A stretch of DNA of 64,000 bases from Punctularia strigosozonata HHB-11173 SS5. Its lineage: Eukaryota; Basidiomycota; Agaricomycetes; Corticiales; Punctulariaceae. The notes beneath the pieces are model-generated. The model had not been told where the DNA came from and ran no database searches. It was given only the letters and a program-made list of their open reading frames with translations. The translations under genes were made by a program, and so were the position numbers. Position 1 is the stretch's first letter. The number at the start of each line of letters is the position of its first letter. The stretch lies in contig NW_006767440.1 of assembly GCF_000264995.1 (NCBI RefSeq), positions 333,844-397,843 of the forward strand. Reading direction: 5' to 3'. Below are positions 1 through 64,000 of this stretch, in pieces.

Positions 1-117
1 AATGAAGCTATTTCTTGGCTTGCCAGAGAACCGTTTTCCTTGTTCTTCTTTGCCTTTACGTCTCGTGTGACTGCTGCCTGACTGACCGCGCTTCTGTATC
101 GCATTTTACCTTTGTAG

Positions 118-260
118 TGTGGTACACATCGTTCAAGAACCGGGGTTACCTTGCACCCGAGAGTATCGCACGCATGCCCGTGGTTCAGGAGCGCTGGAAG
201 ACGCTCTCGGAGCAGCTGACGGCGTACCGGAAGGAGGATTTCGACCGCGCGCGGAAGTAG
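118..260 (+). CDS. 3' terminal exon of an unidentified protein (5' part outside window)
   Basis: A reading frame follows a good splice acceptor (pyrimidine-rich tract ending TTTGTAG at 111-117) and closes at a TAG ending at 260. It encodes about 47 residues that begin WYTSFKNRGYLAPE and end DFDRARK. The charged, helix-prone composition looks like a real C-terminus. I do not recognise the family. The upstream exon is probably in the first 60 bases or outside the window, where an open frame starting NEAISW is visible. The gene runs toward the convergent CDC50 gene. Confidence 0.5.
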
Positions 261-946
261 AGATCTCGCGACCCTTAGAAACTACCCACCGCATCTCACG
301 TACAAGCGTAGTCGTTATCGATTCGTCCTTCCTCTCAGCGCCCTAATATAAGCAGCGTACCAGGAATATAGATCGGAATCGCATGCCGTCCGCACGCGAT
401 AGGGCTCTCACCAGCACCACCAAGTCTTGAGCTCGTTATGGATCGTTCAGATTGTGGATCCGTACTGACTCTTGCGTGCTTGGGGTCGAATGATGAATAC
501 TTACGCCTCCGGAAGGTTCTACATCGTCTGTCGATGCTTCCACCAGCCGACACAGATGCTAACAGTACGGGCGAACCATGCGTAATTACCCCTTACACGA
601 CAGGATTCTAGTCGACTGCCTATCTCTCCGCATTGACGGACGAGCGTTCAGCGCGTGTATTATGTGGGGCCGTCGGTAATCAGTTTCAATGAGTACACTT
701 GATTGATCGCTTGTCCTCCGGATTGGCCCTACGTAGGTAGCGGAAACTACCATACCATATCATACCATACCTTACCTACCGCAGAAACCGACAACTGGCA
801 TCGAGGTCCCGAACTGCCATATTAACGCAATAGAGATAATGTCCCACAACTGGATATTACACATGATGTTCGGGTACTCGGGTACACAAAGGAGGGCATG
901 AACGAATTAAGTAGGGAAGAAACCGTTGACTAACGACCCTCTCCCT
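261..946. other. Intergenic region between convergent genes, with a short CATAC/TACC-rich repeat
   Basis: This is 3'-to-3' spacer between the unknown gene ending at 260 and CDC50 ending at 947. No open frame here has coding character. A small repetitive patch at 749-780 repeats CATACC-type units and ends in TACC units. No RNA gene is recognised. Confidence 0.5.
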
Positions 947-2422
947 TCACCGATTCCATGAAAGGAGCGACATATCGCCAAGGCGCCTGAAACAGAATAT
1001 CAGCGAAACGTCCATTGCGCATTCGATCGCATAGCGTCGAGCCCGGAGAAGTGCAGCACGGTCCAACGCGATTCATTCCGTACCTGGGTTTAACCACGTG
1101 TCGTATCGTTCCCAATATGCCCAGCAGGATGAACAGGGCGCTGGCGCCAACGTACGCCCATCCGAGGAAGGGGTTCTTTCCGCCGATCCACGAGACGGTG
1201 CTGATCACGATGCTCTTCGTGCCCTTGTACGGCCTGACCGGGAAATCTGTGCGCAGATCACCATCAGCGCCCGTACATCCGCCCAGCGGTGAAAAAAAAA
1301 ATCGAATACGTACTCATGTTGATGGTCATCTGATACGTGCCCGCCTCGAGGTCGTCGTGGTCGTTGCGCCCGTAGAGCTTCGTGAACGTGGGCAGGCCGG
1401 CGGTGCGCATCCAGTTCTGGAAGTGCTCGTCGTTCTTCAGGTCCGGCGGCGGGTTCGCATCCGTGTACCCGTCCGGGTATCGCAACGCCCAGTTCGGCGG
1501 GGGTACGATCTGGTCGAGCGAGTACTTCGTCTTCGACGTGTATTTCTTCGCCTCGCCCGGCCATGCGATGCCCTTCTCCGAGAAGGTGTACGTGCCGGAA
1601 GAAGACGAGGAGACGAGGGTGAGGTTCGAGAAGGTGTCGTTGAACACCGAGTTGGCGATGAGGCCGCAGGGGAAGATGATCTTGTCGCTACCGTTGACTT
1701 TCTTGACGTCGAGCGGCTTACACGCGCCGCCCGATATTGTGCTGTGGCTCACCGCCTTGCCGCGCAGCTGATCCGTGTCGAGGCTCTTCACGTATCGCCG
1801 GTGGTTCTGGAAGAAGTTGGTGAGCTTGTAGTAGAGGAATACGTTGTGGTCGAGTTTGAGCGGAACGTCGAATTGGACGATGCACTGGTTGCGGGTGGAT
1901 GGGTCGGCAGAGGAGCTGTTTTGAACGAAGGCATATTGGGGAGGCGAGATGGAGGCGGAGGAGGCGGAGGAACGGAGGCGGTAGGAGTAATCAGAGGAAG
2001 AGAGCTTGGTGAATGAAGGCGAGGAGGCGTCGGACGAAGGCGTTAGGGTATCACACTTGGTGTAGTCTATGGTCATCTCGGAAACCTGCGTTCGTGGTGC
2101 ATGTGAGCGATGCCAAAACACACGAGAGGATATAAGACTGACCTGGTCGCTGCCCCAGATGAGCAGCGCCGCGATGGGCGCGAAGAGGATTCCGAGGATG
2201 AAGAACGTCGGTATGACCGTCTTCGGGGTCAGAATAGGCTGCCATGCCTTCAGCCGCTGCTGCTTGAAGGCCGTGTCTGCGACAGGAGATAAGTCTTTGC
2301 GCCGTGCCAGAAGTCCCGCGAAGGTTGAACGCACTTGCGGGGCGTCGCCAGCCGCCCTTCTCCTTCTTCTGCTCTGCATTGGAGTCGTCGTCGGGCTTCT
2401 TGCGGCGGTTGAAGAGGGCCAT
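947..2422 (-). CDS. CDC50/LEM3-family P4-ATPase (lipid flippase) subunit
   Basis: This is the obligate beta subunit of P4-ATPase phospholipid flippases in Golgi, endosome or plasma membrane. Starting at the ATG at 2422, the protein has a short charged N-terminus, a TAFKQQRLKAWQPILTP motif, and a first membrane helix (TFFILGILFAPIAALLIWGS). A large lumenal domain follows, with DYTKCD, an FxNHRRY segment, several N-glycosylation sequons and cysteines. A KSIVISTVSWIGGKNPFLGW motif precedes the second helix. At least four short introns are needed. The last one (donor GTACGG, acceptor at 987-989) brings in a 40-nt exon that gives RLGDMSLLSWNR and a stop at 947, matching the usual family C-terminus. 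The start faces the MCM-binding protein gene across about 225 bp. Confidence 0.93.
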
Positions 2423-2647
2423 CGTTGGTGGTGCTGGCGATGGCCTGTGGAGGCGCGATCCAAGGCGGTCGGCGTTGCTGGGTCAGACTGAGCTCGGCGC
2501 TGACGGCACTGGGCGACGCGGGCTGTGCGGCACTGAGAGCGGAATCATGTGCTGACGGCGGTCCGATGACAGCGCGCCGAAGGTTCCCACGGACGCGCTT
2601 CATCTCGCTCCTCTTTGCTGCACGCGTCTTAAGCTTGAGCGCACACG

Positions 2648-4778
2648 ATGGTCTCTTCTCTGCTCGCCGACGCGCTTCGCGACCCGACCCAGGCGCTAAT
2701 CGATCTCTACGGCTCTGGAGACCACTCCGACTTTGCTGCGGCGGTGTCAAGGCACTTTGACGCCATCTTCGGCTCCGCGGACGCGTTTGACGAGGTAAGC
2801 AAACGCAACGTCGTCTGGTGTAATCCGAGACCCACGCTCCGATGTCCCCAGATCCCCGTTCTTGGCGTGAAAAATGGCCCGAGCAGCCACCCCTCTGGGT
2901 CGCTCGTCAGATTTCGTGGCATGGTCCAAGACACTTCGTCCTCGCCGGAGATGTACCTTTCAAAGCTCCGACAAGGTCGCCCTGGAGGCTGGGGCATTGA
3001 AACCACGCTACCAGACTCCGAGTCCGATGTGATCAACTACGCAGATCTCCGGGAATGCAGCACGTTCTGGGCGGTGTCCGTGCCCGGGGAGAGCGAGTGG
3101 TGCACCCGCGAATTGGATGGCCCCTCGTCAGGTACGCGCCGACCCATCTTTACGCTTACCGATTCGCTCAAGCAGTGCTACAGCATCGAGCTCCGCCGGT
3201 CATTCCTCATCGTCAACACGGTCGCACAAGTATCCCATAACCAATACCCCGCACGTTGGCGTTCAGCTCAAGGTCACCGCGGCAGGCTTCCATAGGGGCG
3301 CCAGTGAACTGACAATTGAATAGATATACGACAATGCAATCACCGAGTCCTTCAAAACTACCGAGCTTGGTACATTCGTTGGCATCCTTAGTTCGGAGTC
3401 GTATGTGCGCCGTTTTCACCAGCACTAAACCTTGTTCACCTCGCCTTCCCAGATACTCCTATGCCGGGCATGAAGACCAAGCCGAAGTGCCAACCATGCA
3501 CGTCCTGTTTGCACGCCCACACGCGTCCGCCGTGATCTCAAGACCTTTCCCAGCTGCGCCATCTGCACCGGAGAGCACCGGCGATGCGCTTCGCGAAGAA
3601 CTCATCACTTGGATTGCCGACGAGGCGTTGGGAGGAGACCGCGAGGCAGCTGAATGGATTCTCCTGACATGCCTTGGACGAGTGTATGTCCTTTTCATGA
3701 CAACGTGCTCGCTGCCATACTGACGCTCGTTCTCCCTCAGACAATCCCGCAATCCGCCCCTCCTTCCTCCCTCGCTAACCCTCTCCCGGTTCCCCGTACC
3801 ACCACCCCAAACTAGCCCGGCATCTACCAGTTCTTCGTCGTCAATAACCAGTGCTCCAGCCTCTGCCTCTGCTCAAACGCCCACCCTTTCGTACATCCTC
3901 TCCCTCCTGCTCCCGCTCTTCTCGACCCTCCCGCTTTCACTTGATAAACTCAACCAAGATGCCTTCGCCCCTTCCTCTCACGCGTCCGCCGATGCCGAAG
4001 GCGAAGATCTACACAGCGGCGCGCTGCAGCTCCCTCAAGGCAGCGTTGTCCTCGTCACGGAGGCCGGCGTACAGGAGGGCAAGCTCGTCGAAAAAGGTAA
4101 CTCTCCATCATGACAGTACGCGAGCTTTTTCTGACCATAACAATCGTGACAGGAGTGATGAACATCCGCTCGCTTCAAGAAGTGCTCTCGACCCAATCGC
4201 TTGCCTACCAGTTCCCCTACAGCTCCTTCTCCTTCCCTACCGACATCTCCTTCATCATCCTCGCGGAAGGCTCGAAAAGCGCCTTCTTCCAGGTAGCGTA
4301 CCACTCCTCTTCTCTATGGTGGACTCCTCAATGACGTATCGTTGGTTCGAGACGGACCTCGTCCTTCCACTTGACCTCAAGAATGGCGCCGACCTCTACA
4401 AACCCGCTTCGTCCGTTACACTCCCGTCCCCCGAGAAGCTCGCCGCCTTCCGCGCCCTGGTGGTGGGCGCGAAAGGAGCGCCGCGCATCGGCGTGAGCGA
4501 AGGCACGTCGGAGCACATTCAGGCCGACTTCGTGGCCGAACGTCAGGCGCAGCCGTGCGCTCAGGACAAAGTGACGAGCGAAGACCTGATACAGCGAATG
4601 ACGCTGGCAAAGTACGTGTCATCGCCCCCCCTTCCTTCTGTGAGGATCGACGAGATGTTGTTCTCACTCGTGCTTTCGCAGGCTGTATGCACTCTCGTCG
4701 AACGAGCCGGAGCTCACTGTCGATACCTGGAAACGGACGAAGGCGTTGGATGCGAGTAGGAGAGCACGACTGTTATGA
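2648..4778 (+). CDS. MCM complex-binding protein (MCMBP/ETG1 family)
   Basis: MCMBP-family proteins bind MCM2-7 and help assemble or unload the replicative helicase in the nucleus. The product starts MVSSLLADALRDPTQALIDLYG. It shows the signature IPVLGV...SLVRFRGMVQDTSSSPEMYLS near residue 50-90, then a YADLREC segment. The middle carries TELGTFVGIL and the mini-AAA-like part (WILLTCLGRV, LPQGSVVLVTEAGVQEG, NIRSLQEVLSTQSLAYQFPY, DISFIILAEG). The end is LTVDTWKRTKALDASRRARLL with TGA at 4776-4778. Introns of about 50-60 nt interrupt it, for example after DAFDE near 2794 and near 4100-4150 and 4610-4680. Its promoter is shared with the divergent CDC50 gene. Confidence 0.88.
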
Positions 4779-4838
4779 TGTATCATCATATATTACTGCG
4801 GTGCACGCGCATCTCGCTGCATGACACGACAATGTAAA

Positions 4839-6159
4839 CTACGACATTTGCCCCGATGTCGGCGACCGGTAGCCGATTCCGATGCACTTGATGGTCGTCT
4901 TGGCTGGATCAGACTCGTTCACCTCGAACTTGGCCTCTGTCAACTGCTCTGCGACCCATATTGCTGTGCGGGTGTGCATTGTCAGCGGTCCAGCGGAAAC
5001 GGTCGAGACACCTTCCGCAAGCGCCATGAAGATGACGATCTGATCCTGCAGTTCGTTTTGAAGTCAGCCCTCGTGAACGGACTTTTCAAGACGAGTAGAC
5101 AAGAACTCGCCTGCAGATACTCGTCCACACATCCGCCATGCTCCAGGTTTCGCACCAGCTCGGCAGCGGCGCTCTCGCCGACCTTTTTAGCGTTCACGCT
5201 CTTAGCGCCGAGCGCGCTCCCGCCCAGAACGCAGCCCTCCGTCGTCTCGCACCACAGCACGATCCCGCTCCCCGTACCCACCGCATCCGCCTCATTTTCC
5301 TTGACGCATTCGATCTCGATCATCTCCGGACTGATACCGGGATGCTTGAGCAACGCAGCTGTGGCAGCATCCCGCATCTTGTTCGCCACAAGAATGGGTA
5401 AAACCCCCGCGACGTACGCGCGACCTCGGACCTGCCGTACGGCCCCGCGGGTGGTCAGTGTCACGGCGGGGAGCGGGCCGGTCACGGCGGGAACGGTGAC
5501 GACGACTTCTCCGCCGCCTTTGGGATAGTACCCTCGCTTGCGAACGTTGATATCGGGCGAGAGACCAAAGTGCCGACCGATGAAAGGAAGGAAGACGTGC
5601 TGCGTGTAGTCGATCGGCGGGGCGTGGCTGGCGTTTGTCCCGCCTTCGGGGGTTACATCAATCGTACACGCCGGAGCTCACATGAGCGAGGATGCGCGCA
5701 CACCTCGGAGAGTCAGGGTAGAAGGCTTCGATCCGTTGGGTCCAATGCCAGACATTGGAGCAAAGATCAGACAGGGCAGAGAGACTTGGAGCAGAAGAGT
5801 GGTGGAGCCAGCAGTACCCGGATCGGCAAGATAATCGCCGAGCTGTATGTCCCGCGGTATGAAGTCAATTTCAGAAGACCCGTTCCGAGCTCCCTCGAGC
5901 ACACCCGATGCTATGTCTGCGACCAACCGAAGACCTGAACCCACGGTAAGCAGCGTTGCCGGACTCATAATGTGCACGGCAATTACGAACCTGCTGCATG
6001 CTGATTCCTGAGCCCTGGAGGATTTCGTCTGCCTCTGATGTTATTGATCGATATGGGTTTGCCGGTGAGCGCAGCGAGTGTCATGGAGTTGCGCAGGAGT
6101 TGACCACCGCCCTCGAGCACGCTGCCGTCTAGCACCTTAGGCGCACTTGCTGGTGTCAT
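4839..6159 (-). CDS. RNA 3'-terminal phosphate cyclase family protein (RtcA/RCL1 fold)
   Basis: RtcA enzymes convert RNA 3'-phosphate ends to 2',3'-cyclic phosphates with ATP. The product starts [20 protein letters not shown], with the typical EGGGQxLRNS and ISINNIRG...NPPGLRNQH motifs. It continues with [20 protein letters not shown], the [11 protein letters not shown] loop, and near the C-terminus [10 protein letters not shown] joined across an intron to [12 protein letters not shown]. In RtcA cyclases the nucleotidylated histidine lies in the HGxxxDEYLxDQ-type segment, and here [12 protein letters not shown] is present. This favours a true cyclase over the inactive RCL1 paralogue. Three or more introns are needed. 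It is convergent with the MCMBP-like gene, with a 60-bp gap. Confidence 0.9.
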
Positions 6160-6440
6160 CGTCTTGCAAGTAGCCTGTGGGGAAATGTTTTCGGAGTGAT
6201 CTCGGGCCAGTGGATGCTAAAGTATAAAGGCTTCGAGGCCACGAACTAAGAGTCATGTATTGCGAACGGAGTCAGCACCAACAACGGACGAGAGATGCAT
6301 CGGTCAAACCTCGTGGGTGCTTTCCCAGGAAGAAGCAGCACAGCTAGTATTGAGTCCCTGGACATTTCCGGACTGACGCTGCGGCGCCATGTTGCCTGTA
6401 GAGTACTGTCGCGATAGACTGTCGTGCTAACGGACGCGCG

Positions 6441-9400
6441 ATGACTCTCGCTTCGGTACCGCTCCTTGCAATATGCATTGCCTCCATTCTCTGGGTACTT
6501 CAGGCGCACGCCACGCGCCCAGACTCCGTCCAACACGTCCTTCAAACGGGCATCATGAGCACCGACTGGAGAGTCGAGGTATCGGCAGACTGGGATGTGA
6601 GTTCGTCGCGCAAAAACTCGCCGATTCTTCTCCTCACTACAAAAACGAGGGATCAGGTACTTGGTCCTTTCCCGATTCATGCTAGGGAACAACATTACCT
6701 CTCGCCGTCTTTCCCCCTGAAACGTATGAGGCACTGCTATCCCGCACGCAGCTAGTTGTAACACGCACTCTATCCAGTATACGAGCCTATTGACTACAAC
6801 TCGTCGTGGCCCTCCGCGTACGCGGACGGTGGTAGCGTAGGGTGGACGAAGGCGAAGGCAGACGGGGACGGCAACCTCCAGGTCTCATTCCCACATATCC
6901 GGTAATGTTCGATTCTCTTGTCTTGCTACTCCTATTTGACCTGAGTGACAGGTGGGAAAACCTGCGCGCTACAGAGGGATGGGCGGCTCTCCAGCATCAC
7001 ACAGTCCTTCGGAGCACCCTCACAATCTACCCACCGGAAACACGGAGGAGCACGTTCGACGAACCGCCTACATTGCTCGTCTCGCTAATCCAAGGATCTT
7101 TCTTCACCGTCATCCCGACCTCAGCTCGCAATCACGTTCCGGCGTGGTATTCCGGCAACATATACGGGCTGGAAAGAGCGCCGCCTCAATCGGTGGATCT
7201 CCCCGGTCTGTCTCTCACGGAGGCTACAACCTACGACCTCTTCATCAGCGGAGACTACGAGGTAACGTCCCGATAGCATATCTTTCGACTTCCGCTCTTC
7301 ATTCCTCGCAGATTCGGCTGTTCGGAGACCCGCGTTCCGCCGGCAGGCCTTACCCGACCTTGAGCATAAATATCTCTGTTGATCTCGAGAGACCGCGGCA
7401 TGAGCTCGTCCACGACGCGACGCACGACGTTGTTTGCGACTTTTTGGGCGACTGGGCATTCGGAGAAGCGTTAGGTGTTGGGGTGCGCAGCGTCGGTGGT
7501 TGGTGGACCGTCAGCGAGGCTCATCTCACGGAGCCGATTGAAGTGAGAGTGCTCCTCCTGTTCCCTTTGAGCTTGCCTGACTCGAGAACGCTCAGGGCTT
7601 GCAGGTACTCCTAGTCAAACCCACCGAGATCGCGCCCAAACAGACTCGGATTCTCCCCTTGAAGATTGTTCAGACGTCCACATCAGACTTGTCGAAACTA
7701 CCTATTACTTTGCAAATATCTTCCCCCAAGGAATCTACCACGGTTGAAGTCACTTTGGAAATCAAGCACGTCAAGGAGCTGTCTGCGGGTACCGGCTCCC
7801 AAGTCAAAGCCTCGTACTTCTACGCCGAAACGTCTCCTACCGCTTTCTATGTCATCTCTCCTTTGGAGAAGAATGAAGAGCAACCCCGGCCGCCGATCAT
7901 CGCCTTGCGTACGCCCTCCATTCGAACCACTCTTACGACCGATATTGACTAGCCAGCTTAATTGCAGATGGCGCCGGTGTCGACATTTTCTCCATGCCGT
8001 TTTGGGTAGACTCGCTTCCTGTGCAAAAGCATAGCTGGATCGTTGTACCATCGGGACGGACTTCTTGGGCGAGTCATCCGATACCATGCACTCTGCAACG
8101 CTCCTCTCACAAGTTGGACTCAGGGTCTTGACTGGCATGGTCCAAGCTCGGACGATGTTTGGGCCTCGCTCGAGTCTTTGACAACGATCTTGAAGAAGAA
8201 CGACGGTTGGGCTCCATGGCGCATTGCAGATAACACGAAAGTCGTGATGATCGGTCATTCGAACGGCGGGCAGGGGGCGTGGTGGAACGCTGCTAGATTC
8301 CCTGACCGCATATTGGCAGGTAGCTGCTGGTTTCCAGGTTGCTGAAAACGAGCTCTCATCATTGAATGTCATAGCTGTCCCAGCCGCAGGGTACGTCAAG
8401 TCCCAGGCGTACATCCCATTGACTCTCTCTCGGTTAGCGTTCTTACATGCTTCTCACCGTCATATGCTGACCTCTTCTAAGTTCGGCACATTTCATCGAC
8501 CCGTCGCTGAAAGCTATCTTGGAATCGTCTTTGACGCCCGACGACAACGACCTCTTCATGACCAATCTAGCGAACACTCCTATCTTGGCGGTGCATGGGT
8601 GCGTACTCCCGCAGACATGCGAAGCGGGCCCCAGCTGACACTTCCGAACAGGGGTGACGATGATAACGTGCCGACGTGGCATAGTCGAGAGCTAGTAGCG
8701 ACGATACGAACCTGGAACGCGAATGCAAGCGTCCAGTGAGTTTTTATCTTGCCTTCTTGTACTCTGCCGATTGCCGAGCATGTGCCCGTAGCTTACGTGA
8801 GGACCAAGGCCAGCAACATTGGTGAACTGGCTCTGCCCTTCCCATGCGCTACCCCACGTTGACCTTCAATTGGATCCAGGTATCCGTCCATACTCGCCAA
8901 CGATGAAGTCCAGCGGTTCCTTGATCACGCGCTTTCCCAAGACGCTAAGCCAACAGCACCTACTACGCCCTTTACTCTCACGGTCGCCGTCCCTTCGGAG
9001 TCTGGATCCCTCTACGGCTGGAGAATCTTGGCATTGCGCACACCCGGACGGTTAGTGCCTCGACTCCTGGCACATTGTAGTCGTGTTCAGTGGGTGTTTT
9101 AGCTTGGGAAGAATCAACGTTGAAACTCTCGGGGACACGACTCTCGTGTCCGCACACAATGTTTATGTCCTGTCATTCAACACTAGTCAGATCACGACAT
9201 CCGAACTGGTCATCGATGGACTGCACGTTCCAATCTCTAGAGGTCATCTTCCGGAAACGGTGCATCTACAGCTGGATGCCGAACGGCGATGGAAGGTAAT
9301 TCCCACCTTGCCTGATCTTCTCTAGCGTCGCTAACCAGACGTAGGTTCATGAAACGCGGCAAGATACCCCCTATCTCGGTCAGCCTTCAGGCAGGATACA

Positions 9401-10064
9401 ACGGATCCTGAGCTCGCAGGCGGCCATTACTATCGTTGTCCCGGATGACCTATCAACGCGCGCGGCCTCAAGCGGGTCACGCCTAGCTCACGATCTGAAC
9501 GTATACCACAGGCTTGACGCGAGCATCGTCACAGGCTCTACCGCCCTTGACCGGATAGAGAAAGGCGCTCTCGGTGCCGGGAACCTGGTCGTGATCGGCA
9601 GTCCTCGAGACGAGCTTCCGGGCAAGCTGTTGCAAGAGGGAAGAACCCCGTTCCGAACGGAAGACGATTGCCTACTCGCAGGAACGCGTTTGATTGATTG
9701 CTGGCCGCTCGGTAAGCCTCATGAACGCGTCAGGAAAGTCCTTCCTGATAATGAGCTGCTTCACAGCAACCATTTTCCTGCATCCTCATCCCACCGATGC
9801 AACTGCTGTCGCCCTGCTGGTATTAGCAGATGATGATGAAGGGATCGAGAGGGCCGCACGTCTTATCCCTATTCGGACCGGCGTAGCGACCCCAGATTGG
9901 GTCGTCCTTGACTCCTCCATGGACAGTCTTGGAGCGGCTGGGCTACTCGGATCTGGGCACGTATTCACCTCATTGCCCTCCAGAACTGTCGCTGATCGTC
10001 ATCATGCAGGCTCTGGGGTCGAGACTGGAGCTGGTGCGAGGCTTCCTCCTATGTGTTCGATTGA
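6441..10064 (+). CDS. Large secreted alpha/beta-hydrolase, prolyl-oligopeptidase (S9)-like
   Basis: The product starts with a clear signal peptide (MTLASVPLLAICIASILWVL, then QAHA). A long beta-rich N-terminal part (about 400 residues) precedes an alpha/beta-hydrolase domain. The nucleophile elbow is GHSNGGQG near 8250-8275. The likely acid and base lie in HGGDDDNVPTWHSRE near 8598-8690, joined across an intron. Serine, aspartate and histidine are thus all in family order. A further beta-rich C-terminal part follows (HNVYVLSFN, LVIDGLHVP). Many small introns interrupt it. The C-terminus is uncertain: if a GC-type donor near 9956 is used, the last exon reads WGRDWSWCEASSY and stops at 10064. 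A GT donor at 9961 gives a stop at 10102 instead. Substrate is unknown; peptidase or esterase activity is possible. Confidence 0.8.
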
Positions 10065-10219
10065 CGGCTGCTCGCACCGAAAAAGGCAATGGATTGCGAT
10101 GATGTATGTATGTATCTTATTGGACCAAATGCGATGCGGGAGTGCGATCCCGGCAGTAAACAGGTAAGCTATGGTGCATTGAATTCTTCAAGTCGCCCTT
10201 GAACCTGGGAGCGTCATGC

Positions 10220-13169
10220 TTAAGGTTGACCCAGATTATTCTTCCTTGCTTGCATCCAATTCTCCGCCAACTCGCTCACGACACGGCCCAATAGTTCCGT
10301 TACCCCTTCCACATTGGAGCCCTGACCTTCAAGGTAGTATTTGATCTGGCCTGGGGTCAGCTGGTCCCTGCGCCTTCTCAATCGGAAGCTTACCTTTGGC
10401 TCGGTGCCGCTTGTCCGCGTCGTCAGCACGATCTTACTTGACCCATCAGAATTGGCAGCTCGGAATTGAATCATGTGTCCAGACGACAGCGGTAGCGTCG
10501 GCTTGTAGGTTGGCGGGTTGCTACTGTCGTAACCTATGGTGAGGTCGCGGACGCTTGTGATCGTCAAGTCTGCGAGGGTCTTCGGATAGGCTGGCTTATC
10601 AGAAGTCGCCTAACATTCAAATGAGATCAATAGCAGAGACAGGCAAGTGATCAACATGACGGACCGAGCCGTCGAAGTTGCGAATCCGAGCAAAGATCCT
10701 GTCTATGGTAGATGGGTCATAGCAGAGGAAGTAACTGTTGTTTGTCTGTGTGGTGCCTTCTTGAGCCTTTCCTCAGTATAAGTCAAAGGCAACCAACCTG
10801 GAAGTAGCCGTATCTAACATGAAGAAGGGTAATGAATGAAAAATTCCGTTCAGATGAAAGCGTGTGTCACTAACTTGGCGTACAGCTCTTTCAAATGGGA
10901 GCTTGCCGTTTTGCCTTGCTGATGCAAAGAGACCACCATCTCTGCAAATTGGAGCTGGACAAGGCATCCAGGCATCGTACCAGACAGTCGAACAGTATGC
11001 TTACTGTAGCAGCCACACCGTCCTTGTCGCGAAGGTCACCAAACATGAAGCCGATGGCTTCTTCGTACCTATATCAAGGAAGCATTGACCGCACTGAGTG
11101 AACTGACGCAGGCAGAAAACAGCTAGTCAGTAGACGCACCCGAATGGCACCTCATAGCCCTCCGCAACCAAATTCAAGGCTGTGTTCCCGATGAACTTGA
11201 AGCCTGTGCAGGATGCACAAAACCCCAATCGAAAATTTATTTCATGCAGTTGAAAGGGACTCACCCGTGAGGCATTCTACGAACTTGAAACCCTCAGCGT
11301 GTGCTATTGCTTCGACCATCTTCGAGCTGACCGTGGACGCCACCATGGCGAGCTTCGCTTTAAAGAGGCATTAACTCTCGTCCGACGAACCATGAGATTA
11401 CCGGGGTGACGAACATAGGGGTTTTCCTGTCTGTTTGTATTGATCGAGTGTCCAGCTTGCGAAGAGGACGCCTAGTTGGTCTCCCGTGAAGGTGACCCAT
11501 CGACCATCAGCACTAAGGACACACACCGATCAGCTGGTCTATCAGGTGAGGGAACGAAGACTAGCCGCTTACCCTCTTTCTGCAGCGGAGAACCTGTCCG
11601 CATCTGGATCCTGCGCCAACACATAATTCGCCTTGTGTTTGTCGGCCGTACTGAGGGCAAGGTCCTGATGACTACATGTCGACGCAAATTCTCAATCGCG
11701 ATCCTCATCGCCGGAGCTTACCAAAGCGCCTGTGAATCACGGTCAAACTCAACGTAACACAACTGTGCGGACGAAAAACCTTTCTCCTCCGGATTGGGGA
11801 ACCGCACCGTCGAGAACTCTGGGTCAGGCAATTTCTGCTCTTCCACAGCAATGAACGGCTTCAGCCCGGAGATGTCGAATGCGCGCGTCACGACGGGATG
11901 GCTAACGCCGTGCATAGACGTGTTGACGAAGACGAGCGAAGACGCTGCATTCAGCGATCTACGACCCCATCAGCATGCCGGGTACGTTCTGGGAATGGAA
12001 GCAAAGCGCACTTGTCTTTGCTCCGCGCTGCCAGGTTTGCAAAATATGCTTCGTGCATTTCCGCTGTAACGTCGGCGCGGAGTGAGGAAGACACGGCCTT
12101 GTCCGTGTCCCATGACCAAGGCTCGAGGTTCTCGAGGATGGCAGCGGCGATGCCTTTGTCGTGAGGGGCAATAATCTGAGGCAGATGATGTGTCGGTCGC
12201 TGATTACGATCACATATACGCTCATGCGAACGAACCTGCACGGCGTTCTCCCAGTACACCTGCGACAGCTTAGCCGCGTCAAGGCAAAGAGAAGATTCAA
12301 CTGCTCACTTTGTATCCATTGTCTTGCTGCCACGAACGGTCAGTCGAGGCGAGTATTGTAGGAAGCGCGCGAGCCCACCTTTGGGTTATGGGAAGCTACG
12401 TGGGGATTATCATTTGTATGACAGAATCAACGGGAGATCACGGACCTGTAATCATCACACCGCAAGCAGCGTGTAGCGATTTCACGCTGAAGGGAACCCT
12501 GTTTACGAGTTCGGAATCAATATTGTACTGCGGCCCATCCGACCAGGAATAAACCAACATCGGTGTGTGAACCAATCCTTGATGCAGGTACACTTTGATC
12601 CCTTTCGCGATGAACGCAGTGGCCGTGAGCTCAGCCCATCGTTCAGAGTTGTGACGATGATCATGCCCGACAACGACTCCGCGCGTGGCGGCATCCTTCA
12701 CGTTCTTCAGAACGTACGCGCACAATCCCTGGTGGGTATCACCCCTGAGCGGATGGCATAGCGAACGTAAGGGATCATCCAAAAACCTGAGACGCTTGGA
12801 TGACGGTCAGATCATTCATACGCGCCCATCCCGCCTCCATCTTTCCTCTGAGTCCTGATGCAATCACAATCTAATGTCTCCTCTCCAGTGGATGGACTGG
12901 GCAAACCTGCGGTCCCGAACTCGATGCGCGTCCTGAACTACGTTACTCGGCATCCGATGAGATGGTACCAAGGGGCACAGCATACCTCATCCGCTTCTCA
13001 AGCTCGACCGTGTCTCCACGGTCCAGCAGGGCCTGCACCTCTGCGCGGGTGGCGCTGTTCTTGAATGGTGGGATGATCAATGAAGTATCGCCTTCGCAGA
13101 TGGTGATGCGACACCAACTTGGTCCAGTCTGAGCCATTCTCGAATCATAAGATCGAGTTGACTATCCAT
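10220..13169 (-). CDS. Phosphoglucomutase/phosphopentomutase (PGM2/yeast PGM3 type)
   Basis: The enzyme interconverts sugar 1- and 5/6-phosphates in the cytosol. The long form with a TRAEVQALLD N-terminal segment is closer to PGM2/yeast Pgm3 than to classical glucose PGM. Motifs in order: WLRLDQ and TRAEVQALL; FGTAGLRGKMEAGWARMND; SQGLCAYVLKN; the catalytic phosphoserine loop TASHNPK; the metal loop DPDADRF near 11600-11625; the sugar loop GYEEAIGFMFGD near 11050; and the phosphate-binding SGTEPK with IKYYLEGQG at the C-terminus. The start is the ATG at 13169. The gene has many introns. TASHNPK and QDNGYK sit on two tiny exons (12379-12395 and 12309-12326). The end is convergent with the S9-like hydrolase. 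Confidence 0.92.
12309..12395 (-). other. Two consecutive microexons (17 nt and 18 nt) encoding the PGM catalytic loop
   Basis: On the minus strand, exon 12379-12395 (17 nt) completes TASHNPK, and exon 12309-12326 (18 nt) encodes QDNGYK. The flanking introns are 12396-12445 (50 nt), 12327-12378 (52 nt) and 12260-12308 (49 nt), each with GT...AG ends. Joining gives [25 protein letters not shown], which matches the conserved family loop exactly, so the splice sites are well supported. Confidence 0.88.
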
Positions 13170-13478
13170 ATCTCCTCGAGCAAACAACAGAAAACGAAGT
13201 CGAGCGATAGTAAGTGCACGTTGAAAGTTGACAAAGCGAGGCTGCGACGAAGCGCCCGATCGGATCTGACTCTTCCCAAGCTCAAGCTCGAGTCTCAGCT
13301 TGGTTCTTGCGGCGACGGCGACGAACACACAGCGTGGGATCCTCAGAGCCTTCAGCGCTTCAGCAACGGGGCGCGCGATGCCGACGCTGTGCCAACACCA
13401 TTTGTAGTAGATGGCTGTTGTGTGTACGTCCTTTTCGGCGTGATCATGAATGGACCGAGGCATCGCAGCTTAATATGA
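13170..13478. promoter_or_regulatory. Divergent promoter region, PGM and PLAC8 genes
   Basis: About 310 bp separate the two start codons. I see no clear TATA box or repeated operator. It presumably serves both genes, with overlapping 5' untranslated regions. Confidence 0.35.
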
Positions 13479-14310
13479 ATGGAGACGGAATGCAGCTTTT
13501 CTCCGCAGTTTCCGCCTCTTACCCTTTCACCCTCTCTACATCGGTTTGTTGGGCAGATGCAGGACATCGTGGACGAAAAGACGCTGGCGGCACCATCTCC
13601 CTCGCCCAAGCCCTCTCTTGACCTTCCGAACCCCCACGCTCGCTCCAGGTCACACTCTCATCCCGAGACGCAGCCGCATTCAGAACGTCTTCCTTGGGGC
13701 GGCGACTATGTGGCTCAACAACCCACGGCAACGTTAGGCATGAGTCTTAGCGGTGGCAACCGAAACGTGAAGAACCTGCCTCGTGACGGGCTAGATGGTT
13801 CAAGGGCATGGAGCCACGACTTGCTCGATTCCGTCTCGCAGCCCAAAACATGTGAGCAGGCTAGCTGCCTTACGAATTCCTACTCCGGATTCATTGCGTG
13901 ACCGCCTGCATCCCCAGTCTTCTCTTCGCTCTTTTGCCCATGTGTCGTTCATACGACTAACAAGCAACGTCTCCGAAATCTGGAAGAGAAGGGATATCCC
14001 CTTCCAGACGAGTGGAGAGAGTGTTGCACCGTCGAGTGCACCGGCTTTGGACTGTTCTCGCTCATCTGCTGTTGTTTCACATTACAGGCGAGTGTCACGC
14101 ACCCACGAGATCTACCGCGAATACTTACACATGAATTCCTTCGCCAAGATGGACGGCCGCAAGGATGTTCGCGAACGCTACGAAATCACAGGGAGCACGA
14201 GCAGCGACTGCGCTACATCAGCATTCTGTCTTCCTTGCGCCTTGACGCAGGAGGCACGGGAGCTAGAACTAGAAGAAGAGTGCGTGGACCCCCTCTTACG
14301 CTATTCATGA
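13479..14310 (+). CDS. PLAC8-family cysteine-rich protein
   Basis: PLAC8 proteins are small cysteine-rich membrane-associated proteins linked to metal resistance and cell-size control; their molecular role is unclear. After a Ser/Pro/His-rich N-terminus the product shows SRAWSHDLLD, FCPCVVHTTNKQRLRNLEEKGYP, a hydrophobic cysteine stretch (FGLFSLICCCFTLQ), then RKDVRERYEITGS and SDCATSAFCLPCALTQEARELELEEE. Two introns are needed. The first starts GTGAGC near 13850. The second (14088-14148) has a GC donor (CAG/GCGAGT) and an AAG acceptor. The start may be 13479 or the in-frame ATG at 13557. The last codons are uncertain; a further intron near 14280 could extend the frame to about 14414. Confidence 0.75.
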
Positions 14311-14682
14311 TCCCTGACGAACTTGCCACGGTAGAACGTGCTCTCCAGTCGACCCTACTCAACTAGCGATAGATGCTGCAGATCGACCATTCAAACCAGA
14401 GCGTAAGAGCACTCAAGTCCTCCCCGGCCAGCGAGCGCTGATCTCACCTTCTCTTCAGGCCAGAAAGACGAGGTTACGGCCTGCTGTTGCGGCATGATGG
14501 ACATGTGCTGCTGGACAGCGTGTCCCATCTGTTTATAGTCCTGATTGATAGATGTCGGCCGCCACGATATAACAGCACTACGTTACGTAGCTTTCGTGGC
14601 AGGTCATCGAGGTACTCCCTTGCCGAGGGGACGTCCCTGAGAATGTACATGCAGATCACCGACGGACCTTCGGAAATCATGA
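14311..14682. other. Spacer between convergent PLAC8 and acyltransferase genes
   Basis: The probable 3' ends of both genes lie here. The first 100 bases may hold a last intron and short exon of the PLAC8 gene. No separate gene is evident. Confidence 0.4.
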
Positions 14683-16476
14683 TCATACACATTTCGAACC
14701 AGGCATTTCGACCATCATGGTTCTGAGAATCGGTGTCTTCATATCACTGGGTACGCCCAGAGATATCTCGATATCATACTGTTCCGATCCCTGTGGATGC
14801 AAATCATTTGCGCGAAACACGCGCAGATACTGTTCATTCGTCCCGCTGACGTGGAACCTCGCGGGTGGGTGCCCGAAAGCGATCGTACGCCAATCCAGCC
14901 TGGTCGCCATCTATCAGTAAGGAGCGACGCAAAACAGGGGCAGGATGATGAACACACGTCGCCAGCGAGTTGACGGATAATGTCTGAAGCTCGGGTGCAA
15001 AGAACATTGAACGATCTGCGTTGGCGGCTTCATTCATGAGATAACTCGCGGCGGACATATATTCTCCTATAAAGGCCGGATCTCGGCCATCTTCGATGGA
15101 CCGTCGGATGGTGTACGCGATATGTGCGACGTCAAACACATCCTTCTGGTCCACGGGTTTGGAACGAAGCTATAGGTGATGTGTCAGCGACGTCATAGGG
15201 TGGGCACAGCTCAAATACGATGTACGTACGATATATATGGCATTTCCGCCAACACACGGATCAGTGAAGGATGTTTCTACGTTGCGATACTGCGATGAGA
15301 TAGCGAATCAGTTTATGCGAGGAGAAATCAATCAACAACCCACACTGGCTGCGTTCGTGATTATTCTCACTGGCGCGCCATCGTAATGACGATTGAGGAC
15401 GGTCACAATCCACGCCGACAAACAGTCCTGGGAGCTTAGCTTCTGAGTCTGCGCCTTCTCGCAGACTGCATTCCGGAACACCTGCAACGAGGCTCGAGGT
15501 ATCCTCACGTTGAGGGGGACGATTTTTCTGTTGGATGCTGCCTGGAGGTAGCGGTCTCCAAGTTCGGTCAAAGTATACGTTTCCGTCAGATGTGGCATCC
15601 AGGGACTATATTTCATGAGTATTTCGGGGCTAGGATGTGGGAACGAATGCTTTCGGAGGGTAGGTATGTCGTCTGTGTGCGAGCCGGAGTAGATGAGAGA
15701 GAGGTAGTTCAGCAAGTGAAACAGAGCCGTCGCATCTCCTATTGCAGCAGAGTCAGTGTGACCCTGTGCAACTCCGACCATGTATTAGGACAAACCGAGC
15801 GTGTGATGCCACGAAACGCCAACGATAGTTTCCTTCTTCGTGAGGGTCAGTTTGAATCGCAATAGGGGCGTATCCTCGCCAACAGGCCCGCTCCTAGCAG
15901 CTTGATCATGGAGGAACTTGAATATGTTAGGCTGTACCACCGATTCAGTAAGGCCAAGAGCCGAGGCATCTTCGCCATCCTCAGCCGAGATTTGAGTGGG
16001 AATAGGCAGACAAGTCGATCGTATCTTCGGACAATGTTGTTGAAGCTCGTCGTTCTCCGGCAAGAATCAAAGATACCTTCCAGGCGCCGCCAATGCGTAC
16101 GATGCGACCGGTAATATGCGGATAGACCGTTGCAGCTTGGCTCAGGGTCGTCAAGAATTGTTGAGAATCCAGTACAGCAGGCACCACAAGAAGAATCTTG
16201 ATCTGGAATGGATTGCATTTACAAATAAGCAGGCGCAGGTGAATGGCATGAAGCCGGCTCAGCCGCCAGCGCATCGCTCACAAATGTCATCCACAGCTCG
16301 TGCCCAGGCAAGTCTGCAATGATATTGCTAGCGCACATAACAAAAAGATGGTGCTTATATCTTGGCTTGAGGCGGCAAAAGGATAGCAACGCAAAATCGA
16401 AAGCTGGTGCCCCCTCAAGAGTAAGTACACCGAAGACGCACTTCGGAGGACGTCCGAAACACGTTCCGGCGAACAT
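14683..16476 (-). CDS. BAHD/transferase-family acyltransferase
   Basis: Enzymes of this family (PF02458-like; plant BAHD and fungal trichothecene 3-O-acetyltransferase relatives) move an acyl group from CoA to an alcohol or amine. Visible parts in order: an N-terminal DLPGHELWMTF; YPHITGRIVRIGGAWK; LGLTESVVQPNIF; GVSWHHTLGDA, where HTLGD supplies the catalytic HxxxD across an intron; VPLNVRIPRASLQVFRNAV; KLSSQDCLSAWIVTVLNRHYDG; VDWRTIAFGHPPARFHV; and IEISLGVPSDM. The C-terminal DFGW-type structural motif is seen only as AFGHP. Several introns are needed. The start is uncertain: 16476 is preferred because it splices to DLPGHELW, and an in-frame ATG also lies at 16530. The substrate cannot be told. 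Confidence 0.8.
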
Positions 16477-16662
16477 CCCACGGCACGTCGATCGCATCAA
16501 CTCATTATGCGCGGAATATTGCGACTGCATAGATCAATACAATATTGGCGCATCTTCCGTGCGATTAATTGCTGACGACTATGCGTGATAGCTTTCATCC
16601 TCGTTGTTTCCATCACAGCTAACAAACTCTCTTTGCGTTGTGCAAGGACCGCAGCGAGTTGC

Positions 16663-16681
16663 TAGGTAGGTAGGTAGGTAG
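16663..16681. repeat. TAGG tetranucleotide microsatellite
   Basis: Nearly five perfect TAGG units lie in the spacer between the acyltransferase and the dehydrogenase starts. Confidence 0.9.
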
Positions 16682-16794
16682 ATTGCCGACGAGGTCCCGG
16701 TAGCGGGTTACTTACGTATCATCTGTGCCGCATCGAAAGCAGCTTTCTCGTGCGTGTTTGCGTACATCCACCGCTCTGTCGTGACTGTCATACC

Positions 16795-17904
16795 ATGCCA
16801 TCCCTCACTGAAGCGCAGGCTTACAATGCCGCTGCTCTATCGGCTCTGTCAACGGTACCGACCGCGCTGTTCATCGGCGGGACGAGTGGGATTGGTCGAG
16901 GCATTGTGGAAGCATTCGCACGTCATACGAAAGGCAATGTGCATATTATAATATGCGGTAGGAATCGCGAAGGTGTGCCACGGTCGTTGTGACCTACCTT
17001 CTTGTCGCTGACGTGTTTTGTCGGTCTAGCCGCCGACCGTATCATCGCATCACTGCCGAAACCCTCCGTTGCTGCAGCGAAGCACGAGTTTGTCTACTGT
17101 GAAGCAACGCTCATGCGCAATGTCCGCGCTGTCACCTCCGAGTTGATTTCCCGCCTTCCAAAGCTTAACTATCTCGTCTTCACCATTGCGCTCGTCAACT
17201 TAAACGGGTACGAGCCAACGGAGGAAGGTCTAGAGAAGAAAGCGGCTGCGTCATACTACGCTCGATGGCTGTTCACCCTCGAGGTGAGTATTCCATATGA
17301 GGCGCGTCTAGTCGGATGCAAAGTTGCTCATCTCTCGTTGGCAGCTACTTCCTTTACTCCGCAAAGCTCGGGAGATGGCTGAGCCTGCCAAGCTCCTCTC
17401 TATCGGTAGTGCGGGTCGGGCTGGGCGAAAGATCGAAACGGATGACGACCTCGATTTGAGAAAGCTCTACAAGACTAGCATATTTCAGATTCGCAAAACG
17501 ATCACGGCCTGCCAGGAGCTCAGTCTTGAGGTACATATGCATTCCGAGGCCTGCTCATCGCTCCTTCTCATGGCTAATGATGACGGTCTTGCAAGGCTTT
17601 CGTTACCGAGAACCCATGGCTTACGACTATTCACACGAATCCGGGCGTCGTGTATACGCCTTCCTTACCTTTCGATGTACCGTTGCTGCTCAAGGTTGTC
17701 ATTGACTATGTCGCCTGGATACTTCTGCGGTCGCCCAGTGATTCGGGTGAGTTCATGCTGTATGCTCTACTGAAAGGCGAAGGCGAAGGTCGCGTATTAC
17801 GATTTGGCGAAACGGGGAAAACATTACGACGTCGCGACGAGTTCATCACCGTCGAAGGACAGGAGCGAGTGTGGAAACATACGCTGGAGGCAATCTCAGT
17901 TTGA
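16795..17904 (+). CDS. Atypical short-chain dehydrogenase (NAD(P)-binding Rossmann protein)
   Basis: The product starts MPSLTEAQAYNAAAL. It has a beta strand and nucleotide loop (TALFIGGTSGIGRGIVEAFARH), then IIICGRN spliced to AAADRIIASLP. The fold continues through FVYCEATLMRNVRAVTSEL, LNYLVFTIALVN and AKLLSIGSAGRAGRK. The stop is at 17904 after WKHTLEAISV. Three introns of about 50-60 nt are visible (near 16965-17028, 17284-17341 and 17530-17596). The usual catalytic YxxxK is not apparent where expected: the segment reads LYKTSIFQIRKTITACQEL. It may be a non-classical reductase or a non-catalytic member. Substrate is unknown. Confidence 0.8.
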
Positions 17905-18032
17905 GGATGGTACCATAAACATGTCGGCCATTGCGTTGCAATGGATTCTGTAGCTTTAAGTGCTGTCATGATCATATTAGCGCTCGTCATCATCCACAAG
18001 CGCCTACTGCATATAGTTCTCAATTTTCCGCC

Positions 18033-19125
18033 ATGAGCATTCTCTCAAGCCAAACTCCTGTTATCATTTCTCGCTCTGGGGCACGCATCTACGTGGAACA
18101 CGACCCAATAGCCCCTCCTCCTCATCCAGGCTTGGGCTGGACTCGCTTCGTTTGCATCTCCGACAACCACTCGAAGCTATTTCCTGTACCACCGGGCGAC
18201 GTTCTGATACATGCAGGAGACCTGAGCAGCTGGGGGTACACCGCTCACCTCAAGACCACCACGAACTGGCTTATGAGCATGGACCACCCATGTAAAATGT
18301 GAATATGTGTGGCCGATGGGCTGGGCCGCGGTCTCATATCTGAACTTGCAGAGTGACTGCTGGGAACCACGATGTTGGTGCAACTCCCAGGGATCCCGTG
18401 CTTGGAACCTGATGTCCGTATTGGTACGATCAGTTATGCCTTGATCCGTTGTTCACTTGGGAAGGGACGGGGTCGATGCCCCCCGAGGTACGCTCCCGGT
18501 GACGCTGTTCCATCGGCGTCCTGGTTACTGATACGTTCAAAGGAGCTGGCAGCTGCTCGTGAATTGGTCAAAGGCCATGCGGCCCTGGGAGCCAACATCC
18601 GTTACCTTGAGAACGAGGCTACAGAGATTGAAGCAGGTGGTCGACGTTGGAAGATATACGCATCTCCGGTCAGTACACGTACATGAGACGCTCTTCACCT
18701 GACTGTTGAATTTCTATCAACACCAAGGCCTCGCCGTTGTACGCGCAAGGTGCTTTCAAGTATCATGGCCAAGGACAGGCGACAGGTCGGTGATGGTGCA
18801 TATCATTCTAAACAATCCGCACGACTCTTATTGCTCTCTAGAACTGTGGTCGAGAATACCGGAGGATATTGACATATTGATAACGCACACCCCTCCGCAC
18901 GATATCCTGGACGCGACACGGAAGGGGGTGAAAGCTGGATGCGCAGTTCTTCGATCCCGGCTCGAGGACCTCCCCAATTGCAGGCTTCACGTCTTTGGCC
19001 ACATCCACGAAGCTCATGGGGTCATGATACATGGTAATATTGCCGGCGGTGAACGGGTTTTCGTGAACGCTGCGTTGGGTTCTTCTCTGCGGCGGCAGGC
19101 AATTATCGTAGATTTGTTGAACTAG
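18033..19125 (+). CDS. Calcineurin-like metallophosphoesterase (MPPED1/2-like)
   Basis: The product starts MSILSSQTPVIISRSG. Metal-ligand motifs appear in order: CISDNHSK (D-x-H), DVLIHAGDLSSWG (GDL), VTAGNHDVG (GNHD, joined across an intron with donor GTGAAT near 18299), ILITHTPPHDILD, and CRLHVFGHIHEAHG (GHxH). The protein ends RRQAIIVDLLN with TAG at 19125. Length and motif spacing fit the MPPED1/2 (239FB) group of phosphodiesterases. It follows the dehydrogenase by about 130 bp on the same strand. The physiological substrate is unknown. Confidence 0.88.
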
Positions 19126-19378
19126 TCAAGCTTTCGAGCTGCTGTATGGTATATAGTACCCATGCGCGATGTCATACGACAAGATTGAGTTACTTGAATC
19201 GACCTTGATCTTGTCGAGGCGCGACAGCGATGCGAGCGCGGACCGGTTGACGTCGGCGGAACACGTGCAGCGTGTCGCATTTTGGACGAGCGCGCGTCTG
19301 ACTCTTCCCTAAGCTTGGACCGTACCTCCGTCGGCGACGACCGCCTCTTCTCCTTCTTCTTCATCCACCACCATTACC

Positions 19379-22300
19379 ATGGGCGACAAAGTACAGCTGA
19401 ACAAGGCTCAGTTCAACGCGCGCCTCAAGCTTGTGCTTGACTCTTGGACGGTGTGTGGCTGCTGCGTTTCCAGATCCCGCCGCCTCGAGCTCTGAACAAC
19501 CCTTTCGTAGAGCGCCGATGGCGACAGTGACTACAGCTCAATATCGGAGGTGGACGCACTGTTTGCACCATCAGGCGAATCGGCCGGCGAAGACGAGCCT
19601 ATCCGGAAAGGCAGCGCGTTTCAGGTGGGTCCTTGTTCCTCCCGAAGGGGTGCTCTCCGACGTGACGTGCGCGACAGACGTGGCTCTTCGGCTTTGAATT
19701 CCCTTCCACACTCTTCCTCTTCCAAAAAGACAAGGTCTACATACTATGTTCGGCGTCAAAAGGTGTGCGGAGTCAGCGCTCTCGTCTCGACCACGGCTGA
19801 CGGCATATACGTAGCGAAATATCTTTCCCAAATACAAACACCGAGCTCGCCGGTACCGATAGAGATCTTTGTCATGCCGAAGGCGAAGGACCCTCCGAAT
19901 GACTCTCTGAACAAGTTCTTGGAGCGCTACATTGCGCACGGGCGCGTCGGGACGTTCCTGAAGGAGCAGCAACGCGGCAAATTCATCGACGAGTGGAACA
20001 GGGCGCTCGATTCAGCCAACAAGAAGCCGGAGGTGGTGGATATGGGACCAGCGGTATCAGCTTTCATGGCTGTCAAAGACGAGGAGGAGATGGTTCGTGG
20101 CTATTTACATTCTGAAGTCGCCACGGCTCATATCTGGTTTGCAGAAACTGGTCCGGACAGCCGCAAATTTAACGTCCACCCTCCTTGCCCATCATGTTGC
20201 TACGAAGCTGGAGATGATTCTGGACCGGGAAGCGAAGGTTTCGCACGAAGCGTTCGCGAGGCAGATCGAGAGTAGGTTAGGGTCTGGCGAGGGCGAAGCC
20301 GCTAAAGGACCGGATATGAAGGTCTGGGACAAGGGAAAGGGTCTGAACAATGTATGTTCACTAGCGAGAAGTCATTCGGAGATGATGCTCACGTTCATCA
20401 GATCGACTGGATGTCGACGGAGTTCTGCTACACCCCCATCATCCAATCACGATCTTCAAGTTCTGGGTACGACTTGCGTTTCAGCGCGGAATCCACCGAA
20501 GACGACTTGGCCCATAAGGGCGTCTTGCTCGTCTCGCTCGGTATGCGGTACAAGGGCTACTGTGCCAACCTTGGGCGGAGCTTCATCGTGGATCCCACTA
20601 AGGAGCAGGAAGCCATCTATAACCTGCTTTTAGCCTTGCAGGGAGAGCTCCTTATCAAGATAAAGAACGGGGTCGTTATCCGCGACATCTACCAACACGC
20701 TCTGAACTACGTGAAGAAGGAAAAGCCAGAGCTCGAGGGCAACTTCGTGAAGTCTATTGGTTTTGGAGTATGTTAGCTGACGTGCTCCGTGGACATATCT
20801 AACTATGTCGGGTAGATGGGCCTAGAGTTCCGTGACTCAGCGTATCTCCTCTCGGCCAAAAACGGTCGCAAGTTGAGAACCGGTATGATTCTCAATCTGT
20901 CCCTGGGCTTCCAAGACTTGGAGGAGGCGGGAGGGAAAAAGTGCGTCTGAATATTTCCGTCGGGTATTTGTAAGGCTCAAGTCTGCCGTAGATACGCCCT
21001 CCAGCTCGCCGACACTGTCAGGGTGGATGACTCTCGGGCTACATTATTCACGGCCGGCGTGAGTGGAACACGCGACACGATGTTCTACATCAACCAGGAA
21101 GAAGAAAAGAAGCCGCAGAAACCCGCCAAAGCTGCGCCCTCGAAGGCCCTAGTCAACGGCTCGCCCATGAAGAACAAGACCGCTGGTGGCAAAGTACTGC
21201 GCAACAAGACGCGAAGCGCTGCGCAGGAAGAGGTCTTGCAGTCGACGGCTGCGAAGATTCACGAGCATCAGCGCGAGCTGCACGCTGCGTTGCAGTCGGA
21301 GGGTCTTGCGAAGTACTCGGAGGAAGGGGATGGTGCTGGCAAGAATGAGGCCAAGTCGTGGAAGCGATTCCAGAGCTATAAGGGCGAGGCCGGCCTGCCG
21401 CGAGAGGTAGAGAACTTGCGGATATTCGTTGACCGGAAGATGGCATCGGTCATCGTCCCCATCAATGGCTTTGCGGTTCCGTTCCACATCAACGCGATCA
21501 AGAACGCGAGCAAGAACGAGGAGGGCGAATATACCCTTCTGCGCATCAACTTCCAGACGCCAGGTCAGCTCGCCGGGAAGAAGGAGGATACGCCGTTTGA
21601 AGACCCGGACGCCACCTTCATACGATCGGTCACGTATCGTTCAACGGACGGGCATCGCTTTGACAACATCGCGAAGCAAATTACAGAGCTGAAAAAGGAG
21701 ATCAACAAGCGGGAAGCCCAAAAGAAGCAGCTTGCCGATGTCATTGAACAGGGCAGCCTCGTCGAAGTAAAGGGTCGCCGACCGCATAAGCTTCCCGAAG
21801 TATTCATCCGCCCTGCCTTAGACGGGAAGCGACTTCCGGGCGAGGTGGAGATTCACCAGAACGGTCTGCGTTACGTATCACCAGGACATCAGAAAGTCGG
21901 TGAGTACCTGGGATGTTCATCCCGTCTTTGAGCCGCTGTCTCACACACTTGCAGATATTCTCTTCAGCAACATCAAGCACCTCTTCTTCCAGCCTTGCGA
22001 TAACGAGCTTCTCGTCATCTTTCACTGTCATCTCAAATCACCCATCATGATCGGCAAGCGAAAAGCGCACGTACGTTTGTGGTACTTGGAAGCGAACTGA
22101 ATGCTTACAGGATCTTCAGGACGTGCAATTTTTCCGTGAAGCATCCGACGTGCAGTTCGACGAAACCGGCAACAGGAAACGCAAGTACCGTTATGGAGAC
22201 GAAGACGAAATAGAGATGGAACAACAAGAACGTAAGCGCCGACAAATGCTGAATAAGGAGTTCAAGCACTTCTCGGAGAAGGTGGCCGAAGCTGCCACGC

Positions 22301-23275
22301 AATCTGTAAGCGGTTGTCTTTGTGGTCGCTCGCTTTCGCTAACATCGAATGTTCAGACGGGAGATACTGTAGAGATTGACATTCCCTTCCGCGAGTTGTC
22401 CTTCGAGGGTGTGCCCCATCGGACCAACGTGCGCCTTATGCCGACAACGGAGTGCCTCGTCCATCTATCCGACGCGCCGTTCCTTGTCGTGACACTGAGC
22501 GATATTGAGATCGCGTCACTGGAACGTGTGCAGTTTGGCTTGAAGCAATTTGATATGGTTCTCGTCTTCAAGGACTTTACGAAAACACCGCTACATATCA
22601 ATTCGATACCAAGCACGCAGCTTGATGATGTCAAGAACTGGCTAGAGTAAGGTCTATCCTTCTGCATCGCCTTCCGGGACGCTGACCATTTGGACCAGCT
22701 CTGTCGACATTCCGCTTGCCGAAGGACCGGTGAACTTGAACTGGGGACCGATCATGAAAACCATCAACGACAGTCCTTACGACTTCTTCCAGCATGGCGG
22801 CTGGAGTTTCCTCGGCGGTTCTGCCGGCGGTGAAGATGTGAGTGCCTTCGTTATTTCCCGCGTTTAGCCAAGTGCTGATGGATATCTTGCAGAGTGCCGG
22901 CTCCGATGAATCCGATACGGAGTCAGAGTTCGAAGCCGAGGACGAAGAAGTGTCAGAGTCAGAGTCGAGCGACGAATCCGACGCGTACTCCGACGCCAGT
23001 GGCTCGAGCGCCAGCGAAAGCGGATCTTACGACGATGATAGCGACGGAGACGATTGGGACGAACTCGAGCGTAAAGCCGCCAAATGTCCGTCCCGCCGTT
23101 TTTCTTTGACTCGTGACGAAGCTGACCCGAAGCCATGAATGTAGCGGACAAGAAGCGGGCAGAGACCGGACGCGGCAACGACTCTGATGTCTCAGACGAC
23201 GACCGGAGGAAAAAGAAGCCTGCTGGCAAAGCCAACGGCAAGTCCAACGGCAAGGCGCCGGTAAAGAGGAAGTAA
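19379..23275 (+). CDS. SPT16: FACT complex histone chaperone subunit SPT16
   Basis: With POB3/SSRP1, Spt16 reorganises nucleosomes during transcription and replication in the nucleus. The start [23 protein letters not shown] is typical. The N-terminal aminopeptidase-P-like lobe carries [12 protein letters not shown]; the inactive M24 lobe follows ([55 protein letters not shown]). Next are the dimerisation and middle PH domains ([86 protein letters not shown]). The C-terminal tail is strongly acidic, rich in Ser, Asp and Glu (about 22890-23075), and ends in a short lysine-rich segment. About ten short introns are needed. It looks complete and intact. Confidence 0.96.
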
Positions 23276-23437
23276 ACATAGAGGCCGGGTGATGTATTCC
23301 TGTATATTTTGAACGTATGTACATTATTTTGTCGCGGCTTCCAGTCGGCGAAGAGATTTCAACGTGGACATCGCCTCTCGCCAAGGAGCGTCAGCATCAC
23401 CAACACTTTTGTCGTCGCTATCGAATAATCCGTACGT

Positions 23438-24655
23438 TCATCCTGCAATCTTGGCTTCCCTCCACATGAAAACGACGGAGAGCGCGGCGCCAGGGCCTAA
23501 TGCGACAAACGCGATAATCTGCCAGAGCGCAAGACCGATAACCTGCAGCGGAGTGCGGCCGAGCCACAGGACAGCGATCATGCTGCTTCCGAACGAGGTC
23601 CACGAGTCCCACTGCAGGAGCTCCAGACTGTGATTCGTCTTCGTGAGCGGAGCGCTCGGAACGAAGATATATCTCAACGACGCCCAGTCCGTCTCCGCCA
23701 GGTTGTCGATGTCGAGCCGCGGGTAGAGGACGAAGGCATGGGCGGCGACGGAGATCACGAAGGAAAGCGAGTATATGAGCTGGGTGATTCCGTATCCGGA
23801 TTGCGCGCCTCTTTGGGAGGAGCGGCGGCGAATGAGCGCGAGGTGGAATCGTTGTGCAATGCCCATCCATAGGGGGAAAGCTTGCCAGATCGCCGTGATG
23901 TAAGGGTCGGTGAGGGTGAGGAACATGGCGGCGCTGGGGATGAGGTATCCGACGAAAAGGGCAAATAGTATGGCTAGGGCGTCTGCGTTGAGGATTTTGT
24001 TGCCTGCGGAGGGCCCTGTCGTAGAATGGCCGGACAGGATAAACACGAGCCAGTAAATTGGCATGGTAAGGGCAACGCTGGCATTTTGGTAGACGAGGCC
24101 GAGGAGGACAGGGAATCCGAGGAGAAATGAACGATTGGAACGAGCAGCTTCGACGAAGGGAAAAACGGCGAGAGGAGTCCAGTTGGCTAGAAATTCGACG
24201 AGGAGGGGAAGCGTAGAGGGGTGCAGGGCACCTTCAAAGAAGCTTACGAGGATGCAGAGCTGGTGGTCAATGGCCTTTACAGAAGCTTCAAGATGACAAC
24301 ATCATGTTATTAGTGGAGTTCATGGTACCACGATGGACTGTCCAACAGCGTACATACTGTATGCAAGCCGATTTGGGGAACCGGAAGAGGCATTTGAGTC
24401 CTTCGGACATGCAGCAGCGAAGAACCCTTCAGTCCCTTGGATGAACGGGATGAAATAGTACTTGACACCTGATAAAATGCAGTAGCTTGAATATCATGAA
24501 GTCATACACGAGCTTGAACATGCATCACTCACCCAGAACCTGGATGAGCGGGAATAACACGAGGGGTAAGAGTTTCCCTATCCAACGATTAATATCGTGA
24601 TGGAGTGAGCTGTTTGCTTCTACCTACAAGTGAGCAAATTCTGCTTTCGTGCCAT
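23438..24655 (-). CDS. Polytopic membrane protein, uncharacterised fungal family
   Basis: A gene of about four exons starting MARKQNLLT at 24655. The protein has roughly seven or more hydrophobic segments, for example LLPLVLFPLIQVLG, LLGFPVLLGLVYQNAS, ADALAILFALFVGYLIPSAA, ITQLIYSLSFVISVAAHAFVLYP and PLQVIGLALWQIIAFVALGPG. It ends in VVFMWREAKIAG at 23438. Hydrophilic loops contain FVPSAPL and LELLQWDSW. I cannot assign a function. The arrangement, ending GPGA...WRE, resembles fungal integral-membrane proteins sometimes found in terpenoid clusters, but this is a weak impression. It is convergent with SPT16. Confidence 0.65.
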
Positions 24656-24936
24656 GCTGAAGCTCGGAATAACAAGCGGATGAACTACAGGAAGTAACGG
24701 ACAAAGCGCGGCAGGTCTCGCAGACGCGACCTTGAATGTTACACGGGCGACGTTTCAATGATTCCGCAGTGCACCTCCATGTCGGCGAGCTTCGCTCTGC
24801 TACTCCTCTTTTCTTCAGAATACCTATTGCCTGCCATTCACAACTCGCTTGTGCGGGAGACTACGCACTACTTGAAAAACTCTCCTTACTTGTAACCATC
24901 TGATGTGGGCATAAGAAACGGTTCTGTTATGATACC

Positions 24937-25989
24937 ATGCCGAAAGTCCGCAAACGCAAAGTCCCGGTAACGAGAACGAGCACAAACACCTCCGCAACGA
25001 AATCCCCCGAGGCGACAGCTGCAATCATACGCAGATTCCACGTCCTTATAAAACGCCGGGCTCAACTGATTGCGCAAAGACCTGGACGCCAGCAAGCTAC
25101 GCTCGTGAGTGGCAACCAGAAGGGGAAGAGGCGCGCTATCGATACCAACGCCGCGGAGCTGGAGCAGATTGACAAAGAGATCGAGGAACTCGGAGGACTG
25201 GATGAGTACCAACGAATGTCGACCATCGGACAGGGACAGGACCGAGGCGGAGGCAGCGAACGTGTTTTGATCCTCTGGCTACAAGAGCTAGGTTATGGCC
25301 CTAACCGCCCTCCAGGACGAATGGCGGGAGTTACCCGTCTCAAGTACGCTTTTCCCCTCGCGATCTGGTGCTATGCATAATCCGTGCTGCAGGTTACTGG
25401 AAGTCGGCGCTTTGAAACCAGATAACTACCGGTCATGCCAAGATTGGATAAATGCGACACCAATGGACCTTCACTCTCGGCATCCGGAGATCCTAGAGCA
25501 GGACTTCCTTCTGATGGATCAGGATCTAAACCGCGCGCAATGGGACGTCATCAGTCTGAGCTTGGTCATTAACTTCGTCCCAGACGCAAAGGAACGAGGT
25601 ATAGTACCTTCAATGTCGCAGAAACGATTCATTACATATCATTGCCAGGGAAAATGCTACGTATTGCTCGTAACATGCTTCGCCCCGACGGGTTACTTTT
25701 CCTTGTTGTGAGTATGAATATCCATTCACCTCGCACTTCGGTTGACACCGGTATATAGCTCCCGCTACCATGCGTCGCGAACTCGCGGTATCTAACGTTT
25801 GAGCACATGCAAGCAATCATGAGCACATTGGGCTTCGCACAGATCAAGGAACGTTGGCGGCATGGCGGCAAGATGGCTTATTGGCTGTACCAAAAGACCG
25901 ATGTGAACGAGAACGTATCGATGACATTGGGAAAGAAGGCAGTGCTGAGACAAGGTGGTTCCAGGAATAATTTCTCTATCCTATTATGA
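24937..25989 (+). CDS. BMT2: 25S rRNA adenine-N1 methyltransferase (BMT2 family)
   Basis: Bmt2 methylates N1 of one adenine in large-subunit rRNA in the nucleolus using SAM. The lysine/arginine-rich start (MPKVRKRKVP) suits nucleolar targeting. Family marks are GGLDEYQRMSTIGQ, then RGGGSERVLILWLQELG, LLEVGALKPDNY (the SAM-binding strand, split by an intron near 25340-25395), ATPMDLHSRHPEILEQDFLLMD, WDVISLSLVINFVPDAKERG, MLRPDGLLFLVLPLPCVANSRY and MAYWLYQK. Introns also fall near 25600-25650 and 25710-25762. It stops at 25989. It is divergent from the membrane-protein gene across about 280 bp. Confidence 0.88.
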
Positions 25990-27003
25990 CTTCGGAGCAC
26001 TGCAGTGCCGTCTATCTTCTGCTTCGCCTGGAACGCGGAAAACAGCCCTTTCCAGTTAGCATATTCCGTCGCGGTCTACGCAGTATATGATATCTTTCTC
26101 CTAACGTTTTCCGTCCATGAACTCATGCTTGGTCCCTTTGACATCGCGGCAAATATAGCCAGACGGTCGTAAGCCCTGGCTTTCATGACCGTGTCCCCAC
26201 ATGAGCCCTCTGACGCACCATTTGTATGCCCTACAGGAATTTGATTTGTTATCCTGTAGTTTTGCATGCGTTGAGTGCGAACACTGAGACATAAACGAGC
26301 CATCATGAAGCAGACGGGTGCTGATACACTGGCGATGACATCTTATATATCGGGCTTCATCATCACCATTCAGTAGTGTGTCTTCTTGCTTGGGCTATAT
26401 ATTTGGTGGTGACGGAGAGTGCATCGAACCAGACGACATCGCATATGCACTTGATACAGCAGTGCGTGAATCGCAGCCCGATCCGAGCAGATGGGCAACG
26501 TACATTCATATGGGGATCTGATGCGTATCGAAGGCAAAGAATGTGGCGTACAATGTATATAGTACTGTCGCTAACTTATGGGGCTTCGAGTATTTCGTTG
26601 TTGAGAAGTAACGTGTCAATGGGTCATGAACTAGCAAGTGGATGTTAGCTGTAAGACCTACATTTTATTCTCATGGGGCTTACTTCGGACGCATGTGTTT
26701 CCGAGGTCAGACTGCAGACCCAGCTGATGTTGAACGAAGCCCGGAAATGGCGAAGTACATATGCGAATCGCAGGTCGAAGTGAAAGCCTACATAACGTGA
26801 CTAATCCGATACACGTAATAGCTCAACGTAGCTTGATTAGTTTGCTCAAGGCTTGCTGCAATCCCCCACACCTCTGGCGTCCCTGTCTCAGGCTACAAAG
26901 GATACAAACCGAGCGAGCTTGCGTCCCTATAACCTACGGCTCAGAGAAAAAAACGGAGCTGGGCCACCGGTAACCTCTTGGACACGTCCAGGTCTACGTC
27001 AAG
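25990..27003. other. Intergenic region upstream of PRP38
   Basis: About 1 kb with only short open frames and no conserved motif. The last part must hold the PRP38 promoter and 5' untranslated region. I looked for tRNA A/B boxes and C/D snoRNA boxes and found none convincing. Confidence 0.45.
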
Positions 27004-28124
27004 ATGGCGAATACTACCGTCCGCGGCGCGCTCGCTATCCACGGCCAGAACCCTCAGGTAAGCAATGCGCTGATTGGTAACACTGAGGTCAGAAGCAGAT
27101 TGAGTGTTCCAGTATCTAGTCGAAACCGTCATCCGCAACCGTATATACGAATCGGCGTACTGGAAGGAACACTGTTTCGCGCTGACAGGTGCGTTACTCC
27201 ATCCCGTACGCCCAATGTCCCGTTCCCAACCAGACATTGCCTTAAGCCGAGAGCTTGATCGACAAAGCTATCGAACTACGCTATATTGGAGGCGTGTACG
27301 GGAACCAGCGTCCAACAGAGTACATCTGCCTTCTGCTGAAGCTGCTCCAGATTCAACCGGAGAAGGAGATTCTCATAGAATACCTCCAAGCCGACGAGTT
27401 CAAGTATGCCTCACCGCCAGCCCCCACCGACCCCTTTCGGTTGATTCCTCTGACTCCACAGATACCTCCGCGCTCTTGCAGCGCTCTATATACGCATGAC
27501 ATTCGCCGCGGTCGAGGTGTACGAACTGTTAGAACCGCTTCTGAAGGACTATAGGAAGCTACGAAACAGGAGTATGGGTGCGTCGCAGCGTCCCGAGCAT
27601 TTATATGCGCCTTAACATAACCTCATCCAGCCGGATATACCCTGACCTACATGGACGAGTTCGTTGACGCCTTGCTGAACGAAGAACGCGTCTGCGACAT
27701 CATCCTTCCTCGCATACAGAAACGGTCGATTCTCGAAGAGAACGGCGAAATCGGCCCCCGAAAGAGTCGGTTATTGGACGCCATGGAAGGCAAAGATGAA
27801 GAAGAGCGTAGTCGCAGTCGCTCTCGGACCCGGTCCCGCTCAGGTTCCAGATCAAGTCGCCGCTCAAGAACGAGTTCCGGCAGCGTTTCAGGTGCCTCCG
27901 CGCGCGGGTCTCGAGGAAGCGCCAGCGTTGGCTCCCGCTACGTCTCGCGCTCCAGGTCAAGGTCACGGTCGGGAACGCGATCACCGGTGTCGGATGCAGG
28001 TTCGCGGTATGTGTCGCGAACTCCGTCGCGCAGTCCGTCGAGATCCCGCTCCGGCTCACCTACACGAGACGGAGCTGCGCAAAAAGCCGCGGGCGCGTCG
28101 CCTAACGGAATGGAGGTCACATAG
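27004..28124 (+). CDS. PRP38: Pre-mRNA splicing factor PRP38
   Basis: Prp38 is a U4/U6.U5 tri-snRNP or B-complex protein needed for spliceosome activation in the nucleus. The start MANTTVRGALAIHGQNPQ splices to YLVETVIRNRIYESAYWKEHCFALTA and then ESLIDKAIELRYIGGVYG, NQRPTEYICLLLKLLQIQP, EILIEYLQADEFKY, LRALAALYTRMTF and YTLTYMDEFVDALL, all canonical PRP38 sequence. After PRIQKRSILEENGEI comes an Arg/Ser-dipeptide tail (about 27800-28060), present in animal and many fungal orthologues but not in budding yeast. At least four introns are needed. The stop TAG is at 28124. Confidence 0.95.
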
Positions 28125-28380
28125 TGTATGTGCCGGAAGCATTAACAACAGTATACTATGTCTAGCTAATTTTGTGATACAATGGGGTAACGGTAACATA
28201 GCATCGCTGTCATGAATATCGTCCAAAGTGGGTTCCGTGGGCGGGAGACTAGTGGTACAGTACAGTGTGACGGTGAAGACCCAAAGAACATGCGAAATAT
28301 ATGACACAGATAACACAAGACGACGATAAAGCGTTGCTCAAGCCTGGAAAACCGTGCGTGCGACCTATTCGAGCGATACG

Positions 28381-31300
28381 TTAGACCGGAACATACTGCG
28401 CGAGCGTCATCGACGAGGAACATACACTCTCCAGCAATAGGGTCACCTCCGACGCGATGCGAACGAACTCCTTGCTGGCAAATTCGTACTTTGGGTTGCG
28501 CATCAGCTCAATGAAGGTGACCATGGCTCCCCACGGATGAGGGCGATGGACAACGAAGCGTTCCAGCAGCACCCTCGTCACGACTTCACCGAAGCGGCCC
28601 TCCTGGATCTCGAGGAAAAGATGAAGCACCAGGGAGCTGAACCATTGAGTGTGCGCGTTAGGGTAACGGAGATGCAGCACCATCGAAGAGAGCAGGTGAT
28701 ATTGGCCTACGGCACATGTCAGAGGGTGATATTGAATGGATTCAACCCGACTGGCTTACCTTCCATATCGAGATTCGTTGCCAAGTACTGCAGCGCGACG
28801 ACACCGGGGTCGGTCGGAACGAACAGGGTCGCGCCGCTTCGTACTTTTGCTTGTGCGACGGATGACATCCCGATATACATCACGAGGGAGTTAATGAATG
28901 ATAAGTCGTATCCCTCCGGAGATCCCTCAGTGCCATCAGCGACATGGAGACGACTCTTGAGCGATGGGAGGAACAATGGGGTCCCGCGGTTTACCAGATA
29001 CTGGTCTAGCTGACTGCGCAGTTCGGGGTCCCGTAAGCCGGCCGCGAAGTCGGATAGCACGGCGGGTATGGGGCCCATTTCCGGGATAGCGTCCAACTTG
29101 AGGTCGCGAAGGTTGGGATCCGGCAATATGAGGCCGGCGGGATAGGCACTCAATATGATGTTGCGCATCTGAACGCAGCGAGGGGGTATGGCATCGCAGA
29201 GGGTGAAGTAGTACTCGCTGAGGAACTCGGGGAAGTCATGCAGGAGGACGAGGAGGAGGCGAAGTGTGCCACGGTATAGATCTTTCATCGCAGGCTGAAG
29301 GTCGGCATTCTTAAGGAATGGTGCCAAGAACTTGAAGAGGGATAGCAGCAGTTCGTGGAAGCTCGACCATCCCTGAGTACACGATGAGAGGGTCTCATAC
29401 AATAATACAATAACCGACTGACCTCACGATGCTCCGACATCAGTAGGTTGGGCATGAAGTGGCGGTGAGAGACGAGGCACGTCCAAGAGAATGCGAAACC
29501 TGGGAAGTAGCGGGGCTGCAATGAGCTGAACGTCTCGCTGGTAATCCGAACATTAGCAAGTGCATAATCTGATCATGAATGATATCTTACCTGATCGTCG
29601 TGAGGAAGCGGAAGTAAACAGAGCCCAAGCTCGATTTTATCGCGTGGAAGTCATTGACGAGGCTCGAGAAGAAACGGAAGAAAGGTTTCTGCTGGAACGC
29701 CATTCCCTGCTCCTCATGCAGGTGGGCCAAGATGAGGGTGACAGTAGAGAGAATTTTCTTCAGATAGTAGACCTTCGCCTGGTCAAAGCCCATGCCTGTC
29801 TTGTCCCCTTGGAAACGGACGAGCATCGTCACCAGTCTGGCAAAAGCATCGACGGCTTGGAACGCGTAGTCGAATTGACCGGTAGCCACACTCCTTACAT
29901 AGTGACTGATACTCGCCTCGCCACAGACCCTGAAGAAGAGCAGAGACACGTCATCCGTGCTGAGGACGCGCGTCTTCTCAAGCTCCCGAACGAAGTATTC
30001 GAAGTGGACGTCGAGCTTGGGAGAGCGTTGGTAGATACCGACCCATCGCTGGAAGTGAGCTTGCATCTGACTGCGTAGTTCGTCGGTCTCCAATTTGGCG
30101 GACGGAATGCGCGTCACGGGGTCTTGGGCCATTCTTGAAGCCGGGCGACGCACGCCACGAAGGTCGTCCACAAGGGATATGACACTGATAACAGTAAGGA
30201 AGCAATTCCTCGGTAGTTGCATATTACTCACTCCTCATTCGCCGTGCCTTCGCGGTAGATTTCAATCAGGCGGGGGACGCAGGTAACAAATTGATGATGT
30301 GAAGCAACAGGAGGATTAGCGGTGACGCATTCGCGGATCAAGCCAGCGACATAGGTTTGCAGGATTGGTCGAGGGTTTGCCAGAAGTTTCGCTAGATGAA
30401 CATCTTGCTGAGAAACCTTGAGCAAGCCGCTCTTGAACAAGAGCACAGTGACAGGCACGTTGAACTTCCGCTGGTGGTTGCCCGACATCAATATTTGTGT
30501 ATAGGGGTTTATCCTATACTCACATCGTCTTCCGCCTCGGCCAACCAGGGCAAGGCTTCCTGTCTGACGTCCCGGAACATATCGCACAGTTGCTGTAATA
30601 ACGCCACGTAGATCTCCCTTCCAAGTTGCGACTGCGTTCGGTAGAGGCATTGTACTATCTTCTGAGACAGCGCAAGCGCAGTGTGACTTGGCTCCGCCGA
30701 CTCGGTCGTGAGGAAGAGAACCTGTCGGACTAACTGTCGGACTTCGTGATTGGCCGGAAGAGCAGTCAGCGAGTCGACTGGCAGCTGCTCGAGGATAGCA
30801 TCCAATTCCTTCACAATGATCTGACGGGCCGTGAGGAGACGAACAGTGAAACAAAATAATGTCGCATACGAGGAAACGCTGCATTGCTTCAGCATGGGAG
30901 AATGCATTAGAGTTAGCCACGGGTTGGTCTGGGGGCGGCGTGGCAGAATAAGTAGGCGGTTCGTTCCTGGTATAGGATACTGTAGAGCCAGGTCGGCTCG
31001 TCATTAAACGCTTGGGGTCATTGCCTATAAGGTTGTCAATGGGTTAGCCAGGTATTTCATGGCGAAGAATAGAAAAAATCACCGAAATCTTCATAAACTC
31101 GTAACTGCACAGGTTGAACTCCACTGGCTTTAATTCTGAGAGGATCCGGCAGCGGCACGGGATATATATTCTGAGGTGGTGCTTGAACGTCCCAGTATGG
31201 CTGGTTGGGCCGTTGCTAACAAACAGTATTGGTAACAGTCTCTTACACAGTCAACGGTGGCATACCTGATTGTGTCGTCTGCGTCCCTCGTAGGATGGCA

Positions 31301-34300
31301 TGAGAGCGTCGTCGATTTCATCCACAGCCCGGTCCTTCGCGGCTTGTTCGATGGCTTGGCAGGCGAATTCTAGATTGTCTTGCACTAAAAGCATGATGAT
31401 CTGTTCTGATATGATCTGGAAGGGAGCGATTTTAGAGCCGTCAGTCTTGCGATGCACCGGCGAGGGAGTACTCACTTCGCCAAAGCCATGTTCAGCCAAA
31501 GACTGCCGCATGTGGGTAGCAAGATTGCTTCTGAGCGGTTCTTTACACGTCACCAACGCCAGGCTTCCGGCTAGCTTCTGGGCCATCATGTGGGCAGACT
31601 TTTGCAGTCGATCCACATTGGTGTCCGTGGCAAAGTCCTTGACGACCAACTCCCTAGTAGAGATGCCGGCTATAGTGACTGAGCGCTCGACAACAGGCAG
31701 AATGATCTGCGCTACGAGTGAGCAAAAACGACATTTGCACCACCGTTCCACTGACCTCACGAACTGCCCGATCGACACCCAATTGGATCGCTCTCTTGAA
31801 TGCTATGTTTGTATGCAAAGGGGCGAGCTGCGGACTGATCGTGACAAGCGAGAGCAGACTTGACAAGATTCCCTCGATATGAGAACCGACGGCCCGCCCT
31901 GAGTCTGAGGCAGCTGGAGGACCAAGACCTAGGACATGAGGGTCGGCATGCAGCTGGTTGGACGGATCGTAACCGCCCATAGGAAGCGAGTCGATGTCCG
32001 GAACATAATCCAACGCCGGTTCGGACAATAGTGGGCGATTGCGAATCAGACTCGTGGCCTCCACAGTGTCGAGATTGATGTTGAGCGCCTTGCAGAGCAC
32101 CTCGATTTCGAACTTGAGATTGAGCTTAAGCTCTGCGAAATGGTACAGTTCAGCCAAAAGCCCGATGACGGCCATTAGCCACGGGTTGGGCGGCCTGAAC
32201 ACCTTAGAGGACGCGCATGGCTCTAGAGACTTGCAGACGAAGGGTATGGCCACGATCAATCGGGTATTATCAAATGCCTCGAGGAGCAATTCCTTGTAGG
32301 CAAGGTTTTTGTGCTTGATTGGTTGATCGCGAGCCAGGGTGATTGTCCCAAGCCAGGAGCCGACATTCTTGAGAATGGCTCGCTCTGAGCTTGACTGCAT
32401 CGTCTTATCGGAATTGAGTAAGGCGGCCGATTTGACGAAGGTCTCGTGCAAGATGAACCGGAAAAGTGTCTTGCTGCCGATGGCATCGAGAAAGCGGAGG
32501 TAGAGTTGATGGTTGTTCGGTTCTGTGCTGACACGTTGATCGACGAGATAGTTGGCGAACCACCTTGAGTAATCGTCTTTGAACTGTTCACGCATCTCGT
32601 CTATCTTGCTCTCGAAGTTACTCGGAGCAAGATTGTTGACGATGAATAGCATCTTGTCGGACGATTCCTCAGACGGGGGCTCGATGTCTCCTGGGATTGA
32701 GTCTGGCTGTATGGCGGTGAAAGGGGGTTGTATATCGGGGGCGTGGCCGTTGACGACCGTCAGTGCGGCGGGATTGGATGATTTATCAGAACTGTTCGCG
32801 AGTGCTCGATGGATGATGGGTCCGAGTTCAGGTCGTTGCTGGAGGAGGTTGGGTATTTCGAGGAGAAGTTCGCAGAGAGGACGCCATTCGGCAAGCCGGC
32901 CCTCGAATCTCGCAAGGGCCTCCAAGCCGAACTTGAAGAGATTGGTCTGAGGCGGACACTTGAGAGCGTCCATAACGCATCGGATGGCAATCCCGAGGGG
33001 TATGTAGTCGACGAGCTCGTACTGGATCAACGAGCCGAAGAGGTAGCCGGTCATGGCCAGCTCACGTGCCGGGTAGTAAGCTTGAAAGAACTTGTACTCG
33101 TCGAAGAGGAAATGAAGCATGCAGGAGAATATCTCATTCTCCCGCGGGTTCGTGGAGTTCTTGAAGCGCTGCAGCATGACGATGACCTCGTCGATGGTAA
33201 TCGACTCGTCGTACATCTGCTTGTAGATGCTATCCACTTCCGCTTCGATCTCCGGAGAGTAGCTAACGACAGTGAACCCAGGCTCGACTTCCGAACCCGG
33301 AGTCAGATTCATGAGCCGCGGGTGCACTTGCAAGCACGAGTTGCGAACTTCCAGGCAGTAGTCAACGTCCTTCTTCTCCATCATGCTCGAGCTGAAAGTG
33401 GAAGTTCGTTAAGAGGTTTCGTTGGCACGAGTGCAACCACCTCACCTGTTGCGCAATGTACGTAGGAAGATGGTAATGGTTTGCGGATTTAAGGGCATAG
33501 TGCGCTGGGAGTCGACGGCCACCTCAGACGTCCGCGCAGCCTTCTCGCTCTCCATCTTAGCCTGCAAGAAGTCCAGGATTGCCATGAGGAACTCCTTTCC
33601 GTGAGTATTGATGTTGTCCTGCAACCACTTATCCAGGTTGAGGTACTCGCGGCGAGACGCAAGCGCAGCGACGTCAAGTGCAAAAGTGAACGGTTGCACA
33701 TCCAGCAACGAGTCCAGAATCTGCGGAGATATCAGCATTACGCTCCTATAAGAAATCACAGTCTTCCACGAACCTTGAGATCCTGGGCTACATCTAGGAT
33801 CCGCGTGATATTCACTTCGCTCTCGTTGTAGAAGTCACGGAAAGCGTCTGTGAGGTATGTTGGACGTATTTGCCATATACGCATGAACACAAGCTGATGG
33901 TTGGGATGCCCATTTAGAAACATGTGAAGAAGCTTGTCCCCATACTCTCGACGGATGCCACTCCAATCTGGCCGCTGGGATCATACACTCAGTAAATCGG
34001 TTGCTCGGCCACAGCAAAGTGGGCGAGACGAACCTCAACCTGTAAAAGGCCCATGTGAACCAGCTCTGCACTGATTTTGACGGCTTTGTCGAGCATTTCA
34101 TGTACGCAGCTGACAATCTCCGGTGTGCCAATCTCCGAGAACCTGACCAGGACCTCGAAGAGGTCTAGCGAGTTCCAGGTGTGACCCTGAACGTTTGCGG
34201 CGAGTGACTTAATAGTAGGGCTCGCCACGGAGACGTCGTCGACCGTAACAATCCTCCGGCCAGGAAGCGTCACGAAGTTGAAGGTGTCGCCGGGGAGTGA

Positions 34301-35618
34301 TAGCAGTGCGTCAAGCAAACGCAGTTGAGCAAGGGCGTTGTCCCAGATGTCCCAAAATCCAGTAACTGCGTGAGGTTCGGCATCTTCGGGAGAGTTCAGG
34401 AGTATCGCGATTAACAACTTGAGCGTCGCGGTGTCCACGCTATGCCGATCAGGCCAGTCGAACGACCTGATGACGGCAGGCCAGTCTAGCTTTGTGTGCT
34501 GCAAGAGTTTCGTGAGGTAAGTGAGGGAGCGTCGAAGGGCGTTTTCCGGACTCACAAAGCTACCAAACGCTGCGACGAGAGCGCTCACGTCGCCCACGCC
34601 CACGCCCTCCACCGCAAACCGAGCCAGAGCTTGAACCACCTCCAAGAGCTGACTGTCGGTAGGCGGGTTGGCGTCCGTGATGCCAAATCGGAAGAGCAGT
34701 GCCCGCATGCTCTGCACGTCTCCCGTATTTTCCGGCCCAAGGTCGATGAAGGTGTCCACGAGATCGGTACCCGGCGCCAAACTGCCATTGTTGTCAGCGT
34801 GTCGTAAAAAATCAGCTCGATGGCTACCCACCTTAAGTTCGGAAGAATCCTCTGCAGGATCGGCTCGATGATCTCGTCGCCGTACTTCGTCCTCGCGGCC
34901 CGCAGGAGTTCCTGCCTTTGAAGCGCGTCCAACACCGGTGCGTCCGCAGGAGGGTCGGAGAGCAGGTTCGTCAGCAACTTCGCGAGCTGGCTCGGGTTAA
35001 GGTCGGCATGGTCGAAGGATGGATGCTGGCATAACGAGAGCACCGCGTTCTCCCACTCCAGCCGGATGATGTTCTGCGCCTGCGTCGCGAGGTCCTTACG
35101 CGTCGGCGCCGCGACTATGGATGCCGCGAGCACCAGCCGCTCGAGCGGGCGCAGACCGACGCGGTCCACAAAGCGAGCGAGATCAAAGTGCCGGAAGACG
35201 TCGCCTTCGCCTTTATCGATTCCATCACGAAAACGGTCGGCTAGGAAGGGGTCCCGGGCGAGTCGCTGTGTTTCTTGAATCAAGAGGCGGAAGGTGAGGG
35301 CAGTGGACGGGTCGAAGGCAGAGGAGGCGGCGGAAGAGGAGAGGCGAGCTTGCGAGTGGACTATGAGGCGGCGGATGAAGTGGAGGTACGTGTCGACACC
35401 GTGTTGTTCGGACAGCTGCACAACGTTGGGAAAAAACGGTCGATGATGAGTTTATCGCACACGCGAGCCCAACCGCCAGAGTTGAAAGCACATACCGAGC
35501 GTATCTCGGCCTGATTCCGTTCAAAATTCTCCTCCGTGAGCGTCGACAACAGGAACACGATCTGCGCCTTGACGATGGTGTGTATGTTCGTGTCACGCGT
35601 CGGCGGGGGGTTGTCCAT
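28381..35618 (-). CDS. NOT1: CCR4-NOT complex scaffold subunit NOT1/CDC39
   Basis: Not1 is the cytoplasmic and nuclear scaffold that holds the CCR4-CAF1 deadenylases and the NOT module. The first ATG gives MDNPPPTRDTNIHTIVKAQIVFLL. A helical N-terminal region covers roughly 34.0-35.6 kb. The TTP-binding-type repeat lies around 32.8-33.4 kb (IYKQMYDESITIDEVIVMLQRF, LAMTGYLFGSLIQYELVDY). The MIF4G CAF1-binding domain lies around 32.0-32.65 kb (LKNVGSWLGTITLARDQPI, HKNLAYKELLLEAFDNTRL). The CAF40-binding DUF3819 region lies around 31.25-31.9 kb. The NOT1 C-terminal superhelical domain covers 28.4-30.2 kb, with NPKYEFASKEFVRIASEVTLLLESV near the stop. The gene looks whole, with many short introns, about 2,100 residues in all. 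Confidence 0.95.
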
Positions 35619-35956
35619 GATGGCTGAGCGCGAACGAGCACGATCGGTGTCTGGCGTAGTCGAGGCTAGTAGAGCCCGACGACGAGACACCGTTTTGAGG
35701 GAGAGCGGGGAAGATAAAGCAGTGGGTGCCGCAGAGCGCCGCTGGTATGAGCGGTGGCAGAGAGGCAAGAGGTACGCCGCCGCCTCAAGTTTCCGTTCTC
35801 AGGCTTACGATTGGGTGACGAAAGCCAACGCCCGCCGCTCTACGTGCGCCTACAGTTCGTCTATCCACGAGACGGGGTATACTGCGCTGACATTATATGT
35901 ACATGCGTTCCATCCACAAATAAAACCAAGCGTAGAGAGCATATATGCGCGCGCCT
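35619..35956. promoter_or_regulatory. NOT1 upstream region / HOOK 3' region
   Basis: About 340 bp separate the HOOK stop (35957) from the NOT1 start (35618), both on the minus strand. It should contain the HOOK polyadenylation site and the NOT1 promoter. Open frames on the plus strand here lack coding character. Confidence 0.35.
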
Positions 35957-38900
35957 TCAACGCTGCAGCGTCGTCTGGTCGTGTGAAACATCAGCAAGAG
36001 TGGATTGACCAACGGAAATCCACTCGCTTACCCTTTGTCGTTGCTGCTTCAACCACGACGAAGCGACAGGTCGACTTTGCTGGGTGTGGCTCATGTGGCC
36101 GCGCGCTCTGTCCATTCCTAAGGAATGCAGAGTACCAAACAAGAGTTCTTGTTCCCGGCGGTAGCGCCTGATGATTTCGAGTTTCTTTTCCTGCAAGGCC
36201 AGGCATGAATAGTGTAAAACCGCCTACCAGTGCCATACACACCTTTTCCCGAGCAAGGTCCTCTTCCAAGATCTTTATTTGCGAGCGATAGCTCGTCTCC
36301 GCCTCTTCGAACGCATCTGATGGCATTGTTCCTGCCTTTTTCGCATGTTCCTCTTTGAACAATTTATCCTGGTCTTTGATGAACTAGATGCTCGCTCGAG
36401 TCACAAAACTATGTATGCATTTCTTGTTCAGAGCAGATGCTTACCTTCCTCGCCTGGCGGAGCTTCTCATTCAGAGTCTTGATCTCTTCCTGACACCGCA
36501 CGTTCTCCTCGTGCAATGCCAACATCTTCTGTTTCACATCCTCCGGAATGTCTTTTCCTGACAGCGACGCTCTCAAATCACTTTCGGAGCCGCACACATC
36601 AGTCAGTCAGCCAGTGGACGGACCGGCCATCACGCACCCGATAGCCCGCTCCCTCTGCAACATTCGTTCCCGTTGATCAATGCCTTCCGTCTGCAAGGTC
36701 ACCTTCTCCATCAAGAGCCCGTTGATCTGCTCGAGTTGCATCCGGTTCTTGTCGTTGAGCTCCTTGATCTGGTTTTTGTACCCTCCAATTTCCTCCTCTA
36801 AGCCGGCCTTGTCCTCATTCACCGACTCACGAAGCGTAGCCAGGATCTCCAGTTGGTCCTTGTTCACCAGGTTGACTACACCAAAAACCCTGAGTAAGGC
36901 ATGACAAAGAACAGAGCAGGGGGACGACTTACGGTCTGACTTGGCAATCGTCAATTCCCTGGTTTGCGCCTCAAATCTGACCTCGAGCTCCGCGTGCTCC
37001 TTCTTCACCTTATCCAGCTCATCCACACACTCGTTCAGCCGTTGCCGCAGCGCGATCGCCGCCTCCGCTCCGTCACCCAAGTTGCTCCTGCCGCTGCGGA
37101 TCTCCTCCAGGTCGTTTTGGAGCTTGAGTTTCTCCCTGTGCGCCGCAAGGTAGTCCGTCTCGTACCGCACCTTCATCCGGTTCGCGTCCTCGAGCAGGTT
37201 TTCGAGCACGAGGATCCGGCTCGCGTCCGCCGACTTGGAGTGCTTGGACTCAAGCTCGCGCTCGAGTTTCTTGATACGGATCTTGAGGTCCGTCACGGTG
37301 GTTCCGGTGAGCGCATCGTCGAGCTCGCCCTCCAGGACCTGGCCGAGGCTGCGATCCATCAAGTCGTCGTCGTCATCATCATCACCATCGAGCCCGCCAC
37401 CCAGCTCCGCACTCCTGTTAGCAGCCTCCCCGTCCGCGGTCGAAGTGGCGCTTTCCATGGACGCATCGGGGTCCACATCTGCAGACGATTTAGGCGTCTT
37501 CGCCTTCGGCTTGGCGGGCACCGCCTGGAGCTCCAGCTCGCGCACGCGCTCCTGGTACAGCTCTAGCGTTTCCGAGTCCTTCGCGCGCTCCTCGTTTGCG
37601 ATGCGCAGCTTCGCCTTTGTCTGCTCAAGCTCGAACTTAACCGTGTCGAGCTCGGTGTTGCGTGACGCCGCCTTGGCCTCCATCTCGGAGATCTGCTGGC
37701 GGTATGTTTCCATAAGGGGCTTGAAGGAGGAAACTTTGCGGTACTCCTCCTCCAGCGAAGCGTTCTTGTCGACGAGGTCTGCATTCTGCTTCTCGAGCGA
37801 CTACAGCAGCAATTCAGAATCAGCACCACATACGGTCTGCACTAAGAAGTCGCATACCTTCACTTGCTGTCGGAGGTCCGCGCCTTCTTGTAGCTTCTTC
37901 TTGTACTTCTCCATCACGTTTTCCGTCTTCTGGAGACGATCAGCTGCATGGCGATATCTGCGCTAATCAGCGTTTAGAAGCCAACGAAACGATAAATCGA
38001 GCGTACTCGTCCAGTTGGTCCTTGAGCTTCGCAGCTTGATCCGCCTTGCCCTGAAGCTCGTCGACCCGCCGTGTCAACTCCGTGACGAGTGACGTCTGCT
38101 TATCAAGCTCAGTCTCGGTCGACGCGAGGTTGTCTTCGCTTTTCTGGCTAACATCCTCCTTCCGCATTAGCCGTTGTATCGGAAACCACTGCCCTGACGC
38201 AAGGGTACTCACAGCTCAATCCGCAGGCGGTCGATCTCGGCGCGCATCATTACGTCCGCCTTTCCGTCGTTTTTCCGTCCCTCCGCCTCGCGCTTCAGCT
38301 CGCGCACCCGTGCTTGCGCTTCCTCCTTCTCGGACGCGAGGTCGTCAAAGTTGGTCTGGAGCTGGCGATGCTCTTCGAGGAGCGCTTGGTAAACCTTCTC
38401 GAGCGTCTCCTTCTCGGAGTAGACGCGTGATCGCTCATGTTGGAGTTGATAGTAGTGGTCATCCCTATGAGGGTTAACTAGGTCAATGACCGTGCAACAT
38501 TCTGGCAGAGCACAGCTCACTCGGTCATGCTAGCCTCGCCCGCGCTCTTTTCGTTGGGATTGAGTTTGACCATGACCTTCGAAAACACGCTCAGCATCCG
38601 CCTCCAGTGTCCGCAGCGCAACACGTCCTACCTGCTCAATTGCCTTCATGAGGTGATGCTGCTCACGCTCGCTCAAACTCTGAATCTTCTCGATGATCGC
38701 CTTATTCTGCTCGCACTGCACCGCAATCGCGATCGTGAGCCTACACATGACGAGCGTCGCCTCGAGGTTGTGGTCTTTCGCCATCGCCTGGAGGTCCGGC
38801 ACGTCGAGCGAGGCCGTCGGCTGGTTAAGGACATCGGCGAAGTACTGGGTCATGAGGCGGTAGAGCCGCTTGAGCGCGCTGAAGCGGATGACCCAGTTGT

Positions 38901-39157
38901 CCGAGAGCTCCTTTGCAGGCCTGGTCGGCTGACGGAAGTACTCCCCGTCCCTATCATATCGCGGTCAGCTCCGCGCCGTTGGGTTGAGAGCGTAACCACG
39001 AGTGGGGAGGTGTGTAGGGGACGTACACAAAGTTGAGGACGTCGAACAGGGCTGCGCCATCGCTGAGGTCGGCGACGGCGGAGACGGGTCGGTCGAGGTC
39101 GAAGGTGGCGAAGAAAGCCTTGAACGCGTCGATCTCGCGCACCTGAGGCTCGGACAT
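35957..39157 (-). CDS. HOOK-family dynein cargo adaptor
   Basis: HOOK proteins link endosomes to dynein-dynactin on microtubules. The N-terminal HOOK (calponin-like) domain starts MSEPQVREIDAFKAFFATF and contains DLSDGAALFDVLNF, DGEYFRQPT, DNWVIRFSALKRLYRLMTQYF and NLEATLVMCRLTIAIAVQC (about 38540-39157). Long heptad-rich coiled coils follow from about 38.5 to 36.0 kb, with an acidic insert rich in Asp/Glu near 37.36-37.47 kb. The C-terminus, reached through several short introns, carries KKLEIIRRYRREQELLF and SSWLKQQRQRV, matching the C-terminal end of fungal HOOK proteins. The start codon lies only 56 nt from that of the divergent sugar transporter. Confidence 0.9.
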
Positions 39158-39213
39158 ACAGCGCAGCTGCAGGAGAGACGGAAGGAGTGGTGGCTGTACC
39201 CCCCTGTGTCGCT

Positions 39214-41065
39214 ATGGCCTTCACCCGCTACGGGTGGGCACTCTGCCTCTGGGTCCTCATTCCTTCGTTTCAAGTGAGCGAACCGGGCAGTACTTACTGT
39301 CATACCAACACTGATGCAACGAACGCGTCTAGTATGGATATCACATATCGGCGCTCAACCAGATCCAAGCCGTCCTCACTTGTCGGCGGACTGCGCAATC
39401 CGCCTCCGCACTGGGGCTGCCGACGTGCATACCGATGAACGATGCGTTGTTCTCCACTGTGACCTCCATATACACCGTCGGCGGTCTCGTAGGGAGCATG
39501 GTCGCTAACGTATTCATCGACCGCTGGGGCCGCAAAGGCACCGTGCGCGCGAGCACGGTGCTGAACGTCGCGGGCTCCGGGCTCATGACGCTGTCCGGCA
39601 ACGTCGTCTTCCTCATGATCGGCAGGTACGCTTCAAGGCAACGTACCGACCTGCATTTCTCTGACTCCTAACAGGTTCACCACCGGACTCGCAGCGGGAC
39701 TCGGCATCTGCGTCGTGCCCATATACCTCTCCGAAATCGCCCCTCCCAAAATCAAAGGAAGCGTCGGTGAGCCTCTCAACGCGATCCAGACTTAACATAT
39801 TCATTGACCCCATGATTCAGGCGTGCTCAACCAGCTGTCGATCGTCATCGGCATCCTCGTCACCCAACTCCTCGGATTCAAATACGCCACGCCCACCCAC
39901 TGGCGCTACGTCCTCCTCTTCTCCTCCGCGCTTTCCCTCGTCCACCTCCTCGTGAGCGCATCAATGACCGAGTCTCCCGCCTGGCTCGAAGGGCGCGGGC
40001 TCATGGTTGAGGTCGAGGCCGCGCGCCAGCGGCTGTTCGGGCGAGCCAAGCTCCGGGATGAAGGTCAGTCGGGCGGCCGTTCCTCCTCACTCGAACAATA
40101 ACGCTGACGCTGGTGCACCAGATGATGCAGAGCAGCAAGAGGCTCTTCTGGAGGAGGAAGACGCCGAAGTCCTCCACCGCTCCGCCGACCCGCCGGCCGT
40201 CGCGTACACTGTCCCGCAGGCGCTCAAAGCGCCCGAGCTCCGCCGCGCACTGCTCACCGTCAGCCTCATCATGATGTCCCAGCAGCTCTCCGGTGATGTC
40301 CTCCTCTAACCTCGGCCCCACCTTCTCCCGCTCAACTCACCTCACCGGTCCGTACAGGCATCAACGCGGTGCTCTACTACTCGAACGACATCCTCTCCAA
40401 ATCGCTCCCGGAGCTCGGGCCCTACGTCTCGCTCGGGATCACCGTCGTCAACGTCCTCATGACCTTCCCGCCCATCTTCCTCATCGAGCGGCTCGGGCGC
40501 AAGACACTCATGTACGGCTCGGCGCTCGGCGCGATCGCGTCGGCGCTTGCCCTCGGCTACGGCCTCGACGAAGGCATCGTCGTCCTGTCCAGCATCGCGA
40601 TCCTGACCTTCGTCATGTAAGCCTATCGCGAACGGTCCTCCCCCGAAAGATCAGCGCGCTGAACGATAGACATCCCACGCAGGTCGTTTGCGATGGGGCT
40701 CGGCCCTGTCCCGTTCGTCATCATTCCCGAAGTGGCGCCCTTCCACGTATGTTCTTCTCTTTCCATACGCACACTACCGAGACTCTGACATCACCGCGTC
40801 GCAGGCCGTCTCGGCGTTATCCACCGTCGGACTCTCCCTAAACTGCGAGTTATCCTCTCCTTTTTTTCCGTTCACGAAGCACGAAACTGACGAACACGAA
40901 ATCATGTTCACAGGGATCATCAACTTCTGCGTTGGCCAGATCTTCCTCCCGCTCCGCAACCTGCTCTCGCACGGCGACCCGTCCAAGGCCGGCCGGGTGT
41001 TCTACGTTTTCGCCGCGGTGTTGAGCACGAGCATGTTCCTCTTCTCGAGGGTGTATCGCAGTTAA
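39214..41065 (+). CDS. MFS sugar transporter
   Basis: A 12-helix proton- or facilitated hexose-type transporter at the plasma or vacuolar membrane. The start MAFTRYGWALCLWVLIPSFQ splices to YGYHISALNQIQAVLTC. Sugar-porter signatures are clear: VGSMVANVFIDRWGRKGT (GRK loop), ICVVPIYLSEIAPPKIKGSVGVLNQL (PxYxxEIAP), a central acidic loop (about 40000-40190), MMSQQLSGINAVLYYSNDI (QQxSGxNxxxYY), FLIERLGRKTL and GLGPVPFVIIPEVAPF (GPxP...PE). Several introns of 40-60 nt are needed. The composition resembles the Vps73/YBR241C branch of fungal sugar transporters; substrate is not predictable. It is divergent from HOOK with almost no spacer. Confidence 0.9.
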
Positions 41066-41213
41066 GCCGGGGCGCACGTAACTACATATACGGACTCCGG
41101 AGGGATCGGTGTCTAAACGTCGAATGTACAGTATCGAACGCACGCATATATACTAAGACCGAGTACTTAATCCCCTACAACAAGCGCGCAACGCGCGCCC
41201 TTACGGTTTAACG

Positions 41214-43369
41214 TCATACCCCAAACATCCTCTGCGCGTCCTCCAATCCTCCTTCTCCGCTACTCTCCATCTCTTCCACCTCCTTCACGCGCTCCCCTTC
41301 CCCCCTCTCTCGATTCCTCCCGATTCCTCCCCGTTCCCTCTCGAGCTTCGCCGCCCTCCTCCGATGCGCCCTCGTCCTCTTGTGCGTCTCCCACTCGTCC
41401 CCCTCCTCGATCATCACCGGCCGATCCGGGGCCGGCGTGCACACCTCGCACACGCGCTTCCGCCTCGCCTCGAGCACCGCCGTCGGACTAAAACGAACGC
41501 GCCACGCTCAGTTAAAACATGCCAAAAAAAAAATACAACGTGGACATGTGCGCAAAAGAACCCACTCGGTGGTTTTCTGATACTGAGCGCCTAGCATCGC
41601 GCGAGCGGCGTCCGAGAGCGACGTCGGGTCGGGCAACGGCCGGCCGTCAAGAAACGCTGGGAAAAGAAACGACCGTATCAGCGCCTCTGTCCCCTCCCCC
41701 CCCCCGCGTGTCGGCGCGAAGCGCGAGTGAAAAACAGACGGTTACCTTGCAGTATCTCGCTCGCGCGGCCGCTCACGTTCCGCTCCCAACGCTCCCCCAG
41801 TTCTACAGCCGCACGCACGCACGCACGCCATCAACACCTTTAATCCCCGACACCGACGCGGTTTACAGAGGAAGGCAGCACCCACCTGTCGCGTCCAACA
41901 GATACGCGCGCGTCCTCGGCGCTTCTTCTCCCTCGGCGGCGGCGGCAGCGGCAGCGTTCGACGCCGCGATGGCGGGCAAGAGCTTATTGCGTATCCACGA
42001 CACCTGGCGCTTCGCGTACTGCCGCGTCGAGATCTTCATCGCGTCCGTCGCCTGCGCGAACGCCCGTTCTCTTTCCCTTGCATGTTCTCTTTCCCGCTCT
42101 TCCATCTCCGTCTCCTCCTGCGCCTGCTCCTGAGAAGAAGAAGAGGTGGTGGTGGTGGAGGCGATAGAAGAGAGGTAAGCGTCGAACTCGCGAAAGCCGA
42201 TAGACTGGTAGATCCCGAGCGTGTAATCCATCGTCTCCCCCTCGGTCGGCCTAGAGCGGAGCGCGCGGACTTCGTCCAGAAGGCCGAGCTAAACGCAAGG
42301 CAACACATACACACACACAAAGTCAGATAACGAACGGTATAAGAACGTGGGAGGGGGAGATGCGCCGCTTCCTGACCTTGATCATCTCGTCGACGCGCGC
42401 GTCGAGGCGGGGCTTGAGCACGCCGGGCTCGGCGTACAACCAGAACAACAGGGTCGGATACCTTAGCGAAACCCCTTACATTCAGCTCCTTATTGGGGGG
42501 AGGGGGACGTGCGTATGAACCGTTGAGGAACGGACCTGGGTCTAGAAACGGACGCGGACTGCTCCTTCAGCACCTCGCTGACGGCGCGCCCGCCCTCCTT
42601 AACGATCGCGAGGCTCCGGAGCACCTTGCGCGCGTCGCGCCAGTGCCATCGGCGCGCCACGGGCGGGTCGAGCGCGGAGAGGAGGCGGTGGAGCCGCAGC
42701 GCGCCGTCCGGGTCGTCCGCCGCCGACGGGGCCTGTTCCGGCAGGTCGTGGAAGAGCTCGCGCAGCTCGGGCGGGAGGGACGCGAGGGACGCGGCGAGCG
42801 CCGGGGACGGTTCCGTCGGCGGGCCGGGGCGATCGGGCCGGGGCGAGCGCGAGACGAGGCGTTCGGGGAAGAGGAGGTGCTGGATCCAGTACGCCGTGCC
42901 GCCCACGACGATGGGCACCTCCCCCCGCGCGTGCGTCTCGTCTATCTAAGCAGAAAAACCGGGAAAAAACAAAGCCTTTTGCGTGAGTTGCAGCAAAATG
43001 GACGAGAAGAAAAAAAAACGAGAAGCGACGAACAGCCTGGATCGCGTCCCGCACCCACTCGCCGACGACGTACTGCTCGCCGGGCGGCTTGAAGTCCATG
43101 AGCGCGTGCTCGACGCCCTCGCGCTCGTGCAGGGGCAGCTTGTTCGTGATGACGTCCATGCCGTGGTAGACCTGCATCGCGTCCGCATTCACCACGCGCG
43201 CGCCTCTCCACCGCGCATTCGACGGTGATGACGAGGACGATCGGAGGGCGCGGGCGAGCTCGACGGCGAGCTTGGACTTGCCGACGCCGGTCGTGCCGCA
43301 GATCACGACGAGCGGCCTGAGCAGCGGACGGATCGTCGTCATCTCGCCCGATTCAGACTCGGCGCTCAT
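41214..43369 (-). CDS. MOD5: tRNA dimethylallyltransferase (isopentenyltransferase, MOD5/MiaA)
   Basis: The enzyme adds dimethylallyl to N6 of adenine 37 in UNN-decoding tRNAs. From the ATG at 43369 (MSAESESGEMTTIRPLL) it shows the P-loop VVICGTTGVGKSKLA, VVNADAMQVYHGMDVITNK, VEHALMDFKPPGEQY and VPIVVGGTAYWIQHLLFP. Further on are RWHWRDARKVLRSL, TMDYTLGIYQSIGFREF and STRQYAKRQVSWIRNKL. A C-terminal C2H2 zinc finger (CEVC...HKRTRAH), usual in eukaryotic members, ends at 41214. A charged insert rich in Glu/Arg (about 42045-42150) and a poly-alanine run (about 41935-41962) lie in the helical region. Several introns are needed, some with long homopolymer runs. The upstream frame to 43597 is open but lacks family sequence. 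Confidence 0.9.
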
Positions 43370-44409
43370 AGAAAGAGCCGGAGATCTTGGGTCGTGCACT
43401 TTAGCAGAGCGCTGGCAGGACACAAAAAAAGAGTTGTCGTTGACGGCGGCGTCGAATAAGCTTCCGCTGGAAGAAGAAGAAGAAGACACAGGCCGAGTTT
43501 GACATTCATTTGGGCCGTCGTACCGCCACCACGTGGCCCGCCTCCTCCGAATTCGGCTCGGTTTCAGCGCCATTTGAACCCAAGGTTTGACCGCCATCCG
43601 GTCTGACGATCATAGATTCATACATCTGGTTCAACGTTATTTTTGACGCACGCCTCTCCGCGGAAATGGCTGAAGGTGGTCGGCTGACTCTCAGCAATGG
43701 GAAACGGCAGGGCCAGCACAGGGAAACACATGTGCTCGCTGGCCATCTTCTCGGCCCATCTTCACGCCCAGGGACGACAATCAATGCCTCCGGTCTCCGT
43801 ACCCCGCGTCGTCGCCGTCGTCGTTCCGCACGCACCTCCCCGTCTGAAGCCATTTCTGCAGATATATCTGCGGCCCATATCCCATACGCTCGCCGGCACG
43901 GGACCCGATGGCCAGCCTTAATTAGTCCGAGTCCCAACGTCTGAATCTGATGATGGTTTCGACTGGCAGCGATCAAAAGATTCAACACTGTGCTGGCCGG
44001 GAGGGGAGAGAGAAGCACGTGTGGATGCCGCAGAAGCCCAATCGCGGTCTTACATCGCCTGCCCGGGCGAGCCCCTTCCCCATCCGTCCGTCCATCTTAT
44101 GCCCTCGCACGACCTCTGAACGAAACTCTGTTGCCCCCGCAACTCTGTTCTGCCCCGCCCCCGACGCTCCGCCGCCCGCCCCGTTCGTCTCGCGGGTCTC
44201 CTCGGCCTCTTGCTCTTGCTGGTAAAGGGCGCAAGAACATATAATCGCTCGCACTCCTCGAGTCCGAACGCCGTGCCCGCCAGTTCCGTCGGCGCTCGCA
44301 CTGTTCCACTCGCCACCTACGCTCGTTTGCCCGCCGCTCGCTCAGCCCAGTCTCCGCAACAATAAACCCCCAATAACCTATATACCCCACCATCCCCCCC
44401 CCCACCGCG
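43370..44409. promoter_or_regulatory. Long divergent promoter region between MOD5-like and GH13 genes
   Basis: About 1 kb with no convincing gene. A TATA-like ATATAAT sits at 44239-44245, about 165 nt before the GH13 start, and a CTATATA sits at 44378-44384. The 44.1-44.4 kb part is C-rich on the plus strand. The open frame on the minus strand at 43506-44018 has low-complexity arginine-rich sequence and is not believed. Confidence 0.4.
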
Positions 44410-46607
44410 ATGAACGCCCTCATCAGCACCCTCCTCGTCGCCTCCCTGCAGCTCAGCCGCGTCTACGCCGCGACCGCCGAACAATGGCGCGGCCGCTCCA
44501 TCTACCAGTCAGCGTCCCTCGTCTCCCACCTTGCCTCGTTCGCACTTGACGCAAGCGTTACCGCTCTCCTCCCGTTTTATATTCACACAGGGTCATCACG
44601 GACCGCTACGCGCTCCCCGCCGGCGCGGACACGACCGCCTGCGACCCCGGCAAGCAGACCTGGTGCGGCGGCACCTGGAACACGATCAAGGACAACCTCG
44701 ACTACATCCAAGACGCCGGCTTCACCGCCAGTAAGCGCCTCCACCCTCCACACCGTCCCGAGCCGGGGAATCTCGCTGACGCACCGCCCCCCGCCCCCAG
44801 TCTGGATCAGCCCGACCTCCCAAAACTACGAAGGGCCGCGGACCGCCTACGGCGACGCCTACCACGGCTACTGGATCGCCGACATCACCCAGCTCAACCC
44901 CCGCTACGGCACCTCGTCCGACCTCCTCGCGCTCTCCAAAGCCGTCCACGCCCGGGGCATGTACCTCATGGTCGACGTCGTCGTCAACAACGTCATGTCC
45001 ACCACGATCAACGTGACCGACTGGTCCCCGTACCTCTTCAAAGACGCGTCCTACTACCACCCTTACTGCCCCGTCGACTTTAGCAACCTCACGAGCGAGC
45101 AGGACTGCTGGCTCGGCGACGACAAGGTCCCCCTCCCCGACGTGAACACGGCCGACCCCGCCGTCCAGGAGGCCTACGGCGACTGGGTCCAGGGCTTCGT
45201 CCAGCAGTACCAGGTCGACGGCCTGCGCATCGACGCCGCCAAGTACGTTTCACACACGCATATCTCTCCTTTGTCTTCTCTCCAAAACAAAAATGGAAAC
45301 GGCGTGTGGCTGACTTAACCCCTCTCCCCCCCCCCCCCCGCTTTCGCCGCGCAGGCACGTCAACATGGACTTTTGGCCGGGCTTTTGCGGCAAGGCCGGC
45401 GTGTTCTGCATCGGCGAGGTGTTCGACGGCGACGTGCCCTCGGCCGCGGCGTGGCAGGGCCCGCAGGCGATGGACTCGATCCTCAACTACCCGACCTACA
45501 CCGCCCTCGTCGACGCCTTCGCCATCCCCGGCCCGAACAACGTCTCCGCCCTCGTCGACGTCATCACCCAGAGCAAGGCCCTGTTCAAGGTAAAAACAGT
45601 TCGATCCAAAAAAAAAATCAGAAATATTCATGAGCGAGATGTTGATGCGCGTTTGTCCGTTCCGTCGTATCTAGGACCCGGGGCTGCTCGGCAATTTCTT
45701 GGGAAACCAGGATCTGCCGCGCTGGCATAACATCTCGGTCGACCCGCAGACGCTCTACAACGCCATGACGTTCAACTTCATGTCCGACGGGTGAGAGCGA
45801 ATTTGTTTCCCCCCCCCCTCTCTCTCTCAAGTCTGCGATAGAGCGCTGACTCGACTCGCAGGATCCCGATCGTGTACTACGGCCAGGAACAGTCCTTCAG
45901 CGGCATCGGCGACCCGTGGAACCGCGAGCCGCTCTGGACGTCGGGCTACGCGCAGAGCGACGCCTACAAGTTCATCCAGTCCCTCAACCGTACGTCCCAG
46001 TTTACAGAACCTTTTCCGCTTTTGGCTCTCGCAGAGCTGGACGCCTTGACAGAGTTCCGCAACTTCCTCGTCAACTCGTCCTCGTCGAGCGACTGGCTGC
46101 ACCAGCCGCTCCAGCTGCTGACGACGACCGGCCAGGGGCTCTCCTTCCTCAAGGGCGACGTCGTCACCGTGCTCACCACCGTCGGCAGCCCCCCGTCGAA
46201 CGCGACCACGCCCGTCTACACCCCCTTTGACCACTTCACCGCCCTCACCGAGTGCGTCCTCCTCCCCTCCTTTCCTCCCCTCCTTTCCTGCCCCGTTTCT
46301 GACGACGTTTTTTTTTTTTTGGTGGCGGAACAGGGTGTTGACGTGCCAGCAGTTCGTGGTCGGCAGCAACGGCACCGTCGTCGTCAACTACGCGCTGGGC
46401 GGCCGGCCCACGATCCTCGTCCCGACGCAGACGCTCAAGGGCTCGGGCATCTGCGGCGCGTCCGTCGCGGCCCAGGTCGGCTCGCAGGGCTCGTCGTCCA
46501 GCACGAACGCGTCCGCGGGCACCCCGGCGCGCCCGCTGAGCGTCGCGTCCGTCGCGTGGTCGCTGGCGCTCGCCACGGCCGCGCTCGCGCTCTCCGCCCA
46601 GTGGTAG
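44410..46607 (+). CDS. GPI-anchored GH13 alpha-amylase-like enzyme (probable alpha-glucanotransferase subtype)
   Basis: A secreted, cell-wall or membrane-anchored starch/alpha-glucan-active enzyme. A signal peptide (MNALISTLLVASLQLSRVYA) precedes a GH13 barrel: [60 protein letters not shown], then the four conserved regions. Region I is DVVVNN (44974-44991), region II GLRIDAAKHV, region III IGEVFDGD (Glu codon 45416-45418), region IV FLGNQD (Asp codon 45711-45713). The catalytic Asp, Glu and Asp are kept, but the histidines usual in regions I and IV are Asn and Gln. A Ser/Thr-rich stretch and a final hydrophobic segment (SVAWSLALATAALALSAQW) with no charged tail fit a GPI signal. Introns carry long C and T runs. 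Confidence 0.92.
45326..45339. repeat. Poly-C run (14 C) inside a GH13 intron
   Basis: A homopolymer just before the splice acceptor at about 45355. Run length is likely polymorphic or prone to sequencing error, but it lies outside coding sequence. Confidence 0.8.
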
Positions 46608-47457
46608 CGATAAAACAAACCACACACCCCCCCCCACGCTTTTCTCTCTCTCTCTTTCTCTCCACCGCCTGGCCGGCAACGGTCCTTTGTTCTTCCTTTT
46701 TCTTCTTCCCTTCGTCGGATGAGTCCGGATTCGGTGAAATTCTTGGAGCATTTTTTTTACCTGCGTTTCTTGCCGCCCCGCCTACCCGCCCCTTTTCCCT
46801 GATTCTCTTCTCGGCGGGGATCTATCAGCAGATTCTGGCATTTTTTTGTTCTTTTTTTTTCGTTCTTGATCTGGGTTTGTCGTTCTGGTGGTTTTCCTCT
46901 CTCTAATTTTTTTTTTTTCGATGTGCCATTATGATTGTATTTTTACACGCTAATATCATTAACTCGCGCCCCCCGTGCCCACCCGCGGGGGGTAACGGTC
47001 ATCGCGCGATCCTACTATAATGATGAGTTAATGGGTGATATGAAGCAGACGGCGATGCCAGCGTGCCGGGGTATTACGATTAAAGAAGGTATAAGTACGC
47101 AAAGGTTGGCAGGGCGTAAAATCCGATGTGGTACATCGAGAGCCCGTCCGGCGCGATCATTTCGAGGTCGAACGTCGATTGCGATGTGATGCGGCGTGGG
47201 TTCCGTTGGCGAAAGCCGTGGCATCGTGAGGCCTAAACGAAGACGGACATGCAACACGCAAGCCCAGGCCAGCGCGTTAAATGCGTCTCCCAGTCACGGC
47301 GAGAGTTAGATGCAGATGCAGATGCATGCTAACCGCAGCCTCGGTGCGGAAAAGGGGAGGAGGGGTTCCCCCGCGCACGGACGGCACCCGGGTATGGCCC
47401 GTGCCGCGGGAACGCGGTTTTGGCTAGCCCCAATCACGAACGGCGTAAGCACAATTC
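46608..47457. other. Spacer between convergent GH13 and kinase genes, with T- and C-rich tracts
   Basis: The first 300 bases are rich in CT repeats and T runs (near 46640-46660, 46751-46758, 46846-46860, 46908-46919), consistent with a 3' untranslated region. A short GATGCA repeat lies at 47311-47325. No gene is supported. Confidence 0.5.
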
Positions 47458-50400
47458 TTACGACGGCGTGCCCTTGTTGAATCCGGGGAACGTCCAGTCT
47501 GCCGGGATTTCGAGGTAAGGGTGTTTCCTGAGTTCCGAGGCAGGGGGCCGCTCGTTCGGATCGCTGCGAGAACGGCCGATGAGCGCACGTTGAGAAAGCG
47601 CTGAATGCACACGTACATCTTGAAACATTTCAGGCGGAAGTCTTCCGCAAGGGTAGAGAGGACGACGTCTGAGGGGACCGGAGGACAGCTGTTGCTGTCT
47701 TTGGAACCGAGCTAGAGAGGGCAAATTGATCATATATATCAGCTGCCATGTCGGCCTTCGGCACGCAACCGCGACGTCGCACCTTCATGAGCGCAGCGTA
47801 CATCTGCTCGTCGGACCACGGCCTTCGCCCGGACCACATCTCGAGCACCAAACACCCGACGCTCCAGATGTCGATCTTCGTCGTGTACCGCTGGCCGTCG
47901 ACCTGCACCACCTCCGGTGCCATCCAATACAGCGTCCCGCGCAGCGCCGTCGCGGGCGAGTCCGAGTGCGTCCGCTTCGACGTCCCAAAGTCGGAGATCT
48001 TGCAGATACCGTCCTGGTCCACGAGGATGTTGTCCGCTTTGACGTCCTGTCGGGGTGGCTCATGGTTACGGCCCATCCTGGAGTACAGATAGGTGTATGT
48101 ATGCGCACCCGATGTATGATCCCTTGACCATGGAGGTATTCCAGCCCGCTCAACACCTGACCAGCGAAAGACTTCGTAGTGTTCTAATCGGGATAAATCA
48201 GCTAACGGCCGTCATCACCTGAGGATCCAACCGCGCACTTCGGGAAATCTACCGTACGTTCTTAAGGCGCTACCGATGGAACCGCCCGGCACGTATTCAA
48301 GAAATCTGTACGCCACTAGTCAGAGAATTCGCGGCCAGACCCATAGTTATCACCCACATGCTCAGAAAGTCGGGAGTCTCTTCGAATCCAAGATACTCGA
48401 CAATGTGTGGATGGTGAAGATCTTTCAGCGTGTCGCTTTCGAGTTTCAGCGCATCCATGATAGCGATCTGTCGCGAGTCGTCCTGGTCGGCGGCCGTCCG
48501 GGGCCGCTCTACCTGCTTGACGGCGATAACCTCCCCGGTGGTCGCGTTCATCGCAAGATACACACGACCGAACGTGCCCTTTCCGATTAGCTCTCCCCTG
48601 ATCCACTTGAATACGGCTGTAGTCAGATACGCGGTCAGCGGACACTCTGCATCGAGGCGCGTTCACGCACGTTTCGCGCTGGTGAGCGGGGTCGTGAGTT
48701 CGTCACGATCCGTAGGGGAGCTTACGGGTGCGACCTCCTGCACTTTGCTGCCCCACAGCTTCGTGGTCCGCCGTTGTGCCTTCTTCGTGGACGAAGACGT
48801 TGACTGCTTGCGCTCGAACGCACCGTCGAGCTTGCGCTTCCGCTCGGCGGCGACCACGCGGATGGACTTGCGCTGGCGGAATTTGGTCGTCGGCGTGACG
48901 GGCCGCGGGGGCGCCTCCGAGATGGGCGAGGCGCCGCCGGCCATCGGCTCGATGACAGGCTCGTCGAGGTTGTGTTTGGGGAAGAAGGCGTCGAGGCGGG
49001 CGTAAACGTCGTCCATCGCGGGCCTGGAGTGGCGCATCAACTCCGGGGTGACCGGGGAGGCGTCGTGACTGCGGCCACCGGATGACGGCGGTGGAAGTGA
49101 AGGGAGCTGTTTCACAGACGAAGGATCAGCTGGGGGATTCCGTGGTCGCGGGAAGACGGTGTCGTCGATGACGAGAGGCGTCAGTGGCAGGCCACGACGA
49201 GGTGTTTCCGGTTCCACAGGGGCCTGTCCGGTATCAACAGGTCGCTTGGAGTAGTCATCGGTCCTTGCCGCTGCCCTCTGCGTGCTCTTCGATGTACCCG
49301 TTGCGTTTGCCTGCGCCAACGCAGTGTCAATGTGCATGTAAGTGCGCCCTGCTTTGGACGGTGGAGTCGCAGACTCTCCCCTCATATCCAGATCGCTCTC
49401 CATGGTCGGAGAGCGTACCATGATCCTCGGGGCTAACGACATCATCGAGGTCTTTGACTTCAAAGGTGAGAATGGTAACGCCGACGCCAGGTTTCTCGAC
49501 GCCGCCACGCTGTTCGCGCCCTGCGCCGCGTCGGCGGTGTCGGCCCGGCGATGATGACTCTTGCCGGACGACAGCTTGGGGTCTTGGTCTGCCGCACGAT
49601 GCGACAGCAGGCTCTCCATGCTCCGCGCCCCCGCCCTCCGTCCAAAACTGGATGACGAAAACGGCGTACTCGAACCGGGCGAGTTGAGCAAGTCGGCCGA
49701 GGAATCCGCTCTTCGACCCAGATGCGCGCGGTAAGGGCTTGAACGCGAGCTGTCTTTGGCTGCGCTGGAGTCCTGGTGATAGTCGCTCCATCCCTTTCCA
49801 GAGCGGCGTAGCGTTAAACCATGTTCCCTGACGGGATTGTCTCGCTCCGTGTGACATATACTCAGCAGCTGCGCGTCCGTCAACGGTCCCTGCGGCGGTG
49901 CGCCATACAGAGACTGGCCGGGCTTATCCCAGTATATGCCCCACCCGTCGATCGTCAGTCCATCACCCTCAGACTGCACCGGGTCCGCGTGTATCACTCC
50001 GTCTCCGCCTCGAGGCTGCACGAGGGTGCCCAGTTTCTTGACAGCGGCTTCGAGAACTTGGACACCGGTCGTGAATTGGTGCACGTTTATCGTAGTCTCT
50101 CGGCTCCCGTCGGGGAGAGCGATTTTGAGAAGCTTTCCGCGAAGCTCTTCATAAGTCGGTTTCCTCAGGGGAGGAGTTCGAGTCTGGGCGAGCACTATGG
50201 CAGAACTCCCCTGAGGTGGGCGTCGGGGGGAGAGCGGCGCCACCACCTCGAGATGCGCAGGGAGCCTCGGTGGCGCGGGCTCGGTGAGGTCCCAAGATCG
50301 CGTCCCCGCGGCAGCTAGCTGAGCTATGGTCGGCCGTCGGGAGAAGTCTTGCTCCCAGCAGACCTGAACGGTCGTCCACAGCGCTTCGGGGATCTCCACC

Positions 50401-52056
50401 CCCCTGCAATCCTCCCTCGTAGGTCGTGCAGGCCTGTCGGCGTCTATGACGCGCAGGGCAACCGCAGTATCCTTCATGTCTGCGAACGGCGGCCGTAAGG
50501 TGTAGAGCTGGATGTATGATGCATTAAGAGATGGATCAGAGTGGCGGCGCAAAAGACACCTACCTCCAAAACAAGAAAAGCCAGGGCGTAGATATCCGTA
50601 GGTTTCGTGGGTCGACAGTGCGGCAGACCAAACTTCTCCGGAGCATGCAATTCCGGGGCCATGTATCTTGCAGTGCCGGAAGGAAAAGAATTTCTGGTGT
50701 TGGTCTCTACTGCCAGGAGGGCGAGACCGAAGTCTCCTAGGCGGGCACGACCATCGGAGTCGATCAGGATATTGGGCTGCAAGGACCAGTTACACTTATG
50801 GAAACTTTGAAGCGAAGGTGTAAAGACTGACCCCACGCAGGTCACCATGGACAACGTCAACGGAATCATGGAGGTATACTAGGCCTGCGATGATTTGCCG
50901 CAGCTTCATCCGGGCGTTAGCGAATCGCGGAGGTATGTATGAACAATGGGACGAACCAGATTTTCGATGAGAGTGCTGGAAGGTTCCTGGCGATTAAGGT
51001 ATTCTATAATATTGCCGTTGGGCATCCATGGCGATACGAGAGCAATCGCCTCTGGAAAGGTCCGCCCATCGACACCATAGAAGGGCAAGACATGCGGATG
51101 ACTCAGGTACCTCCAGAGCAACGCTTCCCGAAGAAATTCCTGTCGATACGACGCGATGAGCAAAATGCTACTTCAGCGAATGACAGCGAACCGAACTAAC
51201 CTTCAGCTCCTTGTCTCGCGAGGAGAGGTACATCCTCATGCGCTTGAGCGCAATCACTTCGTCCCGGTATCTGCCCCGGTATACGTCCGCGAAACCACCC
51301 CACCTGATGGGTTCTCGATTCTCGAGCGTGACTCCATCTAGGGCCATAGATATGGGAAGCTTGCCTGATGACTTCGATATTCTGACAGAGAGCCTCAGAA
51401 GCGCTTGTTTGAAGGAATCGGGGTCATCAGCCGGTGTCACTGGTGAGTCATCTGATTGATCGCGCGTTTCTGGTTTGAAGAGCAAGAACTAAACGTGCTA
51501 TCAGTTGAGGTGATCCGTAGACAAGGTAGTTCAGGCTCACGTTGTGAATCAGGTCTAATAATTTCTGCGCATCCTCTCCCTGAAGCGAAGCGCATTGCGA
51601 TTTGCATCGGCTACACGAAACCAGCTTCGAGAATAGACCTCGAATGGCGGCTTCATCCTGACACTCTGCTTCCCGGAAGTCGTCTTCAGCAACACCTAGA
51701 TTGCTAGCAACCTGAATTGAGATATGAGTAACGTGTTTGCCTGGTTGCGTCAGCATGGATCGCACCTCATGTAATCGAATACGATGGTCATAACTTCGAA
51801 TGAGGCTGCCTATGATGTCGCTGGGTGGCGTATCCCGAAGTAAGGAACGGAGGTCGCGGAGAGGGGAGGAAGAGCTGATGTCTGAGAGGTTTCCCGAATG
51901 GCTCCCGGCATAACTTAACAAATAATCGTACAGGTTCTGCGAACGGGAGCTAAGCGTTGTGAGAACAGATCTCAGAAAGATGTGCAGACCGGATACAAGG
52001 TGGTCGCAAGCGTCAACTTCTCCTCTGACCGGGTACCGCTGATCTCGCCGGCTTGC
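47458..52056 (-). CDS. Dual-kinase protein: TKL-like kinase fused to Ras-binding region and STE11/BCK1-type MAPKKK
   Basis: Kinase 1 (about 51.4-50.3 kb): ENREPIRWGGFADVYRGRY (Gly loop), VIALKRMRM (lysine), VVHGDLRG/PNILID (HGD in place of HRD), LGDFGLA, TARYMAPEL, TDIYALAFLVLE, LYTLRPPFAD, VCWEQDFSRRPTIAQL. The same exon runs on through a proline-rich linker into a Ras-binding-like region (YEELRGKLLKIALPDGS...TTGVQVLEAAVKKLG...EHGLTLRR, about 50153-49803) and a long Ser/Pro-rich stretch. Kinase 2 (about 48.6-47.5 kb): WIRGELIGKGTFGRVYLA, VIAVKQVE, FLEYVPGGSIGSALR, IIHRDVKADNIL, ISDFGTSK, GTLYWMAPEVV, WSVGCLVLEMWSGRRPW, ending HPYLEIPADWTFPGF. Kinase 2 looks like a MAPKKK of the cell-wall-integrity or pheromone pathway. 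The 5' end is unresolved: coding sequence is clear to about 52056, beyond which the frame closes. Confidence 0.8.
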
Positions 52057-54836
52057 CTACTGGCCTTCTCGTGGATAGGACACAAGTCCAGTACGTCCTG
52101 GCGCTCGATCGGACTGAAGATACCTTGCAAACCCGGCGCCGCCTCGCCCTTCCGTGCAGCTACAAACGGCACCCAGAGGTCAACTCCGGCGTTCTACAGA
52201 ATGCGCCACCGACAAACACACGGACATGTTATAGCCGGCTGCGCGTGCGCAGGAGTTGCCGCCCGACGGGAAGGGCCAGCCTTGTCGGGCGTGGTTGGTA
52301 TTTGAGGCAAGGGGCGCATGGTCGACTCCCGGTACGAGTAGAGGATACAACTTCAGGATAGCGGATTATGACATGCCCATCTATAGAGCGCATGGCCGGG
52401 CGAGCGCCCACGGGGTAAGGCATCCGCGAGTGCCACCGCTGCGAATTCGATGGCGCAGCCACAGCCTCTACGCTCTCAGCCTCTCTGGCTGTGACCAAGG
52501 CGACGTTCAGATCTCGCGCGATACAGCTGCTATCGAATGCATTAGTCTTCGAAACGACTGCCATGATACCGTTTTCAACTTTACATGTGCAATGATCTGC
52601 GAAGCAGCCTAGTGGGATCCGTATACTTAGAGCGTTTGGACTTCACCGTGTTCCAACGCCGGTTGTTTATGATGCTGTGGCGTCCAAAATACCCGCTATA
52701 CATTCATTTACCCGACTAGCTTGCGTCATTCAACAGCACTGTGACCGGTCCGTTCACCAACACCGCTGGCAGGCTGTGCGATGGGTGAGCGAATGACTCC
52801 AGAAGAGCTCTTTTGCCTGGCTGAAACCGCCCTACCGTCGATTCACAAGGCGACAGAACATGTAACGCATGCCTCTGACGGCAACATATTGTTCGCCGGG
52901 TGTTTCGACGCGACTTCTTCGCCATCTTTCCGCGACGCCGCCGCCAATGGTTGTTCTCCTTGGACTATTCGATGCACCCGAAGCATAAATGCAGTGCTGG
53001 GCCGAGATCGTTGCTGTCTTATCAAACAGCTCTATGCTGGTCCTCCGAATTCCGCGATCCACATCCAGAGTAACTCGTGGTCGTCCATGCATCCAGGCTG
53101 CACACAATTGGGTGCTCGGATTCACGACTGGCTGTTCTCTATTCGACGGCGCGCTTTAACCAAGCTTTGATTCAATATGCATTACATACTACAATTACAA
53201 GGATCATCCATTGAATTCCACTTCCCGAGGATAGTTCAATATAACCCAACTTCCCATCCCCTTCTCCCAAGCCAACACATCCCGTAGATTCATAAAAGTA
53301 TCCGATCCACTGTTCTAGTACTGGCGCCTCATCGCCGCAACTGGTGCTTACAATATAATCACCGACGCTGGCCCGAGTTCGATGTACATTCAGGTTGGTC
53401 CGACTCAGGAGCAACGCAGATGTGCAGACCGTTTAGGTACAGATGATAGCTTCCTATGTAGTGCGCGGAGCTTCGGGGTTTGCGCCAGAAAAGCTATAGG
53501 TCCGAAACTCGAAGGATATCTACTCACGTGATTCCGATACGGCAATGCGACTCAAGAGTCAGAGTCATTGCGACAGACCTTGGACAAGTTGATGCGAACC
53601 ACTGCAGGTCGGTGCTGGCGTCGCGGTGGTCTTCCTCTCGGTTTGTACAACAAGCTCGGGAACGAGGCAGCCCATGGGCCTCTCGCTCTTTGATCTCTCG
53701 CCTGGTTGACTGGTTGACTCGAAGAACTCGCCAGCGGACACGCGTTGGGATAGCGGTGGTTTCCATCGCTCGGGACACTGATGACACAAGTTGGACCCCA
53801 CTCATGTTCCAGAAGGCCAATCATGCGGTCATACCGAGACCTGTCATATTCTCGCTTTAGCACGACGCGAGCTTACTGCGGTTAAACTACACAAAGCTTC
53901 GATCCTCAACTATATATCGCCCGCCGGGGCTACATGTTCGACGACCGCCAGCCTGACTGAATGCCTTAAGACTCCAAATCCGCAACCTACCGTTACAGAT
54001 TCTGAGTGAGGTGCTGCAGGTCGTCGACGCCAATCGGGGTCAGTGGTACCCAAGAGGTGCGCTTGGTTCCTGTCATTTGTCCCTTGCATAGCGATGCATT
54101 GCGTTAACGCTGCGCATCGATTTAGAGACAGTGCGCTTAAGGACTCTGCGAAGTGTCTTCGCTAGCACTCTTGGGTTGTGGGCCGTAAGCCCGGTGGGGC
54201 TTGACCAAAGGTCAGGTCATGATTGGACGCTGCAATGGCAGCTCTCTTTCGCGATCTGGGAACCTTGTGTTGGGCGACGACAGGAACTACCCAAATCACA
54301 TCCAACGAAGTCCGTCTATCAAACGTATTTGCTGAGTTCTATAAACTACAGATCATCGGAATTGCCCTTTACGCTGGAGACGAGGAGCCCTGGGCCAATG
54401 GGAAGTCTGCCACCGAGTTACCTCCATCGCAACTGCGCGCGTTCCCCGTATTTTCTTGGTGAATACAGAGTCTGCCCTGCAACAGGACAGGAAATTGTAA
54501 GTATATATTGGCTGTCATGCAATGCAATCGCTTATCGTCGGCGAGTTTGCAGGGCAGGGGTCGTTGAACGATGCAGAGAATACGTCTGTGACACGCTCTC
54601 CCAGGATCGTAGCTCCGATGTAACCGACTGTTTGACTATATATTCGACGTAGAGGACCGTGGTTGTCGTGCGTGTAGATTGCAGGCTGTAAGGATACGGT
54701 GTAGCATTTTGTCCTGCATGCGAGTGGGCAGTTTGTCTCTGTACCGCCGCGCGCAACAGCGGGTCGCCGAGACCTTCGCTCGCTCTCTTCGTCTACCAGT
54801 CATTCCTTTGCCATCTCCCGGCTCGAGAGCGCAAAA
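52057..54836. other. 2.8-kb gene-poor region with possible unrecognised small coding segments
   Basis: The first exon and promoter of the dual-kinase gene should lie in the first few hundred bases. Beyond that there are only short frames without known motifs. Two patches look mildly protein-like: the minus strand at 53172-53414 (with EQWIGYFYESTGCVGLGEGDG) and the plus strand at 54131-54652, which contains a perfect GTAAGT donor at 54498 and an acceptor near 54553. Neither gives a start-to-stop model I can defend. No transposon ends, inverted repeats or tRNA were seen. The last 180 bases hold the promoter of the PHD gene. Confidence 0.4.
54131..54652 (+). other. Possible uncharacterised coding fragment
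   Basis: Several overlapping frames are open for more than 75 codons. Splicing the GTAAGT...CAG intron (about 54498-54553) joins a frame reading TESALQQDRKLAGVVERCREYVCDTLSQ and stopping at 54652. Another frame has NVFAEFYKLQIIGIALYAGDEE. I do not recognise either. It may be a small lineage-specific gene, a relic or chance. Confidence 0.2.
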
Positions 54837-57800
54837 ATGGCTTCCGTTACCGCGAATGTGCCCGCGTATATGTTGCCTGGTGTGCCAGTGACACAACCGC
54901 CCCACCTCGAGGGCGACCCGACCCTTGCGACGGAGATCCTCCCTGGCCCGCCCTCTGCCACATCTATGCAACAGGCTCTGCACAAGAGGGACCCGCGAAA
55001 ACCTTCGTCGGTCCTCTCCTATCTTCCGACGAGCGATCCTGGAACCACATATACGGGTTACGCTTACCCCGCGCCTGTGATGCCCGTCGCTGCCCCCGAA
55101 CCAGATGGCCCCCGCCGCAAGCGGGCGCGGATCGACAAGGCGTGAGTCCCCGTCCCCCTACGCGTATAGGAAAGCCACTGACGAGTCTTATGAACGTCCT
55201 TCGTGTGCGTGCATGCCGTTCCATCCTCTTTTCCTTGGGTGCACCTTGACCCTGCGCTCATTTCTCCCTCGTGCCTGTGACTGGTCTCCCCCCCGTTCAG
55301 GCTTTCACTCCGACAACAACGTGCCTCTGCACGATCGACAGCTGCGTCCGCGCTCCAGCCGCCCGCTGAGCCCGAAGAGCCTCAAGCATCAGCGTCCTTC
55401 GCTCCCGCCAGTGACGTGGTGCTCCCGACGCCACCCGAATCCGACCCGCCACGTTCCACAAGGTCCGCTGCCGCTCATAATCATAACGGGGACACCGAAG
55501 CCACAGCAGGTGCAAGCGTCAGCGGGCGGACGACGCGGAGTTCGAGGAGGGATAAGGGGAAGGGGAAGGAAAAAACCAGCGCCGCACCAGCGTTCAGGGT
55601 CAAAGAGGAGGATGTTTCTGTCAGTCTTAGCGCGCCCATCCCAATAAACCCCACGTCTCCGCGCCAGGTGAGTTTGAAGCGATCGCTGGAATCGCGCGTA
55701 TGTTCTTGATCGCCTGTTTTATGAAGGATAACGAGGATCACTGCTCGGCTTGTCGCTCAACAGGCGCCTTGATATACTGCGACGGGTGTCCCCGTGCATT
55801 CCATCTGTGGTGTCTCAATCCTCCACTAGAACCCAAGGATCTCCCCGAGGGCGACGCCCGATGGTTTTGTCCTGGATGTGCTCCTTCCCAGGTCAGTCTG
55901 AGACGCGTTCACCGCCGTAACAATCCCTGACCATCGTACAGCCGCTCCCTCAGCGCGGTCATCATGCTGGTTTCATCTCGACGTTGGTGTCCCAAGTACA
56001 GAGCTCGATTCCAACCGAGTACCAACTGCCGGAAGATATCCGTACATTCTTCAAGGACGGTGAGCGAGCACAGTTCCGACGCTGTGCACATATTGACCGG
56101 CCGTCTAGTTGCCACAGGGCCACAAGGGAACTATGTTGACAACTCGGAGGTCAAACAGCCACGCCTCAAGTACGTGATGCTCAGAGGTTTCAAGTACCGA
56201 TATTGATCTCTATCTAGCCGTCTAGGGCAGCTCGACGAGCGCGAACCCTTCCGATTAAAAGACAGGAATGGCACTCCGGTCCTCTGCTTCCAATGCGGCC
56301 TTTCCGCTCTCCCCGTTGGTTCCTCTATAAGCTCCTCCTCCTCCAAACGACCTCGCCGTTCGTCCACGAAGTTGAACAACCTGGACAAATGGCGCGCGAT
56401 AGTCTCTTGTGACTACTGTAACCTTCATTGGCATCTTGACTGCCTCGACCCCCCTCTCGCCACCATGCCATCCTACAGCAAGAAGTGGATGTGCCCCAAT
56501 CATTCCGAGCAAGTTGTCGTGAGTAATATATTGCCTATATCTCCTACCCCCGTTAAATCGCCTTCAAGCGCCCTTCTCGTCGAGTGCCGAAACACAACAA
56601 TCCGGTCGTGGAAGTCACAAAGCCAAAACAGTTCAACAACGGGAACATCGAAGTCACCCTTTCGGAGGCGCCACGCCCTCCGTTGCCCAAGGTTCCTGTC
56701 GAGGACATAATGGTTAATGGTCGGCGTTATAGGGTGCCCGAAAGAGTCATCTTGTTAGACTTCTGGGGAAGGCTCACCCAGGAGCGGGAGGACGTTCACG
56801 AAGCGCCGCGGTGAGTCATCCGAACTGAAGCTATTCCTATCAATGATCTGACCAGCATGATAGGGATCTGGATGCCATGTCGACCGTCTCGTCTCTCACG
56901 TCTCTGAGCTCTGACGACGAGGCGGAAACGCGTATGTCAAGCCCTGAGAGACAGCCGAAAAGTCGCCCTCGGTCGTTCTCCATGGAAGACATACTGGCCG
57001 CGCAGGTGCGTCCCGACTGGTTCAGGCAGCGCAAGCATCGCTCGGATACTGATGACTATGGCAAGATGCTTTGCGCTTTGCGAATCGCGTCGGCTCCAAA
57101 GCAGACAGCGTCACACAAGCCTCATTCCATGGCATCGCACAGAGATCAACCAATGCACAACGAGGCGGCACAAACCAGCGATGAACGGCGCACAACTCCG
57201 GCAACTGCACCGGAACCCGTTCAGGTGATATCCGAGCATCCGGTGAATACGAGATCATCCAAGAAGGCGAACGGTCATTTAGAGGTATATACACGAACAA
57301 ACGCGAGTAGGCGATCGCTGACATGGTCCCTAGACTCCTTCCGCCAGCGCCACCCCAGTTTCAACTTTGTCCCGTCGCATACGCAGATCCACGCGGGAAA
57401 CTGGAACACCTAATACTCCCGTTCCCCCGACCCCGACTTCAGAGTCTATGCCAGCGCCCGTGGGACGGCCGCGCAGGTCTGTAGGTACCGCGAGGGCCAA
57501 AGCGTCTGCGACGCCCCAGGTAGAAAAGAGACCTCCGGAACCCGCCATCGCCTCACCCGCCACTGCATCGTCCAACGGTACCGGAAGCAAATCAGCCAGA
57601 GCGTCGAAACCCGCCATCGTCACCTCCCCGGTGATCAAGACAGAGCCGCAAACGCAAACGATCCCCTCTCTGAAAATACGACTTCCGCGTCCCTCCGTCC
57701 CCCTCCCGCCGTCGTCGAACGGCACCGTCGGGACGTCGGCTAACGCCCACAATGGCTCCCCGACCCGCGCCGCGGCTCAGAAGACGACCGAGCCCAGATC

Positions 57801-57891
57801 TCGGCGTCCACGGCCCCAGCGTACCGAGTCGATCTCTGCCTCGACCAACACCTCAGCTTCGTCGCCTATTACCTCCTATCATCACCGTTGA
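54837..57891 (+). CDS. Double PHD-finger chromatin protein, RCO1 (Rpd3S) like
   Basis: Rco1-type proteins help the Rpd3S histone deacetylase bind methylated nucleosomes in the nucleus. The start MASVTANVPAYMLPGVPVTQPP leads to a motif KPSSVLSYLPTSDPGT and a basic RRKRARID segment. After a disordered Ser/Pro/Thr-rich region the first PHD finger reads CSACRSTGALIYCDGCPRAF...WFCPGC (C4HC3, about 55740-55880). A bridge follows (EYQLPEDIRTFFKDV, RLKDRNGTPVLCFQCG), then a second PHD finger with VSCDYCNLHWHLDCLDPPL and KKWMCPNH (about 56250-56505). After that come FNNGNIEVTLSEAP and YRVPERVILLDFWG, and a low-complexity Pro/Ser/Thr-rich tail that ends at 57891. Several introns are needed; exon limits in the tail are uncertain. 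Confidence 0.82.
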
Positions 57892-58963
57892 GTACATCGC
57901 CCACCTTCAGCTTGTCAGCGTTTCCGCGCGCACCGCAGATAGAAAAGTCGTCTTGCTCTCGCATGTTTTGTACACTCGAATTTTCTGTTGCGCAGTGTTT
58001 TTCTATGAGTTCGCGACTGATAGGCCATGCAATAGTAGCGCTTTCGGGGAGGTCGTTTTCATCCGCATCAATCGTCGACCTTTATATCTTCTCGACCTAG
58101 TAATACCCGTACTATAGCTTTTCTTCATCCATGCCTACGTCCATTGCGCGTTCCGGTTCAGATATTTGACGTGAAGATCATTCAATCGCCCGGCGTCAAA
58201 CCTGACCGCGAAGGAGATCGCGGGCGCCAATCTATGACTATAGTCTCCCGCCGGCGCTGAAAATGCGATGACGACGGCTTGAAAGGCCGGGCGAAGCTCA
58301 AGGTTACGAAAAGGGGGGGAAAATTGTGCCTTTCCATACGTAAAGATCGAGCAATTTGCATTCTGGAACGGTATGTCAATGATATACAGTAGCACAATCT
58401 TCTCCGGATACGTTGTTTTAGAATGCGTGCCGAAATTCCGAGACGCTCTGTGGAGAGTTTTTGAATCCTCACGTTGAATCATGACTGACGGTGAGCTCCA
58501 TTCCCGTGCCCGGACAGGTCGATCTTGAAGTGTGTCCTTTCACGTAACGGGAGTTCATGCAGCCCATGAAATCGCGCGCGCGGGCTGCCCTCGATGGTTG
58601 ATCAGCCCGATCCATTCGTCCTATCCTTGGGGAGTTTATATCGGCGTCTTGGCCGGGGGGTCAGAGCGCTACTCGTGCATGGTACGCGCGGAAACGCGTT
58701 CGGTGACAAATGTGACATATGACATATAATATGTGACACCTCGCGTTGATCCTTGCTCTTGCACTCGCAGTCCGCTCAAGTCTCTCATAGGGATGAGTAA
58801 TGAATCGAACAATTACGATAGAAACTCCAACGATGAGAGATTCCTGAGGCTTGGAGATTGTCGCGACCAAATTGTGCCCATCAATCCCTGCAAGCACTGG
58901 CAGTTGTTGCACCATTGTCGAAGTCGATAGCAAACCTCGATAATGTCAGCCTGACTCGGGGAA
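57892..58963. other. Spacer between convergent PHD and RPC82 genes
   Basis: About 1.07 kb without a convincing gene. Short frames on both strands lack known motifs. The 3' untranslated regions of both neighbours lie here. Confidence 0.5.
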
Positions 58964-61136
58964 TCAATCATCATCTTGTGATAACACGGCCAGGTCCTTC
59001 AATACAAAAACAGCTTCCTCCACCCTTGATTCAAGGACCGTCAGCTTCTCCCTCTTACTCTCCCAGTCCGCCAGTGTCTCGCGTTCCATCCTGGTGAGGA
59101 GGCTCTCGTCCAAGCTGACGTCGGTGCGCTCGCGCTTCTCCAAAAGCACCTTGATGGATGGCTCTTCCTCCTCCGCACGTCGACGGCGACTGATGTTGTA
59201 CAACGTCTTGTACAAGCTGCGGATAAGGTTGGAGTACGCTTTGTCAACATCGACAAACCTATGGAAACGCGTTAATCAGACGAGGATAACGCTTGATCCC
59301 TTGCGCAAGGCGTACCACAGATAGAATGTCCTCGTAGGATTTCTATCGGCACTCCGCGGCACCTCTTGTATCGTGATGATGGAGTCGGTGGCCATCGCCG
59401 AAAGCAATGGTCGAACATCCTTCGGAGCCATCATCGCAATCTTTCCAACCTACGCGTGCAATCCTTGCATGAGCTCACTGCGAATACGGGTGAAAATCCG
59501 ACCAATCCGACCTGCTTCTCATCCATCTTCCCCGTATCCATCAACAGCCTCAATATCCGCACACCCTCGTCCCCGTGCCGCTCCCTCGTCACGTTCTCCA
59601 GGATTCGTCTCCTTAACCTCCTCGCGATGATCTCGAACTCGACCTGAACCTTCGAGTTCGTCATCGACACGAACGACGACGCCTTTCCGGCGGGCGTCGG
59701 GTTGTCCGCCGCAGACAATACGCCGATGTAATGTTTTATGAGCGCAATCGAGGATGGTGTTTTGGAGGTGTTGAGTACGAGCCCCGACTCGAGATCATCG
59801 TCGTCGGCTAGACATTGCGAGATGTTGGCCACCGAGGTTGGATCTCCATGCAGATTCAGTACATGACCAACAGATAGGGGGTACGGTAGTCCTACCTGAT
59901 CGTACGTCCGAGACGCTCATTTGTTTTGCTTCCGTAGTCTTCAGTGTGGCACGGATGACAGCCGCCGCCGACTGATTGAAGCGTTCAAGAACAGCTGACT
60001 CTATGAGCTAGGGATGACCACTCAGCTACGTTCAGTAGAACCTCACTGGGCGAACGCATACCTTGTTCCGGATGTGAACGTTGAACCGTTCGCAGTTGAC
60101 GCGGAAGTAGACATCATCCTAGACACGACAGTTAGAAGGCGGAGAGTGCATATGAACACCATACATACATCCACCACGTCTTCTTCGGTCACTGCTTTTC
60201 GCTGAGAATTACGAATCAGCACGACATGCTATTCTGTAGTGTAGATCTCCGACTCACTTTTGAAGACTTATATCCGGTCTCTTTGGTCACGCGTTTCTAG
60301 TATCTATCGAGTTATACTGTCACCCTCGTCTCTATCATAACAAGTTTCACTCACCAAACCGATCTTCTCCGCTTCGTCTCGTTCCCGCTTTAGACGAGCC
60401 TCGGCAAGTTCCTTGGCCTCACGTAGTTGCTTCGCGGTAGGGAAGCCCGTAATTTTGGCCTTCTCCTCCGCCTCGTACTTGATACGTTTGTCCCTCGGGC
60501 TGACGTGTGAGAGCACAGTAGACGCCTTCAAGTATGAGGACGAGACAAGATTATGCATAGCCTGAGAGTATCGAGACTGCGCTACAAAGAAGGTCAGGAT
60601 GACTGCCTTCGCAAGATCTAAGACGTCGCACCCTTCGTATCGTACTGGGCGAGATACGCGAGCACCTCCGCTTGACGAAGTTTGCCATGGTCTAGTATAA
60701 TCTGAACAATGTCCCTTGCCTAGATTGTGGTAAGTTTGCCCAACGTCAAGTTCCTTGAGCGTGTTACCACATACCGCCTTCCCAAGCAGCTCTTCCGCCT
60801 GCTGCACGTATCTTCCGAACCGCAGACGCGCCAGACAGTCGTCCACGTTGACCTCAAACACTTCGTTCCCGTCCTCAGACACCGTATGCCAGAGGATATT
60901 ATGTTGAACTAGGACGAGAACGGACGCGCGCACGGTGCGCGGCTTGAGGCCAGTGTATCGGATTATAGTAGACAGAGGGAGGCGTCCCCGAGTGAGAAGT
61001 GTGGATGCTACATTCTATCCTGAGGTCAGACAGAGAGAGTTGCAGGTAGTAACGGTGCATTACTCACCGCAGTGAGTGGACCGAAGTGTGAGTGGACAAT
61101 CTGAGTGCATAGACGGGTGGTGTCTGCGTCGGCCAT
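58964..61136 (-). CDS. RPC82: DNA-directed RNA polymerase III subunit RPC3/RPC82
   Basis: Rpc82 is part of the RPC82-RPC34-RPC31 initiation subcomplex of RNA polymerase III. The start MADADTTRLCTQIVHSHFGPLTA is typical. Winged-helix features follow: LTRGRLPLSTIIRYTGLKPRTVRASVLVLVQHNILW, VFEVNVDDCLARLRFGRYV. Then come a segment with KQLREAKELAEARLKRERDEA, VYFRVNCERFNVHIRNKLI, and RRLRRRILENV, DEGVRILRLLMDTGKMDEKQIA, and FYLWFVDVDKAYSNLIRSLYKTLYNISRRR, ending in a coiled-coil C-terminus at 58964. At least five introns are needed. It is divergent from mL46 across 100-195 bp. Confidence 0.93.
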
Positions 61137-61331
61137 TCCGAGACTGACTGAGGATATAGGTTATGAGTTTTGGTTATACAATTGATTGTCTTCGGGACTA
61201 CGGGCGCGAGGAGGTGATCATTAGGGAACGTTAGGATGGCCCAAATCAGTTGGGAAGGTGAAGCAGATGCGCCTGAAAATAGCGCCCAGTGCGAAGGCGC
61301 GAATTTCCTCTTTCAGACTTTGCGACCCGCG

Positions 61332-62383
61332 ATGATTCCTGCTGTCCACTCATGTCGGAGGCGCGCCGCCGGTGAGCTCAACGTGTCTGCTCACATTCCG
61401 ACGAGAACTCATAGGCCAGCTGCAGCGTCCTGTCTGTCGCGTTCGTTCGCGACGGTGGTCGAAAACACGCAGGCCGTCCACTCCCGACCGTCCGCTAACC
61501 CCCCGGACGACGCGACCCGGAAACGCAACCCGCGCCCGCTCATCAACGCCGCCGTCATCGTGAACCGCTCGCCGATTATCACCCGCTCGCCGACGACATT
61601 CGAGCGCGCCTACTATGCCTACCAGCAGCGCATCCAGCGCGCGCTGCACAACCCCTTCCCGTCCGAGTTTTACTTCAAGCAGGGCTCGCCGCTCGAGGCC
61701 AAGTTCAACATGGAGGAGCGCGAACGCGAGGAGCGGGCGTTTGGGAAGGGATACGGCAAACACAGGGCCGGAGAAGAGAGCGACGCGGCCAAGGAGGCGA
61801 GCGCAGTGGAAATGACGAAGGAGTTTGAAGAAGAGGTGCAGGAGGCGGGGAGGAAGAATCGGGCGGACTACAAGAAGGACACGAAGAGCCTGGATCGTGC
61901 CGGCCAGCGCAACCTCTACCTTCTGCTGCTGAAGAAGGAGCAAGAGCGACACAACTGGGTGTTCCCCCAAAGGAGGATAGAGAAGGGCGAGCTGCTGCAC
62001 CAGGCAAGTACCCTATATGTGCCACCCTTTCATCAAGGTCCTTACAACTGTCTCCAGGCTGCAGAACGGGGTTTGTATCAAGAATGCGGCTCGAAGATGG
62101 ACTCGTGGATCGTCAGCCGCAACCCTATAGGGGTGTATGAACCCGCATCTTCACCATCCGAGAGTGCTTCCAAGGTTCGAACATAGATACCCTCGTACGA
62201 ACTGCACATCTGACATCATATCAGGAATATACCTTCTTCTACAAGGCTCACATCTTCGCCGGCCAGGCTGTTACTGACAGCACGAGTATTTCAGACTTCG
62301 CATGGCTGACGAAAGAAGAAATTGCGGATCGCGTGCAGAAGGAGTACTGGGATGGCGTCAAGGATATGCTTTCTGACTTCTAG
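61332..62383 (+). CDS. Mitochondrial large-subunit ribosomal protein mL46 (yeast MRPL17 family)
   Basis: A NUDIX-fold protein of the mitochondrial large ribosomal subunit. The ATG at 61332 gives an arginine/alanine-rich mitochondrial presequence (MIPAVHSCRRRAAGEL...CLSRSFATV). The body shows INAAVIVNRSPIITRSPTTFERAYYAYQQRI, LNLYLLLLKKE-type sequence (RNLYLLLLKKEQ), WVFPQRRIEKGELLHQ spliced to AAERGLYQECG, WIVSRNPIGVY, then YTFFYKAHIFAGQ and DFAWLTKEEIADRVQKEYW, with TAG at 62381-62383. An in-frame ATG at 61236 would add 32 residues that do not look like a presequence. Two introns are needed near 62005-62060 and 62175-62224. Confidence 0.9.
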
Positions 62384-63072
62384 GTTACCGTATACTTGTG
62401 CAATAATACTACTGCTTTCATCATTCCTCAACGACAGTCAGCTGGTTACATACAAACAAACAAGAAGTCGTCAATGCTCTGAATGGTTCATACACATCCA
62501 CAAGGATACAACCCCATCGACCGCCCGTCAAGGGCGCGATTTCTCGAAATGATATACCGCACTCGATTGATTCCAGATGCTCTGTGAGACTACAGTCTAC
62601 TAATCCTTACAAGATCAAGCTAACGTAGTGGAGAAAAACTCGCGAGGAGAGGCATATATACTATGGACCAATAGCGAAGGTCCATCGCCGGGCCTAACGT
62701 GAGTGGATGAGAGAGATATGAGATATCTTTTGTGTAGTGCAACGAAGCGGCGCATTAATGACAAAAAGCGTAGAGAGAGATGATTGACGAGGATTGAAGC
62801 AGTTAGTGGAAACGAGAGTTAGTTGTTTACTTAAGTGAGAAGCGCACGGAAATGGGCGGATGGAGACTTCGAGCAATCCAAAATTCACTGGTGGCAAGAG
62901 AAGAGAAAGGTTCAAAGCACAATAGAACGATGTGTAGGGCGTGAGATGATGCACGATGGTAGAAGCGAACCGTTCCGAATGCCGGCCCCTCCTCCAATGC
63001 CGAACTGGGACCGATGCGGAGACCAGCTCTGGGAGGCTCGATAACTCACTGTTTGTTCGTCCTGTCTGTTCA
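62384..63072. other. Spacer between convergent mL46 and R3H genes
   Basis: About 690 bp, AT-richer than the flanks, without a supported gene. It should contain both 3' untranslated regions. Confidence 0.5.
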
Positions 63073-64000
63073 TCAGATCTCGAGCGGCTCATGGGTGCGC
63101 GCGTCAAGGCCCTCGCCGTGGACACGCTGCTCGCTCGGGCGCCTGTTCATGAAACCCGCCGCGCCAGGGCCCTTGGGCTGCCGCACGACAGTGCTGCTCG
63201 GGCTCTCAGCCGTCGGAGTCTGCGCGCCGACGGCGGCGACGCTGGCTGGGAGCGTCGGCACGGGTGGCACAGCACCGCCCCCACCGCCGAACGCGCCGTT
63301 GTTGAAGAGCGTGTTGAGCGTGCCGGTGTTGCTGCGGCGCGCGGGAGAGGCGATCGTCGCGTAGCCCTCGCGCATGTTGCCGTTCGACATGCGGGTATTG
63401 AGCCGCGGCGCCTGCGTGCGGAAGGATGAGATGTCGGGCATGGACTTCTTGGCGCGGAGCGCCGGCGCTTGCTGCGCGGCCTGCTGGAGGTGGTACGCGG
63501 ACGGCGCGCGGGAGAGCGCAGGAGCGGGTCGGTTCTGATGCAGGAGCCGGTGATGAGCAAACGGTGGAGCCACTGGCGAAGAAGGAGGACACGTACCAGC
63601 TCAGGGTTGATGCGGGTAACGACTGCGTACCTCTCTTCGCCTTCACCTACCGAGTAGTGGTAGACGCCAAGCTTCTGGGCGACGAGGTGGACCACCCTCC
63701 TCTGTTTGGCGGACAGCGTCCTCGAGAAAGCCAGCTCGTCGCGCATGGGGTCGTCCTTGAAGAGCAAGATGCGAGAGTAAATCTCGAGCGTCGCGGGGTC
63801 GTTCAGATCCAACTCGTTCGACGAGCTGGTCTTGGCCGAACCGCCGGGGGTGCCGGCAGGAAGAGGAGGCGTGCCCATCAGGCCGCTATACTGCTGCTGG
63901 AGGTTGGGCATCGGCGGCACGCGCGGAGGCGAGTACTGCTGCTGGCCTTGGAAAGGCACGCCGGAGAACGACCTGGAGGGCGTGAAGGCGGGCGGGACTG
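63073..64000 (-). CDS. R3H-domain protein, C-terminal part (gene continues past window end)
   Basis: R3H domains bind single-stranded nucleic acid. Reading leftward from the window edge, the sequence gives a Gln/Pro-rich part (PPRVPPMPNLQQQYSGLMG), then the R3H domain: ATLEIYSRILLFKDDPMRDELAFSRTL, KQRRVVHLVAQKLGVYHYSVG and RYAVVTRI (about 63590-63810). The R-x3-H pattern is in RRVVHLVA. One intron (about 63550-63610) is followed by a low-complexity tail with APSAYHLQQAAQQAP, GTLNTLFNNGAFGGGGG and FMNRRPSEQRVHGEG, stopping at 63073. The tail composition is like RNA-binding regulators of the R3HDM/encore type. The N-terminus lies outside the window. Confidence 0.8.

Follow-up and report, generated by a model that had tools for sequence, protein, structure and literature searches.

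The window analysed here is a stretch of 64,000 nucleotides on contig C8 (positions 333844-397843) of the Punctularia strigosozonata genome, which comprises 33.6 Mb in 32 contigs. On its minus strand we built a gene model of 13 exons (51936-47458), separated by 12 GT-AG introns of 52-71 nt. In its product a TKL kinase is joined by a 53-residue linker to a Ras-binding domain, from which a disordered stretch leads on to a MAPKKK catalytic domain (Table 1). The minus strand was read in three frames and spliced by hand at GT-AG sites; as these ends were picked by hand, the dinucleotides provide no independent evidence, which comes instead from the narrow size range of the introns and from the homology across the junctions. 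The exons are free of stops and the homology is unbroken at the junctions in both kinases. The model protein has 1266 residues without the true start, and Pfam recognized Ras_bdg_2 in it as well as two kinase domains.

A previous sequence-only reading of this stretch had described a stop-free exon from about 50510 to 48680, a TKL domain ending with RRPTIAQL near 50312, a gap of about 53 residues, a Ras-binding-like region at about 50153-49803 and a MAPKKK catalytic domain at 48.6-47.5 kb. All of these features were recovered in the model, the last one with a stop codon at its end. The 5' end near 52056 was not, since only an open frame extends to that position, and exon 1 of the model has its upstream end near 51936.

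Table 1. Features of the gene model (positions in the window)
Feature	Position	Strand	Basis
Exons 1-2, N-terminal region of the TKL part	51541..51936	-	Hand splice model; start exon looked for and not found
TKL kinase catalytic domain, exons 3-7	50313..51341	-	Pfam Pkinase and PK_Tyr_Ser-Thr; solved relatives
Exon 7 (1837 nt): TKL C-lobe, linker, Ras-binding domain, disordered region	48671..50507	-	Splice model
Linker, 53 codons, open, without Met	50154..50312	-	Frame, donor, codon, ATG and splice tests
Ras-binding domain, Byr2/STE11 type, PF14847	49803..50126	-	Pfam; likeness to the STE11-like gene of the same genome
Juxtakinase segment, common to the BCK1-like gene	48728..49031	-	Alignment, 56/102 residues identical
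MAPKKK catalytic domain, exons 8-13, stop at the end	47458..48616	-	Pfam, solved relatives, alignment

The first kinase is a TKL/TK-type catalytic domain in which the motifs IALK, HGDLRGPN, DFGLA and APE were recognized by eye, and which we take to be of the agaricomycete kind. Pkinase and PK_Tyr_Ser-Thr each matched two stretches of the model protein, and the solved relatives of the TKL part found by sequence include TNNI3K, CTR1, RIPK2 and ABL; in NCBIfam this part gave only kinase matches far below the cut-off. The usual motif of Ser/Thr kinases is HRDLKxxN, and HGDLRGPN, being without its Lys, would be compatible with either Ser/Thr or Tyr specificity. The catalytic Lys, Glu and Asp and the DFG were found by eye in both kinases.

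Many TKL-like stretches exist elsewhere in the genome, their number being at least that of the matches listed. The best other TKL among these matches (C4:261855-263029) is just 36-49% identical by exon, which tempers any argument that the TKL part is intact. We read 15 paralogue C-lobes unspliced, after merging repeated rows (L032/L057, L046/L060 and L033/L037/L056) and dropping a partial one (L044, query 39-57). Thirteen of them reach a stop within 13-253 codons, and in the other two the frame is still open where the analysed piece ends, after 310 codons or more. A long C-terminal tail is therefore no rarity among these kinases. The Ras-binding query, which matched four places in the genome, gave no match near the TKL paralogues.

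A start exon for the TKL part was not found when an ATG, a donor score of at least 3.5 and an intron of 44-109 nt were required, nor with a donor score of at least 0 and an intron of 42-159 nt. An in-frame ATG (51756) lies within the modelled intron 1, which is 54 nt long and stop-free; either this intron is retained and the protein begins at 51756, or the first exon is placed farther upstream. The junction between the two kinases is not affected by this, but the completeness of the TKL part depends on it.

That junction is contained in exon 7, which is part of an open stretch of 708 codons (50789-48663). The exon opens with the TKL C-lobe residues LYTLRPPFADMKDTAVAL, and the C-lobe, the linker and the Ras-binding domain are all encoded by it in one frame. 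The linker has a GC content of 70% and was open by chance in the given frame in 7989 of 20000 shuffles (40%); moreover, one of its two other sense frames is also open, and its openness alone is therefore weak evidence. It contains four GT dinucleotides, the best scoring 1.9 as a donor against 3.7-9.2 for the 12 donors of the model (leave-one-out); within the TKL C-lobe, donors 50487 and 50363 score 3.5 and 4.0, respectively. The codon score of the linker is 0.075 in the read frame and 0.04 in frame +2. Among 242 coding windows, drawn from the 35 training ORFs themselves, 24% score no higher than 0.075, and this value is reached by 5.8% of 484 off-frame windows and by a single one of 78 flanking noncoding window-frames. 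Of 16 sliding windows over exon 7, 14 gave the read frame the highest score among the three sense frames and two favoured another one. The linker thus looks moderately coding, the codon evidence being modest, and the donor, codon and start tests taken together lean towards a coding linker.

Exon 7 has an in-frame ATG at 50477 (MKDTAVAL, inside the TKL C-lobe) and the next one at 49619, past the Ras-binding domain, which agrees with the earlier claim that no Met occurs from MKDTAVAL to the end of that domain. Eight ATGs are present on the minus strand between 50600 and 49750. The one at 50477, with a G at -3, is the sole in-frame one, five lead to ORFs of 2-21 codons, and the remaining two open longer ORFs outside the read frame, of 176 codons (from 49857) and 154 codons (from 49791). 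A start at 49619 alone would leave the Ras-binding domain unexplained, as this domain is conserved with the STE11-like gene. We also searched for MAPKKK starts with one intron (45-120 nt, donor score of at least 2, acceptor score of at least -3.1). Ten sets of ATG, donor and acceptor reach the Ras-binding domain in frame, from starts at 50869, 50848, 50662, 50524 and 50477, and each of them begins in TKL sequence and retains C-lobe residues. Within this range of starts none was a clean separate one, in line with the earlier statement that the MAPKKK has no obvious separate start.

One-intron routes to a stop for the TKL part (donor score of at least 1.5) were found in seven sets: in four of them the donor lies within the C-lobe, and the others use the weak linker donor at 50246. 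Joined to acceptor 50163 (score 5.1), this donor defines an 83-nt intron after which the TKL protein would end just past its complete C-lobe; donors 50487 and 50363 could likewise lead to stops. Such weak alternative splices could yield a separate TKL-only isoform, and the one-intron routes slightly lower our confidence in the fusion.

The Ras-binding domain matched PF14847 (Ras_bdg_2) with 31.9 bits when given alone and 31.5 bits in the genome scan, the cut-off being 27; within the 1266-residue model the match fell to 26.2 bits, slightly short of this value. Its alignment to the STE11-like gene of the same genome (contig C9) has 53 identical residues in 133 columns (40%, E 4e-28), and this conservation argues for its translation. 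Against the first 138 residues of the N-terminal exon of the BCK1-like gene no meaningful alignment was obtained (best E 0.97). In the genome scan with PF14847, which covered two candidates, only the window gene was detected; the STE11-like gene, in which an intron interrupts the Ras-binding region (its first half, submitted to Pfam, scores 19.6 bits, below the cut-off), was missed, and the scan is therefore no basis for a claim of uniqueness. NCBIfam gave nothing for this domain, no solved structure matched it by sequence (best E 0.25), and 81 pattern matches in a prokaryote contig collection included none that was confirmed. The structure predicted for the domain alone had a mean pLDDT of 45.4, too low for a structure search.

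The best solved relative of the MAPKKK domain is the human-type MAP3K2 (chain 9p6a, 195.7 bits). Part of this domain gave four pattern matches in a viral contig collection, none confirmed. Over about 215 residues, the last exons being left out, the kinase is identical to that of the BCK1-like gene on C1 in 152 of 219 residues (69%) and to that of the STE11-like gene on C9 in 112 of 211 (53%). By eye, five of the six introns in the kinase region seem to be shared with the C1 gene and one, after RFPE, is present in the window copy only; this pattern makes it more likely that a BCK1-type gene was duplicated at the DNA level than that it was retrocopied. When the genome was searched with the linker, Ras-binding and disordered regions, four places were found: the window gene itself, the BCK1-like genes on C1 and C8 (juxtakinase part; in the C1 gene at query 311-522 only) and the C9 gene (Ras-binding part).

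The sequence-only reading had proposed looking for a normal STE11 and a normal BCK1 in the genome, and both types were found. The STE11-like gene (C9:1082890 to about 1086557) has a SAM domain (58 bits), a Ras-binding region and kinase exons, whereas the BCK1-like gene (C1:2907312-2909153 and upstream) has a long N-terminal exon, with 967 open codons and no Pfam match at E 1, followed by kinase exons. We use these names presumptively, on domain content and sequence character; for the C1 copy no named reference stands behind them. With both genes retained, the window gene is an extra MAPKKK, and the idea that the usual MAPKKK N-terminus had been replaced by a TKL kinase was not upheld for these core genes. 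The window gene resembles the C1 gene in its kinase, its juxtakinase segment and most of its kinase introns and differs from it in the long N-terminal exon, which it does not have; MAPKKKs of the BCK1 type serve the cell wall integrity cascade. With the C9 gene it shares the Ras-binding domain; the SAM domain and the intron within the Ras-binding region are features of the C9 gene. Close to the position of this intron the window copy is uninterrupted and carries additional residues. No SAM domain was among the 11 Pfam families found at E 0.5 in the model, which excludes the true N-terminus. Judged by these likenesses the gene is a mosaic, with a STE11-like Ras-binding domain and a BCK1-like juxtakinase segment and kinase, which suggests that MAPKKKs of the STE11 and BCK1 types have exchanged domains. 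The description of the locus as a TKL kinase fused to a STE11/BCK1-type MAPKKK is therefore retained as far as the fusion is concerned, as the best reading, but its type label hides the mosaic.

A single gene with a TKL and a MAPKKK part is the best reading of the sequence, and we consider it probable that both kinase domains are made as one fused protein, about 1270 residues long, which functions as a MAPKKK. Four observations make the case: the parts lie in one frame, the linker donors are weak, the linker has a coding-like codon score, and a clean separate start was not seen. Two tandem genes would be a rather unlikely arrangement here. The MAPKKK transcript would start in the last TKL exons and be translated from a TKL ATG such as 50477, keeping the tail of the TKL C-lobe, and the TKL message would end by polyadenylation or through the weak linker splice. 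The frame and the G at -3 of that ATG agree with this, as do the one-intron starts inside TKL sequence and the 50246-50163 splice, by which the TKL part would acquire a separate stop. The available sections of a study of four mushroom-forming species also report polycistronic transcripts for up to 8% of transcribed genes, which are transcribed singly as well (PMC4503453). The ORFs of those units are, in the same sections, separated by stops in all frames (PMC4503453), whereas the linker here has none in the read frame; in addition, the one donor in the linker through which a one-intron route to a stop exists scores below all 12 model donors, and every one-intron start that we could build carries TKL C-lobe residues.

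It is improbable that the MAPKKK merely draws its promoter and an N-terminal extension from a TKL part that is decaying or is a pseudokinase. The failure of the ATG-donor-acceptor scans to find its start exon would fit this, and so would the missing Lys of HGDLRGPN, but seven stop-free exons and the catalytic residues seen by eye speak against it. An assembly or base error that removed a linker stop or a whole inter-gene region is very improbable, as the frame stays coding-like through the linker, and a single wrong base would not account for both the coding-like linker and the missing clean start of the MAPKKK.

If the fused protein is made, a possible upstream kinase and its possible target would be placed in one chain. 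The sequence itself displays the order of the domains, the exon common to both parts, the catalytic motifs and the want of a clean separate start; from it we infer a single transcript, the activity of the protein, the order of activation and the MAPK target. In the mechanism that we find most likely, an activated small GTPase would recruit the protein through its Ras-binding domain. The tethered TKL part would then phosphorylate the disordered region or the activation loop of the MAPKKK and so activate it, either in cis or between the partners of a dimer; the activated MAPKKK would then feed an MKK-MAPK module. The opposite order may also apply, with the MAPKKK phosphorylating the TKL part. 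We put forward only tentatively the suggestion of a self-contained two-step module, in which the TKL kinase switches on the MAPKKK of the same chain under the control of a Ras-type GTPase. If true, it would be a direct link between MAPK signalling and the TKL family that has expanded in agaricomycetes.

In the available sections of the literature, some mushroom-forming fungi have large numbers of TKL-type kinases, to which no pathways are assigned (PMC2838846, PMC3937382, PMC5030230). These sections report a TKL expansion in Laccaria (PMC2838846), the FslK lineage of agaricomycete TKL kinases (PMC3937382) and, in the Wolfiporia kinome, one STE11 orthologue, one BCK1 orthologue and ten TKLs (PMC5030230). 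The main text of the Wolfiporia paper contains neither "fusion" nor "two kinase domains" (PMC5030230), and "fusion" and "two kinase" are absent from the main texts of the FslK and comparative fungal kinome papers (PMC3937382, PMC2838846). A TKL-MAPKKK fusion was not found in titles or abstract beginnings among the matches listed from the open-access literature, which is not proof of absence. The gene described here hints that some mushroom TKLs act upstream of MAPK cascades, and it is a single construct on which this idea can be tested. It resembles the agaricomycete TKL kinases in its catalytic domain and differs from the TKL paralogues of the same genome in the attached Ras-binding domain.

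Two kinase domains in one chain are found in animal RSK. To our knowledge neither RSK nor the wheat protein Lr9 joins a TKL kinase to a MAPKKK. Lr9 is described, in the available sections of its report, as a tandem kinase fusion protein with kinase, possible pseudokinase and vWA domains (PMC10260399). Like the window gene it has two kinase domains in one chain, with different partners, and it shows that a functional tandem-kinase fusion is possible (PMC10260399).

The fused gene lies in ordinary gene-rich sequence, since six of the ten open stretches that were submitted to Pfam, from the 14 of at least 280 codons found in the window, gave matches above the cut-off (within 20951-45318 and at 61218-62186).

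Pfam-matched open stretches in the window and related kinase genes elsewhere in the genome
Feature	Position	Observation
SPT16	window 20951	Pfam match above cut-off
CNOT1	window 31654	Pfam match above cut-off
HOOK-like	window 36607	Pfam match above cut-off
IPP transferase	window 42599	Pfam match above cut-off
alpha-amylase	window 44377	Pfam match above cut-off
MRP-L46	window 61218-62186	Pfam match above cut-off
L044, TKL kinase	C1, around 104317-105105	C-lobe, then at least 310 stop-free codons
L052, MAPKKK-like gene	C8:1503947-1505419	DFA where DFG expected in kinase domain
L054, MAPKKK-like gene	C13:647207-647946	DFA where DFG expected in kinase domain

L044 is a candidate for another, putative TKL fusion, and the open stretch 3' of its C-lobe is repeat-like in look and, by eye, TPR-like.

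The kinase domains of L052 and L054 are identical to that of the separate BCK1-like gene on contig C1 at 168 of 220 and 108 of 218 residues, respectively, and both genes may encode pseudokinases because DFA replaces DFG. The long BCK1-type N-terminus seems to be absent from L052.

The Ras-binding region of the STE11-like gene L053 contains an intron, whereas the window copy of this region (50159-49782) has none and carries extra residues near the corresponding position. Judging from this comparison, it looks as if the intron had been lost from the window copy or had in part become coding.
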